Assembly (NCBI GenBank): GCA_005884765.1
Contig: VAZV01000142.1
Span: 1 to 64,000 of the forward strand
DNA from: Alphaproteobacteria bacterium
Lineage (GTDB): Bacteria; Pseudomonadota; Alphaproteobacteria; Rhizobiales; Xanthobacteraceae
Direction: 5' to 3'
DNA: 64,000 nucleotides
This document shows, in pieces, positions 1 through 64,000 of this stretch. A model generated the notes under the pieces. That model was not told the DNA's origin and searched no databases. It saw only the letters and a list, made by a program, of their open reading frames with translations. Both the position numbers and the translations under genes were made by a program. Positions within the stretch are counted from its first letter, which is position 1. The number at the start of each line of letters is the position of its first letter.

Positions 1-202
1 CGTTCGATTGCCCCAAGCCTTTGCATCTTCGGCAAATCCTCACATCACCTCTTTCGGCTTAGCACGATCTGCGGTCAGAATAGCAAGCGACCACGTGCAA
101 TTGCGGTGAGAGCGCACTTAGATTCGCGATTCCAATATCACGCAATTGCTGCAGGTTGTCCGGCGCCGCAGAGCTTCGGTTAGACCGCGGGCATCCGGCC
201 TT

Positions 203-1726
203 TCAGCTTTGGTTTTCGAGCGCGCAGGTCACGGTATAAACCACGCCTCGCGGCAGGAAATCGACCGTCGCCTCGCCGCCGAGCTGGTCGCGCGCGCTGC
301 GCTCGATCAACCGCGATCCGAAGCCGCGCTGTACCGGTGCTACGACATGTGGACCCCCGCTCTCGCTCCAGATCAGTGTCAGTTTCGGTTTTCCTTCTTC
401 GCGGGTGATGTCCCAGTCCACGGTGACAGTACCGGTGTCGTTCGACAGCGCGCCGTATTTTGTGGCATTGGTCGCGATCTCATGCAGGATCATCGACAGC
501 ACCACCGCAACCCGCGGCGACAATGGAACTTTCGGTCCGAACATTCGCAACCGCTCAGGATTCGAGAGCAGATAGGGTTGCAGGACGCGGCTGATCACGT
601 CCCGCAGGCTAGAACCCTGCCACCTTTCCTCGCTGAGCAGATTGTGCGTCTCCGCCAACGCGCCGAGGCGGCCCTCGAATTTTTCGCGCTCGGACTTGCT
701 GGCGCTGCGAAAGGTCTGCACGGCAATCGACTGCAGAATGGTCAGCGTGTTCTTGACGCGGTGATTGAGCTCCTCGATCAGGAGGTCGTGCAGCCGCTCG
801 CCGCGGGCAATCACGGCCGCCATCCGCAGCGCGAAGGCGAGGCCGATCAACAGCAACACCCCGCCAATCGTGCTTGTGATGGCGAGATTGCGCCACAACG
901 GGGCGACCAGCGAGTCTTGTGCCATGCCGGCGGCAACGGTCCAGCCGGTGAGCGAGGAGTGGGCAAAGGTCGTGATCAGCGGTACGCCTTCGAGCGAAAC
1001 CGTGGGAAGCGTCGCTTCGGCTGTTCGAAACATCTCGGCATAGAGCGAGGGCGATGCCTGCTTGCCGATGGTCGCCTGCGGGTTCGGCACACGCGCGAAA
1101 TTGATGCCTTCGCCGTCGAAGATCGAGATCGTCCAGTTTTCACTAGGGCGGTGCTTTTCGACGATGGTCTGGAACAGCTCGATCGGCGGGCTGAAGGAGA
1201 TGTCATAGATCACTTCGCCGTCGCGAAACACCGGTACCTCGACGGTGACGATCGGCTGCTTCTTCACCGCGCCAACGAAGAGGTTGGAGTAGTGCGGCTG
1301 TTTTGTCGCGAACACCTTCGCCACGAGATCGCGATTGTTGCGCAATGGCAGGTTTGCCGCATCTGATGTAGCCGAGGAAAACAACAGGCGCCCATCACGA
1401 TCGGCCACCAATACGACGCCGTCCTTGCCGTATTGGTCGAGGAAACCCGAAGCGATGCGGCGGAAGCTTTGGAAATCGCCGCTGCGCAGCGAATTGGTGA
1501 GCGCGAGGACCTGAAGGCCGCCGGTCATGCGCTGCATTTCGGCATCGAGCACGAGACGAATGCTGCGTACCGTTTCCAATACCCGGCGCGAGGCCTCTTT
1601 GCGATCCTGTTCGTAATGGTTGAAGACGATGCCGACCGCGAAAACGATCAGCGGCAGCATCGTTCCTGCAACCAGAAGTGCGAGGCGAACTGGCAGGGAA
1701 AGCTTCGGCACGCGGGGTTCCCGCAT
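203..1726 (-). CDS. HWE-family sensor histidine kinase
   Basis: A membrane-bound sensor kinase of about 507 aa. A first transmembrane segment lies at about residues 15-37 and a second at about 281-301, enclosing a roughly 240-residue periplasmic sensing region that looks like a Cache-type domain. The cytoplasmic part begins with ELNHRVKNTL, whose His322 is the expected phospho-acceptor. The ATPase part has His415-Glu416 with Asn420, and Trp453-x-Glu455; together these are the residues that name the HWE/HisKA_2 class. A TTG at 1759 would add 11 residues; I chose the ATG at 1726 because it starts just before the hydrophobic segment, but neither start has a clear ribosome site. No response regulator is adjacent, so its partner and signal are unknown. 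Confidence 0.85.
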   Translation of the reverse strand: MREPRVPKLSLPVRLALLVAGTMLPLIVFAVGIVFNHYEQDRKEASRRVLETVRSIRLVLDAEMQRMTGGLQVLALTNSLRSGDFQSFRRIASGFLDQYGKDGVVLVADRDGRLLFSSATSDAANLPLRNNRDLVAKVFATKQPHYSNLFVGAVKKQPIVTVEVPVFRDGEVIYDISFSPPIELFQTIVEKHRPSENWTISIFDGEGINFARVPNPQATIGKQASPSLYAEMFRTAEATLPTVSLEGVPLITTFAHSSLTGWTVAAGMAQDSLVAPLWRNLAITSTIGGVLLLIGLAFALRMAAVIARGERLHDLLIEELNHRVKNTLTILQSIAVQTFRSASKSEREKFEGRLGALAETHNLLSEERWQGSSLRDVISRVLQPYLLSNPERLRMFGPKVPLSPRVAVVLSMILHEIATNATKYGALSNDTGTVTVDWDITREEGKPKLTLIWSESGGPHVVAPVQRGFGSRLIERSARDQLGGEATVDFLPRGVVYTVTCALENQS

Positions 1727-1840
1727 TACGCAATCGGCGAAGGCGCCAAACCGCCGCAAGCATAGGAGAAGCGTGCGAAACCCGCCAAGTATTTTGCGCC
1801 CGGGCGGCGGCGTGATCCGGTCGTTGCGGTGCGGTAGGCG

Positions 1841-3112
1841 CTAGAGGTTACTGTCGGTGATCGCCGCGTAGATCATGGTGCGCAGCTCGCGGCGGACCGG
1901 ATAGGCACTTGAGGGCAATAGCTGGGTCATGAAAATCGTGATCAGTTCTTCCGCCGGATCGATCCAAAACGCCGTCGAGGCCGCGCCGCCCCAGGCATAT
2001 TCACCGGGGCTGCCAGGAATCAGGGTCTTGGCCGGATCCATCGTGACGGAGACGCCGAGGCCGTACCCCACGCCGCTATTGGTGGCCTCGGAGAATAGCG
2101 ATCTCGACATTTCCGGCAGGTCGCGCCCGCCGGGAAGATGGTTCGATGTCATCAACTTGAGCGTCTTCGGACCGATCAGCCTCACGCCGTCCAGCTCGCC
2201 GCCATTGAGCAGCGCCCGGCAGAAGGTGAGATAGTCGGCCGCGGTCGAACACAATCCGCCGCCGCCGGAGAAGAGTTCAGGAGGAGAGAGGAACGAGCTC
2301 GTGACCGGATCGTCCTGCAGCGTCAAGTTGCCCTTGCGCTCGGTCGCAAGGAACGTCACGCCTTGCGGATCGGCCGAATAGCAGGCCGCGAAGCGATGGA
2401 CCTTGTCGGGTGGGACAAAGAAATCCGTGTCGTTCATCCCGAGCGGATCGAAGATGCGCTCCTTGAGGAACTGCTCGAACGGTTGGCCAGCGATCTTGCC
2501 GATGAGGTAGCCGATCACGTCGGTGGAGACCGAGTAATTCCAGGCCTCGCCCGGCGAGAATTCCAGCGGGATTTTCGTCAGCTCCTCGATCATCGTTTGC
2601 AGCGTGCCGGCCTTGACGAGGTCGCCGATTTTCTTTTCGCGGTAGGCGGCATCCACATTGGAGCGCTGCTGGAAACCGTAGGTCAGTCCCGAGGTGTGCC
2701 GCAATAGGTCCACAATCAACATCGGCCGCGACGGCGGCCTGGTCAGGAATGCCGGCGCAGTGCCGGCGACGAAGACGCCGAGGTTCTTCCATTCCGGGAT
2801 GTATCTGTGGACGGGCTCGTCGAGCGCGACGCGGCCTTCCTCAACCAGCATCATGAACGCCACAGAGGTGATCGGCTTGGTCATCGAATAAATGCGGAAG
2901 ATGGTGTCGTCCTTCAGCGGGACCTTGCGTTCGAGGTCGGCAAAGCCCTGCACCGCGCTATGGACGATGTTGCCGCGGCGGTAGACCATAAGCTGCGTTC
3001 CCGAAAAACGGCCGGCATCGACGTAGCGGCTCTTCAGGTGCCGTTCCAAACGGTCGAGCGCTGCCTTGGACATTCCTGCGGATTCGGGAGAAGCGGGGGT
3101 CGGGGCCAGCAT
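1841..3112 (-). CDS. Serine hydrolase, class C beta-lactamase-like esterase (EstB type)
   Basis: A serine hydrolase of the beta-lactamase / EstB / penicillin-binding-protein fold, probably an esterase and not a resistance enzyme. The S-x-x-K nucleophile motif is in RIYSMTKPI (Ser76, Lys79), the tyrosine motif is in WNYSVS, and the third box is WGGAAST, as in EstB-type esterases, where true beta-lactamases have K-T-G. No signal peptide is visible, which also favours a cytoplasmic esterase. The start is uncertain: ATG 3112 has GGAG nine bases upstream, ATG 3121 lies inside that ribosome-site region, and a TTG at 3175 would extend it further. It is divergent from the dioxygenase across a short intergenic region. 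The substrate cannot be read from sequence. Confidence 0.85.
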   Translation of the reverse strand: MLAPTPASPESAGMSKAALDRLERHLKSRYVDAGRFSGTQLMVYRRGNIVHSAVQGFADLERKVPLKDDTIFRIYSMTKPITSVAFMMLVEEGRVALDEPVHRYIPEWKNLGVFVAGTAPAFLTRPPSRPMLIVDLLRHTSGLTYGFQQRSNVDAAYREKKIGDLVKAGTLQTMIEELTKIPLEFSPGEAWNYSVSTDVIGYLIGKIAGQPFEQFLKERIFDPLGMNDTDFFVPPDKVHRFAACYSADPQGVTFLATERKGNLTLQDDPVTSSFLSPPELFSGGGGLCSTAADYLTFCRALLNGGELDGVRLIGPKTLKLMTSNHLPGGRDLPEMSRSLFSEATNSGVGYGLGVSVTMDPAKTLIPGSPGEYAWGGAASTAFWIDPAEELITIFMTQLLPSSAYPVRRELRTMIYAAITDSNL

Positions 3113-3254
3113 CGGAACCATCTCCAGGCGTTCAGGTTTGGCCCGTTGATAGCCGATATATGTGCTCCGTTCCAACTACTGCGCGTGCCTACCCTGGGCG
3201 CGGTTGCTGGTATAGGCTAAGGGGCTCCCCCAGGTATTTGCGAGGACAACAACA

Positions 3255-4169
3255 ATGCCTCAATTCAACGACACCGAACTCACCGCCGCCGTTATCCGCA
3301 GCTTCGAGGAGACGCCGGATCCGCGTGTCAAATTCCTGATGGAAGAGCTGGTGAAGTCGCTGCACGACTATGTGCGCAAGACCGATCTCACTTTCGACGA
3401 GTGGGGTTATGCCATCGATTTCCTGACCCGCGTCGGCCAGAAATGCACCCCGACCCGCCAGGAGTTCATCCTGCTCTCGGACGTGTTCGGGGTTTCGATG
3501 CTGGTCGATGCGGTCAACCATCGTGAGCGCGGAGGCGCGACTGAGACCACTGTACTCGGTCCGTTCTATGTCGGCGAGCACAAGAAGATGCCGCATGGAG
3601 CCGATATCTCGGCAAATCTCCCCGGTGAGCGGATGTTCGTGCAGAGCCGGGTCACCGATCTCAAGGGCAAGCCGCTCGCGGGCGTTCCGGTCGACGTCTG
3701 GCATGCCGACGATGATGGATTCTACGATTCGCAGAAGCCCTCTTACGAAACCCAAGGACCGTCATCGCGGGCGCGCTTCGTCACCGACGCCGATGGCCGT
3801 TTCTCCTTTCGCACCATCCTGCCCTGCAGCTATCCGATCCCGACCGACGGCCCGGTCGGCGAGATGATCCTGCAGACGCGACGGCATCCGATGCGGCCCG
3901 CGCATGTGCATTTCCTCGTCAACGCACCGGGTTACGAGCCGCTGATCACCCATGTCTTCATCGAGGGCGACAAATATCTCGATTCCGATGTGGTGTTCGG
4001 CGTCAAGGACGAACTCATCGCCAAGATCGAAAAACGCAGCGATCCGACCATGCCGGACGGCAAGAGGGCCGATGGTCCATGGCATCTGATGACCTACGAC
4101 TTCCGCGTGAAACCGGGTGAAGGTGCCGCGCCAACGCCGCTGGGAGTCAAAGTGACCGAGACGGTTTAA
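3255..4169 (+). CDS. Intradiol ring-cleavage dioxygenase (catechol / hydroxyquinol 1,2-dioxygenase family)
   Basis: A 304-aa non-haem Fe(III) dioxygenase that opens catecholic rings between the two hydroxyls. An N-terminal helical dimerisation domain fills about residues 10-95 and the beta-sandwich catalytic domain follows. The expected iron ligands are visible as Tyr157 (DDGFYD), Tyr193 (CSYPIPTDGP), His217 and His219 (RPAHVHF); the 36-residue Tyr-Tyr and 24-residue Tyr-His spacings match the family. The overall pattern resembles hydroxyquinol 1,2-dioxygenase more than catechol dioxygenase, but this is a reading by eye. No muconate cycloisomerase or maleylacetate reductase gene lies beside it, so it is not within a complete ring-cleavage operon here. 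Confidence 0.9.
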   Translation: MPQFNDTELTAAVIRSFEETPDPRVKFLMEELVKSLHDYVRKTDLTFDEWGYAIDFLTRVGQKCTPTRQEFILLSDVFGVSMLVDAVNHRERGGATETTVLGPFYVGEHKKMPHGADISANLPGERMFVQSRVTDLKGKPLAGVPVDVWHADDDGFYDSQKPSYETQGPSSRARFVTDADGRFSFRTILPCSYPIPTDGPVGEMILQTRRHPMRPAHVHFLVNAPGYEPLITHVFIEGDKYLDSDVVFGVKDELIAKIEKRSDPTMPDGKRADGPWHLMTYDFRVKPGEGAAPTPLGVKVTETV

Positions 4170-4252
4170 AGCGCGATAGCCTCCGCTACCGCCCTTTACA
4201 GTTATTGTTTGGAGCTGATCTCCGCTCAAACGTGTTCCTGTATGTCGCGAGG

Positions 4253-4280
4253 GAAACCGGGGTCCACTTTTCCGGATCAT
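4253..4280. repeat. Fragment of a GCATGATCCGGAAAA-type extragenic palindrome
   Basis: The stretch with GAAACC, a GGGTCCACTTTTCCGG core and GATCAT resembles one arm of an extragenic palindrome I know from Bradyrhizobium and Rhodopseudomonas intergenic regions. A fuller, diverged member lies at 46826-46901. Only one arm is present here. Family assignment is from memory. Confidence 0.45.
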
Positions 4281-4306
4281 CTTCAATATTCATTTTTTGG
4301 GCACTT

Positions 4307-4369
4307 GCTCATTTCTTGTGCGCCGCACAAGAAATGAGCGAATCGCCATTCAAGAAATAAGCGAATCGC
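4307..4369. repeat. Perfect 15-bp inverted repeat overlapping a 19-bp tandem direct repeat
   Basis: GCTCATTTCTTGTGC at 4307-4321 is followed by a 3-base spacer and its exact reverse complement at 4325-4339. The right arm also belongs to a direct repeat: 4328-4346 and 4351-4369 match at 18 of 19 bases (CAAGAAAT, one variable base, AGCGAATCGC). It sits about 100 bp upstream of the putative sigma-54 promoter of narK. No T-run follows on either strand, so I read it as a possible protein-binding array and not a terminator. The rest of the 444-bp gap (4170-4613) holds the elements listed below and no gene. Confidence 0.6.
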
Positions 4370-4457
4370 AAATTTTGCATGCGCTTAAGCTCCCGCCAAA
4401 AACTCAGACGATTCCTGCAACTTACTGAAAAAATTATAGATCTTGAGCTGCGGCGGG

Positions 4458-4474
4458 TTGGCACGAAGCTTGAA
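4458..4474 (+). promoter_or_regulatory. Putative sigma-54 (RpoN) -24/-12 promoter of the nitrate operon
   Basis: TTGGCACG at 4458-4465, four bases, then TTGAA at 4470-4474. The -24 half matches the RpoN consensus fully; the -12 half has A where consensus has C (TTGCW). Transcription would begin near 4484 and give a leader of about 130 nt before narK. Control of assimilatory nitrate genes by RpoN and NtrC is established for B. diazoefficiens; use of this site is inference. Confidence 0.55.
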
Positions 4475-4486
4475 TAGCTTGATGCC

Positions 4487-4504
4487 GACGCCATCGATGC
4501 CGTC
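4487..4504 (+). promoter_or_regulatory. Candidate ANTAR (NasT)-type hexaloop hairpin in the narK leader
   Basis: GACGCC (4487-4492) can pair with GCCGTC (4499-4504) with one C-C mismatch, exposing the six-base loop ATCGAT. Loop A at position 1 and G at position 4 are the conserved features of RNA targets of ANTAR antiterminators such as NasT/NasR. A convincing second hexaloop hairpin, normal for these targets, was not found; a weak AT-rich stem near 4512-4529 has the wrong loop size. Confidence 0.3.
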
Positions 4505-4540
4505 CTGCGAGCCAAATATCCGAAATTTTGATGCCGCCAA

Positions 4541-4555
4541 CCGGGGCCTCCCCGG
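4541..4555 (+). terminator. GC-rich hairpin in narK leader, possible attenuator
   Basis: CCGGGG pairs perfectly with CCCCGG around a 3-base loop, 59 bases before the narK start. There is no real U-tract after it, so it is a weak candidate for the leader terminator expected if the operon is controlled by antitermination. Confidence 0.3.
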
Positions 4556-4613
4556 AGCGCGCTGTTGTGCCTTCAAGCGCCCGCGACGAGCCCGCGGAGA
4601 AAGGAACTTTGTA

Positions 4614-5996
4614 ATGAGCGATCAGAGCCCGACCTGGATTTCAGATTGGAGACCAGAGGATGAGACCTTCTGGAACTCCAAGGGCAAATTCGTCGCCCGG
4701 CGCAATCTGATCTGGTCGATCGTTGCCGAACATATCGGATTTTCGGTCTGGCTGATCTGGAGCATCGTCGCGACCAAATTGCCCGCGGCCGGCTTTCATT
4801 TCTCGACCGATGAGTTGTTTCAGCTGGTGGCGTTGCCGGGGCTGATCGGCTCGCTGATGCGCTTTCCCTACACGTTCGCAGTGACGACGTTCGGTGGCCG
4901 CAACTGGACCATCTTCAGCGCCGCGGTGCTGTTCATCCCGACGCTAGCGCTCGCCTATTTCGTCAGCCACCCCGAGACGCCGTTCTGGCTGATGCTGCTG
5001 GTGGCCTCCACTGCCGGTCTCGGCGGCGGCAATTTTGCCTCCAGCATGGCCAACATCTCCTTCTTCTATCCCGACCGCATGAAGGGCTGGGCGCTCGGCT
5101 TGAACGCCGCCGGCGGCAATATCGGTGTCTCGAGCGTCCAATTGCTGACGCCAATCCTGATGGGAGCCGGCCTGATCAATCTCTATCAGGCCTCGCCGGT
5201 TGCAGGTGTCTACCTTCAGAACGCGGGACTGATGTGGATGCTGCCGCTGGCGATCGCGCTGTTCGGCGCGATCTTCTTCATGAACAACCTGACCTCGGCA
5301 AAGGCTTCGTTCAAGGATCAGGTCGCGATCGTCAAGCGCAAGCACACCTGGATCATGTCCTTCATCTACATCGGGACGTTCGGCTCCTTCATCGGTTACT
5401 CGGCCGCGTTTCCGCTTCTGATCAAGACGCAATTCCCGGCAGTCACCATCGCGATCGCGTTCATGGGACCGCTGGTGGGCTCGTTGTCGCGGCCATTGGG
5501 CGGCTTGCTCGCCGACAAGGTGGGTGGTGCGATCGTGACGTTCTGGAATTTCATCGCGATGGCGGCCGCGACGATCGGTGTGCTGTACTTTGTGGGCACG
5601 AAGGAATTCGCCGGCTTCCTGGTGATGTTCCTGATCCTGTTCGTCACCACCGGGGTCGGCAACGGATCGACCTACCGGATGATCCCCTCGATCTTCCGCG
5701 AGGAGAATCTGCGAAAAGCGCGAGGCCTCGGCGAGGCCGGCCATGCGGCGGCCCTGAAGGCTGCGAGCATCGAAAGCGGCGCCGCGCTCGGCTTCATCGG
5801 CGCCATCGGTGCCTGCGGCGGCTACCTGATCCCGTCCGGCTTCGGCAAGTCGATCGCCATCACCGGCGGTCCGCAGCTCGCGCTGGTCATCTACCTTGGC
5901 TTCTACGCGATCTGTCTGGCGTTCACCTGGTGGTTCTACCTGCGCCGCAGCCCTGCGGAAGCCGGCGTGCCGAGCCTCGCGGAAGCGCGCGTCTAG
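4614..5996 (+). CDS. narK: Nitrate/nitrite transporter, NarK family (MFS)
   Basis: A 460-aa, about 12-helix major facilitator of the nitrate/nitrite porter family, importing nitrate and/or exporting nitrite. The family's glycine-rich signature is visible in GLGGGNFASSM and GLNAAGGNIGVS, and again near GVGNGSTYRMIP in the second half. The open frame extends upstream to 4443, but the ATG at 4614 has AAGGAA at a good distance, begins a normal hydrophilic NarK N-terminus, and leaves room for the leader RNA. It is the first gene of narK - haemoglobin - flp - nasC, the order known for the assimilatory operon of B. diazoefficiens. Confidence 0.92.
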   Translation: MSDQSPTWISDWRPEDETFWNSKGKFVARRNLIWSIVAEHIGFSVWLIWSIVATKLPAAGFHFSTDELFQLVALPGLIGSLMRFPYTFAVTTFGGRNWTIFSAAVLFIPTLALAYFVSHPETPFWLMLLVASTAGLGGGNFASSMANISFFYPDRMKGWALGLNAAGGNIGVSSVQLLTPILMGAGLINLYQASPVAGVYLQNAGLMWMLPLAIALFGAIFFMNNLTSAKASFKDQVAIVKRKHTWIMSFIYIGTFGSFIGYSAAFPLLIKTQFPAVTIAIAFMGPLVGSLSRPLGGLLADKVGGAIVTFWNFIAMAAATIGVLYFVGTKEFAGFLVMFLILFVTTGVGNGSTYRMIPSIFREENLRKARGLGEAGHAAALKAASIESGAALGFIGAIGACGGYLIPSGFGKSIAITGGPQLALVIYLGFYAICLAFTWWFYLRRSPAEAGVPSLAEARV

Positions 5997-6014
5997 CGCC
6001 GTGTAGTTCGTCGT

Positions 6015-6042
6015 CCCCTCGTCCCACTAGCGGGGCGAGGGG
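6015..6042 (+). other. Strong intergenic hairpin between narK and the haemoglobin gene
   Basis: CCCCTCG at 6015-6021 pairs with CGAGGGG at 6036-6042, and the stem extends by TCCC/GGGG to about 11 bp around a 6-base loop. It ends a few bases before the AGGAG ribosome site of the next gene. With no U-run, it is more likely to protect or punctuate the mRNA than to terminate it. Confidence 0.5.
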
Positions 6043-6061
6043 TCAGAAAAAGGAGCGAGAT

Positions 6062-6487
6062 ATGACACCCGACCAAGTCAAACTCGTGCAAGAGAGCTTC
6101 GCTAAAGTCGCGCCGATCGCCGATCAGGCAGCCACGATCTTCTATGGTCGACTGTTCGAGGTCGCGCCGCGGGTCAAGGCGATGTTTCCAACCGACATGG
6201 CCGAGCAGCGCAAGAAGCTGATGGCCACGTTGGCCGTCGTGGTGAACGGCCTTTCCAATCTCGCATCGGTGCTGCCAGCCGCGAGCGCGCTTGCAATCCG
6301 TCATGTCAGCTATGGCGCCAAGCCTGAGCACTATCCGGTGGTCGGCGGCGCCTTGCTGTGGACACTGGAAAAGGGACTGGGCGAGGACTGGACGCCCGAG
6401 GTCGCGGCAGCCTGGACCGCGGCCTACGGCACTTTGTCGGGCTATATGATTTCCGAAGCCTATGGGCGGCCTCAGGCCGCCGAGTGA
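6062..6487 (+). CDS. bjgb: Single-domain haemoglobin (Bjgb)
   Basis: A 141-aa bacterial single-domain globin. Phe42 (CD1 position, in AMFPTDM) and proximal His81 (IRHVSYG) are present, followed by the family's typical Tyr and Trp pattern. AGGAG lies just upstream of the ATG. In B. diazoefficiens the homologous gene sits between narK and flp and helps remove the nitric oxide formed during nitrate assimilation; the flavoprotein partner is encoded separately and not fused as in flavohaemoglobin. The identical gene order here supports the same job. Confidence 0.9.
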   Translation: MTPDQVKLVQESFAKVAPIADQAATIFYGRLFEVAPRVKAMFPTDMAEQRKKLMATLAVVVNGLSNLASVLPAASALAIRHVSYGAKPEHYPVVGGALLWTLEKGLGEDWTPEVAAAWTAAYGTLSGYMISEAYGRPQAAE

Positions 6488-6497
6488 GGTCGTTTTC

Positions 6498-7715
6498 GTG
6501 AGCGAAGCGCTGGTGATTGTCGGCAATGGCATGGCGGCCGCGCGTCTGGTCGACGAACTCGCGAAGACTGCGCTCGGCCGTTACGCCATCGCGGTGATCG
6601 GCGCCGAGCCGCGTTTGGCTTACAACCGCGTGCTGCTGTCGTCGGTGCTTGCGGGCGAGACCGCTTCCCATGACATCGAGCTCAACCCGGCCCGCTGGTG
6701 GCGCGACCGGGGCGTGACGCTGAAATATAACTGCCGAGCCACCGAGATCGATCTCGGCCGCCGCGAACTCAAGATCGAAAATGAAGAGAGCATTGCGTTT
6801 TCGAAGCTGATCCTTGCCACCGGCTCGGCGCCGTTGCGGCTCAACGTACCAGGCGCCGATCTCGCCGGCGTCCACACCTTTCGCGACAGCCGCGATGTCG
6901 ATCTCCTGCTGACGCTCGCAACCCGGAAGAAGCGAGTGGTGGTGGTCGGCGGCGGCCTGTTGGGATTGGAAGCGGCCTACGGTCTTGCCAAGGCCGGCGC
7001 GCAGGTCGACCTGATCCACCTGATGGACCGCCTAATGGAGCGCCAGCTCGATGCACCCGCCGCGGCGCTCTTGAAATCGCTGGTCGAACGCAAGGGCATC
7101 AGGATTCTCTTGAATGCCAATACCGCGCGGATCCACGGCGAGTCCCGCGTCGAGGCCGTCGAGCTCGTGGACGGGCGGCGGATCGAGGCGGACGCCGTGA
7201 TTTTCGCAGCCGGCATCCGGCCCAATGTTGCGCTGGCCAAGGAAGCCGGCCTATCGGTCAATCGCGGCGTCGTCGTCGACGATCATCTAAAGACCAGCGC
7301 GGCCGATGTATTCGCGCTCGGGGAATGCGCCGAGCATCGCGACATTTGCTACGGACTGGTCGAGCCGGCTTACGAACAGGCGGGCGTTCTGGCGCGGCAT
7401 CTCGCGGGTCACAATGCGGCCTACCGGGGCAGCGTCGTTGCGACCAATCTGAAAGTGTCGGGTGTCAGCGTGTTTTCGGGCGGCGATTTCATGGGCGAGG
7501 GCGGCAGCGAGACCATCGTGCTCTCCGACGTCAAGCACGGCACCTACAAGAAGCTGGTCGTCGCCGAGGGCCGGCTCACCGGCGCGGTACTGGTCGGCGA
7601 TGTAACCGACGCGCTCTGGTATCTCGAACTGATCCGCTCGCGCGAACCGATCGCGAGAATCCGCCCCGACATGATGTTCGGCCGTGCGCTCGCGCTTTCA
7701 TCCAAGGCGGCCTGA
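6498..7715 (+). CDS. flp: FAD-dependent NAD(P)H oxidoreductase (Flp), nitrate operon
   Basis: A 405-aa pyridine-nucleotide-disulfide-type flavoprotein. An FAD-binding GxGxxA motif opens the protein (VIVGNGMAAARL), and a second Rossmann motif (VVVVGGGLLGLEAAYG) at about residues 150-165 binds NAD(P)H. It resembles the FAD domain of NirB-type nitrite reductases and rubredoxin reductases. I chose the GTG at 6498, ten bases after the globin stop; an ATG at 6462 would overlap the globin by 26 bases. In the characterised homologous operon, Flp supplies electrons to nitrate reductase NasC and to the haemoglobin. Confidence 0.88.
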   Translation: MSEALVIVGNGMAAARLVDELAKTALGRYAIAVIGAEPRLAYNRVLLSSVLAGETASHDIELNPARWWRDRGVTLKYNCRATEIDLGRRELKIENEESIAFSKLILATGSAPLRLNVPGADLAGVHTFRDSRDVDLLLTLATRKKRVVVVGGGLLGLEAAYGLAKAGAQVDLIHLMDRLMERQLDAPAAALLKSLVERKGIRILLNANTARIHGESRVEAVELVDGRRIEADAVIFAAGIRPNVALAKEAGLSVNRGVVVDDHLKTSAADVFALGECAEHRDICYGLVEPAYEQAGVLARHLAGHNAAYRGSVVATNLKVSGVSVFSGGDFMGEGGSETIVLSDVKHGTYKKLVVAEGRLTGAVLVGDVTDALWYLELIRSREPIARIRPDMMFGRALALSSKAA

Positions 7716-7736
7716 TGCCATGACCACTTCGTTCAT

Positions 7737-10442
7737 ATGACGGCGATCGATCCCTCCCTTCGCGCCACCCGCACGACTTGTCCCTATTGCGGTGTCGGCT
7801 GCGGCGTGCTGGCGACGCCCGATAACAACGGCGGCGCCGCCATCTCGGGCGATCCGGACCATCCCGCCAATCTGGGGCGGCTGTGCTCGAAGGGCTCGGC
7901 GCTCGGCGAAACGCTCAGCCTCGAGGGCCGGCTGCTTTATCCGATGATCCGCTGCGGCAAGGGCGTGATGGAGCGGGTCGCCTGGAGCGACGCGCTCGAC
8001 CACGTCGCCCACCGGCTCCAGCATATCATCGCGCGCGACGGCGCCGATGCGGTCGCGTTCTATCTCTCCGGGCAATTGCTGACCGAGGATTATTACGTCG
8101 CCAACAAGCTGATGAAGGGATTCATCGGCTCGGCCAATGTCGACACCAATTCGCGGCTCTGCATGTCTTCAACGGTTGCGGGCCATCGCCGCGCCTTCGG
8201 CGCCGACACTGTGCCCGGCTGTTATGAGGATCTCGACGAAGCCGACCTCCTGGTGCTGGTCGGCTCGAACGCGGCGTGGTGCCATCCGGTGTTGTACCAG
8301 CGCATGCTCGCCAACAAGCAGAGGCGCGGCGCGCGCATAATCGTGATCGATCCGCGCCGGACCGACACCGCGACAGACGCCGATCTCTTCTTGGGCGTCA
8401 GGCCCGGTTCCGACAGCGCGCTGTTTTGCGGATTGCTGGTGCATCTTGCGGACAACGGCGCGCTCGATGCCAACTATATCGAGGCGCACACCGCAGGCTT
8501 CGACGAGGCGCTGGCGCGGGCCCGGAGCATGGCGGGAAGCGCAGCTGCCACGGCGCTCGCGACCGGTCTTGCGGAAGCAGAGGTGGCGGCGTTCTTTGCG
8601 ATGTTCCGTGACACGGCGCGGGTGGTCACGCTTTATTCGCAAGGCGTCAACCAGTCGGCGCAGGGCACCGACAAGGTCAACGCCATTCTCAACTGCCATC
8701 TCGCCACGGCACGGATCGGCAAGGTGGGCGCCTCGCCGTTCTCGTTGACCGGCCAACCCAACGCCATGGGCGGCCGCGAGGTCGGCGGACTCGCCAACCA
8801 GCTCGCGGCGCATATGGGTTTCACGCCGCCGGACATCGACCGCGTGCGCCGGTTCTGGAAGGCGCCGCGCATCGCGACCCATGAGGGGCTCAAGGCAGTC
8901 CAGATGTTCGAGGCGATCGGTCGCGGCGAGATCAAGGCGTTGTGGGTGATGGGCACCAATCCGGCGGTGTCGTTGCCGAACGCCGATGCCGCGCGCGAAG
9001 CGTTGAAGAAGCTCGAACTGTTCGTGGTTTCGGAGAATGTGCGGTCCAATGACACCGTCGAGGCAGGTCCGCATGTGCTGTTGCCCGCGCTGGCCTGGGG
9101 CGAGAAGTCGGGAACGGTGACCAATTCGGAGCGGCGGATTTCCCGGCAGCGCCCGTTTTTGGCCGCGCCGGGGGAAGCCAGGCCCGATTGGTGGATCCTC
9201 GGCGAGGTGGCGAAGCGCCTCGGTTTCGGGCACGCGTTCAATTTCAATTCCGCTGCCGAGATATTCCGCGAGCATGCGGCACTATCGGCGTTCGAGAACG
9301 ATGGCGGCCGGGATTTCGATATCGGCGCGTTTCAATCGATATCGGAGGATGCTTTCGAGGCATTGGACCCCGTGCTGTGGCCGAACCGGCCAGGCGATAG
9401 CGAACCGCAGCCGCGCTTCTTCGCCGATGGCGGGTTCTATGGCAGCGACCGCAGGGCGCGCTTCGCGGCGCCCGATATTCCGGCGCTGCGAACTGAAACC
9501 CATGCCGGCCGGCCGCTGCGGCTTAATACCGGCCGAATCCGCGATCAGTGGCACACCATGACGCGCAGCGGAATGAGCCCGCGATTGGGCTCGCATTTGG
9601 CGGAGCCGTTCGTCGAGATCCATCCCGACGATGCGACCAAATTCGGCATCACCGACGACAGCTTTGCGCGTGTCGTCACCGACTACGGCGAATGCATTCT
9701 CAAAGTGGCCGTCAATGCGCGCCAGCAGCGCGGCATGCTGTTTGCGCCGATCCATTGGAGCCAAGCGACCGCATCGAACGCGCGCGTCGGCGCGCTGATT
9801 TCGCCGCACACCGATCCGTTCTCCGGGCAGCCCGAGAGCAAGGCGACGCCGGCATCGATTGCGCCTTATGAATATGTGTTCCGCGGCTTTGTACTGTCGC
9901 GGGTGCCGCTGCAATTGCCCGCCCACCTCTGGTGGGCGCGCGCCACGGTCTCGGGCGGTTACGCCTATTTGTTCGCCGACAATGCCGATCTCTTGCGATG
10001 GCCGTCATGGTTGCAACCCTTCGCCGGCGAGGATTTGGCCGAATACCGCGATTTCGGCGGCGGCGTTTATCGCGCGGCCTCGTTCGCGCAGGGGCGCATC
10101 GAAACCTGTCTGTTCGTTGGCCCCGCCCACGATGCCGGCGACTGGGAGGTGGTCAAGAATCTGTTTGCCGCAGATCGGCTCAGTGATGACGAGCGGCGGA
10201 TGTTGCTGTCGGGCAAAGCGGCGGACGGCCTGGCGGGTGCCGGCCCCATCGTCTGCGCCTGTTTTGGCGTCGGGCGCACCACGATCTGCAACGCGGTCGC
10301 GGCCGGCGCAAATAGCGCCGCCGAGATCGGTGCGCGGCTAAAGGCCGGCACCAATTGCGGCTCGTGTCTTCCGGAATTGAAGCGGCTGATCGCGCAGGCT
10401 GATGCGAGTGCCGTACCGCAGCAACTGGCGGCCGCTCACTGA
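7737..10442 (+). CDS. nasC: Assimilatory nitrate reductase catalytic subunit (NasC)
   Basis: A 901-aa molybdopterin bis-MGD oxidoreductase that reduces nitrate to nitrite in the cytoplasm. Cys15, Cys18, Cys22 and Cys50 (TTCPYCGVGCG ... LGRLCSKG) form the N-terminal 4Fe-4S site. The molybdopterin domains follow, with the dinucleotide-binding domain near residues 590-710. The C-terminus carries a BFD-like 2Fe-2S motif (VCACFGVG ... NCGSCLPE), as in Nas enzymes that receive electrons from a separate flavoprotein. No twin-arginine signal is present, fitting an assimilatory and not periplasmic enzyme. It starts 21 bases after flp and ends the operon; no nitrite reductase gene follows. Confidence 0.93.
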   Translation: MTAIDPSLRATRTTCPYCGVGCGVLATPDNNGGAAISGDPDHPANLGRLCSKGSALGETLSLEGRLLYPMIRCGKGVMERVAWSDALDHVAHRLQHIIARDGADAVAFYLSGQLLTEDYYVANKLMKGFIGSANVDTNSRLCMSSTVAGHRRAFGADTVPGCYEDLDEADLLVLVGSNAAWCHPVLYQRMLANKQRRGARIIVIDPRRTDTATDADLFLGVRPGSDSALFCGLLVHLADNGALDANYIEAHTAGFDEALARARSMAGSAAATALATGLAEAEVAAFFAMFRDTARVVTLYSQGVNQSAQGTDKVNAILNCHLATARIGKVGASPFSLTGQPNAMGGREVGGLANQLAAHMGFTPPDIDRVRRFWKAPRIATHEGLKAVQMFEAIGRGEIKALWVMGTNPAVSLPNADAAREALKKLELFVVSENVRSNDTVEAGPHVLLPALAWGEKSGTVTNSERRISRQRPFLAAPGEARPDWWILGEVAKRLGFGHAFNFNSAAEIFREHAALSAFENDGGRDFDIGAFQSISEDAFEALDPVLWPNRPGDSEPQPRFFADGGFYGSDRRARFAAPDIPALRTETHAGRPLRLNTGRIRDQWHTMTRSGMSPRLGSHLAEPFVEIHPDDATKFGITDDSFARVVTDYGECILKVAVNARQQRGMLFAPIHWSQATASNARVGALISPHTDPFSGQPESKATPASIAPYEYVFRGFVLSRVPLQLPAHLWWARATVSGGYAYLFADNADLLRWPSWLQPFAGEDLAEYRDFGGGVYRAASFAQGRIETCLFVGPAHDAGDWEVVKNLFAADRLSDDERRMLLSGKAADGLAGAGPIVCACFGVGRTTICNAVAAGANSAAEIGARLKAGTNCGSCLPELKRLIAQADASAVPQQLAAAH

Positions 10443-10443
10443 T

Positions 10444-10540
10444 CGTCATTCCGGGCGCGAAGCGAACCCGGAATCTCGAGAATTCCCCGATGCGCAATTG
10501 CGCATCTGAGGTCTGGCACTTCGGACCATCCGGAATGACG
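10444..10540. repeat. Extragenic palindrome (TCATTCCGG ... CCGGAATGA type)
   Basis: CGTCATTCCGG opens and CCGGAATGACG closes a ~97-bp imperfect palindrome directly after nasC. It may act as a transcription end or mRNA-stabilising structure; its length and imperfect arms fit a dispersed repeat better than a simple terminator. Confidence 0.6.
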
Positions 10541-10586
10541 GAGTCTGACGGACCAATCGACGGCGCAATTCCGGTCATCTATATCA

Positions 10587-10667
10587 GTCATTGCGAGGAG
10601 CGTAAGCGACGAAGCAATCCAGCTTGCTACGCGGTGCCATGGATTGCTTCGCGTTGCTCGCAATGAC
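10587..10667. repeat. Extragenic palindrome, GTCATTGCGAG family, short form
   Basis: GTCATTGCGAGGAGCG opens and TTGCTCGCAATGAC closes; GAAGCAATCCA and TGGATTGCTTC pair inside. This copy lacks the ~40-bp module found in the other family members at 17355, 21093, 33199 and 54956, so it shows the unexpanded form. It runs into the upstream extension of the next open frame. Confidence 0.75.
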
Positions 10668-10713
10668 CGGGAGAGGGTATTCTCCGCGTTTGCGAGCGTA
10701 TCGTGAGGTAACT

Positions 10714-11553
10714 TTGAGACAGCAAAATTTCGGCCGTAACGGCCCAGAAGTTTCCGTGATCGGGCAGGGTACCTGGTATATCGATCGCGGCGATCGCAAG
10801 CGCGCGGTCGCGGCGCTGTGCCGCGGCATCGAACTTGGCATGACCCACATCGACACCGCCGAGATGTATGGCGATGCCGAGCTCGTCATTGCGGAGGCGA
10901 TCGCGGGCAACCGCGACGATCTGTTTCTGGTCTCCAAGGTGCTGCCTAGCAACGCCTCGCGGCGTGGCACCATTGCAGCTTGCGAGCGCTCGCTGAAACG
11001 ATTGAAGACCGATCGGCTCGATTGCTATCTGTTGCATTGGCGCGGATCGTATCCGCTCGCGGAAACCGTTGCGGCGTTCGATGAACTCGCACACGCCGGC
11101 AAGATCCGCGCATGGGGCGTCAGCAATTTCGACACTGATGATCTCGATGAGATTCTCGCTGTGGCGGGCGAGGGCAGGATCGCCTGCAATCAGGTGCTCT
11201 ATCATTTGCAGGAGCGCGCGATCGAACACGCGGTGATACCATGGTGCCAGCAACATGGTATCGCCGTGGTTGTCTATTCGCCGTTTGGTCACGACGATTT
11301 CCCGGCGCCGCGCAGCAGGGCAGGCCAGCTGCTGCAAGAAGTCGCAGACGCGCACCGGGCGACGCCGCGCCAGGTCGCGCTGAGTTTCCTGACACGGGCG
11401 AAATCCGTATTCGCGATTCCCAAGGCATCGAGCGCTGACCACGCCGCCGACAACGCCGCGGCCGGCGATCTTGTGCTCGACCAGGATGAGATCGCAGCCC
11501 TCGACAAGGCGTTCCCGCGCGGGGCAAAACCGCGCGGCCTGCCGATGCTGTAG
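10714..11553 (+). CDS. Aldo/keto reductase
   Basis: A 279-aa NADPH-dependent aldo/keto reductase with the complete catalytic tetrad: Asp47 and Tyr52 (HIDTAEMYGD), Lys75 (FLVSKV) and His108 (YLLHWR). The open frame reaches back to an ATG at 10624, but those 30 codons come from the palindromic repeat; the TTG at 10714 with GAGG five bases upstream matches where the family begins (LRQQNFGRNG). It stands alone between the nitrate operon and a transporter gene. The substrate is not predictable. Confidence 0.87.
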   Translation: MRQQNFGRNGPEVSVIGQGTWYIDRGDRKRAVAALCRGIELGMTHIDTAEMYGDAELVIAEAIAGNRDDLFLVSKVLPSNASRRGTIAACERSLKRLKTDRLDCYLLHWRGSYPLAETVAAFDELAHAGKIRAWGVSNFDTDDLDEILAVAGEGRIACNQVLYHLQERAIEHAVIPWCQQHGIAVVVYSPFGHDDFPAPRSRAGQLLQEVADAHRATPRQVALSFLTRAKSVFAIPKASSADHAADNAAAGDLVLDQDEIAALDKAFPRGAKPRGLPML

Positions 11554-11725
11554 ATCCTTGCGGCACCAGAGCGACACGTTTCTTAACAAAGTGTTTCACG
11601 CTCGATCCGTCGCCCGCCGCGCCCAATCCCGCATATCGGCATCCTGTTTTCGGGTGTTGTCGAACGCCGGCATTTGTAGTTTTTTGAAGCCTCGCCCGAT
11701 TCGATTCATCGCCTAGAGTTCTACC

Positions 11726-12715
11726 GTGACCCCGCCTCCCGCCGCAGCCGTTAGGCTCGACAGCGCCTCCTTGCCATTGCCTGAAAAGAAATCGGTCGCG
11801 CGCGGCGCGCCGGCGCGCGCCGACCACCCGTTCAAGGGCATCGCGTTGATCCTGGCGTCCACGGTATTTCTCGGCGCTTCCGACGTGACCGCGAAATATC
11901 TGTCGGCGACATTGCCCTCGATCGAGATCGCCTGGGTCAGGTTCCTGGTATTCGCGCTGATCATGGTTCCCTCGATGCTGCCGGGGTCACCGCTCTATGC
12001 GTTGCGGACGAAAAACCTCGGCTTGCAACTGATGCGCGGTGCTGCGCTGCTCGGCTCATCGCTGTTCTTCATTTCGGGCTTGAGATTTTTGCCGATCGCG
12101 GAAGCCTCCGCGACAGGCTTCGTCGCGCCGCTGTTCGTCACGGCGCTGTCGATTTTTTTCCTCGGCGAAAGCGTCGGCCTCCGGCGCTGGATTGCGACGG
12201 CCGTCGGCCTGATCGGGGTGCTGATCATCCTGCGGCCGGGGAGCGGTGCATTTCACCCGGCTGCGGTCTTTCCGCTCGTGTCCGCGTTCGCGTGGGCCTG
12301 CACGCTGATCATGACGCGCATGATGAGCGGCAAGGAGCGCGCCGTCACCACGATGACCTATTCGTCGATCGCCGGCGTTTGCATCCTGTCTGCGCTGGTG
12401 CCCTCGGTGTGGGTCACGCCGAGCTGGCACGACATCCTGTTCGGAATTTTCATCGGCGTTGCGTCGACGGCGGGACAATGGATCGTGGTGCTCGCCTTCC
12501 GCTATGCGGATGCTTCAGTGCTGGCGCCGTTCTCCTACAGCCAGCTTCTGTGGGTCAGCATGCTCGGCTTCCTGATCTTCGGCGAAGTGCCCGACATCTG
12601 GACCGTGACCGGCGCCGCCTTCATCGTTGCCAGCGGTCTCTATACCGCGCACCGGGAGCGGCTGCGGCGCTCGCAGCTGCTCGAAATGGATGGCGAGCTG
12701 TCGCCAAACGCTTGA
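11726..12715 (+). CDS. EamA/DMT-family permease
   Basis: A 329-aa drug/metabolite-transporter family protein with about ten hydrophobic helices in two EamA repeats (about residues 37-172 and 185-310) after a hydrophilic 35-residue N-terminus. The start is a GTG. RhaT/YdcZ-like members export amino acids or small metabolites, but the cargo is not readable. It converges with the Lrp-type regulator, whose stop lies 66 bp away; a small CCCGC/GCGGG hairpin near 12755-12769 could terminate both. Confidence 0.85.
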   Translation: MTPPPAAAVRLDSASLPLPEKKSVARGAPARADHPFKGIALILASTVFLGASDVTAKYLSATLPSIEIAWVRFLVFALIMVPSMLPGSPLYALRTKNLGLQLMRGAALLGSSLFFISGLRFLPIAEASATGFVAPLFVTALSIFFLGESVGLRRWIATAVGLIGVLIILRPGSGAFHPAAVFPLVSAFAWACTLIMTRMMSGKERAVTTMTYSSIAGVCILSALVPSVWVTPSWHDILFGIFIGVASTAGQWIVVLAFRYADASVLAPFSYSQLLWVSMLGFLIFGEVPDIWTVTGAAFIVASGLYTAHRERLRRSQLLEMDGELSPNA

Positions 12716-12781
12716 TAAGCCCCGACGGGCCGCTCAGCTGACCCCAATCCTCTGCCCGCGAAGTGCGGGGTGAGAGAACGC

Positions 12782-13243
12782 CTACACCGGCAGCGCGATC
12801 GAGTACTTCACCTGGCTCAGCGCAAAGCTCGACTCGATCGAGGCGATGCCGTCAAGCCGCGTCAGCTTGTTCTTCAGGAATGCCTCATACGACGAGAGAT
12901 CGGCGGCGACCACGCGGAGCAAATAGTCGCGGTTGCCGGTCATCAGATAGCATTCCAGAACCTCGTCCCATTTCGAGATTGCTTTGGCGAAGCGGTCGAG
13001 GTCCTCTTCCTTCTGCCGCGCCAGCTTGATCGAGATGAAAACGCTGACGTGGAGCCCTAGCGATTTCTGGTCCACGGTTGCGATATAACGCGTGATGACG
13101 CCGCGCTCCTCCAGGAGTTTGACCCGGCGATGGCACGGCGAGACCGAAAGCCCGACCTTGTCGGCGAGTTCCTGCATGGTCATGCGGCTGTCGGATTGCA
13201 GCAGGCTCAGGATCTTGCGGTCGATGGCATCAAGGGCGGACAT
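12782..13243 (-). CDS. Lrp/AsnC-family transcriptional regulator
   Basis: A 153-aa feast/famine regulator: an N-terminal winged helix (residues about 4-60, recognition region near LADKVGLSVSPCHRRVKLLE) and a C-terminal ligand-sensing RAM domain. The ATG at 13243 gives the canonical MSALDAIDRKILSLL start; the longer frame to 13378 runs through the promoter region. It is divergent from the AceE-like gene with 138 bp between them, which holds a 15-bp palindrome of Lrp-operator shape. By analogy with mdeR/mdeB of Pseudomonas putida, it probably controls its divergent neighbour in response to an amino acid. Confidence 0.9.
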   Translation of the reverse strand: MSALDAIDRKILSLLQSDSRMTMQELADKVGLSVSPCHRRVKLLEERGVITRYIATVDQKSLGLHVSVFISIKLARQKEEDLDRFAKAISKWDEVLECYLMTGNRDYLLRVVAADLSSYEAFLKNKLTRLDGIASIESSFALSQVKYSIALPV

Positions 13244-13274
13244 TGGAATTAACTCGTTAAAACGGGTTGCAAAA

Positions 13275-13289
13275 TGGGATTTTATCCCA
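13275..13289. promoter_or_regulatory. 15-bp perfect palindrome, candidate Lrp/AsnC operator
   Basis: TGGGATTTTATCCCA is a perfect AT-centred 15-bp inverted repeat, extended on both sides by A/T runs. It is 31 bp upstream of the regulator start and 92 bp upstream of the AceE-like start. Size and AT-rich centre fit Lrp-family operators. Confidence 0.5.
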
Positions 13290-13381
13290 ATTTTCCGATG
13301 TATGTCGCCAAAATTTGAGATTTTAGGTGATGGCCAGCGCATTAACATCAACTGTCCAATCGCGCCGCCCGGAGGCATGCC

Positions 13382-15748
13382 ATGGCAATCGAACCCGCAC
13401 GCCTTGAACTATTGTCCGCGCTTGCGCGCAAAGTGCTGTGGCTGTCGTCGTGGACCATTCACCACGCCAACCACATCCGTCCCAGTACCGACGGATTGAA
13501 GGTCGGCGGCCATCAGGCTTCTTCCGCCTCGCTCGCCACTATCATGTCGGCCTTGTACTTCTCGGTATTGCGGCCGCAGGACCGCGTTGCGGTAAAGCCG
13601 CATGCGAGCCCCGTGTTTCACGCCATCCAGTATCTGTTTGGGCACCAGAGCCGCGAAAAACTGGAAAATTTCCGCGGCTTCAAGGGTGCGCAGTCCTATC
13701 CGTCGCGCACCAAGGATACCGATGACGTCGATTTCTCGACTGGCTCGGTAGGCCTTGGTGTCGCCCAGACGTTGTTCGCTTCGCTGGTGCAGGACTACGT
13801 CAAGGCGCATGGCTGGATGCGGGACCGGCCCGAAGGGCGCATGATCGCGCTGGTCGGCGATGCCGAGATGGACGAAGGCAACATTTTTGAGGCGCTGCTC
13901 GAAGGCTGGAAGCACGCTCTCCGCAACACCTGGTGGGTGGTCGATTACAATCGCCAGAGCCTGGATGCCGTGGTGCGCGAGGGGTTATGGGCGAAATTCG
14001 AATCCATGTTCCGCAATTTCGGCTGGGACGTGGTGATCGTGAAATATGGCAGCCTGATGCGGGCTGCCTTCGCCGAACCCGGCGGCGAGGCGCTCAGGCG
14101 CTGGATCGATAATTGCCCGAACCAGATGTATGCGGCGCTGAGCTTTCAGGGGGGCGCCGCCTTCCGCAAGCATTTGCAAGATGACATCGGCGATCAGGGC
14201 GCGGTGTCGCAATTGATCGACCGGCGTACTGACGACGAGTTGCTGGCGCTGATGTCCAATCTCGGCGGCCACGACATGGCTGCCATGATCGAGGCGTTCG
14301 AGGCGATCGATCACGACCGTCCCGTCTGCTTCATCGCCTATACCATCAAGGGCGTCGGGCTGCCGTTCCAAGGCCATAAGGACAACCATGCCGGCTTGAT
14401 GACGGTGGCGCAGATGGAAAAGTGGCGCGCCGCCCAGAACATCCGCCCGGGCCATGAATGGCAAAAATTCGAAGGGCTGTCGCTGGAGCCGGCCGAACTG
14501 GAAGCGTTCCTGGCCAACGCGCCGTTCAACCGCGAGGGACGGCGGCGCCTGACCGCGCCCGCGATCGAGGTGCCGGAGCGGCTCTCATTCAATCAGGCCC
14601 CCCAGATGTCGACCCAGCAGGGCTTTGGCCTCTTGCTGAATGAACTCGCGCGCGGCGACAGCGAGTTGGCGTCGCGCATCGTGACGGCGTCACCCGACGT
14701 CACGGTCTCGACCAACCTCGGCGCCTGGGTCAACCGTCGCGGGTTGTTCGCCAAGGCCGAGAATGCCGACCTCTTCCGGCAGGAGAAGATCCCGTCGACC
14801 TACAATTGGGATTTCTCGCCTCGCGGCCAGCACATCGAGCTCGGCATCGCCGAGATGAACCTGTTCATCCTGATGTCGGCGCTGGGGCTGTCGCATCAAA
14901 TCAATGGCGAACGGCTGCTTCCGGTGGGAACGCTGTATGATCCCTTCATCGAGCGCGGCCTCGATGCGCTGAACTACGCCTGCTACCAGGATGCGCGCTT
15001 CATGGTGGCGGCGACACCGTCCGGCATTACGCTTGCGCCCGAAGGCGGCGCGCATCAATCGATCGCAACGCCCTTGATCGGGATGGCGCAGGATGGGCTC
15101 ACGTCGTTCGAGCCAGGCTTTGTCGACGAGCTCTCGGTCATCATGGCTTTCGGTTTTCGGCATATGCAGCGCGAAGGCGGCGAGGGCGGTTCGGTCTATT
15201 TGCGGCTATCGACCCGCACCATCGAGCAGCCGCAGCGGATCATGACGCCCGATTTGCAGCGCGATATCACCGAGGGCGCTTATTGGCTGCGCAAGCCGGG
15301 GCCGAATTGCGAAATCGTGATCGCCTATACCGGCGCGCTCGCGCCTGAAGCGATCGAGGCGACAGGTTTTATCGGCGAGAACCGCCGCGACATCGGGCTG
15401 CTTGCGATCACATCGGCGGACCGGCTGCATGCGGGCTGGACCGCGGCGCGAGGATTGCGCCGCGATCGGCGCGGCGTGCAATACCTCAGCCATCTCGAGC
15501 AATTATTGGCGCCGCTGCCGCGCGACTGCGGCATCGTCACCGTGATCGACGGCCATCCGGCGGCGCTTGGCTGGCTTGGCAGCGTGCGCGGGCATCGAGT
15601 AGAAGCACTCGGGGTCGAGCACTTCGGCCAGACCGGCACCATCGACGATCTCTATCGCCACTACGGCATCGACGCCAACGCCATTATCGATGCCGCGGAG
15701 GCGCTAACCGTCGGCGCGCCGGTGCGGCACCGCAAGATGGCGGTGTGA
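13382..15748 (+). CDS. AceE-like thiamine-diphosphate enzyme (2-oxoacid dehydrogenase E1 / transketolase-like)
   Basis: A 788-aa homodimeric-E1-type protein. The thiamine-diphosphate motif is GDAEMDEGN at residues 159-167 with Asn190 closing it, similar to AceE of pyruvate dehydrogenase. It is about 100 residues shorter than E. coli AceE (887 aa), and no E2 (lipoyl acyltransferase) or E3 gene is nearby. A GGAGG site sits six bases before the ATG. The closest functional parallel I know is MdeB, an AceE-like 2-oxobutyrate enzyme paired with an Lrp regulator in methionine catabolism; here the gamma-lyase partner is absent. Substrate is therefore open: 2-oxobutyrate, branched 2-oxoacids, or pyruvate. 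Confidence 0.8.
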   Translation: MAIEPARLELLSALARKVLWLSSWTIHHANHIRPSTDGLKVGGHQASSASLATIMSALYFSVLRPQDRVAVKPHASPVFHAIQYLFGHQSREKLENFRGFKGAQSYPSRTKDTDDVDFSTGSVGLGVAQTLFASLVQDYVKAHGWMRDRPEGRMIALVGDAEMDEGNIFEALLEGWKHALRNTWWVVDYNRQSLDAVVREGLWAKFESMFRNFGWDVVIVKYGSLMRAAFAEPGGEALRRWIDNCPNQMYAALSFQGGAAFRKHLQDDIGDQGAVSQLIDRRTDDELLALMSNLGGHDMAAMIEAFEAIDHDRPVCFIAYTIKGVGLPFQGHKDNHAGLMTVAQMEKWRAAQNIRPGHEWQKFEGLSLEPAELEAFLANAPFNREGRRRLTAPAIEVPERLSFNQAPQMSTQQGFGLLLNELARGDSELASRIVTASPDVTVSTNLGAWVNRRGLFAKAENADLFRQEKIPSTYNWDFSPRGQHIELGIAEMNLFILMSALGLSHQINGERLLPVGTLYDPFIERGLDALNYACYQDARFMVAATPSGITLAPEGGAHQSIATPLIGMAQDGLTSFEPGFVDELSVIMAFGFRHMQREGGEGGSVYLRLSTRTIEQPQRIMTPDLQRDITEGAYWLRKPGPNCEIVIAYTGALAPEAIEATGFIGENRRDIGLLAITSADRLHAGWTAARGLRRDRRGVQYLSHLEQLLAPLPRDCGIVTVIDGHPAALGWLGSVRGHRVEALGVEHFGQTGTIDDLYRHYGIDANAIIDAAEALTVGAPVRHRKMAV

Positions 15749-15913
15749 TGTCGCCCACCTTGTCACCCTCGCACCGCCGACCTTATATCCAGTGCCTGCC
15801 GCATCGCAGGCGTCCGCATATGGCGGGTTCAATTGTCCGGGCTTTCGTGCAAGGATAGTTGCCGAACGCTTCCGTTCCCGCTTCATTCGCGCCCTGAAAT
15901 AAAGAGGTTTACG

Positions 15914-17344
15914 ATGGTCAATCGCATGCAGTTCTACATCGACGGCGCCTGGGTCGATCCCGTCGTCAAGAAGTCCACGCCCGTCGTCAATCCGGCGACT
16001 GAAGAGGCGATGTATGAGGTTGCGCTCGGCTCCAAAGCCGACGTCGACAAGGCCGTCGCCGCGGCGCGCCGTGCCTTCGATACTTTTTCGCAGACCAGCC
16101 GCGAGGAGCGTGTGGTGCTGCTTTCGAAAATCATCGAGGTCTACAAGACCCGCATGAAGGACATCGGCGCCGCCGTCTCCGACGAGATGGGCGCGCCGCT
16201 GCCGATGGCCGAGAAGCTGCAAGCCGGCGCCGGCCTCGGCCATCTCGCTTCGACCCTCGACGTGCTCAAGAACTATCATTTCGAGGAGCCGGTCGGCACC
16301 GCTGTCGTGCTGCGCGAAGCGGTCGGCGTCGTCGGCATGATCACGCCGTGGAACTGGCCCTTGAACCAGATCACCTGCAAGGTCGCGCCAGCGCTTGCGG
16401 CCGGCTGCACCATGATCCTCAAGCCCTCGGAATTTACGCCATCCTCGGCATTGATCTTCGCGGAAATCCTGCATGAGGCCGGCGTGCCGAAGGGCGTGTT
16501 CAACCTGATCAACGGCCTCGGCCCCGAAGTCGGCGCCGCCATGGCCGAGCATCCCAACATCGACATGATCTCGTTCACCGGCTCGACCCGCGCCGGCGTC
16601 GACGTGGCCAAGCGCGCAGCCCCCACCGTAAAGCGCATCAGCCAGGAACTCGGCGGCAAGTCGCCGAACGTCATCCTCGACGATGCCGACCTGGCCAAGG
16701 CGGTCACCGGCGGCGTCATGCACATGTTCAACAATTCCGGCCAGTCCTGCAACGCGCCGTCGCGCATGATCGTGCCATTGTCGAAGATGAAGGAAGTCGC
16801 CGCCATCGCCAAGGGCGTCGCGGACAAGACCAAGGCCGGTGATCCCCGCGCCGAGGGCACCACCATTGGCCCGGTCGTCAATCGCGGCCAGTGGGACAAG
16901 ATCCAGAAGCTCATCCAGAAGGGCATCGAGGAAGGTGCCACGCTGGTCGCCGGCGGCCCCGGCCTTCCCGAGGGTGTCAACAAGGGCTTCTATGTGCGCC
17001 CGACCATCTTTGCCGACGTCACCAACGACATGACGATCGCGCGTGAGGAAATTTTTGGACCGGTGCTGACCATTCTCGGTGCCAAGGACGAAGCGGACGC
17101 GGTGAAAATCGCCAACGACACCCCCTATGGCCTCGCCGGCTACGTCTCGGCCGGCACCGTCGAGCGCGCGCGCAAGGTTGGCCGCCAGATCCGCGCCGGC
17201 AACGTCAATTTGCAGGGCGTGCCGAACGATCGCACCGCGCCGTTCGGCGGCTACAAGCAGTCCGGCAACGGCCGCGAGTGGGGCCGCTACGGCATGGAGG
17301 AATATCTCGAGGTGAAGGCGGTCGCCGGCTTCAACGCGGCGTAA
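15914..17344 (+). CDS. NAD(P)-dependent aldehyde dehydrogenase
   Basis: A 476-aa aldehyde dehydrogenase. Nucleophile Cys279 (SGQSCNAPSR) and general base Glu245 (SQELGGKSPN) are in place, and the oxyanion Asn lies in TPWNWPLN. The ATG at 15914 has AAAGAGG at a good distance; the frame extends upstream to 15833 without a ribosome site. It is followed by a palindromic repeat and then the uronate-type gene cluster on both strands, so it could serve sugar-aldehyde oxidation, but it is not in the same transcription unit. Confidence 0.88.
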   Translation: MVNRMQFYIDGAWVDPVVKKSTPVVNPATEEAMYEVALGSKADVDKAVAAARRAFDTFSQTSREERVVLLSKIIEVYKTRMKDIGAAVSDEMGAPLPMAEKLQAGAGLGHLASTLDVLKNYHFEEPVGTAVVLREAVGVVGMITPWNWPLNQITCKVAPALAAGCTMILKPSEFTPSSALIFAEILHEAGVPKGVFNLINGLGPEVGAAMAEHPNIDMISFTGSTRAGVDVAKRAAPTVKRISQELGGKSPNVILDDADLAKAVTGGVMHMFNNSGQSCNAPSRMIVPLSKMKEVAAIAKGVADKTKAGDPRAEGTTIGPVVNRGQWDKIQKLIQKGIEEGATLVAGGPGLPEGVNKGFYVRPTIFADVTNDMTIAREEIFGPVLTILGAKDEADAVKIANDTPYGLAGYVSAGTVERARKVGRQIRAGNVNLQGVPNDRTAPFGGYKQSGNGREWGRYGMEEYLEVKAVAGFNAA

Positions 17345-17354
17345 GTCGGCAGCC

Positions 17355-17467
17355 GTCATTGCGAGCCATCGGGTCGCGTGAATGCGCGCCCGATGACAGG
17401 CTCCGCGAAGCAATCCATTGTCCGACGAGAACTGGATTGCTTCGTCGCTTACACTCCTCGCAATGAC
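17355..17467. repeat. Extragenic palindrome, GTCATTGCGAG family, with nested module
   Basis: The outer arms are GTCATTGCGAG and CTCGCAATGAC with the GAAGCAATCCA / TGGATTGCTTC inner pair. The left arm carries the ~40-bp module (17364-17404, AGCCATCGGGTCGCGTG ... GACAGGCTCC) that is lacking in the copy at 10587. Confidence 0.8.
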
Positions 17468-17474
17468 GGGACCA

Positions 17475-18443
<969 letters not shown>

Positions 18444-18537
18444 TTGCTGTTCTCGTTGTTGCGTTTCCTCGCAAGTTAGGTTGCTATCATTGTCGCCCAA
18501 CGACCGCAAATCGATGGGTCAAGAGACGAGGGAAGAA

Positions 18538-19356
18538 ATGCCACGCATATTGATGACCGGCGCTGCCGGGGGAATCGGCACCGCCTTGCGCAAACTGCTG
18601 CCACCGATCTATCCGGACCTGCTGCTCAGCGACCTCAAGGCGCCCGCCGATCTCGGTGGAGGCGAACAATTCAAGGCGGCCGAATTATCCGACATCGCGC
18701 AGGTCGAGGCGCTCTGCGAAGGCATCGACGGCATCCTCCATTTCGGCGGCTATTCGGTGGAAGGTCCTTGGGATTCGATCCTGCAATCCAACATCATCGG
18801 CTGCTACAATCTGTTTGAAGCGGCGCGAAAAAAGGGCGTCAAGCGTGTGGTATTCGCGTCGTCGAATCACGCCGTCGGCTTCTATCCCCGGCACCACCGG
18901 ATCGGCACCGACGTGACAGCGCGGCCGGACAGCCGCTACGGCGTCAGCAAGGTCTTTGGTGAAGCGGTGGGCGCGCTTTACGCCGACAAGCACGGGCTCA
19001 AAGTAACCTGCATCCGGATCGGCAATTTCGGCGACAAGCCGCTTGATCACCGGCGGCTGTCGATCTGGCTCAAGCCGGAAGATCTGGTGCAATTGTGCCG
19101 GATCGGGCTCGACCATTCCGACATCCATTTCGAGATCTTCTACGGCGCCTCCTACAACGAGCGTTCCTGGTGGGATAATCACCGCGCCTATGATCTCGGC
19201 TATCGCCCGACCGGGCGCGCAGAGGATTTCCGCGAGCACGCTTTTGCCGAGCAGGCGAAGCTCGAGCCGGACCCGATCGGCGAGTTCTACCAGGGCGGCG
19301 CGTTCTGCGGCATGGAGTTTAGCGGCGACAACAGCCGGATCATCGACTGGAAGTGA
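18538..19356 (+). CDS. NAD-dependent epimerase/dehydratase, probable uronate dehydrogenase
   Basis: A 272-aa extended short-chain dehydrogenase with an N-terminal NAD motif (GAAGGIGTAL, residues 8-17) and catalytic Tyr134-x3-Lys138 (SRYGVSKVFGE). Its size, the SSNHAVGFY segment and the Tyr/Lys positions agree with bacterial uronate dehydrogenase (Udh), which oxidises glucuronate or galacturonate at C1. The ATG at 18538 has GAGGG upstream. It is followed 23 bp later by the dehydratase and faces the lactonase gene, supporting a sugar-acid route. Other sugar dehydrogenase activities remain possible. Confidence 0.8.
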   Translation: MPRILMTGAAGGIGTALRKLLPPIYPDLLLSDLKAPADLGGGEQFKAAELSDIAQVEALCEGIDGILHFGGYSVEGPWDSILQSNIIGCYNLFEAARKKGVKRVVFASSNHAVGFYPRHHRIGTDVTARPDSRYGVSKVFGEAVGALYADKHGLKVTCIRIGNFGDKPLDHRRLSIWLKPEDLVQLCRIGLDHSDIHFEIFYGASYNERSWWDNHRAYDLGYRPTGRAEDFREHAFAEQAKLEPDPIGEFYQGGAFCGMEFSGDNSRIIDWK

Positions 19357-19379
19357 CGGATACAGGAGAGGGAACTGCA

Positions 19380-21086
19380 ATGACCGACGGGCTTCGCAAG
19401 GGACTGACGAGTTATGGCGACGCCGGCTTCTCTCTGTTTTTGCGCAAGGTCTTCATCAAGGCGATGGGCTATTCGGACGACGCGCTCAATCGCCCGATTG
19501 TCGGCATCACCAACACCTACAGCGACTACAACCCCTGTCATGGCAACGTTCCGCAGATCATCGAAGCGGTGAAACGCGGTGTGATGCTGACCGGCGCGAT
19601 GCCGATGGTGTTTCCAACCATCTCGATTGCCGAAAGCTTCGCGTTCCCGACCTCGATGTATCTGCGCAACCTGATGGCGATGGATACTGAAGAGATGATC
19701 CGCGCCCAGCCGATGGATGCCGTGGTCGTGATCGGCGGCTGCGACAAGACCCTGCCGGCGCAGATCATGGCGGCGGTCTCGGCCGACCTGCCTACCGTTG
19801 TCATTCCGGTAGGCCCGATGGTGGTCGGCCACCACAAGGGCGAGGTGCTGGGCGCCTGCACCGATTGCCGCCGCCTTTGGGCAAAGTATCGCGCCGGTGA
19901 AATCGACGATGCCGAGATCGAGGCGGTCAACGGGCGTCTCGCGCCTTCGGTCGGCACCTGCATGGTGATGGGTACAGCCTCGACCATGGCCTGCGTCACC
20001 GAAGCGCTGGGTCTTTCCTTGCCGATGAGCGCGACCATACCGGCACCGCATGCCGAACGTTTTCGGCTTGCCGAGGCGAGCGGCAAGGTCGCCGCGGCGA
20101 TGGCGAAAGCGAAGGGACCAAAACCCAGCGAGCTCCTGACGAAATCATCGTTCCGAAACGCGCAGGTGGTGCTGCAGGCGATCGGCGGTTCGACCAATGG
20201 GCTCATTCATCTGACCGCGATCGCCAACCGCACGCCGCATCGCGTCGATCTCGAAGTTTTCGACAAGCTTGGCCGCGAGGTCCCCGTGCTGGTCGACCTG
20301 AAACCGTCAGGCGAGCATTACATGGAGCATTTCCATCATGCCGGGGGCGTGCCGAAATTGATGGCGCAGCTCGGCGGTCTCATCGACCTCGATGCCAAAA
20401 TCATCACAGGCCAAACGCTGCGCGATGTCGTCGCTGCTGCCGAGGAGGTGCCAGGGCAGGACGCGATCCGCCCGCGTAACGATCCGATCAAGCCGGAAGG
20501 CGCGATGGCTGTGCTGCACGGCAATCTCGCGCCGCGCGGCGCCGTCATCAAGCATTCGGCGGCAAGCCCCAAACTGCTGCAACATACCGGGCGCGCCGTG
20601 GTGTTCGAATCCGTCGAGGACATGACGCTGCGGGTCGACGATCCCGCGCTCGACGTCAACGCCGATGACGTGCTGGTGCTGCGCAACGCGGGGCCCAAGG
20701 GCGCGCCGGGGATGCCGGAAGCGGGTTACCTGCCGATCCCGAAGAAGCTCGGACGCGCCGGCGTCAAGGACATGGTGCGGATCTCGGATGCGCGAATGAG
20801 CGGCACGGCGTTCGGCACCATCGTGCTGCACATCACGCCGGAATCCGCCGCCGGCGGTCCCTTGGGGTTAGTGAAGAACGGCGACATGATCCGGCTCGAC
20901 GTCGAGAAGCGAAGCATCGATCTCCTGGTCGACGCCGCTGAGCTCGAAAAGCGGCGCGCGGCACTCAAGCCCGCCGCGGCGCCGGACTGGGCCAAGCGCG
21001 GCTACGCATATCTCTTCAATGAGACCATCCTGCAAGCCGACGAAGGCTGCGATTTCGATTTTATGCGCGGGAAAGGAAAGCGATAG
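19380..21086 (+). CDS. IlvD/Edd-family sugar-acid dehydratase
   Basis: A 568-aa iron-sulfur dehydratase. The three cluster cysteines are Cys53 (YNPCHGN), Cys121 (GGCDKT) and Cys194 (VGTCMVMGTAST). The family covers dihydroxy-acid dehydratase (IlvD), 6-phosphogluconate dehydratase (Edd) and the sugar-acid dehydratases acting on arabonate, xylonate or gluconate. Placement after uronate dehydrogenase and before a TRAP transporter argues for a sugar acid and not valine/isoleucine synthesis. CAGGAGAGGG precedes the ATG. In classical uronate oxidation the aldarate dehydratase is GarD, GudD or an enolase-family enzyme, so an IlvD/Edd member here is a point of interest. Confidence 0.85.
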   Translation: MTDGLRKGLTSYGDAGFSLFLRKVFIKAMGYSDDALNRPIVGITNTYSDYNPCHGNVPQIIEAVKRGVMLTGAMPMVFPTISIAESFAFPTSMYLRNLMAMDTEEMIRAQPMDAVVVIGGCDKTLPAQIMAAVSADLPTVVIPVGPMVVGHHKGEVLGACTDCRRLWAKYRAGEIDDAEIEAVNGRLAPSVGTCMVMGTASTMACVTEALGLSLPMSATIPAPHAERFRLAEASGKVAAAMAKAKGPKPSELLTKSSFRNAQVVLQAIGGSTNGLIHLTAIANRTPHRVDLEVFDKLGREVPVLVDLKPSGEHYMEHFHHAGGVPKLMAQLGGLIDLDAKIITGQTLRDVVAAAEEVPGQDAIRPRNDPIKPEGAMAVLHGNLAPRGAVIKHSAASPKLLQHTGRAVVFESVEDMTLRVDDPALDVNADDVLVLRNAGPKGAPGMPEAGYLPIPKKLGRAGVKDMVRISDARMSGTAFGTIVLHITPESAAGGPLGLVKNGDMIRLDVEKRSIDLLVDAAELEKRRAALKPAAAPDWAKRGYAYLFNETILQADEGCDFDFMRGKGKR

Positions 21087-21092
21087 TTTTCC

Positions 21093-21203
21093 GTCATTGC
21101 GAGCCAACGGGTCGCGCGAATGCGCGCCCGATGACAGGCTCCGCGAAGCAATCCACGGCGTCGCAGACTGGATTGCTTCTTCGCTGGCACTCCTCGCAAT
21201 GAC
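21093..21203. repeat. Extragenic palindrome, GTCATTGCGAG family, with nested module
   Basis: Same architecture as the copy at 17355; the nested module covers 21102-21142 (AGCCAACGGGTCGCGCG ... ACAGGCTCC). It separates the dehydratase from the TRAP transporter genes. Confidence 0.8.
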
Positions 21204-21261
21204 GACGGTAGGGCTAGCCTAGCGCAGTCATCTCGCACCTGCGTCTTCGTCCTCAGTTTGA

Positions 21262-21291
21262 TTGACATCCCGGCAAAGCCGATGGGATGAT
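21262..21291 (+). promoter_or_regulatory. Putative sigma-70 promoter of first TRAP binding-protein gene
   Basis: TTGACA at 21262-21267, 18 bases, then GATGAT at 21286-21291 (four of six matches to TATAAT). The same TTGACA-N18-GATGAT arrangement is repeated before the second gene at 22403. The expected transcript start is about 20 bases before the ATG. Confidence 0.45.
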
Positions 21292-21318
21292 GAAAGAAAA
21301 ACATCACAGGGGGAGACG

Positions 21319-22320
21319 ATGGCGAACTTGAACAAGGTTCTCGGTGCGGTCGTTGCCGCGTTCGCAATCACGGCGGCCGCGAGCGCGACGGCGCAGGAAG
21401 TGAAGCACTATCGCTTCGCCTACGACCAGCCCAAGACCACCGGCTATGGAATCCTCGGCGACATCTTCAGCGACAAGCTGAAGGAACTGAGCAAAGGCAC
21501 CATGCTGATCGACCAGTATCCGGGCGCGCAGCTTGGCCAGGAGCCGCAGGTCCTGCAACTGGTCAAATCAGGTGACGTTGAATTCTGCATCTCTTCATCC
21601 GCCAATGCCGCGACGCTGTCGCCGCAGGCCGGCGTGATGTCGATGCACTTCCTGTTCCGCTCCGAGGCGCATCTGATCAAGGCGATCGCCGATCCCGAGG
21701 TGGCCAAGGCGGTGAAAGCGATGATCGCAGATACCGTGCAGGGAGCGCGTGTCATCGCGCTTTCGACGCTCGGACTGCGCAGCATGTATTCCAAGCGTGA
21801 GATCAAGAATATCGGCGACGTCAAGGGGCTGAAGGTGCGCGTGCAGGCGACACCGACCGAAGACACCACGTTCCCGGCCTATGGCGCGCAGATCGTCCAC
21901 ATGCCGTTCGGCAGCGTCTATACCTCGTTGCAGACCGGCGTGGTCGATGTCGCCGAAAACGGCGTCAACGTCTATCTCGCCAACAAGCACTACGAAGTGG
22001 CCCCGGTGCTGTCTATGACCGAGCACGAGGCCAATAACAGCCTGGTGTGGGTCTCAGACAAGCTCTGGAACAGCCTCACGGCGGAGCAGCAGGGGTGGGT
22101 CCAGGCCGCAGCCGACGAGGTCAACAGCAAACAGCCCGCCAGGGCGATCGACCTCGAGCACCAGTCGCAGGACAAGCTGAAATCGATCGGGGTGAAGATC
22201 GTCACCGACGTCGACAAGTCGGGCTTTGTGGCGGTCGCTGATCCCTTGCTCGACAAACTCGCCAAGGAGCTCGGTCCGCATGCCGAGAAGGTCAAGAACC
22301 TGATCCGGGCGATCAACTAG
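21319..22320 (+). CDS. TRAP transporter periplasmic substrate-binding protein (DctP family), copy 1
   Basis: A 333-aa DctP-type solute receptor. A Sec signal peptide ends near residue 26 (SATAQ/EVKHYRF). The mature part shows the family pattern, including the region around VRVQATPTED with the conserved Arg that binds the substrate carboxylate, and MPFGSVYTSLQTGVVD. GGGGGAGACG precedes the ATG. It is one of two tandem paralogues feeding a single DctQM pair downstream. The adjacent uronate-pathway genes suggest a uronate or related sugar acid as ligand. Confidence 0.9.
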   Translation: MANLNKVLGAVVAAFAITAAASATAQEVKHYRFAYDQPKTTGYGILGDIFSDKLKELSKGTMLIDQYPGAQLGQEPQVLQLVKSGDVEFCISSSANAATLSPQAGVMSMHFLFRSEAHLIKAIADPEVAKAVKAMIADTVQGARVIALSTLGLRSMYSKREIKNIGDVKGLKVRVQATPTEDTTFPAYGAQIVHMPFGSVYTSLQTGVVDVAENGVNVYLANKHYEVAPVLSMTEHEANNSLVWVSDKLWNSLTAEQQGWVQAAADEVNSKQPARAIDLEHQSQDKLKSIGVKIVTDVDKSGFVAVADPLLDKLAKELGPHAEKVKNLIRAIN

Positions 22321-22341
22321 GTCGCGTGGCCGGATTTGCGC

Positions 22342-22363
22342 CGTCCCGGCGTGCGCCGGGACG
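22342..22363. other. Perfect 9-bp GC-rich hairpin between the two binding-protein genes
   Basis: CGTCCCGGC pairs exactly with GCCGGGACG around a 4-base loop, 21 bases after the first dctP-like stop. No U-run follows. It could stabilise the upstream mRNA end or cause partial termination, giving unequal expression of the two copies. Confidence 0.5.
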
Positions 22364-22402
22364 ACACGTCAACCTGTCATAATCGCGCCGCCCGATGTTC
22401 AA

Positions 22403-22432
22403 TTGACAATCCGGCAACCCCGATGGGATGAT
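22403..22432 (+). promoter_or_regulatory. Putative sigma-70 promoter of second TRAP binding-protein gene
   Basis: TTGACA at 22403-22408, 18 bases, GATGAT at 22427-22432, matching the arrangement before the first copy. The surrounding ~60 bp (CCGGCAA, CCGATGGGATGAT, ACAGGGGGA) is also similar in both leaders, so promoter and ribosome site were duplicated along with the gene. Confidence 0.45.
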
Positions 22433-22459
22433 CGAACAAAGCCAAAACAGGGGGAAACA

Positions 22460-23461
22460 GTGAAAAATCCGGCAAAAATCATCGGCGGTTTGGTCGCGGC
22501 GGTGGCGATAATTTTCGCCGCCGGCGCCCGCGCGCAAGAAGTGAAACACTATCGCTTCGCCCACGACCAGCAGCTCAATACTGGCTACAGCGTCGCCTAC
22601 GATATGTTTTCCGCCAGGCTCAAGGAATTGAGCAAGGGCACCATGCTGATCGACCAGTATCCGGGTGCGCAGCTCGGCCAGGAGCCGCAGCTCCTGCAAC
22701 TGGTGAAATCCGGCGACATCGAATTCGCGATCATCTCCTCGGCCAACACCGCGACGATCTCGCCGCAAGCCGGTGTGATGTCGTTGCATTTCCTATTCCG
22801 AAACGCCGATCATGTGGTCAAGGCGCTCGCCGACCAGAAGGTGATCGATGCCATCAAGGCGATGATCGACGAGACCACGCAGGGGCTGCACGTCATCGCC
22901 ACCGGCTCGCAGGGCGTTCGCAACATCTACAGCAAGCGGGAAATCCACAACGTCGGGGACCTCAAAGGAGTGAAAATTCGCGTTCAGGCGACCGCTACGG
23001 AGGATGCGATATTCCCGGCCTACGGCGCCCAGACCGTGCACATGCCGTTCGGCAGCGTCTACACCTCGCTGCAAACCGGTGTCGTTGACGCCGCCGAGAA
23101 CAGCATCAACGTCTACCTCGTCAACAAGCATTACGAGGTCGCGCCGGTGCTGTCGATTACCGAGCACGAGGCCAACAATGCGCTGGTGTTCGTCAGCGAC
23201 AAACTGTGGCAGAGCCTGTCTGGCGAACAAAAGCAGTGGGTGACGGCGGCAGCGGCAGAGATCAGCGCCAAAGAGCCGGCCAAAGCCTTTGAGCTTGAAA
23301 AGACGGCAGCCACCAAGCTGAAATCGCTCGGCGTCAAGATCGTCGACGATGTCGACAAAAAGAGCTTTGGCGCGATCGCCGATCCCTATCTCGACAAGCT
23401 CGCCAAGGAGCTCGGCCCGCACGCGGACAAGATCAAGACCCTGATCCGCGCGGTCAATTAA
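22460..23461 (+). CDS. TRAP transporter periplasmic substrate-binding protein (DctP family), copy 2
   Basis: A 333-aa paralogue of the preceding gene, the same length and by eye about two-thirds identical over the whole protein. It starts with GTG after GGGGGAAACA and has a signal peptide ending near AGARAQ/EVKHYRF. The ligand-site segment differs slightly (VRVQATPTEDTTF in copy 1, IRVQATATEDAIF here), while MPFGSVYTSLQTGVVD is retained. Both receptors probably dock to the single DctQM encoded next, with different but related ligands. Confidence 0.9.
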   Translation: MKNPAKIIGGLVAAVAIIFAAGARAQEVKHYRFAHDQQLNTGYSVAYDMFSARLKELSKGTMLIDQYPGAQLGQEPQLLQLVKSGDIEFAIISSANTATISPQAGVMSLHFLFRNADHVVKALADQKVIDAIKAMIDETTQGLHVIATGSQGVRNIYSKREIHNVGDLKGVKIRVQATATEDAIFPAYGAQTVHMPFGSVYTSLQTGVVDAAENSINVYLVNKHYEVAPVLSITEHEANNALVFVSDKLWQSLSGEQKQWVTAAAAEISAKEPAKAFELEKTAATKLKSLGVKIVDDVDKKSFGAIADPYLDKLAKELGPHADKIKTLIRAVN

Positions 23462-23475
23462 AGCTGCAAACAAGT

Positions 23476-23560
23476 CGTCATGCCCGGCCTTGTGCCGGGC
23501 ATCCACGTCTTCCTTGCTGTATCGAAAAACGTGGATGGCCGGGACGAGCCCGGCCATGAC
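23476..23560. repeat. Extragenic palindrome (GTCATGCCCGGC ... GCCGGGCATGAC type)
   Basis: CGTCATGCCCGGCC and GGCCATGAC form the outer arms, and CATCCACGT pairs with ACGTGGATG inside. It lies within the transporter gene set between the binding-protein and DctQ genes, where such repeats often reduce downstream expression or shield upstream mRNA. Confidence 0.7.
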
Positions 23561-23591
23561 GCCAAGCGGGAACGACGGAGCACCTGAGACG

Positions 23592-24179
23592 ATGGCCATT
23601 TCCGACAAACTGGTGCTGCAACGGCAGCATCTTCTGAAGTGGCGGGCGTTCGACCGGCTCGAACTCGGCCTGATGATCATTTGCGGCGTGCTGTGTTTCG
23701 GCTTCTCGCTCTCGGTGACCGCCGACATCGTGACGCGGACCATCGGCCATCCCTGGCTGTGGCTGCAGGAGGTCACGTCCACCTTGTTCATCTACGCGAT
23801 TTTCATCGGCGCCTCCGCCGCCACCCGCCGCAACGATCATCTCTACCTGACCGCGATCTCCGAGGCGATGCACGGGACGCCGCGCCTGATTGTCGAAGTT
23901 ATCATCCGCCTTATCGTGCTCGGCGTAGCCGCGTGTCTGATCTGGTTCGGCTATCTCAACTACCTCAGGGGCTTTGGCAGCTTCCGCCTGCCGTCGGGCA
24001 CGCCGATCGCCTCGCTCTATGCGGTGATCCCCTTGTCCGGCGTGCTGATCGCGCTGTTCACGATTGAACAATTGGTCAACGGCATCCGTCACGGGTTCGA
24101 TCATCCGGAGCCGCCGGACGAGGATCTTGTGATTCCGCCGGTTGAAGGCGCCAGGATCCAGACGAGGGCAGGGACGTGA
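23592..24179 (+). CDS. TRAP transporter small permease (DctQ family)
   Basis: A 195-aa inner-membrane protein with four predicted helices (about residues 25-45, 60-80, 100-120 and 140-160), the DctQ pattern, including the WLWLQEVTSTLF segment. The frame runs upstream through the palindromic repeat, but the ATG at 23592 (GAGACG upstream) fits the family. Its stop overlaps the GTG of dctM by four bases, so the two are translationally coupled. Confidence 0.87.
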   Translation: MAISDKLVLQRQHLLKWRAFDRLELGLMIICGVLCFGFSLSVTADIVTRTIGHPWLWLQEVTSTLFIYAIFIGASAATRRNDHLYLTAISEAMHGTPRLIVEVIIRLIVLGVAACLIWFGYLNYLRGFGSFRLPSGTPIASLYAVIPLSGVLIALFTIEQLVNGIRHGFDHPEPPDEDLVIPPVEGARIQTRAGT

Positions 24180-25516
24180 GCGCGCCCGTCATCCTGGGGT
24201 TGATGTCGTTCTGCTTCTTGTTTTTCGGCTATCTCGGCGTGCCCGTGCCGTTCTCGTTGCTGGGTGGTGTGTTCGTCGGCGCATTCTTGGCCGATGTTTC
24301 TCTGGCCGCGATCGTCCAGAAGATCTTTGACGGCGTGGATTCCGAAGCCCTGCTCGCGATACCGTTCTTTCTGCTGGTCGGCGAACTCATGAGCTCGGCC
24401 AATGTGGTGGTGAGGATCGCCAACCTGTCATTGTCGCTGGTCGGCCATATCCGGGGCGGGCTGTCGCAGGTCGTTGTCGTCTTCAGCATGTTTTTCTCGG
24501 AAATGTCGGGATCGACCACCGCTGATGTCGCCGTCATGAGCCGCGCGCTCGGCGGTCCGATGAAGCGGGAGGGCTACACGCCGGCCTTCATTGCCGCGAT
24601 CATCGCTTCCGCCTCCACCATCGCGGCATTGGTGCCGCCGAGCATTACCGCAGTGGTCTATGGCGCGGTCGGCAACGTCTCGATCGCCGGCTTGTTCATG
24701 GCAGGCGTCGTGCCGGGATTCATGATCGGATTCGGCCTGATGATCTATTGCTATTTCTTCGGCCCGTCCGGCATGCGCAAGCCGCGCGCGCCGCTTCGCC
24801 AGATTGTTTTCGCCACCGGCGATGCCGCGCTGCCGCTGATGATCCCGGTGATCCTGCTCGGCGGCATCCTGACGGGCTGGTTTACGCCGACGGAGGCCGG
24901 CGTCGTCGCGGTGATCTGGATCATCCTGGTCGTGATCCCCGCGCTCAATCGCGGGCACATCAAGCAAATTCCGTACGACTTCTGCCTGGCCGGGCTGATC
25001 TTCTCGCTGCCGCTGATCACCATCGGCGCCGCCAACGCCTTCGGCTGGATGCTGGCATACCTGCGCGGGGCCATCGTCATCGCCGACTGGATCACCTCGA
25101 TCGCCGGCAACGACCCGCACTACATCATGCTCTTGATGGTACTGCTGTTCACCGTGATCGGCGATTTCATCGAACCGGTGCCGACCATCATCATCTTCAT
25201 GCCATTGGTGAATGCGCTGACCCAGGCCGGCGACATCAATGGCGTGCATATGGGCGTGGTGCTGATCGCCACATTGGCGTTCGGGCTGATCACGCCGCCT
25301 TACGGCCTCGTCCTGCTGATGGCATCGAAATTCGTCGGTGTCAGTTTCGGCAAGGCGTTGCGTGCGGCGATGCCGATCTATGTGGTGTTCCTGATCACCA
25401 TCGTATTTACGATCTATTTCCCGAGTGTCGTGCTGTGGCTGCCAAAGCACGTGATCCCGGAATCGGTCGGCTGCTTCAAGTCACCGGCAGGGACGGGGTA
25501 TATTTGTCCGCCTTAA
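24176..25516 (+). CDS. TRAP transporter large permease (DctM family)
   Basis: A 446-aa, about 12-helix DctM/UhpC-type transport subunit that carries solute import with sodium. Characteristic stretches include FFSEMSGSTTADVAVMSR, ALVPPSITAVVYG and FGLITPPYGLVLLMASK. The GTG start overlaps the end of dctQ. The order binding protein, binding protein, Q, M gives a complete importer with duplicated receptors. Confidence 0.92.
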   Translation: MSAPVILGLMSFCFLFFGYLGVPVPFSLLGGVFVGAFLADVSLAAIVQKIFDGVDSEALLAIPFFLLVGELMSSANVVVRIANLSLSLVGHIRGGLSQVVVVFSMFFSEMSGSTTADVAVMSRALGGPMKREGYTPAFIAAIIASASTIAALVPPSITAVVYGAVGNVSIAGLFMAGVVPGFMIGFGLMIYCYFFGPSGMRKPRAPLRQIVFATGDAALPLMIPVILLGGILTGWFTPTEAGVVAVIWIILVVIPALNRGHIKQIPYDFCLAGLIFSLPLITIGAANAFGWMLAYLRGAIVIADWITSIAGNDPHYIMLLMVLLFTVIGDFIEPVPTIIIFMPLVNALTQAGDINGVHMGVVLIATLAFGLITPPYGLVLLMASKFVGVSFGKALRAAMPIYVVFLITIVFTIYFPSVVLWLPKHVIPESVGCFKSPAGTGYICPP

Positions 25517-25536
25517 ATGCGTCCCACAGACTCTGC

Positions 25537-25671
25537 CGTCATGCGCCGCGAAGGCGGGGCATCCAGCAATCCGACGCGGCGCAGTGAAATCGAAATGCCG
25601 CAGCGTATTGGATCATCCGCCTGAGCCTGTCATCGGGCGCGCGTTCGCGCGACCCGTTGGCGGATGATGAC
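25537..25671. repeat. Extragenic palindrome (CGTCATGCGCCGCG ... GGATGATGAC type) with nested module
   Basis: The left arm has CGTCATGCGCCGCGAAGGCG and GGCATCCAG, the right arm ATTGGATCATCCGCC and GGCGGATGATGAC. In the right arm the usual short tip is replaced by the ~40-bp module (about 25623-25661), in reverse orientation to those at 17364 and 21102. The 182-bp gap between dctM and the crotonase gene is almost all repeat. Confidence 0.65.
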
Positions 25672-25698
25672 AGCTAACTATGTGGTCGACAACGCGAC

Positions 25699-26505
25699 CT
25701 ATTTCCCCTTGCTGGTGAACTTCTTCACCGCCGCGCGAAATTCATCCGTCTGCATAGCCTCGATGATTTTCTGTTCTTCGGCGTCGAGCTGCTGTTTGGT
25801 CGGGGTGAGGGCGGCCTGGTAGACCAGCGACTTGGTGCCGGCGACCGCAGCGGGCGGATTCTGCGCCAGCCGTTCGGCGAATTGTCGCGTCGCCGCTTTC
25901 AGCTCTGCCGCGGGAACGACCCTGGCGACCAAACCCCAATCATGGGCCTGCTGGGCCGAGAAGCTGTCTTCGGCCAGGAATATTTGCAACGCACGGTGGG
26001 TGCCGACGGTGCCCACCATGCCGACCGTGCTGCCGCCATCCGGCGACACACCGATCTTGGCGTAGGCCGGGGTGAAGCGGGCATCATCGGCGGCGATGCA
26101 GAGGTCGGTGACAAAGGCCAGTCCCATGCCGGCGCCGGCCGCGGAGCCGTGAACGCTGGACAGCACGATTTTCGGCATCCGCCGCACGGTCTCGATGAAT
26201 GCGTGATAGTGACTCAGCAATTCGCCGACTACGGGCGCGATGGTATCGGCGGCTGCCGCAGCGCCGATGGTCTGCAGGTCTCCGCCGGCGCAAAACGCGC
26301 GGCCTTCGCCTTCGATCACCAGCACCCTGATGTCGTCGTTCACCTCGACGTCGGCACCGAGCTGTTCGAGTTTCTTGGCGATCGAAAGATCGATCGAATT
26401 GAAGGCCGTGGGACGATTGAGCGTGATCGTGGCGATCGGGCCTTCGATCCGCAGCAGCGCGGGTTCGTCGGGAAGCGAGGCGGTGGCTTGGGTGGATGTC
26501 GGCAT
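25699..26505 (-). CDS. Enoyl-CoA hydratase/isomerase family protein (PaaG-like)
   Basis: A 268-aa crotonase-fold protein acting on a CoA thioester. The oxyanion-hole segments are FCAGGDL and HGSAAGAGMG. The two glutamates of classical enoyl-CoA hydratase are not conserved: the GGCE position reads GAGMG and the QPE position reads TPA. Asp156 in GVSPDGGST instead matches the acid of PaaG-type isomerases, so isomerisation is more likely than hydration. It is divergent from the P450 gene across 63 bp. Confidence 0.87.
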   Translation of the reverse strand: MPTSTQATASLPDEPALLRIEGPIATITLNRPTAFNSIDLSIAKKLEQLGADVEVNDDIRVLVIEGEGRAFCAGGDLQTIGAAAAADTIAPVVGELLSHYHAFIETVRRMPKIVLSSVHGSAAGAGMGLAFVTDLCIAADDARFTPAYAKIGVSPDGGSTVGMVGTVGTHRALQIFLAEDSFSAQQAHDWGLVARVVPAAELKAATRQFAERLAQNPPAAVAGTKSLVYQAALTPTKQQLDAEEQKIIEAMQTDEFRAAVKKFTSKGK

Positions 26506-26568
26506 CTGATAATCCCCGGCGTGGAGGACGTCGCGCGCTATTTAAATCGCAGATGGGGAGGGGTGACA

Positions 26569-27825
26569 ATGCCGGTGAAGTCTGCAAAATGCGGACAAAT
26601 GCCGGAACCGGGAGCAAACGCGGTGAGCATGGATACGATAGTCGACCGTCCGGTGACCGGCATCGATCCGTTTTCGCATGCCTTCCTCGGCGATCCCTAC
26701 CCGCATCACGAAGCCATGCGCGAGGCGGGTCCGGTGGTGCGGCTTGACCATTACGGCATCTGGGCGATGGCCCGGCACCAGGAGGTCCGCGACGCCCTGA
26801 CTGATTGGCAGACCTATTGCTCGGGGGCGGGGGTCGGCTTGAGCGATTTGCGCAAGGAACCGCCCTGGCGGCCGCCGAGCATTATCCTGGAAGCCGATCC
26901 GCCGTTGCATACGCGCACCCGCGCGGTCCTGACCCGCATTCTCTCGCCAGCCGCGATCAATGTTTTGCGCGAGACGTTTGCGCGAGAGGCGGAAGCGCTG
27001 GTCGACCATCTGGCCGAACGGCGCGAGTTCGACGGCATTGCCGATCTCGCCGAGGCCTATCCGCTAAAAGTGTTTCCGGATGCAGTCGGGATTTCCGAAG
27101 AAGGGCGCGAGAACCTGCTGCCGTACGGCAACATGGTGTTCAACTCGTTCGGCCCGCGCAACGACCTCTTCGAAAAAGCCATGGCTAATGCCGGTCCGGT
27201 GCGCGACTGGATCATGTCGAAATGCAGCCGCGCGGCGCTGGCGCCCGACGGTTTGGGCATCCAGATCTTTGCCGCCGTCGATTCCGGCGAGTTGACGGAG
27301 CTTGAGGCCGGCATGCTGGTGCGCTCATTCCTGTCGGCCGGGATCGATACCACCGTATACGGGCTTGGCAATGCGCTCTATTGCTTTGCGAACTATCCCG
27401 AGCAATGGGCGATCTTGCGTGAAAATCCTTCCTTGATCCGGCAGGCTTTCGAAGAAGTGTTGCGTTTTGAGGCGCCAGTGCAGACCTTCTTTCGGACCAC
27501 TACCAAGGCGGTCGAGGTCGGCGGCGTAAAGCTTGGCGACGGCGAAAAGGTACTGCTGTTTCTTGCCGCCGCCAACCGCGATCCACGCCGCTGGGACAAG
27601 CCGGACTTCTTCGACGTCAAGCGCCGCGCCACCGGACACATGACTTTCGGCACCGGCATCCATGGCTGCGTCGGCCAGGCGGTGGCGCGGCTCGAAAGCG
27701 AAGCGGTGTTTGGCGCGCTGGCCAAACGCATCGCCGCGTTCGAGCTGACCGGCGAGCCAAGGCGGCGCCTCAACAACACGCTTCGCGGGCTCGACAGCCT
27801 GCCGCTGCGCGTGACTGTGGCCTGA
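26569..27825 (+). CDS. Cytochrome P450 (class I bacterial)
   Basis: A 418-aa soluble P450. The haem-ligand Cys367 lies in MTFGTGIHGCVGQ, the I-helix oxygen-activation motif in SAGIDTT and the K-helix ExxR in EEVLRFEAP. I chose the ATG at 26569 because GGGGAGGGG lies just before it; later in-frame starts are at 26599 and 26629. The long frame upstream to 25882 is the antisense of the crotonase gene. The ferredoxin reductase gene starts three bases after its stop, so they form an electron-transfer pair lacking a local ferredoxin. The substrate is unknown; CYP families next to crotonases often act on aromatic or terpenoid acids. Confidence 0.92.
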   Translation: MPVKSAKCGQMPEPGANAVSMDTIVDRPVTGIDPFSHAFLGDPYPHHEAMREAGPVVRLDHYGIWAMARHQEVRDALTDWQTYCSGAGVGLSDLRKEPPWRPPSIILEADPPLHTRTRAVLTRILSPAAINVLRETFAREAEALVDHLAERREFDGIADLAEAYPLKVFPDAVGISEEGRENLLPYGNMVFNSFGPRNDLFEKAMANAGPVRDWIMSKCSRAALAPDGLGIQIFAAVDSGELTELEAGMLVRSFLSAGIDTTVYGLGNALYCFANYPEQWAILRENPSLIRQAFEEVLRFEAPVQTFFRTTTKAVEVGGVKLGDGEKVLLFLAAANRDPRRWDKPDFFDVKRRATGHMTFGTGIHGCVGQAVARLESEAVFGALAKRIAAFELTGEPRRRLNNTLRGLDSLPLRVTVA

Positions 27826-27828
27826 CGC

Positions 27829-29049
27829 ATGACGCAAGGACCAGTTCTGATCGTCGGCGCCGGCCACGCGGGTTTTCAGGTTGCGGCCTCGTTGCGCCAG
27901 CACGGCTTTGGCGGGCGTATCGCGCTCATCAATGACGAGGCACATCTGCCCTACCAGCGGCCGCCTTTATCCAAGGCTTATCTGAAGGGCACCGGCGGCC
28001 CTGACAGCCTGATGTTCCGCCCCGATAAGTTCTACCGCGACCAGAACATCGAGCTGATCACGGATCGCGCGATCGCGATCGACCGCGGCGCGCGCAAACT
28101 GGATCTCGCGTCCGCCTCATCGCTCGACTATGGCCATCTGGTGCTCGCGACCGGCGCGCGCAACCGCCTGCTCGACATTCCCAACGCCAATCTGCCCGAC
28201 GTGCGCTATTTGCGCATCCTCGATGACAGCGAGGACTTGCGGCGGCGCATCGCGTCGAGCAAACACGTCGTCGTCATCGGTGCTGGATTCATCGGGCTCG
28301 AGTTCGCCGCCACCGCGCGGATCAAGGGTCTGGAAGTCGACGTCGTCGAACTCGCCAGCCGCGTCATGGCGCGCGCCGTGACCGCGGAAGTCTCGGAATA
28401 TTTTCAAGGAAGGCACCGCGCGGCCGGCATCCGCATCCATTTGGGCGTGCAGGTTACCGGCATCGAGGCCGATGGCGGTAAGGTGACCGGCGTCAGTTTC
28501 AGCGATGGGCGCCACATTGCGGCCGACCTTGTCGTGGTCGGTGTCGGCGTCCTGCCCAATGTCGAGCTCGCGGCCGATGCGGGCCTTCCCGTCGCCTCGG
28601 GCATCATCGTCAACGAGCAACTATTGACCGCTGACCCCAACATCTCCGCGATCGGCGACTGCGCGCTATTTGAAAGTCCGCGCTTTGGCGGATCGTTGCG
28701 GCTGGAATCCGTGCAGAACGCCACTGATCATGCGCGCTGTGTAGCGGCGCGGCTGACGGGCGATGCCAAGACCTATGACGGCCAGCCCTGGTTCTGGAGC
28801 GACCAAGGCGACGACAAGCTGCAGATCGCGGGCCTCACCACCGGCTATGATCAGGTCGTGATGCGGGGCGATCCCGCGCAGAAGGCGTTCTCGGCGTTTT
28901 GCTACAAGGCCGGCAGGCTCGTCGGCATCGAGTCCATCAATCGGGCAGGGGACCACATGTTCGGCCGCCGGCTGTTCGGGATGGACCGGTCGATCGAGCC
29001 GGCCCAGGCAGCGGACCCAGGCTTCGATCTAAAGAGCGCGCTTGCTTAG
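27829..29049 (+). CDS. NAD(P)H-dependent ferredoxin reductase (FAD)
   Basis: A 406-aa putidaredoxin/rhodocoxin-reductase-type flavoprotein. The N-terminal FAD motif is LIVGAGHAGFQVA (residues 5-17), the NAD(P)H motif VVVIGAGFIGLEFAA is at about 146-160, and the FAD-binding SAIGDCAL is near residue 278. The C-terminal reductase domain (LQIAGL ... FCYKAGRLVGIESINRA) is present. It begins three bases after the P450 and most likely supplies it with electrons through a [2Fe-2S] ferredoxin encoded elsewhere. Its last 21 bases overlap the convergent kinase gene. Confidence 0.92.
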   Translation: MTQGPVLIVGAGHAGFQVAASLRQHGFGGRIALINDEAHLPYQRPPLSKAYLKGTGGPDSLMFRPDKFYRDQNIELITDRAIAIDRGARKLDLASASSLDYGHLVLATGARNRLLDIPNANLPDVRYLRILDDSEDLRRRIASSKHVVVIGAGFIGLEFAATARIKGLEVDVVELASRVMARAVTAEVSEYFQGRHRAAGIRIHLGVQVTGIEADGGKVTGVSFSDGRHIAADLVVVGVGVLPNVELAADAGLPVASGIIVNEQLLTADPNISAIGDCALFESPRFGGSLRLESVQNATDHARCVAARLTGDAKTYDGQPWFWSDQGDDKLQIAGLTTGYDQVVMRGDPAQKAFSAFCYKAGRLVGIESINRAGDHMFGRRLFGMDRSIEPAQAADPGFDLKSALA

Positions 29050-29949
29050 CGCTTCCACTTCCTCAGCCGTCGGCATTGACGGTGCAGCGCCCATCCGTTG
29101 CACGCAAATCGAGGCGGCGGCATTGGCATATTCAAGCGCATCGCGCATGGCGGCGCCATCAGCCAATTGCGCGGCCAGCGCGCCGACGAAACAATCGCCG
29201 GCGCCGGTAGTGTCGATGGCGGCGACCATGCGGCCCGGAATGATCAGCGGCGCGCCGCCGACGAGCGCAACGACGCCGCGTTGGCCCAGCGTCACGCAGA
29301 TGGTTTGATCTGGGCTCGTCTGCAGCGATCTTGCCGCGTCGATGAAGCGGGCATCATCGGCGCTCTCGCGAACCCCGCCCCCGGCCAACAGGCCGAGCTC
29401 GGTTTCGTTGAGCACCAGGGCGTCGACCAGATCGAGCAATTTGCGATCGAACGTCAGCGCCGGCGCCGGATTGAGGATCGTCATCGCGCCGGCGGTACGG
29501 GCACGTTCCAAGAAGGCGTCGATCGTCGCCAACGGGATCTCGAACTGGCTGACTGCAATATCGCCCTTCCCAAGCATTACTCCCGCGACATCGGCGGCAT
29601 CGACCAGCGCATTGGCGCCGGGAATAACGACAATCGTATTGTCGGCTTTTGCGACGGTGATGATGGCCGTGCCGGTATGGGCGCCGGCGGTCTGCCGAAC
29701 AAAACTGAGGTCAATTCCCTCGGTGGCGAGGAACGCTTTCAACTCGTCGCCGAAAGCATCCTGGCCGAGCCGGCCGATCAGCGTCGTCGATGCCCCGAGC
29801 TTGGCGGATGCGACCGCCTGGTTCGCGCCCTTGCCGCCCGGAAAATACAAGACGGCGTTGCCCGCGACCGTCTCGCCCACCTTGGGATGCCGGTCGGCGG
29901 TCGCCACCACATCCATGTTGATGCTGCCGGCGACGAAAACGCGGCCCAT
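29029..29949 (-). CDS. Ribokinase-like PfkB-family sugar kinase
   Basis: A 306-aa PfkB/ribokinase. The N-terminal signature GSINMDVVATADRHPKVGET resembles ribokinase (N-M-D, P-x-x-G-E-T), the GGKGANQAVA loop is complete, and DTTGAGDCFVGA holds the catalytic Asp and anion hole. AGGGAA precedes the ATG. The upstream kinase gene ends 16 bases away, so the two form one minus-strand unit. No ribose transporter is next to it. The 3' end overlaps the convergent reductase gene by 21 bases. Confidence 0.88.
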   Translation of the reverse strand: MGRVFVAGSINMDVVATADRHPKVGETVAGNAVLYFPGGKGANQAVASAKLGASTTLIGRLGQDAFGDELKAFLATEGIDLSFVRQTAGAHTGTAIITVAKADNTIVVIPGANALVDAADVAGVMLGKGDIAVSQFEIPLATIDAFLERARTAGAMTILNPAPALTFDRKLLDLVDALVLNETELGLLAGGGVRESADDARFIDAARSLQTSPDQTICVTLGQRGVVALVGGAPLIIPGRMVAAIDTTGAGDCFVGALAAQLADGAAMRDALEYANAAASICVQRMGAAPSMPTAEEVEALSKRAL

Positions 29950-29965
29950 GCACTGTTCCCTAAGA

Positions 29966-30859
29966 CTAGACCCGGACCTCAAACTCCTGCCTGACGGCTT
30001 CGATGTCGGCAAGCGTCGGCAGCCCCGCCTCGTTGCCGAGGCGCTGGATCTTGTAGGTGGACGCCGCGCGCGCGAATTCGAAATGGTCGTGCCAGGTTTT
30101 GCCCGGATTGCAGAGGTAGGAAAAGATGTAGGCGCCATGGAACACGTCACCGGCGCCATTGGTGTCGATCACGCGCGCGAGCGGGATCGGCAGCGCTGGC
30201 AAGGTGTGGACCTTGCCGATCTCGTCGTACCAGAGCAAACCCTTCTCTCCCATGGTGACGCCGCCGACCCGGCAACCGCGGCTCTTGAGATAGTCGATCA
30301 TCTTTTCCGGCGTGAGGTCCATCTGTTCGCACAGCCGCTCGGCGACGATGGCGACATCGATGAACTCCAGGAGCTCATGAGTGTTGGTGCGCAGGCCGCC
30401 GCCATCGAGCGAGGTCAGGATGCCGGCCTCGCGGCACAGTTTGGCATAGTGGATCGCGGCATCCGGCTGGTGACCGTCGACATGCAGCACGCGGCAATTG
30501 CCAAGATTGAGCAGCGGGAAGGGATGGATGTGGGCGTCGTCGCGGCAACGCACGATCGCGCGCTTGCCGTCCTTTGGCATGATAAAGGACAGCGACGAGG
30601 AGTTGACCTTGCGCGGATGGATCGAGATTCCATACTTCGCGCTCATGTCCTGAAACATCCGTCCCAACCAGTCATTGGCGACGGTGGCGATCAGGTCCGG
30701 CACAATGCCGAGCTTGGCGCAACAGAATGCCGCGGTAACGGCGTTGCCGCCGAACGAGACCGCGTAAGCGGAGGCGACATGCTTTTCGTCGCCGGTCGGC
30801 ATGTGGTCGGTGATGAAGGTAACGTCGATATAGGTCTGTCCGATGAAAAGAGCCTGCAT
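29966..30859 (-). CDS. PfkB-family carbohydrate kinase
   Basis: A 297-aa PfkB kinase, distinct from its neighbour. The C-terminal ATP/anion-hole motif is DTNGAGDVFHGAY, and the N-terminal glycine-rich loop is SFGGNAVTAAFCCAKLG. It lacks the ribokinase GGKGANQ pattern, so a different sugar, nucleoside or sulfoquinovose-like substrate is likely. It is first of a two-kinase unit; two tandem PfkB genes with no transporter suggest an intracellular pathway. I cannot name the substrate. Confidence 0.85.
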   Translation of the reverse strand: MQALFIGQTYIDVTFITDHMPTGDEKHVASAYAVSFGGNAVTAAFCCAKLGIVPDLIATVANDWLGRMFQDMSAKYGISIHPRKVNSSSLSFIMPKDGKRAIVRCRDDAHIHPFPLLNLGNCRVLHVDGHQPDAAIHYAKLCREAGILTSLDGGGLRTNTHELLEFIDVAIVAERLCEQMDLTPEKMIDYLKSRGCRVGGVTMGEKGLLWYDEIGKVHTLPALPIPLARVIDTNGAGDVFHGAYIFSYLCNPGKTWHDHFEFARAASTYKIQRLGNEAGLPTLADIEAVRQEFEVRV

Positions 30860-31074
30860 TCGTTTTCCGTGGGCTGGTGGATGGTCCTCGCCCGGCGCGT
30901 CACATTAGCACCGGTTGTTGTGGATTTTCGCGCAAATTATTCGCAACCCTGCCGCGTTATACGCTTGAGATGGGGGTGTGAGCGGAATACGACGTCTGCG
31001 CCTATCGCTGCAAGTCGCTGGTAATGGCCGGGCTGCCATTGCGAGTTCCAGATAACGCCACAAGGGGGAAAACG

Positions 31075-32334
31075 ATGACCGTCTATTCCGGTCCGGTGTT
31101 TGAGATGGCGGCGAACCAGTTCAATGTGATCGCCAATCATCTTGAAATCCCGATGGATGAGCGCGACCGCCTGCTGTTGCCGAAACGCGCGGTCACCGTG
31201 TCCTGTCCGATCCACCGCGACGACGGCACCGTCGCGGTCTTCGAAGGTTATCGGGTGCAGCATCACCTCACGATGGGACCGACCAAGGGCGGCACGCGAT
31301 TCTCGCCGTCCGTCGATATTGGCGAGGTGGCTGCGCTCGCAATCTGGATGAGCTGGAAATGCGCGCTGGTGGGTCTTCCCTACGGCGGCGCCAAGGGCGG
31401 GGTCAACGTCGACCTTTCCACGATCTCCAAACGCGAGCTCGAATCGCTGTCGCGCCGCTATATGCAGGAGATGATCCCGTTTGTCGGTCCTCATACCGAC
31501 GTGATGGCGCCGGATATGGGCACCAACGAACAGGTGATGGCCTGGTTCATGGACACCTACTCGATGTACCAGGGGCAAACCGTGACCGAGATCGTCACCG
31601 GCAAGCCGGTTGCTTCCGGCGGCACGCTGGGCCGGCGCGAGGCCACCGGGCGCGGCGTTGCGCACTTGGCCATGCGGGTGCTGAAAGAGCTCTCGATCAA
31701 GGCAGACAATGCCACCGCCGTTATCCAGGGCTTTGGCAATGTCGGCTCCTATGCGGCGCTTGAACTGCATCAATTCGGCCTCAAGGTGATTGCGGTCTCG
31801 GATCACACCGGCGCACTGCACGATGCCGCCGGGCTCGATATTCCTGCGCTGATGCGCCACGCGGACACTCATGGCAGCATCGCCGGGTTTTCCAACCAGT
31901 TGCATTTCGATCCTGACGAAGTCCTCGCCTTGCCTTGCGATGTGCTGGTGCCGGCGGCGATGGAACGGGTGATCGACGCGAAAGTGGCGGAGAACTTGAA
32001 ATGCCGGGTGCTGGCCGAAGGCGCCAACGGCCCGACCACGCCGGATGCCGACCTGGTGCTGGAGAAACGCCAGGATGAAATCTTCTTGATCCCGGACATC
32101 CTCTGCAATTCCGGCGGCGTGGTGGTCAGCTATTTCGAATGGGTGCAGGACCTCCAGCAATTGTTCTGGGAGGAGGAGGAAGTGGTGCGGCGCGAATATC
32201 ACATTCTCGACCGTGCCTTTGATCAGATGCTGGCGCGTTCCAAAGCCGGCAAGATTCCACATCGTACCGCGGCCATGGCGATCGGGGTCGAGAAAGTGCG
32301 CGCCGCCAAGAACACGCGCGGGCTGTTCCCGTGA
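31075..32334 (+). CDS. Glutamate dehydrogenase family (Glu/Leu/Phe/Val dehydrogenase)
   Basis: A 419-aa amino-acid dehydrogenase. Lys71, Lys95 and catalytic Lys107 (PYGGAKGGV) match the glutamate dehydrogenase active site, and the Rossmann motif is GFGNVGSYAAL. The ATG at 31075 follows AAGGGGGAA; the frame extends upstream to 31024 without need. Length and TKGGTRFSP fit hexameric NAD-type GdhA, though the fold alone does not fix glutamate over other amino acids. Its TGA overlaps the GTG of the VOC gene by four bases, so their expression is coupled. Confidence 0.88.
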   Translation: MTVYSGPVFEMAANQFNVIANHLEIPMDERDRLLLPKRAVTVSCPIHRDDGTVAVFEGYRVQHHLTMGPTKGGTRFSPSVDIGEVAALAIWMSWKCALVGLPYGGAKGGVNVDLSTISKRELESLSRRYMQEMIPFVGPHTDVMAPDMGTNEQVMAWFMDTYSMYQGQTVTEIVTGKPVASGGTLGRREATGRGVAHLAMRVLKELSIKADNATAVIQGFGNVGSYAALELHQFGLKVIAVSDHTGALHDAAGLDIPALMRHADTHGSIAGFSNQLHFDPDEVLALPCDVLVPAAMERVIDAKVAENLKCRVLAEGANGPTTPDADLVLEKRQDEIFLIPDILCNSGGVVVSYFEWVQDLQQLFWEEEEVVRREYHILDRAFDQMLARSKAGKIPHRTAAMAIGVEKVRAAKNTRGLFP

Positions 32335-33185
32335 TCACCGGCCTCGATCATGTTGTCGTTCTCGTCAACGATATCAAGGCAGGTCAGGCGGCCTACCAGA
32401 CGCTGCTCGCGCGGGTGCCGTCGTGGCAAAGCTCGACCGAAGGCGGGCAAACCGTGCTGTTCACGCTCGACAACATGTCGCTGGAGCTGATGGCGCCTGT
32501 GGGCGCTTCCGAGACCGCCGAGCGTATTCGCGGCGCGATCAAGACGCAGGGCGAGGGGCTTGCGAGCATCTGCTTTCGCGTCGGCGACATCGCGAAAATG
32601 CACCGCAGGCTCGATCGCCTGGCGCTACAGCCGGATCCGATCGTCGATGTCGAGAGCCGCGATGCCGCGTCCGGCGCCACGCTGCATTGGAAGCGCACCC
32701 GCGCGGCGACCGAGCTGACGCGGGGCGTGCGGATCTTCTTTCTCGAACCGGCCGAGGAGCGGGCGCGTTCGGCCGCGACCTCGGCGGCGCCGATCCTCGG
32801 GCTCGACCACGTCGTGGTGTCGACGCAAGACCCCGAACGCGCCGCGGCGCTCTATGGCGCTCGGCTGGGGCTGGACATGGCGCTCGACCGCACGCATCAG
32901 GATTGGGGCCGGCTGATGTTCTTCCGCTGCGGCGATCTGATCGTCGAGGTCGTGTGCCGGCCGGGGAAGGACGCCGGTACGGACAAGGCGCATGACAAGC
33001 TCTGGGGCCTGAGCTGGCGGGTCGCCGACATCGATGCGACCCGGGCGCGGCTGGTTTCGGCCGGCATCGACGTGTCGGGGGTGCGCATCGGCCGCAAGCC
33101 CGGCACGCGGGTGATGACCGTCCGGGGCGGCACCTGCGGCATCCAGACCTTGCTGCTCGAGCGCTCGCCGCGAGAGGTGTCTTGA
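32331..33185 (+). CDS. VOC-family (glyoxalase/bleomycin-resistance fold) protein
   Basis: A 284-aa protein with two vicinal-oxygen-chelate modules: residues about 3-125 (ITGLDHVVVLVNDI) and about 158-280 (ILGLDHVVVSTQDPERAAALYGARLGLDM). His and Glu candidates for metal binding occur in both (LDHV; DLIVEVVC). The second half resembles the glyoxalase-like domain found fused or coupled to other enzymes. Translation is coupled to the preceding dehydrogenase. The function is unknown; a promiscuous lyase or dioxygenase role is possible. Confidence 0.8.
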   Translation: MITGLDHVVVLVNDIKAGQAAYQTLLARVPSWQSSTEGGQTVLFTLDNMSLELMAPVGASETAERIRGAIKTQGEGLASICFRVGDIAKMHRRLDRLALQPDPIVDVESRDAASGATLHWKRTRAATELTRGVRIFFLEPAEERARSAATSAAPILGLDHVVVSTQDPERAAALYGARLGLDMALDRTHQDWGRLMFFRCGDLIVEVVCRPGKDAGTDKAHDKLWGLSWRVADIDATRARLVSAGIDVSGVRIGRKPGTRVMTVRGGTCGIQTLLLERSPREVS

Positions 33186-33198
33186 GAGCCGACGAGCC

Positions 33199-33348
33199 GT
33201 CATTGCGAGCCAACGGGTCGGCGCAAAGCGCGCCCGATGACAGGCTCCGCGAAGCAATCCATAGCGCCGCAACCGAACATGGATTGCTTCGTCGCGGAGC
33301 CTGTCATCGGGCGCGCGTTCGCGCGACCCGTTGGCTCCTCGCAATGAC
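33199..33348. repeat. Extragenic palindrome, GTCATTGCGAG family, with modules in both arms
   Basis: This copy carries the ~40-bp module twice, at 33208-33248 (variant GGTCGGCGCAAAGCG) and inverted at 33296-33336. It is the most complete symmetrical member in the window and runs directly into the TetR gene's possible start. Confidence 0.8.
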
Positions 33349-34117
33349 GATTTCTCAAACCATCTCGCGCGTGCTACATCAACACTCGGATCGTCGCCGA
33401 GCAACTGATTTGGCCAACGCAAAGCGAATTCTGAAATGGCAGCGCGACCCCGAGGGGATGCGGATTCGCATCCTCGAGGCCGCCAAGCAGGAATTTGCGG
33501 CCCACGGTCTCGCCGGCGCGCGCGTCGACCGCATCGCGGCGAATGCTGGCGCCAACAAGCGCATGCTGTACTATCACGTCGGCAAGAAGGACGATCTCTA
33601 TCTCGCGGTGCTCGAGGGTGCCTATGAGCAGATCCGCGTCGAGGAGCGCGGGCTCGATCTCGAACATCTTGACGCGCCGCGCGCGATCGAGCGCCTGATC
33701 GACTTCACCTGGAACTATTTTATCCGCAATCCGGAATTTCTGGCGCTGCTCAACACCGAAAACCTGGCGCGGGCGCGGCACTTGAAACGATCGACCAAGG
33801 TCAAATCGATGCATTCGCCGTTCGTCGAGATGATCCGCACCGTGGTGCGGCGCGGCGTCGAAAGCGGCGACTTCCAGGTCGCGGTTGATCCGGTGCAGTT
33901 GTACATCTCGATCGCGGCCCTGAGTTTTTTCTATCTGTCGAACAGCGCCACGCTGAGCGTGATTTTCGGCCGCGATCTGCTTTCGAAGGAAGCCCGCGAC
34001 GAGCGCCTGGCGCATATGGTCGCGCTGGTGCTGGCGGCTTTGACCGGAAAATCATTTGCCTCGTTCGGCAGGGGCAAGGCGCCGCGAGCGCGGGCGCCGG
34101 CGCAGCAACCCGCTTGA
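33344..34117 (+). CDS. TetR/AcrR-family transcriptional regulator
   Basis: A TetR-type repressor. The N-terminal helix-turn-helix reads RIRILEAAKQEFAAHGLAGARVDRIAANAGANKRMLYYHVGKKDDLY, shown here only as its family pattern A-x-x-F-x-x-x-G, T/V-x-x-I-A and L-Y-Y-H-F-x-x-K. A larger ligand-binding domain follows. The start is uncertain: ATG 33344 lies in the closing arm of the palindrome, and a TTG at 33410 (LANAKRILKW) may be the true start. No target gene is obvious; the nearest genes are VOC and a repeat-rich stretch. Confidence 0.85.
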   Translation: MTISQTISRVLHQHSDRRRATDLANAKRILKWQRDPEGMRIRILEAAKQEFAAHGLAGARVDRIAANAGANKRMLYYHVGKKDDLYLAVLEGAYEQIRVEERGLDLEHLDAPRAIERLIDFTWNYFIRNPEFLALLNTENLARARHLKRSTKVKSMHSPFVEMIRTVVRRGVESGDFQVAVDPVQLYISIAALSFFYLSNSATLSVIFGRDLLSKEARDERLAHMVALVLAALTGKSFASFGRGKAPRARAPAQQPA

Positions 34118-34210
34118 GGCGACGAATCCAGTACGCCGCGGCCTCGCGGTTCAATGACAACGGCCTCTGGAATGCTGGGTCGCTCTCGCTTCGCGCGTGA
34201 CGACGATGAG

Positions 34211-34299
34211 TAGGGTGGGCAAAAGCGCAAGCGTGCCCACCAATCTTTAATTGGCGGAGACATGGTGGGCACGGCGCAAACGCGCCTTTGCCCATCCTA
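34211..34299. repeat. Extragenic palindrome, TAGGGTGGGCAAA family
   Basis: TAGGGTGGGCAAAAGCGC opens and GCGCCTTTGCCCATCCTA closes, with GTGCCCACCA and TGGTGGGCAC pairing inside. A second member lies at 40201-40323, where one arm is replaced by the nested module. Confidence 0.75.
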
Positions 34300-34319
34300 C
34301 CGATTCGATTTCAAACAGC

Positions 34320-34900
34320 GTTAGCCACAGCCCCGCGATCTCGCCGCGCATGCGCGCGAGGTTTGGCCTGCAGGTCCTGCCTTCTGAAGATCAGAGGGCG
34401 CAGGGAATACCGGGCGCGCGATGCGCCCGCAGCCTCGCACGCAACAAAAAAGCGTACGAGCATAGTCACCACGGTCACACCGGTTCACCCGGCATTCCCC
34501 GCGCAATGGTTTACGGTTACTTCGTGCTCTCCCCAGTGACCGGGCTCTTTTGCCACTGTCGTTCGCGGATTACCCGCGACCATGGCGCCAGCGTCGGGGC
34601 GTCAGGACCACACGACTTCGCCGTCCGCAAGCCCACGCTCTCGTCTTCAGCGCTACCCGCGTCCACCGCATCCCGCCCCGCGTCCGTGACGATCGCGAGC
34701 CGCCCCTCATGTGGGACGGGACTCAATCGCAATACTCCTGTTTCTACCTGGCTGTCAAGAAAAATTCGGAAAATCAGAAATCGATCCGGCCCCGACATAT
34801 TACGCGCGGGGACCGTTCGTCTCGTCGATGGTCCCGAATCGTCAGAGCGCGTGATGGCCCCAAAGCCGACTTCTGGACCGCCTTTTTGCGCGGAACGGGC
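34320..34900. other. Recurrent non-coding element, probably multicopy in Bradyrhizobium
   Basis: Within the 840-bp gap 34118-34957 no gene with a convincing start and codon pattern is seen. One plus-strand frame encodes strings such as SPVTGLFCHC and ASGPHDFAVRK, which I remember from many annotated hypothetical proteins in Bradyrhizobium genomes. This suggests a dispersed element spuriously annotated as protein, or a conserved structured RNA. Boundaries are approximate, and the family assignment is from memory and unverified. Confidence 0.35.
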
Positions 34901-34957
34901 GAACCATCCGTTCGTTATTGCTAATGAGTCCGCCGTGTCTGGGAAGGAGGCAAGACC

Positions 34958-35386
34958 ATGAGGGCTCCGAACATAATCGCCGTGCTTGCGATCATCCTTG
35001 GCGGTACTGCGCCTTCGCTGGCGCAACCGAATTCGCAAGGCGCGGTTGAACTGAGCAACGGCACAAAGGTACCGCAGAATCCATCGCTACCGAAACTCAA
35101 CCTCACGAACATGCAGCGCGAGCAGATCCGCAAGACGGTGCTTACTGAGCACAACGAGGTCGAATTCCGGCTACCGGAGACTAAATCCGCCGAGGACTTT
35201 ACCCCTGCTGTTGGCGCGACCCTTCCAAAGGGGATCAACGCCCAGTCGCTTCCGCCGCCGGTCCTGTCGCAAATACCGGAATTGCGTGACTACAAGTACG
35301 TGAAAATGAAGGACCGGGTGCTGATCGTGGACGACATGAGCAAAAAGATTGTCGATATGTTCTCGGAGACGCAGCCGCCCTCCTGA
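34958..35386 (+). CDS. Small secreted protein, DUF1236-like
   Basis: A 142-aa protein with a clear signal peptide (MRAPNIIAVLAIILGG ... SLA/QPNSQG). The mature part has LTNMQREQIRKTVL and IPELRDYKYVKMKDRVLIVD, resembling DUF1236 proteins common in Bradyrhizobium, whose function is unknown. GGAAGGAGG precedes the ATG. No cysteine or catalytic pattern is visible in the mature protein. It stands alone, downstream of the repeat-rich stretch. Confidence 0.75.
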   Translation: MRAPNIIAVLAIILGGTAPSLAQPNSQGAVELSNGTKVPQNPSLPKLNLTNMQREQIRKTVLTEHNEVEFRLPETKSAEDFTPAVGATLPKGINAQSLPPPVLSQIPELRDYKYVKMKDRVLIVDDMSKKIVDMFSETQPPS

Positions 35387-35467
35387 CGACATTGGTCTGA
35401 CGTTGCGATGATGGCGTGAGAGAAACTACCGGATTTGGCTTCCAGTCGCGCGCCAAAAATCACGCGC

Positions 35468-36607
35468 CTAGGTCGCCGGCAGGACAACGAGCTGCCGCTC
35501 GGAATCAAACATGATCCTTGTTCCGAACTGCTGACATTGCTCATCCAGCGTCCGCTGGATCCATTCAACGTCTTGCCACGAGGGAATGGAGAGACGAAAG
35601 TTCTTGATGCGCAGGGGAATAGGCTTGAGCGCGTGGAGGATCCCGGTGGTCGGATCCAGGTCGGCGAAATACATCAGCGCCAGGTCGTCACGATAGCGCT
35701 CGTAGCCACGGATCCCTTCATAATCGTTCAGAAAATCGCCGCAGCCATAGAGAATGAGACGATCTCGGTAGATTTCGATTGCTCGAGGATGATGCGAAGA
35801 ATGCCCGTGAACGATTGACACGCCTGCCTTGTCGATGAGTGCCCGGGCAAAAGTCTTCTGCTCATCAGGAACGTGATATCCCCAATTGGATCCCCAGTGG
35901 ATCGAAACCGCGATGAGGTCGCCTGGCCGCCTCAGCGCCATGATTTGGTTAGCGACCCGCAGCGCGCTGGCCTCGCCCAGATCAGGCAGCAAGTTGACGC
36001 CAGGAGCATCGGGTGTCGCGGCCCACTCGAGCGGGATGCCGCTCGATGTCGATCCGAACGCAAAGATCAGGAGCCGCGCATCGGCAAGGTTCAACATTGC
36101 GGGTGCGCATGCTTCGCGATCGTCGCGTCCCGCGCCCGTCGTTTTGATATTGAGTTTCTGCAGAGCCGTCAGCGTCTCGAGGAGGCCGGCGCGGCCCCAA
36201 TCAAGCACATGGTTGTTGGCCAAAACGCAGCAACTGATGTTGGCGGCCGCGAGACATTGTGCATTCTCGGGACTGATGCGGTAGTTGATGCCCTTGTTCG
36301 CAGGGTCGTTGCTGCGGGTCACCGCTGTTTCGAGATTGACGATCCGCGCGTCCGGCTGCATGCGCTCCAATTGGTCCAGCGCGGCGCCCCAAACGTAAGA
36401 TGGCCTGTTGCACCGCGGAATGGGCCCGTTCGCCTGCTCGGCGAGCAGCACGTAGCCTTCCGCTGATCGCATGTGATATTCGTAAATCTCGGGGCCGCAG
36501 GGGTGCGCCAGCACCTGGTCGATGCCGCGGCCGCACATAACATCTCCGCATAGAAAGAGTCGCACCGGTTTTAGATGCCCAGCCGGCAAGTGTGCTTCCT
36601 GGGACAT
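35468..36607 (-). CDS. CapA-family protein (metallophosphatase-like)
   Basis: A 379-aa protein of the CapA/PgsA fold, a calcineurin-like phosphoesterase relative. The family blocks are visible in FLCGDVMCGRGID, LANNHVLDWG, VSIHWGSNWGYHVP and GHSSHHPRAIEIY with LILYGCGDFLND. CapA proteins take part in poly-gamma-glutamate synthesis, but no capB or capC gene is nearby and no membrane anchor is seen, so this is probably a stand-alone phosphoesterase. GAGAGGG lies seven bases before the ATG. The 361-bp gap upstream (36608-36968) holds no gene or clear motif that I can see. Confidence 0.85.
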   Translation of the reverse strand: MSQEAHLPAGHLKPVRLFLCGDVMCGRGIDQVLAHPCGPEIYEYHMRSAEGYVLLAEQANGPIPRCNRPSYVWGAALDQLERMQPDARIVNLETAVTRSNDPANKGINYRISPENAQCLAAANISCCVLANNHVLDWGRAGLLETLTALQKLNIKTTGAGRDDREACAPAMLNLADARLLIFAFGSTSSGIPLEWAATPDAPGVNLLPDLGEASALRVANQIMALRRPGDLIAVSIHWGSNWGYHVPDEQKTFARALIDKAGVSIVHGHSSHHPRAIEIYRDRLILYGCGDFLNDYEGIRGYERYRDDLALMYFADLDPTTGILHALKPIPLRIKNFRLSIPSWQDVEWIQRTLDEQCQQFGTRIMFDSERQLVVLPAT

Positions 36608-36968
36608 GACATACCCTCTCAGGTCTTCGCGTCAGAAGGCAAGATTCCTGAACGCCGCCGTCACCTCGGCTCAGTATCCGCTCTTCCTCTCCCGCATCGC
36701 GTGCCGAAAAATGAACGGCTCGACACGGCGCACGCTGGCTTGCCGCGCGATTTCTCCGGCAGCCGTCGTTGTAAGATGGGCCCGGTCCCTCGCCAATGCG
36801 ACGTCCGCCGCCTGCAAATGCTGACTTGACGACTACCCGCGCAGTAATCCCACGGTCCGTGCTTTCGCATGCATTCGCAGGGACGACAGGAGAGAATTCG
36901 GCTGGACGGTATTTATCCAGCGGGTTAATTTCTCCCCAAAGCAACAGGAATGCGGGAGAGAGACGCCA

Positions 36969-38120
36969 ATGACGATGCAACGCCTCGGCGTGATCATGAA
37001 CGGGGTCACCGGCCGCATGGGGCTGAACCAGCATCTGGTCCGCTCGATCATCGCAATCCGGGATCAGGGCGGCGTCAAGCTATCCAACGGCGATCGCGTG
37101 ATGCCGGACCCGATCCTGGTCGGCCGCGATGCCCGCAAGGTCGAGCAACTCGGCAGACAGTTCAATGTGCCGCGCTGGACCAGCGATCTCGACACGGCGC
37201 TCGCCGAGAAGAACGACACCGTGTTCTTCGATGCCGCCACCACGCAGGCGCGCCCGTCGCTGCTGACCAGGGCGATCAATGCCGGCAAGCACGTCTATTG
37301 CGAGAAGCCGATCGCAACCAATCTCGAAGAGGCGGTGGCGGTCGTCAAACTCGCCAATGCCAGGGGCATCAAGCACGGCACCGTGCAGGACAAGCTGTTC
37401 CTGCCGGGATTGAAGAAACTCGCATTCCTGCGCGATTCCGGCTTCTTCGGCCGGATGCTCTCGGTGCGCGGCGAATTCGGCTATTGGGTGTTCGAAGGCG
37501 ACTGGCAGGAGGCGCAGCGGCCGTCGTGGAATTACCGCAGCGAGGACGGCGGCGGCATCATCCTCGACATGGTCTGCCACTGGCGCTACGTGCTCGACAA
37601 TCTCTTTGGCGAGGTCGAAAGCGTGAGCTGTCTCGGCACCACCGATATTCCGGAGCGCGTCGACGAGCAGGGCCAGAAGTACAAGGCGACCGCGGATGAT
37701 TCCGCCTACGCGACCTTCCGCCTCAAGGGCGGCGTGATCGCGCATATCAACATGAGTTGGGTGACGCGGGTTTATCGCGACGATCTCGTCACCTTTCAGG
37801 TCGATGGCACTCATGGCTCGGCGGTGGCAGGGCTTTCCGATTGCGTGATCCAGGCCCGCCAGGCGACGCCGCGGCCGGTGTGGAATCCGGACGAGAAGCG
37901 GCTGCACGATTTCTACGCCGACTGGCAGAAGCTGCCGGAGAACGTAAGTTACGATAACGGATTCAAGGAACAGTGGGAGATGTTCATCCGCCACGTCTGC
38001 GAGGATGCTCCCTACAAGTATACGCTGCTGGAAGGGGCCAAGGGCGTGCAACTGGCGGAATGCGCGCTGCAGAGCTCGCGGGAGCGTCGCTGGATCGATG
38101 TCGCTCCGATCAAGGTGTGA
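36969..38120 (+). CDS. Gfo/Idh/MocA-family oxidoreductase
   Basis: A 383-aa NAD(P)-dependent sugar dehydrogenase. The N-terminal Rossmann region holds GVIMNGVTGRMGLNQ, and YCEKPIATN holds the family's Glu-Lys-Pro motif with catalytic Lys. Family members oxidise inositols, glucose or glycosides at a ring carbon, often making 3-keto sugars. It is first of a three-gene plus-strand unit with a DUF993 protein 11 bases later and a TIM-barrel isomerase, consistent with a small sugar-modification pathway. GGGAGAGAG lies upstream of the start. Confidence 0.88.
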   Translation: MTMQRLGVIMNGVTGRMGLNQHLVRSIIAIRDQGGVKLSNGDRVMPDPILVGRDARKVEQLGRQFNVPRWTSDLDTALAEKNDTVFFDAATTQARPSLLTRAINAGKHVYCEKPIATNLEEAVAVVKLANARGIKHGTVQDKLFLPGLKKLAFLRDSGFFGRMLSVRGEFGYWVFEGDWQEAQRPSWNYRSEDGGGIILDMVCHWRYVLDNLFGEVESVSCLGTTDIPERVDEQGQKYKATADDSAYATFRLKGGVIAHINMSWVTRVYRDDLVTFQVDGTHGSAVAGLSDCVIQARQATPRPVWNPDEKRLHDFYADWQKLPENVSYDNGFKEQWEMFIRHVCEDAPYKYTLLEGAKGVQLAECALQSSRERRWIDVAPIKV

Positions 38121-38130
38121 GGTCGTCGCC

Positions 38131-39324
38131 ATGAACAAGCCCGTGTTGCCAGTCTCCCCGCTATCGTTGAAATTGCCGACGGCCAATCGTTCGCTCGAGA
38201 CCTATCGGCTGGCGGCGTCGCGCACGTTTCCGTCCAGGCTTCAAGGCACGCTGAACCGCGTGGCGTTTTCCGCCGCGCATGTTGTTTGCGATGCGCTCGC
38301 CGACGTCGATCCGTGGCTCACGGCGGCGATCGACTGGGACAAGACCATTGCGTTCCGCGAACACGTCTGGGATCTCGGCCTTGGCGTGGCGGAGGCGATG
38401 GATACCGCGCAGCGCGGCATGGGACTGGACTGGCTGACCTCGCTCGAATTGATCCAGCGCTCGGTGAGGGCGGCCAAGGCGCGCGGCGATGCGCTGCTGT
38501 TTTCCGGCGCCGGCACCGATCATCTCGCGGCGGAAGATGCCAGGCACCTCGACGATGTGATCCGCGCCTACGAAGAGCAGATCGAGACGATCGAAAAAGC
38601 CGGCGGCCGCATCATCCTGATGGCTTCGCGCGCGCTGGCGAAGCTCGGCCGCAACGCCGGCGATTATGCCAAGGTTTATGATCGCGTGCTGTCGCAGGTC
38701 CGTCAGGGCGTGATCATCCACTGGCTCGGCGACATGTTCGATCCGGCGCTCAAGAATTACTGGGGCACGTCCAGCCTCGATCAAGCGATGGACGCCGCCG
38801 TCGGCATTATCAACGCCAACGCCGCCAAAGTCGACGGCGTCAAGGTTTCGCTGTTGGACAAGCGGCGTGAGATCGACATGCGCCGGCGGCTCGATCCGCG
38901 CGTCAAGATGTATACCGGCGACGATTTCAATTACGCCGAACTGATCGCCGGCGACGAACACGGCTTTTCCCACGCGCTGCTCGGCATCTTCGATGCCATC
39001 GCGCCGGCGGCATCCTATGCGCTGTCGCGGCTCGCCGCCGGCGACCAGGCCGGTTTCCACGACGTGCTGGCGCCGACGGTGCCGTTGTCGCGCCATATCT
39101 TCGAGGCGCCGACACGGTTCTACAAGACCGGCGTCGTGTTCATGGCCTATCTCAACGGTCATCAGGATCATTTCACCCTGGTCGGCGGCCAGGAAAGCGC
39201 GCGCTCGACCCTTCATCTGGCCGAACTGTTCCGGCTTGCCGACAGAGCAGGGCTGCTGGTCAATCCGGAAATGGCGACGCGGCGCATGAAGGCGGTGCTG
39301 GCGCTGCGCGGCGTCGAGCCGTGA
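38131..39324 (+). CDS. DUF993 protein (dihydrodipicolinate-synthase/NAL-like)
   Basis: A 397-aa DUF993 protein, distantly related to the dihydrodipicolinate synthase / N-acetylneuraminate lyase class of aldolases. I recognise it by SRTFPSRLQGTLNRVAFSAAHVV, AAIDWDKTIAFR and KVSLLDKRREIDMRRRL; the Lys in VDGVKVSLLDK would fit a Schiff-base position. The frame reaches upstream into the preceding gene, but the ATG at 38131 is the natural start. It sits between a Gfo/Idh/MocA dehydrogenase and a sugar isomerase, so a retro-aldol step on an oxidised sugar is an attractive inference, not shown. Confidence 0.8.
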   Translation: MNKPVLPVSPLSLKLPTANRSLETYRLAASRTFPSRLQGTLNRVAFSAAHVVCDALADVDPWLTAAIDWDKTIAFREHVWDLGLGVAEAMDTAQRGMGLDWLTSLELIQRSVRAAKARGDALLFSGAGTDHLAAEDARHLDDVIRAYEEQIETIEKAGGRIILMASRALAKLGRNAGDYAKVYDRVLSQVRQGVIIHWLGDMFDPALKNYWGTSSLDQAMDAAVGIINANAAKVDGVKVSLLDKRREIDMRRRLDPRVKMYTGDDFNYAELIAGDEHGFSHALLGIFDAIAPAASYALSRLAAGDQAGFHDVLAPTVPLSRHIFEAPTRFYKTGVVFMAYLNGHQDHFTLVGGQESARSTLHLAELFRLADRAGLLVNPEMATRRMKAVLALRGVEP

Positions 39325-40187
39325 TGCGGGATTTTTCCGCCGATCACCGCTGGCTGTCGCTCAACACCGCGACCGTCCGCAAGCAGGGCGATCTTGCGCA
39401 CATCATCGAGGCCTGCGCGCGGCATGGCATCCGCGCCATCGATCCCTGGCGCGACCAGGTCGGAGCCATCGGCCTCGATCGGGCGGTGCGCGCGGTGCGC
39501 GACGCCGGCCTTGAACTATCCGGCTATTGCCGCGGCGGCATGTTTGTTGCGGACGCCGCGCATCGGATCGAAGTGCGCGACGACAATCGTCGTGCGGTCG
39601 ATGAGGCCAAGGCGCTCGGCGCGCCATGCCTCGTGCTGGTGGTCGGAGGCTTGCCGCAATATTCGCGGCCGGGGAGCGCGGCCTCCAAGGATATTGCGGG
39701 AGCCCGCGCGCAGGTTCACGATGCCATCGCCGAAATGCTGGAATACGCCAGGCAGGCCAAGATGCCGCTCGCAATCGAACCGTTGCATCCCGCCTATGCC
39801 GCCGACCGCGCCTGCGTCAACACGACCAAGCAGGCGCTCGACATCTGCGACGCGCTCGATCCCAAGCGCGGCGGCGCGCTCGGTGTCGCGCTCGACGTCT
39901 ATCACATCTGGTGGGATCCGGAATTGCTTCCGCAGATCGCGCGCGCCGGTAAAGACCGATTGCTTGCGTTTCACGTCTGCGACTGGCTGGTGCCGACCAA
40001 AGACATTCTCAACGGCCGCGGCATGATGGGCGACGGCGTGATCGACATCAGATCGGTGCGCCGCGCCGTCGAAGCGCAGGCCTTTGATGGTTATTGCGAG
40101 ATCGAGATTTTTTCCAACACCTGGTGGGAAAAGCCAATCGATGAAGTCTTGCAAACCTGCATCGCGCGACATCGCTCGGTGGTTTGA
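39324..40187 (+). CDS. Sugar phosphate isomerase/epimerase (xylose-isomerase-like TIM barrel)
   Basis: A 287-aa AP-endonuclease-2-type TIM barrel. Metal-site candidates are the Glu in LAIEPLHPAY, Asp in VALDVYHIWW with its His, His in LLAFHVCDW and Glu in GYCEIEIFS, matching the family. The ATG at 39324 overlaps the previous stop in TGATG; a GTG at 39321 would add one residue. It is the last gene of the three-gene sugar unit. Substrate unknown. Confidence 0.87.
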   Translation: MRDFSADHRWLSLNTATVRKQGDLAHIIEACARHGIRAIDPWRDQVGAIGLDRAVRAVRDAGLELSGYCRGGMFVADAAHRIEVRDDNRRAVDEAKALGAPCLVLVVGGLPQYSRPGSAASKDIAGARAQVHDAIAEMLEYARQAKMPLAIEPLHPAYAADRACVNTTKQALDICDALDPKRGGALGVALDVYHIWWDPELLPQIARAGKDRLLAFHVCDWLVPTKDILNGRGMMGDGVIDIRSVRRAVEAQAFDGYCEIEIFSNTWWEKPIDEVLQTCIARHRSVV

Positions 40188-40200
40188 TTGCGTGGATGGG

Positions 40201-40323
40201 TGGGGTGGGCAAAGGCGCCCTCGCGCCGTGCCCACCATTTAGCGTGTCGCACCGAATTGGTGGGCACGCGGAGCCTGTCATCGGGCGCGCATTCGCGCGA
40301 CCCGTTGGCTTTGCCCACCCTAC
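40201..40323. repeat. Extragenic palindrome, TAGGGTGGGCAAA family, with nested module
   Basis: The left arm (TGGGGTGGGCAAAGGCGC ... GTGCCCACCA) matches the copy at 34211. The right arm is interrupted after TTGGTGGGCAC by the module at 40270-40310 and resumes with TTTGCCCACCCTA. Confidence 0.75.
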
Positions 40324-40326
40324 CTT

Positions 40327-40416
40327 TCAGCCGTGAAAGAAAACCAGCGGCAAGATGATGTAGGTCCAGCCGAACAGGACGGCCAAACCGCCGAGCACGA
40401 TGATGTCCTCGATCAT
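40327..40416 (-). CDS. Small membrane peptide, 29 aa
   Basis: MIEDIIVLGG then LAVLFGWTYIILPLVFFHG: a single hydrophobic helix with acidic N-terminus and no other domain. CGGAGATCTCC lies directly upstream, giving a plausible GGAG ribosome site. It lies 50 bp downstream of the aminotransferase stop, on the same strand, and ends where the palindrome begins. Too short for ordinary gene finders. Whether it is expressed cannot be told from sequence. Confidence 0.45.
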   Translation of the reverse strand: MIEDIIVLGGLAVLFGWTYIILPLVFFHG

Positions 40417-40466
40417 GGAGATCTCCGAGTTCGTGGACAATCGCGATCTGCCTCGCAGAGTTCCAA

Positions 40467-41681
40467 TCAAGACAAGTCCTGCTTCAAGGTGGCTTCGATC
40501 CGCTCCAGCGCCCAATCGACCTGATCGCTCGTGATCACCAGCGGCGGGGCGATCCGGATCGTATGAACGTGCGTGTCCTTGGCAAGGATGCCTCGCGTCT
40601 GCAGGGCCAGGCAATAGCGGCGCGCGCCGCCCGCTTCCGGGTGAAGCTCGACCGCCATCATCAACCCGCGTCCGCGCACCTCGCGAATGATGTTGGCGCG
40701 GATGCTCTTGAGGCCCGCCAGGAAACGCTCGCCCTGCACAGCCGCGTTCTCGATCATGCCTTCCTCGACAAGCACCCGTAGCGCCGCCCGCGCCACCGCG
40801 CAGGCGAGCGGGTTGCCGCCGAAGGTCGAGCCGTGCTGGCCGGGTTTCAAGGTGCCGAGCACTTCGGTGTTCGAAAGCACGGCCGACACCGGATAGAAAC
40901 CGCCGGACAAGGCTTTGCCGAGCAGCGTGACGTCGGCCTCGATGCCATCGTGCTGCTCGGCGAGCAGCTTGCCGGTGCGACCGAGCCCGGTCTGGATCTC
41001 GTCAAGGATCAGCATCACGTTGCGCGCGGTGCAGATCTCACGCACGCGCGCGAGATACCCTGCCGGCGGAATGATGACGCCGGCTTCACCCTGGATCGGC
41101 TCGACCAGGAAGGCGACGGTGTTCGGCGTGATCGCTTCTTCCAGCGCCTCGGAGTCACCGAACGAGATGATCCGAAAGCCCGGCGCGAACGGTCCGAAAT
41201 TGTCGCGCGCCGCGGGATCAGTGCTGAAGCCGACGATACCGAGGGTACGTCCGTGAAAATTATCAGCGCAGACGATGATCTCGGCTTGCCCTTCCGGCAC
41301 CCCCTTCACCTCGTAGCCCCATTTGCGCACCGACTTGATCGCGCTCTCCACCGCCTCCGCGCCGCTGTTCATCGGCAGCACCTTGTGCGAGCCGGTCAGC
41401 GCCGCGATCTCTTCGTAGAAGGGGGCGAGTTGGTCGTTGTGAAAGGCGCGCGAGGTCAGTGTCAGCTTGCTCGCCTGTTCCATCATGGCGGCGAGGATTT
41501 TCGGATGGCAGTGGCCCTGATTGACAGCCGAATAGGCCGAGAGGCAATCGAGATAACGGTTGCCGTCGATATCCCACACCCAGATGCCTTCGCCGCGCGA
41601 CAGCACGACGCCGATCGGCTCGTAATTATAGGTACCAAGGCGGGCTTCCGTCGCGAGGAAATCACTGACCGATCGACCCAT
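40467..41681 (-). CDS. rocD: Ornithine aminotransferase
   Basis: A 404-aa class III PLP aminotransferase transferring the delta-amino group of ornithine to 2-oxoglutarate, giving glutamate semialdehyde. The PLP lysine is Lys256 ([13 protein letters not shown]), and [14 protein letters not shown] holds the cofactor-binding Asp. The N-terminus ([16 protein letters not shown]) and [13 protein letters not shown] are typical of RocD and separate it from GabT/ArgD. The ATG at 41681 is chosen; a GTG at 41690 is possible, and the long upstream extension overlaps another gene. It fits arginine/ornithine catabolism. Confidence 0.9.
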
Positions 41682-41764
41682 CTTCGTCACCGCGCCGTTG
41701 TTCTCTCTTCGATGAATATAACGTCGAGATGGCGATCGGTCGAGTGCGACGCGTCGCTTGATCG

Positions 41765-42459
41765 CTAAGGCTCGCTCCTGTGCGCAGTCTCGAGCGTGAC
41801 CAATCTCGCCAGTAACGTGGCGGGATAGAGCTGGCCGAAGATCGCTTCCAGATTGCAAAGGCTGCGCGCCAGCGGATGAACGGGGTGAATATCGCCATAG
41901 CCGGTTGTCGTCAGCGTCGCGAAACTGAAGTAGATCAGCTGGCTCGCCAGCGCCGGACTGTCTTCCACCGCCATGCCGGAAAAAGCCTTGGGCACCAGCG
42001 TTCCAACAAACGTAAACAAGGCTGCGAAGGCAACCGCGATCGTCAGATAAAGCAGCACCGCACCCATGATGCGATGATAAGTAATGCGCCCGCCGGTAAA
42101 CGTCGCCCGCGCAACCACGGAAGCCAGCGTAATCGCCATGATCAACCAGGAACCGGCAAACAGATTGAGATCGAGTATCGACGGCGATCCCAGTCGTAGC
42201 GTTGCGCCGACCGTGACCATCACAAGCGCGATCAGCATTGCAACGACAGCTATCCGGCTCCCCGACACGATGAAAACGCCCACCACGAGAACGATGGCCA
42301 GCACCAGTTCGAACGCCTGAAAAACGAAGATCCCGAGCGCCTGCAGGGTGCGACGACAAATAACATGACGAGCAGCAGCCCGGTGAGAGCTGTCAGCAGC
42401 GGGTCGCCCCACCGATCCCGCAGGCGAGCCATGGTGTCGTCCATCGGATCAAGCTCCAT
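41765..42459 (-). pseudogene. Two-TM potassium-channel-like protein, disrupted by a frameshift
   Basis: The 3' frame encodes a pore loop with the selectivity filter TTTGYGDI and flanking membrane helices. Its natural N-terminus (MELDPMDDTMARLRDRWGDP) is in another frame starting at 42459. The two join at a GGG run at 42346-42348 (CCC on the coding strand): one extra C would restore [14 protein letters not shown]. It is therefore a recent frameshift or a sequence error. With the repair the protein would be about 230 aa with about five to six hydrophobic segments. The 3' part alone is open from 42412. Confidence 0.7.
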
Positions 42460-42484
42460 CTTGTCGTTGATTGCAGTCGTGGTG

Positions 42485-43654
42485 CTAACCCACCACGCAC
42501 GGCACGCTCATAAATCCGCGAAATCGCACGCGGCCGCCGCGCACCGGCTCGCCGTTCAGCGCATAATCCGGAAACCGGGCGAGAAATCGCGAGATCGCGA
42601 TCGCGCCTTCGAGCCGTGCCAGCGCCATCCCGGCGCATTGGTGCGCGCCGGTGGCAAACGCGAGATGGCGGTTGGGGTTGCGGCCGATGTCGAGCCTTTC
42701 GGGATCGGAAAACTGCGCGGGGTCGCGGTTGGCAGCACCTATGCACAAGGTCACCGGCGTGCCGGCTTGCAGCGTGACGCCGCCAAGCTCGACGCGCTCT
42801 GTGGTCATGCGGTTGCCGAGCTGGTTGGAGCTTTCAAACCGCAGGATTTCCTCGACCGCAGTCTTGATCAGATCGGGATGTTCGATCAGCCGGCTTTTTT
42901 CCGAAGGATGCTGCGACAGCGCTACCAGGCCGTTTCCGATCAGGTTGGTGGTGGTCTCGTGCCCGGCATTGAGCAGGAAGATGCAGTTGTGCAGGAGCTC
43001 TTTCTCGCTCAGCCGTTCGCCATTATCTTCGCCCTGAATGAGCCGCGTCAGCACGTCACGCTCGGGGTTGCCGGGGTTGGCGCGACGCCGCTCGACCAGG
43101 GTTTCCAGATACTGAAGAAAATCCTTTACCGCCTTGTTACCGCGCGCAAAAATCTCGTCGCTAATGACAGGTTCGAGCGCGCCCAAAATCGCGAGCGACC
43201 AGTCGCGCAAGGGTCCGCGCTCCTCGTGCGGCACGTCGAGCAGATTGCCGATCACCTCGACCGGGATCGCGGAGGCGAAATCGCCGATCAGCTCAAAATT
43301 CTGTTTCGCGGCGATCGCATCGAGCAGCCCATCCACCAGGGCGATCAAATCGGGCTCCATGCCCGCAATCGCCCGCGGCGACAGCGCTCCCATGATCAGC
43401 CGCCGCACCCGGGTGTGCGCGGGCGGGTCGTTGAAGACGAGGCTCGTGGTGTGGTGGTCGTAGAGCAGCGAGTTTCCATATTTCGGCGCGAACTCGCGTC
43501 GCTTGTCGGATGAGAACGCCTTGGTGTTCTTGTAGGCCGTCACCAGATCGTCGTAGCGGGTCAGGAAGTAGGAGCCGTTGGGCATCCGCTTGACCGGCTC
43601 GTTCTCCCGCAGTGCACGATAAGTCGGGTATGGATCGGCATAGAATTCGCCCAT
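42485..43654 (-). CDS. Cytochrome P450
   Basis: A 389-aa soluble bacterial P450 with haem-ligand Cys340 (FATGAHQCAGMALARLE), the I-helix motif LLNAGHETTTN and K-helix EEILRF. An in-frame stop lies five codons upstream, so the ATG at 43654 is the start. It is divergent from the two-subunit decarboxylase across 59 bp. No reductase or ferredoxin is adjacent; it may use the reductase encoded at 27829. Substrate unknown. Confidence 0.92.
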   Translation of the reverse strand: MGEFYADPYPTYRALRENEPVKRMPNGSYFLTRYDDLVTAYKNTKAFSSDKRREFAPKYGNSLLYDHHTTSLVFNDPPAHTRVRRLIMGALSPRAIAGMEPDLIALVDGLLDAIAAKQNFELIGDFASAIPVEVIGNLLDVPHEERGPLRDWSLAILGALEPVISDEIFARGNKAVKDFLQYLETLVERRRANPGNPERDVLTRLIQGEDNGERLSEKELLHNCIFLLNAGHETTTNLIGNGLVALSQHPSEKSRLIEHPDLIKTAVEEILRFESSNQLGNRMTTERVELGGVTLQAGTPVTLCIGAANRDPAQFSDPERLDIGRNPNRHLAFATGAHQCAGMALARLEGAIAISRFLARFPDYALNGEPVRGGRVRFRGFMSVPCVVG

Positions 43655-43713
43655 CAGCTGTGCCGTCTACAGTCCCGCGGCCCGGCTTTCCAGCTACCCG
43701 ATCGGAAACGTAA

Positions 43714-44271
43714 ATGCACGCCCGTGCCGACGCACCCTCAGAACAAGCTGCCGAAAATGCAGCCGCTTGGCCGGAGGAGATCTTTGCTATCCTGCAGCGC
43801 TTCGATGTCCGTCAGGTTCCTTACGTGCCGGACGCCGGGCATTCGCAACTGATCGAGCGCGTGCTGGCCTCGTCCTCGATGCGCGGCATCGCGCTGACCA
43901 CGGAGGAGGAGGGCGTGGCGCTACTCGCGGGCGCCTGGGCCGGCGGTCAGCGCGGCGTGCTGCTGATGCAATCGAGCGGCGTCGGCAATTGCATCAACAT
44001 GCTGTCGTTGACCCAGATCTTCCGCTTTCCGTTCCTCACCTTGGTGACGATGCGCGGCGAATGGGGCGAATTCAATCCCTGGCAGGTGCCGATGGGCTCG
44101 AGCACGCAAGCGGTCTTCGAACTCTCGGGGATCAAGGTCTTGCGGGCTTCGCATCCGCAAGAAGTGCACGAGGTGATGGAGGCAGCGGCGAGCCAGGCCT
44201 ACAACGCCTGCACGCCGACGGCACTTCTGCTGTCGCAGCGCCTGATCGGCACCAAGGTGTTCGTCAAATGA
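43714..44271 (+). CDS. Sulfopyruvate/phosphonopyruvate decarboxylase-like, alpha subunit (TPP PYR domain)
   Basis: A 185-aa protein equal to the N-terminal pyrimidine-binding half of thiamine-diphosphate decarboxylases, with the activating Glu in LTTEEEGVALLAGAW and the MQSSGVGNCINML stretch. It resembles ComD, the alpha subunit of sulfopyruvate decarboxylase, and phosphonopyruvate decarboxylase. Its stop overlaps the start of the beta subunit by four bases, so the two are made together. No phosphonate or coenzyme M genes are nearby, so the substrate is open. Confidence 0.82.
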   Translation: MHARADAPSEQAAENAAAWPEEIFAILQRFDVRQVPYVPDAGHSQLIERVLASSSMRGIALTTEEEGVALLAGAWAGGQRGVLLMQSSGVGNCINMLSLTQIFRFPFLTLVTMRGEWGEFNPWQVPMGSSTQAVFELSGIKVLRASHPQEVHEVMEAAASQAYNACTPTALLLSQRLIGTKVFVK

Positions 44272-44858
44272 GCAAGACAAACCTGCTCGACCGGCGCGCT
44301 GTCGTCTCCCACCTGCTGGCCAATCGCAAGGGCGCCATCGCCGTCGGTGGATTGGGCGCCTCGACCTACGATATCGCAGCGGCCGGCGATAACGATCGCA
44401 ACTTCTATCTGTGGGGCGCGATGGGCGGCGCCGTCATGATCGGGCTTGGGCTAGCGCTGGCGCAGCCGAAGCTGCCGGTCGTGGTGATCACTGGCGACGG
44501 CGAGATGCTGATGGGGATGGGGAGCCTCGCTACCGTCGGCCTGCAACAGCCGGGCAATCTCTCCATCATCGTGCTCGACAATGAGTGCTATGGCGAAACC
44601 GGGGGACAGGTGAGCCATACCGCCAGCACCGCCGACCTTGTCGGCATCGCCAGGGCTTGCGGGATTGCGGACGCCCGCGCGATGACGACCATGGCCGAGG
44701 TCGAGGTCTTCGCGCCGTCGCTCCAGGACATTGCGGCCGGGCCGCGCTTCGCCAGCGTCAAGATCGACGGTGCCAATCTCGAGCGGGTGCTGTCGAACCG
44801 CGACGCCACGTTTATCGTGAACCGGCTTCGCGGTTCCCTCGGGTTCCAGCCGATTTAG
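44268..44858 (+). CDS. Sulfopyruvate/phosphonopyruvate decarboxylase-like, beta subunit (TPP-binding)
   Basis: A 196-aa diphosphate-binding half matching ComE. The thiamine-diphosphate motif starts at ITGDGEMLMGMG and closes with IIVLDNECYGETGGQ. ATG overlaps the alpha-subunit stop (ATGA). Splitting the enzyme into two short chains is typical of ComDE and of some phosphonopyruvate decarboxylases; together they give a complete active site. Confidence 0.85.
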   Translation: MSKTNLLDRRAVVSHLLANRKGAIAVGGLGASTYDIAAAGDNDRNFYLWGAMGGAVMIGLGLALAQPKLPVVVITGDGEMLMGMGSLATVGLQQPGNLSIIVLDNECYGETGGQVSHTASTADLVGIARACGIADARAMTTMAEVEVFAPSLQDIAAGPRFASVKIDGANLERVLSNRDATFIVNRLRGSLGFQPI

Positions 44859-44905
44859 CTTTAATCGACCTGGTGCGCTGCAATAATTGGTTGACTTTTG
44901 GTAAG

Positions 44906-44921
44906 GTGAGTGATTACTCAC
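44906..44921. promoter_or_regulatory. Palindromic operator at the TetR/RND promoter
   Basis: GTGAGT and ACTCAC flank GATT: a perfect 6-bp inverted repeat (7 of 8 if extended). TTGACT at 44891-44896 could be the -35 element, putting the palindrome over the -10 region. The position just before the regulator gene fits TetR self-repression. Confidence 0.55.
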
Positions 44922-44927
44922 ATTCCC

Positions 44928-45629
44928 ATGTCTACCCTTCGCATGACCAGCGACCTGCGGCGGCAGCTCATCCTTGGTGCAGCCAGGCGTTGCTTTGCCC
45001 GCAACGGCTTTGCCGGCACCACGACCAAGAGCGTCGCGGCGGCGGCGGCGATATCCGAAGGGCTTTTGTTCAAGCACTTTCCTTCCAAGGCCGCGCTTTA
45101 CGCCGAAATCCTCGCGGAGGAATGCGAGGCCGATCCGGAACTAGCTCATCTGTTGGGCCAGGAACCGTCGACCGCGACGCTGGTCGAGCTGATCAAGGGC
45201 ATGGTCGGGCACTTCATGGCGATATCCGAGGGTCCCGATCAGGAAGAGACGCAGCGGTTGCGGCTGATGGTGACGAGCCATCTCGACGACGGCGAGTTCG
45301 CGCGGCTGCTCTACGTCAAGGTCGAAAAGTTGATCGGGCGCATGTTCGTGGACTCGCTGGAACGCGCGACCGCGGCAGGCGACGCATCGCGGATCGGCAA
45401 CGAACCGCTCAACCTGTTCTGGTTTGCCCATCACACGCTAATGAGCGCCGCGATGACGAGGCTTCCGGCGGTGCCGTGTCTTGGCTACGGCAATGCGGCC
45501 AACCTGCAACAGCAGCTTTGCGAATTCCTTCTTCGTGGGATCGGACTTAACGAAGCCGCAATTGCTTCGCATTTGGATCGCGAATGGTCGCCGGCGCAGG
45601 GACAACCGGTAGCTGCAGAAAGTGCATGA
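44928..45629 (+). CDS. TetR/AcrR-family regulator of the RND efflux genes
   Basis: A 233-aa TetR-type regulator with the DNA-binding domain at about residues 10-60 (AARRCFARNGFAGTTTKSVAAAAAISEGLLFKHF pattern, quoted here only in part: FARNGFAGTTTKSVA). The remaining helical domain would sense the drug or metabolite. Starts at ATG 44928 or 44943 are preferred to the GTG at 44910, which lies inside the operator palindrome. The adaptor gene begins one base after its stop, so it is the first gene of the efflux operon and probably represses it. Confidence 0.88.
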   Translation: MSTLRMTSDLRRQLILGAARRCFARNGFAGTTTKSVAAAAAISEGLLFKHFPSKAALYAEILAEECEADPELAHLLGQEPSTATLVELIKGMVGHFMAISEGPDQEETQRLRLMVTSHLDDGEFARLLYVKVEKLIGRMFVDSLERATAAGDASRIGNEPLNLFWFAHHTLMSAAMTRLPAVPCLGYGNAANLQQQLCEFLLRGIGLNEAAIASHLDREWSPAQGQPVAAESA

Positions 45630-45630
45630 C

Positions 45631-46824
45631 ATGAATATTGTGACCGAAGCCAATATCTCGGGCAAGCCGATCGAAAAAAAAGCGCACACGCGTCCGATCC
45701 GGCCGGTGCGGTGGTTCATCATCGTCGGTTCGCTGTTGGCGCTGCTGGTGGGCGCGTTGGTCGGTTTCAACGCCTTCCGCAGCCACATGATCTCGCAGTT
45801 CTTCGCCAACAATAAGCCGCCGCCGTCCAATGTCAGCGTCGTCGAGGCCAAGTCCGAGGTGATTCCGAACCTCCTTGTCGCGGTCGGCGATCTCGCGGCC
45901 GTGCATCAGGTCAATGTCACCTCCGATGTCTCCGGGCGCATCACCGACATCATGTTCTCGGCGGGCTCCCACGTGAACGCGGGCGCGCCGCTGGTGCAAT
46001 TGTTCGACGGTCCCGAGCAGGGCGACCTCGCCAGTTTCAAGGCGCAGGCCACGGGTGCGCAGGCGGCGCTGGAGCGCGCCAAGCAATTGGCGGCGCGCCA
46101 GTTTGGCCCGCAGTCAACCGTCGATGCGGCGCAGGCCACCTATGATACGGCCGTTGCGGGTATCGCCAAGACCGAGGCGATCATCTCGCAGAAGCTGGTG
46201 CGCGCCCCGTTCGACGGCGAGCTCGGCGTCCGTCATGTCGAAGTTGGCCAATACCTCACCGCCGGTACGCAGATCGTGACGCTAACCGATCTGTCGACGC
46301 TGTACGCCAACTTCACGGTGACGGAAAAGGACTCCGGGCAGCTCAAGGTAGGACAGACCGTCCGCCTCGCGGTCGATGCCTATCCGGGCCGTACTTTCGA
46401 GGGCAAGATCAACGCGATCGAACCGCAGATCTCTACCGATACGCGAAACATTCACGTCCAGGCCACGATCGACAATCCCGATCACATCTTGAAGCCCGGC
46501 ATGTTCACGACCACGACGGTAGTGCTGCCAGACAAGCCCGCGGTCGTTACCGTTCCCGAGACAGCCGTCGATTATACGCTCTATGGCGACTCGGTTTTTC
46601 TCATCACCGAGAAGAAAGAGGATGACGGCAAGACCAGCCTGAGCGCGGTCCGTACCTTCGTGCGCACGGGCAACCGGATCAACGGAAGGGTCGAGGTCCT
46701 CTCTGGGTTGAAGCCTGCCGATCGCGTGGTCGCCGTCGGCCAGCTCAAGCTGCAATCGGGAGCGGCGGTCGCGATCTCAGCCGATGCGCCTCCGCCGATT
46801 CCTGCAAATCCGCCGCGTTACTAA
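45631..46824 (+). CDS. RND efflux membrane-fusion (periplasmic adaptor) protein
   Basis: A 397-aa HlyD/AcrA-family adaptor. One N-terminal membrane anchor spans about residues 28-48, followed by the split lipoyl domain (VSGRITDIMFSAGSHV and QKLVRAPFDGELGVRHVEVG), a short alpha-hairpin, and a beta-barrel domain. There is no lipoprotein cysteine, so it is anchored by its helix. The ATG at 45631 follows the TetR stop directly. It should connect the pump encoded at 46970 to an outer-membrane channel that is not encoded here. Confidence 0.9.
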   Translation: MNIVTEANISGKPIEKKAHTRPIRPVRWFIIVGSLLALLVGALVGFNAFRSHMISQFFANNKPPPSNVSVVEAKSEVIPNLLVAVGDLAAVHQVNVTSDVSGRITDIMFSAGSHVNAGAPLVQLFDGPEQGDLASFKAQATGAQAALERAKQLAARQFGPQSTVDAAQATYDTAVAGIAKTEAIISQKLVRAPFDGELGVRHVEVGQYLTAGTQIVTLTDLSTLYANFTVTEKDSGQLKVGQTVRLAVDAYPGRTFEGKINAIEPQISTDTRNIHVQATIDNPDHILKPGMFTTTTVVLPDKPAVVTVPETAVDYTLYGDSVFLITEKKEDDGKTSLSAVRTFVRTGNRINGRVEVLSGLKPADRVVAVGQLKLQSGAAVAISADAPPPIPANPPRY

Positions 46825-46825
46825 G

Positions 46826-46901
46826 GCATGATTCGGAAAAGCGTGCCCTCAAGCCACGGCCCGATGGGTGCGAAACCCGGTTTTTCCGAAAGCAATCATG
46901 C
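46826..46901. repeat. Extragenic palindrome (GCATGATTCGGAAAA type) inside the RND operon
   Basis: GCATGATTCGGAAAA and TTTTTCCGAAAGCAATCATGC are imperfect reverse complements separated by about 40 bases. It lies between the adaptor and pump genes; a one-arm relative is at 4253. Confidence 0.6.
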
Positions 46902-46969
46902 TCAAACCAAAAGGGAGATCGTGCTCCGACCCAATCGGACCATGATCTGACTGCTCGGAGCACACCGCG

Positions 46970-49900
46970 ATGGTCTGGACTGACATTTTCATCAAGCGCC
47001 CGGTGCTGTCGGTTGTCGTCAGCCTGCTGATCCTGCTGATCGGCTTGAGGGCGGCGACCGTGTTGCCGATCCGGCAATACCCGAAGCTGTCAAATACGGT
47101 CGTGAACGTCACGACCTCCTATCCCGGCGCATCGGCGGATTTGATCCAGGGCTTCATCACGACGCCGATCGAGCAGGCCGTGGCGTCGGCCGAAGGCGTC
47201 GACTACATGACCTCGTCTTCAGTGCTCGGCACCAGCACCATCCAGGTCTACATCAAGTTGAATTTCGATCCGAACCAGGCCCTGACCGAAGTGCTCGCCA
47301 AGGTGAATTCGGTCAAATACCTGATCCCAAAGGAATCCAACGATCCGGTCGTGACCAAGACCACCGGCCAGACCACGGCGGTGATGTATCTCGGCTTCTC
47401 CTCTGAAGTGCTGTCGGGGTCGGCAATCTCGGACTACCTGACGCGGGTGGTGCAGCCGGTGCTTTCGACCGTCGACGGCGTCGCTTCCGCCGACATTCTC
47501 GGCGGCCAGACATTTGCGATGCGGTTGTGGCTTGATCCGGTCCGAATGGCCGGCCGCAACGTTTCGCCTGCCGATGTTTCGGCCGCGATTGCCGCCAACA
47601 ATTTCCAGGCGGCGGCGGGCCAGGCCAAGGGCTATTTCATCGTCTCCAACGTCACCGCCAATTCCGATCTGCAGAACGTCAGTCAGTTCAAGCGCATGAT
47701 CGTCAAGTCCAAGGACGGCGGCTTCGTGCGGATCGAGGACATCGCGACCGTCGAACTTGCGGCGCAAAGTACCGACGCGAGCGTCGCCTTCAATGGCGAA
47801 CACGCGATCTTCATCGGCATTCAGGCAACGCCGCAAGGCAACCCGCTGACGCTGGTGAAGGGCGTGCGCTCGCTGTTCCCGGAGCTTGAACGCAATCTTC
47901 CGCCCTCGATGAAGATGAAGGTGGCCTACGATTCCACCAAGTTCATCCAGTCGTCGATCGATGAAGTCGAGAAGACGCTCGGCGAAGCGGTGCTGATCGT
48001 CGTCGTCGTGATCTTCCTGTTCCTGGCCTCGCTTCGTTCGGTCGTGATCCCCGTCGTCACCATTCCGCTGTCGCTGATCGGCGTTTGCTCGCTGATGCTG
48101 GTCGCGGGATTCACTTTCAACCTGTTGACGCTGCTCGCCATGGTGCTGGCGATCGGGCTCGTCGTCGACGATGCCATCGTGGTGGTGGAGAACATCCATC
48201 GGCATCTGGAGGAAGGCAAACCTCCGGTGCAGGCCGCCATGCAGGGCGCCCGCGAGATCGTCGGCCCCGTCATCTCCATGACCATTACGCTAGCTGCGGT
48301 GTACGCGCCGATCGGCTTCCTCGGCGGCCTCACCGGTTCGCTGTTTCGCGAATTCGCATTCACGCTGGCCGGCTCGGTGATCGTCTCCGGCGTGATCGCG
48401 CTGACGCTGTCGCCGATGATGTGCTCGATATTCCTCAAGAGCGCCGAGGAGGGACGCTTCGCCAGAATTGTCAACAAGGTATTCGGCGCGATGACGCGCT
48501 GGTACGGCAGGCAGCTCGATCGTTCGCTCGACTATCGCCCCATTACGGGATTGTTCGCCCTCACCATCCTCGGCCTGGTCGGCTTCCTCTATTTGCACAC
48601 CTCAAAGGAACTGGCGCCGGAAGAGGATCAGGGCATCGTGTTTGCCGTCACCAAGGGGCCGAAATACGCCAATATCGATTATCTCGATTTTTACGGCGAG
48701 AAGCTCGACAAGGCGTTTGCCAGTTTCCCGGAAACCGATCTTCGCTTTGTTCTGAACGGCATCAACGGCCCGCAAAACGGTATCGCGGGCATGTTGCTCA
48801 AGCCGTGGGATGAGCGAAAGCGCTCCTCGATCGCGCTCAAGCCGCTGGTGCAGGGACAGATCGGCAAGATCGAAGGCGTCAATGCGTTCGCGTTCAACCT
48901 GCCGCCGTTGCCCGGCGGCCCCGGTGGATTGCCGGTGCAGATGGTGATCAATTCGACCAACGGTTTTCAGTCGGTCTACGAGCAAATGGAGAAGCTGAAG
49001 GATGCCGCGCGCAAGAGCGGCCTGTTCATCGTCTCTGACAGCGATCTAAATTTCAATCAGCCGGTGGTGCGGGTCAAGATCGACCGCTCGAAGGCGAGCG
49101 ATCTCGGCATCACCATGCAGAACATCGGCAGTACGCTGGCGACGCTGCTCGGCGGCAATTATGTGAACCGCTTCAACCTTGAAGGGCGTTCCTATCAGGT
49201 GATTCCGCAGGTGCCGCGCGACCAGCGGCTGTCGCCCGAAGCGCTTGGCCAATATTACTTGCCGACGTCGACTGGCCAGCAAATGCCGCTCTCGACCGTT
49301 GTCTCGATCGAGACCGGGACCGACCCGAACGCGCTGACCCACTACAACCAGTTGAACTCCGCGACCTTCCAGGCGGTGCCGATGCCGGGTGTGACGGTCG
49401 GCCAGGCGGTCGACTTCCTCGAGGGTGAAGCAAAGAAAATGCCGGCCGGCTTCAGCCACGATTACCTCGCCGATTCCCGCCAATATGTGCAGGAAGGCAA
49501 TCAGCTCGCGATCACCTTCGGCTTCGCGCTGATCATCATCTTCCTGGTATTGGCGGCGCAGTTCGAAAGTTTGCGCGACCCCCTGGTCATCATGATCAGC
49601 GTGCCCATGGCGATCGTCGGCGCCTTGATCCCGCTGTTCTTCGGCATGGCGACGATGAACATCTACACCCAGGTGGGATTGCTGACGCTGGTCGGCCTGA
49701 TCTCAAAGCACGGCATCCTGATGGTCGAGTTCGCCAACGAGTTGCAGCTCAATGAGGGCCTTGATCGCCGCTCCGCCATCGAGATGGCGGCGCGGGTCCG
49801 GCTCCGCCCGATCCTGATGACGACGGCGGCGATGGTCACGGGCCTGCTGCCGCTGTTGACCGCGACCGGGGCGGGCGCCGCAAGCCGCTTCTCGATCGGG

Positions 49901-50062
49901 CTTGTCGTCGTTGCCGGCATGTCGATCGGCACACTGTTCACCTTGTTCGTGCTGCCTGCGGTTTATGTCGCGATTGCCACCGATCACCGCGCCAAGGCGG
50001 GCTCGGAGCGGGCCAAGGAAATCGCGGATTTCGATCTGGGCAGCGCACTCAAGCCGACCTGA
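46970..50062 (+). CDS. RND efflux pump, AcrB/MexB/MdtB-like (HAE1 family)
   Basis: A 1030-aa inner-membrane proton-driven pump with the expected 12-helix, two-large-loop organisation. Recognisable segments are FIKRPVLSVVVSLL at the N-terminus, the proton-relay region GLVVDDAIVVVENIHRH in helix 4, and the C-terminal GAASRFSIGLVVVAGM. Length and motifs are complete. It is the third gene after the TetR regulator and adaptor, 145 bp from the latter. No outer-membrane factor follows. Substrate range is not readable. Confidence 0.93.
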   Translation: MVWTDIFIKRPVLSVVVSLLILLIGLRAATVLPIRQYPKLSNTVVNVTTSYPGASADLIQGFITTPIEQAVASAEGVDYMTSSSVLGTSTIQVYIKLNFDPNQALTEVLAKVNSVKYLIPKESNDPVVTKTTGQTTAVMYLGFSSEVLSGSAISDYLTRVVQPVLSTVDGVASADILGGQTFAMRLWLDPVRMAGRNVSPADVSAAIAANNFQAAAGQAKGYFIVSNVTANSDLQNVSQFKRMIVKSKDGGFVRIEDIATVELAAQSTDASVAFNGEHAIFIGIQATPQGNPLTLVKGVRSLFPELERNLPPSMKMKVAYDSTKFIQSSIDEVEKTLGEAVLIVVVVIFLFLASLRSVVIPVVTIPLSLIGVCSLMLVAGFTFNLLTLLAMVLAIGLVVDDAIVVVENIHRHLEEGKPPVQAAMQGAREIVGPVISMTITLAAVYAPIGFLGGLTGSLFREFAFTLAGSVIVSGVIALTLSPMMCSIFLKSAEEGRFARIVNKVFGAMTRWYGRQLDRSLDYRPITGLFALTILGLVGFLYLHTSKELAPEEDQGIVFAVTKGPKYANIDYLDFYGEKLDKAFASFPETDLRFVLNGINGPQNGIAGMLLKPWDERKRSSIALKPLVQGQIGKIEGVNAFAFNLPPLPGGPGGLPVQMVINSTNGFQSVYEQMEKLKDAARKSGLFIVSDSDLNFNQPVVRVKIDRSKASDLGITMQNIGSTLATLLGGNYVNRFNLEGRSYQVIPQVPRDQRLSPEALGQYYLPTSTGQQMPLSTVVSIETGTDPNALTHYNQLNSATFQAVPMPGVTVGQAVDFLEGEAKKMPAGFSHDYLADSRQYVQEGNQLAITFGFALIIIFLVLAAQFESLRDPLVIMISVPMAIVGALIPLFFGMATMNIYTQVGLLTLVGLISKHGILMVEFANELQLNEGLDRRSAIEMAARVRLRPILMTTAAMVTGLLPLLTATGAGAASRFSIGLVVVAGMSIGTLFTLFVLPAVYVAIATDHRAKAGSERAKEIADFDLGSALKPT

Positions 50063-50097
50063 GGCTTTGGACTAGCCTTGGGGTGAGGTGGCTCAAG

Positions 50098-50129
50098 CGG
50101 CGGCCGGGTCATGCGCGGCCGCCGTTTTT
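50098..50129 (+). terminator. Rho-independent terminator after the RND pump gene
   Basis: CGGCGGCCG at 50098-50106 pairs perfectly with CGGCCGCCG at 50116-50124, followed at once by TTTTT. This is the clearest intrinsic terminator in the window and separates the efflux operon from the sensor kinase. Confidence 0.8.
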
Positions 50130-50201
50130 CGCTTTACCCTGAGTAATTCTCCCGCATTGCGGTAAGAGACAAGGTCCTGCCTTCTTGCTAAAAGGCGGCC
50201 G

Positions 50202-52898
50202 ATGAGCATTTCCCTCCACCCCGACACGGCGGAAGGGCGGACGCTGGCGGCTGCGCCGGCCGACGCAGTGCCGAAGCCTGTCTCATTGGGCACGAAAATC
50301 CGCAGCCGGCTGTTTGCCAAATATGTCGCGCTGTTCGTAGCCGTGGTCGGCGTCGCGCTCGCATCCAATGGGATTTTCGAAGTCTTCTTCTATTACCGCG
50401 AGCACAAGGCCTCGCTGATCCGCATTCAGCACGAGCAGGCCGAAGCTGCAGCCGCCAAGATCAGCCAGTTCATCAAGGAAATCGAGAGCCAGCTCGGCTG
50501 GACCACCCAGTTGCCATGGTCGGCGGGCTCGATCGAGCAGCGCCGGTTCGACGCGCTGCGGCTGTTGCGCCAGGTGCCGGCCATCACCGAACTGGCGCAG
50601 GTCGACTCCACCGGCAAGGAGCGGTTGCGGGTATCGCGCCTCGCCATGGACGTGGTGGATTCAGGGCTCGACTTGTCCAAGGACCCGAAATTCACCGAAG
50701 CGGTCGCGCACAAGGTCTATTACGGGCCGGTGTATTTCCGCCGCGAGTCCGAGCCCTACATGACGCTGGCACTGGCGGGCACCCGCAAGGACGCGGGCGT
50801 CAGCATCGCCGAGGTCAACCTCAAACTGATCTGGGACGTGGTCTCCCAGATCAAGGTCGGCGAACACGGCCATGCCTATGTGGTGGGTGTCCAGGGGCGG
50901 CTGATCGCGCATCCCGACATCAGTCTTGTTTTGCGCAACACCGACATGTCGAAGCTCATTCAGGTGCAGGCGGCCTTGGCAGAACAGGCCGCCTTGGCAG
51001 AGCAGGCTGCATTGGCCGAGCAGGCTGCGCTGGCGGCTCAGGCTGCACCCGGAGTGCGGACAATCCCGCCCCCGCCGGTACCGCCGCCACCGCGAGCAGC
51101 GAATTCCGATGTAGATTCCTTGCAGGGTGCGCTGAACATCCAGGGCCAGGAGGTCCTGACGGCGTCAGCGCCGATCCTGCCGTTGCGCTGGATCATGTTC
51201 GTCGAGCTTCCGGTCAAGGAAGCCTATGCCTCGCTCTACGCAGCCTTGCAGCGCCTCGCGATCGTGCTGGCGGCGGCGTCAATCTTTGCGGTGCTCGCTG
51301 GAATCTTCCTGGCGCGGCGCATGGTCGGCCCGATCCAGGCCTTGCGCGCCGGCGCCGAGCGCATCGGCGGCGGCGATTTCGCCCAGCGCATCTCGATCAG
51401 GACCGGCGACGAGCTGGAGGGTCTCGCCAACCAGTTCAATGACATGGGCGCGCGGCTGCAGGAATCTTATGCGGATTTGGAAGGGAAGGTCGAGCAGCGC
51501 ACCTCGCAATTGAGCGAGTCGCTGCAGCAGCAAACCGCGGTCGGTGACGTGCTAAAGATCATCAGCCGCTCGACATTCGATTTGCAACCGGTCCTGGATA
51601 CTCTGGTGAAGACCGCGGCGCGACTGTGCGATGCTGAGATGGCATTCATCTTGCGCCGGGAAGGGGGCATGTATCGGGCGGGCGCAGCCGTTGGCTTCTC
51701 GGACGAGTATATCAAGTTCCTGCAGGGACATCCGATTGCTGTAGACCGTGGCAGTATTACCGGCCGGGTCGCGCTTGAGCGGCGGCCCGTGCAGGTTCTG
51801 GATGTGGCCAATGATCCTGACTACAAGATAAGTGAGTCGATCTCGCTGGCTGGCCAGCGTACCGCTCTCGGCGTTCCGCTGTTGCGCGAGAACGAGCCGA
51901 TAGGCGCGATCATCCTCGCGCGCCAGCGGGTCGAGGCGTTTACTTCGAAGCAAATCGAACTGGTCACGACCTTTGCCGATCAGGCGGTGATCGCGATCGA
52001 GAATGTGAGGTTGTTCGATGAACTGCGTGCACGCACCGACGATTTGTCACTCTCGCTGGAAGAACTGCGCACCGCGCAGGACCGCCTGATCCAGACCGAA
52101 AAGCTCGCTTCCCTCGGCCAGCTCACCGCGGGTATCGCGCATGAAATCAAAAATCCGCTGAATTTCGTCAATAATTTCTCGGCGGTATCTGCCGAGCTGA
52201 TCGACGAAATGAATGACGTGCTCAAGGACGCCAAGCTCGAAAACAAGACGCGGGAAGAGATCGACGAGCTCACGCATATGCTGAAGGGTAATCTTGAAAA
52301 AGTGGTGCAGCACGGCAAGCGCGCCGATTCGATCGTCAAGAACATGCTGCTGCATTCGCGCGAGGGCTCCGGCGAGCACCGGCCCGCCGACATCAACGCC
52401 ATTGTCGAGGAAAGCCTCAATCTCGCCTATCATGGCGCGCGCGCGGAGAAATCCGGCTTCAACATCACGCTGAAGCGCGACCTCGATCCGAAGGCTGGCA
52501 TGGTCGATCTCTATCCGCAGGAAATCACCCGCGTCTTCCTCAATCTGATCTCGAACGGCTTTTATGCCGCGACCAAACGCAAGGAGGCCGGCATCGACGG
52601 TTTTGAGCCGACCTTGAGCGCGACCACGAAAAACCTCGGCAATGCCGTTGAAATCCGGATTCGGGACAATGGCACTGGAATCCCATTGGAAATAAAGGAG
52701 AAAATGTTCAATCCGTTCTTCACCACCAAGCCGGCCGGCGAGGGGACCGGATTGGGGTTGTCGATGAGCCACGACATCGTGGTGAAGCAACATGGCGGCA
52801 AGATCGACGTCGATACGCAGCCGGGTTCATTTACAGAATTCATTATTACGCTGCCGCGGACGATGGCGGCGCGCCCAGATGCGGGACAGGCCGCATGA
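50202..52898 (+). CDS. Sensor histidine kinase (periplasmic sensor - HAMP - GAF - HisKA - HATPase)
   Basis: An 898-aa hybrid-free sensor kinase. Transmembrane segments are at about residues 37-63 and 349-371, enclosing a ~285-residue sensor region. HAMP is at about 372-425, a coiled coil follows, GAF is at about 453-610, and HisKA carries His647 ([12 protein letters not shown]). The ATPase has the N box ([11 protein letters not shown]), Asp822 in [10 protein letters not shown] and [11 protein letters not shown] four-fold 18-bp repeat encoding QAALAE lies in the sensor region (50967-51038). The last four bases overlap the response regulator/cyclase, its probable phosphorylation partner. Confidence 0.92.
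50967..51050 (+). repeat. In-frame 18-bp tandem repeat in the kinase sensor region
   Basis: Four units encode [18 protein letters not shown] and QAALAA, then a partial QAAP, followed by a proline-rich stretch ([10 protein letters not shown], residues about 287-296). The frame is preserved. Copies this similar are prone to slippage, so the linker length may vary between strains. Confidence 0.8.
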
Positions 52899-54148
52899 CG
52901 ACTGCGACCATTCTCTTTGTCGATGACGAGCCCGATTTGGAAGCGCTCGTGCTGCAGAAATTCCGCCGACAGATTCGCGACGGCACGGTGAGTTTCTTGT
53001 TCGCCCGAGACGGCTTGGAGGCGCTGCAATCGATCGAGCAGCATCCGCATGTCGACATGGTGGTGTCCGACATCAACATGCCCAGGATGGACGGGTTGTC
53101 GCTACTCGCGAGGCTGCAGGAGGCCGAGGACAAGAAATCGACCATCATCGTTTCCGCCTACGGCGACATGAGCAACATCCGCACCGCAATGAACCGGGGC
53201 GCGTTCGATTTCCTGACCAAGCCGATCGATTTCGGCGACCTTGAATTGACCATCGACAAGACTATCCGGCATGTCGAGACAATTCGCGAAGCGCGCCGTC
53301 GTCAGGCCGAGGCCGAGCGTGCGCACGCCTCGCTGTCGCGCTATTTCTCGCCGCAAATTGCAAGCCGCCTTGCTTGCGACGGCGAAGCCGACGGCATGGC
53401 CGTGCACTGGCGCGAGGTTGCCACCATCTTCACCGACATCACGAGCTTCACCTCGCTGGTCGAAACCGCGGCGGCCGAAGTGCTGGCTGAGTTGCTCAAT
53501 GAATATGTCGGCGGCATGACCGACGTCGTGTTCGCGCATGAGGGCACGGTTGCGAAGATCATCGGCGACGCGATCCAGGTTCTGTTCAATGCGCCCGGCG
53601 AACAGCCGGACTACGCTGAGCGCGCGATCGCCTGCGCGCAAGATCTCGATGTGTGGGCGCAGGCCTTCCGCGAGCGCTGGAAGGCGAAGGGCATCAATTT
53701 CGGCGTGACCCGGATTGGCGTTCACGCCGGTCCCGCGCTGGTCGGAAATTTCGGCGGCAGCCGCTTCTTCGACTATACCGCCTACGGCGACACCATCAAC
53801 ATCGCAGCGCGGCTTGAGGCCGCCAACAAGTTCTTAGGGACCCGCATCTGCGTCAGCGTGACGGTGGCGAAGGCAGCGGAGAATTTCAAGGGGCGGCCGG
53901 TCGGCGATCTGATGCTGCGCGGGCGCAGCGAGCCGCTGCGCGCCTTTGAGCCGCTGTGCGCGGAGGTGTTCATCGCACCCGCGATGACGCAATATTCGCA
54001 AGCCTTCGCCAAGCTGGAAGCCGGTGATGCCGCGGCGATGCCGGCCTTTGCCGCGCTGGTCGGGCTGCACGCCGACGATCCGCTAGCCGGATTCCATCTC
54101 AAGCGATTGCTCAACGGCGCCAAGGGCGTCCGCATGCAACTGGAATAA
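52895..54148 (+). CDS. Response regulator with class III adenylate/guanylate cyclase output
   Basis: A 417-aa protein. The receiver domain (residues about 5-120) has the acidic pair Asp10/Asp11, phospho-acceptor Asp59 ([12 protein letters not shown]) and Lys109. A short coiled linker (about 125-145) leads to a class III cyclase domain (about 172-320) with both metal Asp residues (Asp181 in FTDITSF, Asp225 in IIGDAIQ), purine-selecting Lys221 and Asp299, and transition-state Asn302 and Arg306 (INIAARLE). These favour ATP, so cAMP synthesis controlled by phosphorylation is expected. ATGA overlap with the kinase gene. Confidence 0.9.
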
Positions 54149-54198
54149 GTCAGCGACAAACGCGGAACGCGTTGGCGCGGAGATCCGAAGGGACGAAC

Positions 54199-54942
54199 AT
54201 GACCAGCGATTTTGCACCCGGCAATTACCGGTTCATTCCCGCGGTGTTTCAATATTCGAGCGGTGCTGCGGCCAACCCCGGTTACGAGATCGAGCGGGTG
54301 CGCTTCGAGCGATGGCTGCCGCTCGCCGACGGCTTTGCGAAAGTTGCGAAATATATTCAAGGGGCGGGCCGGCCGCTGACGTCGTTCTGCGCCTGCGAGC
54401 TGCGTTCGCCGGCTGCCTTCACCGAAGACGGCTTTCGCCAATTCAACGAGCATTATGTCAAGACGCTCGCCGGGTGGGGCCTGTACGATGGCTCCGTCAA
54501 TCCGGTGGCGCGCAGCAATGTCTGCCCCGAGATCGATCCGCCGCCGGAGCCGTCATTTTATGCGTTCTCCTTCACCCGACCGAGCGGGAGCGCGACGCCG
54601 ACTTTCGTGATCGCCGGCGGCGCCGAATTGCGCGGCGGGGTCGGAACCTATCCCGAGCGGACGGTGCGCTACCGCGATCTCAGCCCTGATGGCATCAAGG
54701 AAAAAGTCCGCTTCACCACGCGGGAAATGGAAGGCCGCATGGACGCATTCGGCTTCGGTTGGAAGGACACCACCGCGGTGCAGGCCTATACGGTGCGCGA
54801 TTTCCACCCGGTCGCTGCCGACGAGCTGGTTCGCCGCGGCGCCGCGCGTTCGGGCCTCACCTGGCATTTCGCCCGCCCGCCCGTGATTGATCTCGAATAC
54901 GAGATGGATTGCCGCCGCGTGATGCGGGAGACCGTGATTTAG
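54199..54942 (+). CDS. RidA-like protein, probable tandem YjgF fold
   Basis: A 247-aa protein I recognise only by fold pattern. Both halves show RidA/YjgF-like features: the first around RFIPAVFQYSSGAAANPG and FRQFNEHYVKTLAGWG, the second around FVIAGGAELRG, KVRFTTREMEGRM and ARPPVIDLEYEMD. RidA proteins hydrolyse reactive imines or deaminate 2-aminomuconate-type compounds. The conserved RidA Arg is not certain by eye. It starts 50 bp after the cyclase gene and ends before a palindromic repeat. Function not established. Confidence 0.55.
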   Translation: MTSDFAPGNYRFIPAVFQYSSGAAANPGYEIERVRFERWLPLADGFAKVAKYIQGAGRPLTSFCACELRSPAAFTEDGFRQFNEHYVKTLAGWGLYDGSVNPVARSNVCPEIDPPPEPSFYAFSFTRPSGSATPTFVIAGGAELRGGVGTYPERTVRYRDLSPDGIKEKVRFTTREMEGRMDAFGFGWKDTTAVQAYTVRDFHPVAADELVRRGAARSGLTWHFARPPVIDLEYEMDCRRVMRETVI

Positions 54943-54955
54943 TGGGCCTTCAGCC

Positions 54956-55071
54956 GTCATTGCGAGCCAACGGGTCGCGCGAATGCGCGCCCGATGACAG
55001 GCTCCGCGAAGCAATCCATAGCGCGGCATAGTGACTATGGATTGCGTCGTCGCTTCGCTCCTCGCAATGAC
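54956..55071. repeat. Extragenic palindrome, GTCATTGCGAG family, with nested module
   Basis: Left arm carries the module at 54965-55005 (AGCCAACGGGTCGCGCG ... GGCTCC); right arm is the short form CTCGCAATGAC. It lies between the RidA-like gene and the convergent permease gene. Confidence 0.8.
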
Positions 55072-55079
55072 GAGCCCAA

Positions 55080-55970
55080 TCACCGCTCCCTCGGATCGAG
55101 CGCGTCGCGCAGGCCGTCGCCGACCAGATTGAGTGACAGCACGACGACGAAAATCGCGAGCCCCGGCCAAATCGCCATCCACGGCGCATTGGTCAGGAAG
55201 CGCTGCGCGGCGTTGAGCATGCTGCCCCAGGAAGGCGCCGGCGGCTGCTGTCCCAGGCCTAAGAACGACAGCGCGGCCTCGGCGATGATGGCGGCCGCAA
55301 TCGACAATGTCGCCTGCACTAGCAGCGCCGGCATGATATTCGGCAAGATGTGGAACAGCGCAATCCGCCAGCGCGGATTGCCCATGGCTCGCGCGGCCTC
55401 GACGTAGTCCTCGACCTTGACGCTCATCACCTGGCCACGGGTCAGCCGCACGAACACCGGCGTCGCCGAGATCCCGATTGCGATCATGGCATTGCCGAGG
55501 CTCGGCCCCAGGAACGCCGCCAGCGCGATAGCAAGGATCAGGAACGGGCAGGCCAGCATGGCATCGGTGATCCGGCTGATCAGCGCATCGATGAAACCGC
55601 CGCGATAGCCCGACAACAGCCCGAACGGCACCCCGATCGACAGCGCAATCCCGACCGAGATCGCACTCGCAAGCAGCGAAGCACGGGCGCCATAGATCAC
55701 GCGGGACAGCACGTCGCGGCCGAGATCGTCGGTGCCGAACCAGTGCTGCGCCGAAGGCGGCTTTCGCACCAGCGTCCAGCAGGTCGCGATCGGATCATAG
55801 GGGACAACCAGCGGCGCAAACACCGCAAGCAGGATGAAGGTCACGATCACGATAAGGCCTACCACCGCGCCCTTGCGCTTGAGGAGCCGACGCAGCGCGC
55901 GCCGCGCCGGGCTTTCCAGCGCTTCGTCGATATCTGCGGCCGGGAAGGCTGTGAGCGCGGCGTCGGTCAT
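55080..55970 (-). CDS. Peptide/nickel-type ABC transporter permease (DppC/OppC)
   Basis: A 296-aa inner-membrane permease with about six helices and the EAA loop (EAARAMGNPRWRIALFHILPN). N-terminal features and FGTDDLGRDVLSR are typical of DppC/OppC. It is the last gene of the minus-strand transporter operon; three bases separate it from the partner permease. Confidence 0.92.
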   Translation of the reverse strand: MTDAALTAFPAADIDEALESPARRALRRLLKRKGAVVGLIVIVTFILLAVFAPLVVPYDPIATCWTLVRKPPSAQHWFGTDDLGRDVLSRVIYGARASLLASAISVGIALSIGVPFGLLSGYRGGFIDALISRITDAMLACPFLILAIALAAFLGPSLGNAMIAIGISATPVFVRLTRGQVMSVKVEDYVEAARAMGNPRWRIALFHILPNIMPALLVQATLSIAAAIIAEAALSFLGLGQQPPAPSWGSMLNAAQRFLTNAPWMAIWPGLAIFVVVLSLNLVGDGLRDALDPRER

Positions 55971-55973
55971 GCG

Positions 55974-56915
55974 TTACGCCCTGAGCCTGGGATTGACGAG
56001 GATGTAGGCGATATCGGCAATGAGATTGAGCGCGATGTAGATCGTCGCGGTCACCAGCACCACGCCTTGCACCACGGCATAGTCGCGGTTGAACACGGCA
56101 TCGACGATCAGTTTGCCGAAGCCCGGGATCGAGAAAATCTGCTCGGTCAGCACCGCGCCCGACAGCAGCGTGCCGAGCTCGAGCGCCCCTAACGTGATGA
56201 TCGGCGTCAGCGCGTTGCGCATGGCGTGCTTGAGAATGACCGAGCGCTCGGAAAGACCCTTGGCGCGGGCGGTGCGAACATAATCGCTCTCCAGCACCTG
56301 CAGCATGGCGCTGCGGGTATGCCGCATCAATATCGCCGCGATCGCGTTACCCAGCACGAAGGCGGGCATGATGGTGGAGGCAAGGTTGGCGCGCCAATTC
56401 TCCGACAACGGCACGAAGCCCGACGCCGGCAGCCAGCCGAGTTCGATCGAGAACAGGAAGATCAGCATGATGCCGAGCCAGAAATTCGGCGTCGAGATGC
56501 CCCACAGCGCGAACAGGTTGGCGCCATAATCCCAGGCGCTGCCTTTCTTGACCGCGGAAATGATCCCGGCGGGAATGCCGATCAGAAAGGCAATCACGAT
56601 CGCCATCGAGGCAAGCTGCATCGTCACCGGCAGCTTTTGCCCGATCAGGCTGAGAACCGGCGCCTTGACGCGAAGCGACTCGCCGAAGTCGCCGGACAGC
56701 ACTCCTTTGACCCAGTAAAAGTACTGCACCGGGATCGGCCGATCGAGGCGGTATTGCTGCCGGATCTGCTCGATGACGGCGGGGTCGCGCTCCTCGCCCG
56801 CCATCACCAGCGCAGGATCGCCCGGCAACAGATGCTGCAGCGAGAAGATCAGGATCGACACGAAAAACAGTGTCGGGATCAACTGCAGGATACGCTTGCC
56901 AAGGAAATTCAGCAT
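55974..56915 (-). CDS. Peptide/nickel-type ABC transporter permease (DppB/OppB)
   Basis: A 313-aa DppB/OppB-type permease. The start (LGKRILQLIPTLFFVSILIF), LPGDPALVMAG, and the EAA-type loop YVRTARAKGLSERSVILKHA are characteristic. It lies between the binding-protein gene (26 bp upstream) and the second permease. The heterodimer should form the channel. Confidence 0.93.
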   Translation of the reverse strand: MLNFLGKRILQLIPTLFFVSILIFSLQHLLPGDPALVMAGEERDPAVIEQIRQQYRLDRPIPVQYFYWVKGVLSGDFGESLRVKAPVLSLIGQKLPVTMQLASMAIVIAFLIGIPAGIISAVKKGSAWDYGANLFALWGISTPNFWLGIMLIFLFSIELGWLPASGFVPLSENWRANLASTIMPAFVLGNAIAAILMRHTRSAMLQVLESDYVRTARAKGLSERSVILKHAMRNALTPIITLGALELGTLLSGAVLTEQIFSIPGFGKLIVDAVFNRDYAVVQGVVLVTATIYIALNLIADIAYILVNPRLRA

Positions 56916-56941
56916 GGGTCAGACCGTGTGCACGATCATAC

Positions 56942-58453
56942 TCACTTGAACTTCAGCCCGACCACGCGCACCAGGCCGTCCGGCATTTGCCGATAGCCCT
57001 CGAGCTTCGCGGTGTGCGCAATCAAAAGCTTGCGATGATAGATATAGATGATCGGCTCGTCGTTGAGCACGACCTTGGTCATCTTCTCGTAAATCGCCTT
57101 GCGCTGCGCGGGATCGCTGACGAGGCGCGCATCTTCCATCGCCTTGTCGGCTTCGGGGTTGGAATAGCCGCCGTCATTCTGCGGCGCCTTGGTATGCAGG
57201 AAGACATAGGAATTGCCGTCGGGATCGATCCGGCCGCTCCAGGGAATCTGAAAGATCTGGAATTCACCCGCCTGCGCCTGCTTGAAGGAAGTCGCAAACT
57301 CGATCACGCGGATCTTCAGGTCGAAACCCGCTTCCGCCGCCATCGACTGAAGGACCTGCGCGACGGCCTGCTCCTCGGCTCCCTGTGGGACCATGAAATC
57401 GACCGGGATGGGCAGCGGCACGCCGGCCTCTTTCAACAGCGTCCTCGCCTTTTCGACGTCGCGTTTTTGAACCGGGAACGCTTGTTGGTAGTAAGGATGT
57501 TGCGGGCTGACCCATTGATTACCCGGCGTGAACTCCCCATTGAACACGACCTGATTGAGTGCTTCTCGGTCGATCGACAAATCGAGCGCCTGGCGCACTT
57601 TCTCCGACCGGCTGAGCGCGCCCTTGTTCTTGTCGTTGGCGATATTGATGGTGAGGCCGGAATAGCCAAGTTCGGGCGCGGTCGACAGCACCAGCCGCGG
57701 ATCCGATCGCACGTCCTTGATGTCGGTGGCGAGCACCCGCTCGATCAGGTCGAGGCCGCCTGACTTCAGGTTGGCGAGGCGCACCGTGGCATCGACAATC
57801 GGTTGGAACACCACGCGATCGATGAAGATATTGTCCTTGTTCCAGTAATCGGCGAATCTCTCGAACACCAAACGGTCCTGCGCCACGCGTTCGACAAATT
57901 TATAAGGGCCCGCGCACACCGGGTGCAGCCCGAACTTGTCGCCTTCCTCGTTTGCCGCCTTTGGCGAAACCATCATCCCGGAGCGATCGGTGAGCTGTGT
58001 GATCAGCGGTGCAAAGGGCGTCTTGAGAACCAGCTTGATCGTCAGCGGATCGACCACCTCGACATGATCGACGCTCGCAAGCTCCGACTTGCGGAACGAG
58101 GTCGGCAAGGTCATGTGGCGTTCGATCGAGAATTTAGCGGCTTGTCCATCAAGCGGTTCGCCGTCGTGGAATTTTACGCCGGGACGCAGCTTGATCGTCA
58201 TCTCCTTGCCGTCGGCGGAGTTTTCGTAGGACAGCGCCAGCTGCGGCACGATGTTCAGCTTCTCGTCGATGTCGAACAGCTTGTCGCAGAATGCCGAGAA
58301 CACGATGCGGCCGACATAGGTGCGGCCGATCGACGGATCGAGAATGTCGGGATCCTGGGCAATCCCGATACGCAGCGTGGTCTCTGCGAGCGCGCCCACC
58401 TCGAAAGACAGCAACAGTGCCGCCGCAGTCACTGCTGAACGAACAATCTTCAT
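56942..58453 (-). CDS. Peptide-type ABC transporter substrate-binding protein (family 5)
   Basis: A 503-aa solute receptor of SBP family 5 (DppA/OppA/GsiB type) with a signal peptide ending near EVGALAE. The body has LRIGIAQDPDILDPS and LRPGVKFHDGEPLDG, both typical. The ATG at 58453 has GAGG upstream; the frame reaches further with no support. In the same operon as gamma-glutamyltransferase, so glutathione or gamma-glutamyl peptides are likely ligands by analogy with Gsi. Confidence 0.92.
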   Translation of the reverse strand: MKIVRSAVTAAALLLSFEVGALAETTLRIGIAQDPDILDPSIGRTYVGRIVFSAFCDKLFDIDEKLNIVPQLALSYENSADGKEMTIKLRPGVKFHDGEPLDGQAAKFSIERHMTLPTSFRKSELASVDHVEVVDPLTIKLVLKTPFAPLITQLTDRSGMMVSPKAANEEGDKFGLHPVCAGPYKFVERVAQDRLVFERFADYWNKDNIFIDRVVFQPIVDATVRLANLKSGGLDLIERVLATDIKDVRSDPRLVLSTAPELGYSGLTINIANDKNKGALSRSEKVRQALDLSIDREALNQVVFNGEFTPGNQWVSPQHPYYQQAFPVQKRDVEKARTLLKEAGVPLPIPVDFMVPQGAEEQAVAQVLQSMAAEAGFDLKIRVIEFATSFKQAQAGEFQIFQIPWSGRIDPDGNSYVFLHTKAPQNDGGYSNPEADKAMEDARLVSDPAQRKAIYEKMTKVVLNDEPIIYIYHRKLLIAHTAKLEGYRQMPDGLVRVVGLKFK

Positions 58454-58476
58454 CGTACGCACCTCATCTTCCTCGG

Positions 58477-59582
58477 TCACAACGCCGTTGTTGTGGTCCC
58501 GACTATACCAACCCCGGCCGATGCCGGTACTTCCGTTTGCGCGCTGAAAGCCGCCACCAGCCGTTCCAGGCTCGGCGAGAAGCCACTGTCCGACGGCACG
58601 ATCGCATCGGCCGGCGGTAATTCGCCGGTGCGATGGCAAGCAGTTGCATGTCCCGCGCCATCCGCTTGCAGTTCCGGCACTTCGGTGCGGCAGCGCTCGA
58701 TCAGGTAAGGGCAGCGGGTGTGGAAACGGCAGCCGGAAGGCGGATTGAGCGCACTGGGCAACTCTCCCTGAAGCACGATGCGGCTGCGCTTTGCCTGCGG
58801 CTTGGGCAGGGGGATCGCAGACAACAGCGCCCGGCTATAGGGATGGCGCGGCGAGGCGAACAGCGATTGGGTATCCGCCGCCTCGACAATGCCGCCGAGA
58901 TTCATCACCGCGACGCGATCGGCGATGTGCTTCACAACGGCGAGGTCGTGCGATACGAAGATGTAAGCCAGCCCAAGGCGCTCCTGGAGGTCGCGCAGCA
59001 GGTTCAGGATTTGCGAGCGGATCGAGACGTCGAGTGCGGATACCGGCTCGTCGCAGATGATGAGTTTCGGCTCGACCGCCAGCGCCCGCGCAATCGCAAT
59101 GCGCTGGCGCTGGCCGCCGGAGAATTCGTGCGGGTAGCGCCGCGCGAAACGGGGCTCGAGCCCCACCAGGCGCAGCAATTCATCGACGCGGGCGCGCCGC
59201 TGCGTCGACGGGACGAGATCGTGCAGCGCAAGCGGCTCGCCCAGGATCTGGCTGACCGTCATGCGCGGATTGAGCGAGGCGTAGGGATCCTGGAAGATGA
59301 TTTGCGCCTTGCGACGGAAGGCGCGCAATTCGTCCGCATCGAAGCCGAGCAGGTCGCGGCCTTCGAATTGAATGCGGCCTTTGTCCGGCTCGATCAGCCG
59401 CAGCACCAGCCGGCTCACCGTGGATTTGCCGCAACCGGATTCACCGACCAGCGCCAGCGTCTTGCCGGCCTCGACGGCAAAACTCACGCCGTCGACGGCC
59501 TTGATGTACGCAGTCGGCCGCCCGAACAGCGAACGCTCGGCGACGAAATGCTTGACGAGATCTTTCACCTCGAGCAGGGCCG

Positions 59583-59586
<4 letters not shown>
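58477..59586 (-). CDS. ABC transporter ATP-binding protein, OppF/DppF type
   Basis: A 369-aa ATPase. Walker A is GESGCGKST, the Q loop [12 protein letters not shown], signature FSGGQRQR and Walker [13 protein letters not shown], with His in VSHDLA. The C-terminal cysteine-rich oligopeptide extension ([14 protein letters not shown]) is present. It starts with GTG overlapping the preceding stop. It is complete, in contrast to its OppD-type neighbour. Confidence 0.9.
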
Positions 59587-60506
<920 letters not shown>

Positions 60507-60510
<4 letters not shown>

Positions 60511-61217
60511 TTCTCGCCCGCAATCGCGGCTTCGATGCCGGCCTCGATGGTCGCGCGATCGGTGATCCCGGCCGGGTTGTCGCGCGTCGGCAGGAATTTC
60601 CGAAAATGCACCCAGCGCTCGCGGCTCACCTGTTCGAGGCGTTCGAGCTCGGCGAGTGGATCGGCGTGGTCGTCGACGCGCAGGTCGAGATCGGACCATT
60701 CCTCGCTGCCGTGGATCAGGAGCGCCGCCGATTGCTTGCCGCGCTTGTCACCGCCCGCGGCTTCGCCCGCCCGCATCGCCGCGATCAGGCGTCGCGCAAA
60801 CGGCAGCGCCGCGTTCGCCAGATAGGCCTTCGCGGTATCGTCGAGCACCGCCGCGCCTGCCAGCATGTTGCCGGCGATCGAAAAGCTGTCGCCCTCGGTA
60901 TGGCCGCACCAGTCGACGCAGTCGCGGCCGGTATGGGCCGAGATCCGGCCGGTTGCATCCATGATATGGAGCTGCCGGCTGTCGCGGCCGGCGTCGGCTG
61001 ATATCAGCGTGTCCACTACCTCGCGCGGGCTCTTGCCTTCGCGCAACAACTTTAGTCCGTCGATGCCGTAATAGGGATTGACCAGCGCTTGCGTCGCGAT
61101 GCCGCCGATGCCGGGCGCGATGTGCGGCACCCGCGCGCCGACTGCGAAGAACTTGGTCGCGACTGCAATGCCGATCTGGCCGGTGGCGCTGTCGCGGGCG
61201 ATGATCGACCAGGTCAT
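60507..61217 (-). CDS. DUF1028 protein (Ntn-hydrolase-like)
   Basis: A 236-aa DUF1028 protein, opening with MTWSIIARDSATGQIGIAVATKFF and VGARVPHIAPGIGGIATQA. The family is related to N-terminal-nucleophile hydrolases and often sits beside gamma-glutamyltransferase and peptide transporter genes, as here. It overlaps the defective OppD gene by four bases and follows gamma-glutamyltransferase by six bases. Its activity is not established. Confidence 0.85.
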
Positions 61218-61223
61218 CTTCAG

Positions 61224-63026
61224 TTATCGTCCGGCCGCATAGGCCTGCATACCCCGGGGATTGGCGGCGGCGCGGCGGCGACGGCCAACACGAGAGGCGG
61301 CAGTGAGACGGCCTTCCGACCAATCGGGCCCGGTCTCGACAAGATGGCCGCGGCTCGTCAGGGCATCGACGGTCACCTTCGGCACGCGGCTCTCGACCAC
61401 CAGCACGCCGGGCCGCGCGGTGCGTGGCCAGAACGAGATCGGGAAATGCTCGGAATGCCACGCCGGGGCGTCGATCGCTTCCTGCAGATTCAATTTGGCA
61501 TGGACATGCCGCAGAAAGAACTGCGTGGTCCATTGATCCTGCTGGTCGCCGCCGGGCGATCCCCAGGCGAGATACGGTTCGCCGTCGCGCAGCGCCAGGG
61601 TCGGTGACAGCGTGGTGCGCGGGCGCTTGCCCGGCGCCAAGGCTGCCGGATGGTCTTCCTGCAGCCAGAACATCTGCGCGCGGCTGCCGAGGCAGAAGCC
61701 GAGTTCGGGAATCACGGGCGAAGATTGCAGCCAGCCCCCGGACGGCGTCGCCGAGACCATGTTGCCGGCCTGGTCGATGATGTCAAAATGCACGGTATCG
61801 CCGCGTACCTCGCCGAAACGCCCGACTGTCGGTTCGCCTGCACCCATGGCGCCGACAGCCTCGCGGTTACCCTCGGCGCGGCGCAGTTTTACGATCGAAC
61901 CAAAGCCTTCGACCGAGCCCGGCATGAAATCGAGCGAGGCTTTTTCCGAGATCAGCCTGCGGCGCGCGTCGTTGTAGGCATCCGACAACAGCGTCCCGAT
62001 CGGGATATCCGTGAAATCAGGATCGCCGTAGAATTTCTCGCGATCGGCAAACGCGAGTTTGGCGCATTCGACCTGCAGATGAATGAATTCGGGGCCTGCG
62101 GGATCGAGCCCGTCGAGCTCAAAACCTTTCAGCAGCGCAAGCTGCTGCAACATCACCGGGCCCTGGCTCCAGACGCCGGCCTTGCACACGGTGTAGCGGC
62201 CGTAGTCGTAAGTGAGCGGCGCCTCGACCGACGGCTGCCAGCGCGCCATGTCGTCGGCGGAGAGCACGCCGCGATGCGGCGAGCCCGAAACGTCCATGAC
62301 CTCCTGCGTCCGGCAGAATTGGTCGATCGCTTCCGCCACGAACCCCTGCGACCAGGCCTGGCGCGCGCGTTCGATCTGGGCGGTGCGGTCGCTTCCCGCG
62401 CCCTCGGCTTCTTTGAGAATGCGGGCATAGGTTTCAGAAAGCCGCTGGTTGGTGAAGAGCGTGCCGGGTTTTGGGACTTCGTCGTTCGGCAGATAGACCG
62501 CCGCCGACGTCTTCCAATGCCTCCGGAACATTTGCTCGACGGTCTTGATTGTGGCGGAGGCGCGTTCGACCAGCGGGTACCCATCGCGGGCGTAGGCGAT
62601 CGCAGGTTCCAGCACCTCGCGCAGCCGCATCGTGCCGTAATCCCGCAGCAGCAGCATCCAGGATTCGAACGTGCCGGGCACGCAGGCCGCCAGCAGTCCG
62701 GTGCCGGGCACCATCTCAAGGCCCTCGCTGCGGTAGTGCGCGATGGTGGCCCGCGCTGGGGCAGGGCCCTGGCCGCAAATCACCTCGGTGCGGCCGCGTT
62801 TGGTGTCATGCACAATGATCGGCACGTCGCCGCCGGGACCGTTCAGATGTGGCTCGACCACCTGCAGCGTGAAGGCGGTGGCGACAGCGGCGTCGAACGC
62901 GTTGCCGCCCTTTTCCAGCGTGGCCATCCCAACTGCGGTGGCGATCCAGTGGGTGGAGGTCACGACGCCAAACGTGCCTTCGATTTCCGGCCGGGTCGTG
63001 AACGGATCGGGATTGATGTTGCTCAT
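61224..63026 (-). CDS. Gamma-glutamyltransferase family protein
   Basis: A 600-aa Ntn-hydrolase that cleaves the gamma-glutamyl bond of glutathione and related peptides. The autoprocessing nucleophile is Thr411 in RGDTVHFDIIDQAGN, and the following ATPSGGWLQSSP fits the active-site wall. A signal peptide is not evident, so a cytoplasmic position after peptide import is possible. It sits in the transporter operon directly before DUF1028. Confidence 0.9.
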   Translation of the reverse strand: MSNINPDPFTTRPEIEGTFGVVTSTHWIATAVGMATLEKGGNAFDAAVATAFTLQVVEPHLNGPGGDVPIIVHDTKRGRTEVICGQGPAPARATIAHYRSEGLEMVPGTGLLAACVPGTFESWMLLLRDYGTMRLREVLEPAIAYARDGYPLVERASATIKTVEQMFRRHWKTSAAVYLPNDEVPKPGTLFTNQRLSETYARILKEAEGAGSDRTAQIERARQAWSQGFVAEAIDQFCRTQEVMDVSGSPHRGVLSADDMARWQPSVEAPLTYDYGRYTVCKAGVWSQGPVMLQQLALLKGFELDGLDPAGPEFIHLQVECAKLAFADREKFYGDPDFTDIPIGTLLSDAYNDARRRLISEKASLDFMPGSVEGFGSIVKLRRAEGNREAVGAMGAGEPTVGRFGEVRGDTVHFDIIDQAGNMVSATPSGGWLQSSPVIPELGFCLGSRAQMFWLQEDHPAALAPGKRPRTTLSPTLALRDGEPYLAWGSPGGDQQDQWTTQFFLRHVHAKLNLQEAIDAPAWHSEHFPISFWPRTARPGVLVVESRVPKVTVDALTSRGHLVETGPDWSEGRLTAASRVGRRRRAAANPRGMQAYAAGR

Positions 63027-63119
63027 CGAAGTCCATCATTCTGCATTAAGCGTTGGCGCGGCGCACTTGACCACAGGGTAGGCCTTCTGCCAACCGCGGC
63101 GACGCTCTCATCGCTGTGA

Positions 63120-64000
63120 TCAGGCCGGCGCGGGAGCCGTGTTAACCGCGTGGCAGGCGACCCCGTCGATCAGCGCCGGCGCCTCGCGGCGGCAGAGCTC
63201 GAAGGCCAGCGGACAGCGCGGGTTGAACGCACAGCCGGGCGGGGGATCGATCGGATTGGGGATTTCGCCTTTGACTGGAATCCGCTGCCTGCCGGACATC
63301 GCGAGATCGGGCACCGCGCCCAAGAGCATTTTCGTATAGGGCATGCGCGGGCGTGCGAACAGTTCGCGCCCTTCCGCGATCTCGACGATGCGGCCGAGAT
63401 ACATCACGCCGATCCGGTTCGCCATGTGCCGCACCACCGCGAGATTGTGGCTGATGAAGAGGTAGGTGAGGCCGAACTTGTCCTGCAGGTCGCGCATCAA
63501 ATTGAGGATTTGCGCCTGCACCGAGACGTCGAGCGCCGAGGTCGGTTCGTCGCAGACGATGAATTCGGCTTCCGAGGCAAGCGCGCGCGCAATCGCGATC
63601 CGCTGCCGCTGCCCGCCGGAGAATTCGTGCGGATACTTGATGCCGTCGTCGGCGTGCAGGCCGACCAGGCTCAACAGCTCGCCGACCCGATCCTGGATGT
63701 TGCGTTCGCCCTGGATCAGCTCGAACGCGCGGATCGGCTCGGCGACGATCGCATCGACGCGGAAGCGCGGATTGAGGCTCGCATAGGGGTCCTGAAAGAT
63801 CATCTGGATGCGGCGGCGCAACCGCTGGCGCGCCTGCGCCTGTCTAGTATCCGTCATCGATACGCCGTCGATCACGACTTCGCCCGAGCTTGGCGGCAAC
63901 AGTCCGACCACCATCCGGGCTACGGTGGTCTTTCCGGAGCCGGACTCGCCGACGAGGGCAAAGGTCTCGCCCTTCCTGATATCAAAGGTCACGCCGTCGA
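63120..64000 (-). CDS. ABC transporter ATP-binding protein, OppF type (partial, runs off the window)
   Basis: The coding frame continues past 64000, so the N-terminus is missing here. Visible are Walker A GESGSGKTT, Q loop [12 protein letters not shown], signature FSGGQRQR, Walker B FIVCDEPTSALD and the peptide-transporter extension CAFNPRCPLAFELC. It ends 93 bp before the gamma-glutamyltransferase start. It may belong to a second transporter or to a fused pair and could stand in for the defective ATPase. Confidence 0.88.
   Translation of the reverse strand, partial: DGVTFDIRKGETFALVGESGSGKTTVARMVVGLLPPSSGEVVIDGVSMTDTRQAQARQRLRRRIQMIFQDPYASLNPRFRVDAIVAEPIRAFELIQGERNIQDRVGELLSLVGLHADDGIKYPHEFSGGQRQRIAIARALASEAEFIVCDEPTSALDVSVQAQILNLMRDLQDKFGLTYLFISHNLAVVRHMANRIGVMYLGRIVEIAEGRELFARPRMPYTKMLLGAVPDLAMSGRQRIPVKGEIPNPIDPPPGCAFNPRCPLAFELCRREAPALIDGVACHAVNTAPAPA

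Follow-up and report, generated by a model that had tools for sequence, protein, structure and literature searches.

The window, a 64,000-nt stretch of contig VAZV01000142.1 from the draft genome of a Bradyrhizobium-like member of the Xanthobacteraceae (assembly GCA_005884765.1), carries a narK-globin-flp-nasC operon whose first ATG, that of narK, lies at position 4614 (Table 1). The same gene order is described for Bradyrhizobium diazoefficiens in the available text of PMC4724949. The first ATG of flp overlaps the globin ORF, and the true start of flp may lie downstream. Between narK and the globin gene, a stem-loop (CCCCTCG...CGAGGGG) occupies positions 6015 to 6042, a region in which no hexaloop with A at position 1 and G at position 4 (A1/G4) on a stem of at least four pairs was found; a NasT hairpin has been predicted for bjgb in B. 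diazoefficiens (PMC6759348, narK-bjgb passages). In front of narK, a GTG at position 4567 opens a 15-codon frame, a possible leader peptide, the TAA of which overlaps the narK ATG; in one relative (L116), the ATG matching this GTG is followed by a stop after two codons. Additionally, 14 genomes of the genus encode a second NarK type (50 to 52% identical) in open frames of about 900 to 970 aa, perhaps a NarK fusion.

Table 1. Features of the narK control region and operon (window positions).
Feature	Position	Strand	Basis or remark
NtrC-like enhancer site 1, GCTCATTTCTTGTGC (GC-N11-GC)	4307..4321	+	
NtrC-like enhancer site 2, GCACAAGAAATGAGC (GC-N11-GC)	4325..4339	+	
Weaker third GC-N11-GC site, GCAAATTTTGCATGC	4368..4382	+	Further down than usual, behind direct repeat
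-24/-12 promoter TGGCAC-N5-TTGAA, TGGCACGAAGCTTGAA	4459..4474	+	Pattern and conservation; TTGAATAG extends to 4477
Predicted transcript start (+1)	4485	+	Inferred from -13 G at 4472
ANTAR-type hairpin P1	4487..4504	+	GACG/CGTC, C.C mismatch, C:G closing pair, hexaloop ATCGAT (A1, G4)
Degenerate second-hairpin candidate GCC-AACCGG-GGC	4536..4547	+	A1 but C4, fails A1/G4 rule; overlaps attenuator 5' arm
Putative attenuator stem CCGGGG-CCT-CCCCGG, no U-tract	4541..4555	+	Covariation
Weak second A1/G4 candidate CGG-AGCGCG-CTG	4553..4564	+	3 pairs, one G-U, G:C-closed; overlaps attenuator 3' arm
narK, NarK-type nitrate/nitrite transporter (MFS)	4614..5996	+	NarK/NarU models match, below curated cutoffs
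Single-domain globin ORF, in place of bjgb	6062..6487	+	Named from position and sequence by eye
flp, pyridine-nucleotide-disulfide oxidoreductase	6462..7715	+	Family models
nasC-type molybdopterin nitrate reductase, BFD-like 2Fe-2S domain	7737..10442	+	NCBIfam NasC model match below its cutoff

Because the promoter, the hairpin, and the fold upstream of narK are each weak when taken singly, conservation decides whether the module is real. A DNA search with positions 4440 to 4640 gave a match in 133 of 146 genomes of the genus. For the 110 of 136 listed places that were fetched (the 26 left were all at E values of 1.9e-11 or weaker), the next gene was nrtA in 90 cases, narK in 17, and neither in 3; nrtA, which encodes the substrate-binding protein of a nitrate ABC transporter, is the usual neighbor of the closest relatives of the leader. 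Among 110 narK loci, 81 combined a narK gene at 81% identity or more with an upstream stretch of 300 nt or longer, and 69 of them were distinct. In all 69 distinct close narK upstreams, the promoter (TGGCA-N6-TTG) and the hairpin occur at near-fixed spacing. The module is a real conserved regulatory region, and the leader conservation that the sequence-only reading had named as a check is found in both collections. Judged from these sequences, both nrtA and narK can carry such a leader in Bradyrhizobium.

Beyond the genus, a covariance model (R1) matched 86 of 341 family genomes at an E value of 0.01 in a search run with stricter filters; a second genus (g26) contributed 17 of these. Strong matches occurred in this genus and in g26, while 15 others had E values of 5e-4 to 9.5e-3, two of which were read. 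In g26, the promoter, the hairpin, and the enhancer pair described below were present in 17 of 18 stretches; the 18th, cut by a contig end, has the promoter and the hairpin. The downstream gene in that genus was nrtA in 17 of 18 stretches, with the remaining one too short to tell. Two stretches from further genera (L300 and L301), located between nasS and nrtA, keep TTGAATAG without the GACGCC hairpin; L300 carries GGTCC-AACGAC-GGACC, and at the end of both, by eye, a T-rich tract comes after a GC stem. The GACGCC hairpin was found in none of ten more distant narK upstreams; L052 and L054, two of the ten, each contain two or more A1/G4 hexaloops when one stem mismatch is allowed.

In many genomes, two model matches lie about 3.5 kb apart. 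In B. diazoefficiens, nrtABC (blr2803-05) lies upstream of narK, whereas no NrtA orthologue was found in the present draft (95.7% complete; best match at 34% identity, one match being NasS). In a weakly supported tree of 103 of 158 promoter-leader stretches, the narK leader of the window, alone among 36 narK leaves, has an nrtA leader as its nearest leaf. These sequences hint that a loss of nrtABC put narK behind the nrtA promoter-leader, which is plausible.

The sequence-only reading had placed a sigma54-like site with one -12 mismatch at positions 4458 to 4474, and the letters are as described (TTGGCACGAAGCTTGAA). The consensus TGGCAC-N5-TTGCW is matched except for the C of the -12 element, which is A here (TTGAA instead of TTGCA/T), and the chance expectation of TGGCAY-N5-TTGMW in the window is 0.22. 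The longer form TGGCAY-N5-TTGAAT-N-G has three matches in the 6.65-Mb draft genome and none in the control. Two of the three precede nitrate/nitrite assimilation operons, namely, narK and an FNT-nirA operon behind nasT-nasS. The third copy, TGGCAT-N5-TTGAATAG, lies on the minus strand of contig C206 (positions 2774 to 2792; L233), and the ORF behind it is without a recognizable nitrogen function. The rpoN gene, encoding RpoN, is present in the genome.

Upstream of this site, GC-N11-GC dyads are arranged in tandem, as in an NtrC enhancer. The two sites form GCTCATTTCTTGTGC-GCC-GCACAAGAAATGAGC, with the dyads 3 bp apart in a 33-bp palindrome located 120 to 152 nt upstream of -24. Of 158 distinct upstreams, 156 have such a pair no more than 260 nt from -24 (1.2 in mononucleotide shuffles), and the pair at 4307 to 4339 did not recur in 100 shuffles of the window. 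The core motif is at -140 in 14 distinct upstreams, the stretch being 25 bp longer, and -115 is the commoner place. Of the 154 upstreams with the core motif, 132 also have the third dyad at its customary offset. The enhancer region also contains a near-identical direct repeat, AAGAAATGAGCGAATCGC (4329 to 4347) and AAGAAATAAGCGAATCGC (4352 to 4370). The dyad spacing fits that of enteric NtrC sites. It likewise fits the Paracoccus denitrificans NtrC site as given in part of PMC5424462, in spacing and not in every letter. Single dyads (GCNCA-N5-TGNGC) are common, with 226 in the genome and 99 in the control. The perfect dyad GCACAATTCTTGTGC, also of this type and about 20 bp in front of dusB/nifR3 (L245:1746-1760), is a candidate NtrC autoregulation site; according to the Caulobacter data that we draw on from PMC10274813, dusB/nifR3 belongs to the ntrC operon there, and NtrC ChIP peaks occur at the narK promoter and at nasT. 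Among five other single dyads whose surroundings were read, only the one at dusB adjoins a recognized nitrogen-regulation gene, and the other four adjoin none.

An alternative is that the -24/-12 letters are coincidental and that another factor, e.g., a FixK/RegR-type activator with sigma70, starts the operon. The -12 element would speak for this explanation: TTG is followed by A in 155 and by T in 3 of the 158 distinct upstreams, and never by C. However, five of the ten more distant narK upstreams do carry TTGC at -12 (L046, L050, L051, L052, and L054), with TTGT in one (L049) and no promoter match in four. TGGCA-N6-TTG is present in all 107 leaders that fit the hairpin pattern (first set) and in all 69 narK leaders, while the letters of the spacer drift; a promoter scan of positions 4170 to 4700 found no sigma70-type site; and the enhancer-like tandem sites stand upstream. 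We consider a coincidental promoter highly improbable. With a sigma54-type promoter, the standard spacing, together with the distance from the -13 G to the first G of the hairpin (among 107 leaders of the first set, 14 nt in 63, 15 nt in 43, and 17 nt in one; 14 or 15 nt in 68 of 69 narK leaders), places the predicted start near 4485. This argues for a transcript on which the hexaloop hairpin, beginning at about +2, would be the first thing made.

The hairpin itself, proposed beforehand from its ATCGAT hexaloop (A1, G4), is present letter for letter at 4487 to 4504 as GACGCC-ATCGAT-GCCGTC with a single C.C mismatch; 0.11 copies of the pattern with up to one mismatch are expected in the window by chance. 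With up to two mismatches, a genome-wide search gave 536 matches against 233 in the control and was not used. The pattern GACGCC-N6-GCCGTC, a C:G-closed hexaloop over a short stem, fits 107 of the 110 fetched leaders (two others have one changed base in the 3' arm, and one is disrupted) and 69 of 69 narK leaders. Among 150 distinct pooled leaders, obtained with a search pattern that fixed the stem and left the loop free, position 1 of the loop is A and position 4 is G in every case. The remaining positions vary (position 2, T105/A37/C7/G1; position 3, T78/C71/A1; position 5, A144/T5/C1; position 6, C61/A57/T32). A at position 1 and G at position 4 is the rule given for ANTAR hexaloops in the relevant part of PMC3369931, and the C:G closing pair also appears in the NasR SELEX motif (PMC7496416, as excerpted).

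The position under the closing pair is C.C in 30 and C.A in 39 of 69 narK leaders and is never paired; the stem mismatch that had been raised as a caveat is thus conserved and never repaired. No letter of the P1 stem changes in an alignment (A2) the 47 rows of which were drawn from 63 chosen representatives, 16 having been omitted to keep the model small. Since the stem never varies, covariation neither supports nor opposes its pairing. Both P1 and the GC stem appear in the predicted structure of the 129-nt leader, which folds no better than shuffled sequences (z, +0.45; 141 of 200 shuffles matched or exceeded its stability). An Rfam scan of positions 3000 to 6000 gave matches far below gathering scores and no ANTAR-like family.

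An invariant stem is also what would be expected of a DNA site, and the 18-bp GACGCCATCGATGCCGTC, which begins at about +2 and is palindromic in the window apart from one C.C position, could be an operator just downstream of the promoter, with the leader RNA playing no part. The loop data speak against a DNA palindrome, because positions 1 and 6 and positions 3 and 4 are noncomplementary in many leaders: opposite the constant A1, the dyad partner at position 6 can be A, T, or C, and opposite the constant G4, position 3 can be C, T, or A. In relatives, the center is mostly nonpalindromic (ATTGAA in 53 of 107). The downstream GC stem, moreover, covaries, and published narK control, as far as the reports used here describe it, needs NasT, an RNA-binding protein. 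There is little likelihood of an operator, and we regard GACGCCATCGATGCCGTC as a probable RNA hairpin.

The GC-rich stem that had been pointed out at 4541 to 4555 is likewise in place. About 45 to 75 nt after the hairpin start, 107 of 107 leaders have a stem with 5 or more pairs, compared with 62% of mononucleotide shuffles, and one of at least 6 pairs occurs at that place in 93% of leaders, compared with 33% of shuffles. Its versions are compensatory (CCGGGG/CCCCGG, CTGGGG/CCCCAG, CAGGGG/CCCCTG, GACGGGG/CCCCGTC, and TCCGAGG/CCTCGGA). In A2, 17 cells changed on both sides, compared with 4.3 in shuffles (none of 500 reaching 17) and 8 in the best slid control. In a second alignment (A1; 69 rows), the 17 double-change cells rise to 19 when the 3' partners are slid by one column, and 93.0% of the cells are paired for the structure, compared with 39.5% when slid by one column. 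The covariation term of RNAalifold on A1 is near zero (-0.12) because the MAFFT alignment splits the stem. The sequence-only reading had looked to covariation as a check of the leader: this holds for the GC stem, and the hexaloop stem, being invariant, cannot covary. The GC stem has no U-tract and was not scored as an intrinsic terminator in a terminator scan. At positions 4556 to 4569, the place for a U-tract, a CGCGC-type stretch and then TG are common to relatives, and the G of this TG is invariant (69 of 69 in A1); the CGCG letters may be part of the weak second hexaloop of Table 1.

A second hairpin had been described as missing from the leader, and conservation agrees: the second hairpin is not conserved across leaders, although in the narK leader here a weak A1/G4 candidate exists, to which the sequence-only reading did not point. 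Among 107 leaders, A1/G4 hexaloops with 3 or more pairs do not recur at any fixed position downstream of P1. Such a hexaloop occurs anywhere downstream in 55 of the 107, at scattered places, and this count is not above background, 15 other pairs of letters having given 6 to 99. On the 5' arm of the GC stem, a C:G-closed A1/G4 hexaloop was found in 5 of 163 leaders, the narK leader of the window not among them, and the degenerate form CC-ANNCNN-GG is common there (A1/C4 in 60 of 85 nrtA leaders). On the 3' arm, the A1/G4 candidate has at least 3 pairs in 4 and at least 2 pairs in 53 of 165 leaders; C1/G4 loops are as common at this place (69 of 165), and A1/G4 occurs there in 0 of 17 leaders of g26. 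As read from sequence, the leader departs from a canonical ANTAR target in lacking a conserved second A1/G4 hairpin and a U-tract, in the conserved mismatch below its closing pair, and in the TTGA of its -12 element. Since neither a conserved second hairpin nor a U-tract was found, we do not class it as a canonical dual-hairpin ANTAR element.

The position of the hairpin at about +2 and the lack of both a U-tract and a conserved second hairpin would also suit an action of NasT on RNA stability or translation instead of antitermination, in which case the GC stem would be no terminator; a subset of ANTAR targets has been proposed to act on translation (PMC3369931, in the text at hand). This explanation is improbable in our judgment, since the GC stem is kept by compensatory change and ends 58 nt upstream of the narK ATG, and the published fusion that required NasT was transcriptional (PMC4724949, reporter results). 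We retain antitermination as the preferred role of NasT at this leader.

Genes for the proposed trans-acting factors were identified elsewhere in the genome. The sequence-only reading had suggested looking there for nasS-nasT, and the pair is present on contig C92. The genome contains one ANTAR gene, the NasT-like nasT, which is followed by nasS, an FNT transporter gene, nirA, and a gene for a sulfite-reductase-alpha-type flavoprotein (L230:1900-8251); the flavoprotein beside NirA might be its electron donor. The FNT-nirA leader combines the same promoter form (TGGCACATGATTTGAATAG) with a perfect tcagc-AACGAG-gctga hexaloop, and GC-N11-GC sites lie at -111 and -92 from its promoter match. The draft yielded no full-length NtrC; of two full-length relatives, both with scores under the NtrC cutoff, one is NtrX. 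NtrX passes its own family cutoff and stands beside an ORF in the place of ntrY, behind which an NtrC-like fragment reaches the contig edge.

Published work on B. diazoefficiens, so far as the excerpts of these reports go, bears directly on the orthologous operon. A narK-lacZ fusion carrying a 520-bp promoter fragment was undetectable without NasT and was high without nitrate in a nasS mutant (PMC4724949), and a 2019 study predicted NasT hairpins for both the narK and the bjgb leader (PMC6759348). Under denitrifying conditions, however, narK-bjgb-flp expression rose in a nasT mutant (PMC6759348), so that the published expression data are opposite under the two growth conditions in the text available to us. 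The NasT-dependent narK expression of Cabrera et al. (2016) is a likeness to the reading given here, as is the occurrence of the same module before narK in L043, a strain named B. diazoefficiens. In contrast, the B. diazoefficiens hairpin has loop AACGAC with a C.A mismatch, compared with ATCGAT and C.C here. The narK hairpin predicted by Sanchez et al. (2019) may be the counterpart of P1. This earlier prediction, the NtrC-like enhancer, and nrtA as the usual neighbor were all absent from the sequence-only reading. We found no description of the enhancer pair, the -12 variant, or the nrtA leader in literature searches that were aimed at other features and had most subscription journals outside their scope.

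Other nitrate and ANTAR systems resemble the leader in part. Klebsiella oxytoca nasF (NasR) likewise pairs Ntr-controlled initiation with nitrate-responsive ANTAR antitermination at an A1/G4 hexaloop with a C:G closing pair, as outlined in the partial sources used here. Unlike the narK leader, with its one conserved hairpin and no U-tract, nasF has two hairpins and an intrinsic terminator, and its NasR senses nitrate itself, whereas a two-protein NasS-NasT system is present here. P. denitrificans nasA provides an alphaproteobacterial NasS-NasT example: in the relevant passages, NasT binds the nasA leader RNA (PMC3795266), and a strain altered in leader hairpin HI lost growth on nitrate (PMC5424462). 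There, HI and HII lie 137 and 91 bp upstream of nasA, next to nasTS, whereas here the hairpin stands at the predicted 5' end of the RNA and nasTS is on another contig. The Enterococcus faecalis eut (EutV) leaders share the A1/G4 hexaloop but have dual hexaloops with P2 embedded in the terminator, compared with only weak candidates at the attenuator arms here. As reported in the sections cited, both hexaloops were needed for antitermination in the eut system (PMC8934654 and PMC3369931), a single hexaloop was redefined as the minimal ANTAR binding motif (PMC8934654), and NasR bound a single hairpin about tenfold more weakly (PMC7496416).

Taken as a whole, the conserved narK control region probably combines an NtrC/sigma54 promoter with a NasT antitermination leader, a reading to which we assign a probability of roughly 0.7. 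Leader conservation, the A1/G4 loop, covariation of the GC stem, and the presence of nasS-nasT all support the idea, put forward in the sequence-only reading, of a NasT-type ANTAR leader. From what was directly observed (the parts, their spacing and conservation, the covariation of the attenuator stem, and the presence of nasT, nasS, and rpoN), we infer NtrC, sigma54, and NasT as the binding proteins and the GC stem as the transcription stop; the direction of the nitrate effect would follow by analogy with the published B. diazoefficiens reporter data. Under nitrogen limitation, the first gate would open when phosphorylated NtrC on the tandem sites at 4307 to 4339 activates sigma54 polymerase at -24/-12, giving a transcript from about 4485. 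The second gate would respond to nitrate through the hexaloop hairpin with which this RNA begins. Without nitrate, NasS would hold NasT, the GC stem would form, and transcription would stop before narK; with nitrate, NasT would be released and bind the hexaloop, and polymerase would read through. In this respect, the region would function like the leaders of K. oxytoca nasF and P. denitrificans nasA.

More speculatively, the leaders might represent a single-hairpin ANTAR class in at least two genera, marked by a hexaloop at the 5' end of a sigma54 transcript, an obligatory mismatch below the closing pair, and a U-less covarying stem, in which NasT antitermination proceeds without a conserved second hairpin or a classical intrinsic terminator; we hold this generalization only tentatively and think it rather unlikely in full. 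The EutV structural work, in the portion considered here, makes one hexaloop the minimal binding site and two the requirement for antitermination, and this leader family may manage with one. For a large group of soil and nodule bacteria, the likely cis-acting sites of nitrate assimilation control can now be named, and the reading predicts that a double gate, nitrogen shortage plus nitrate, would be shared by nrtABC, narK-nasC, and the nirA operon.
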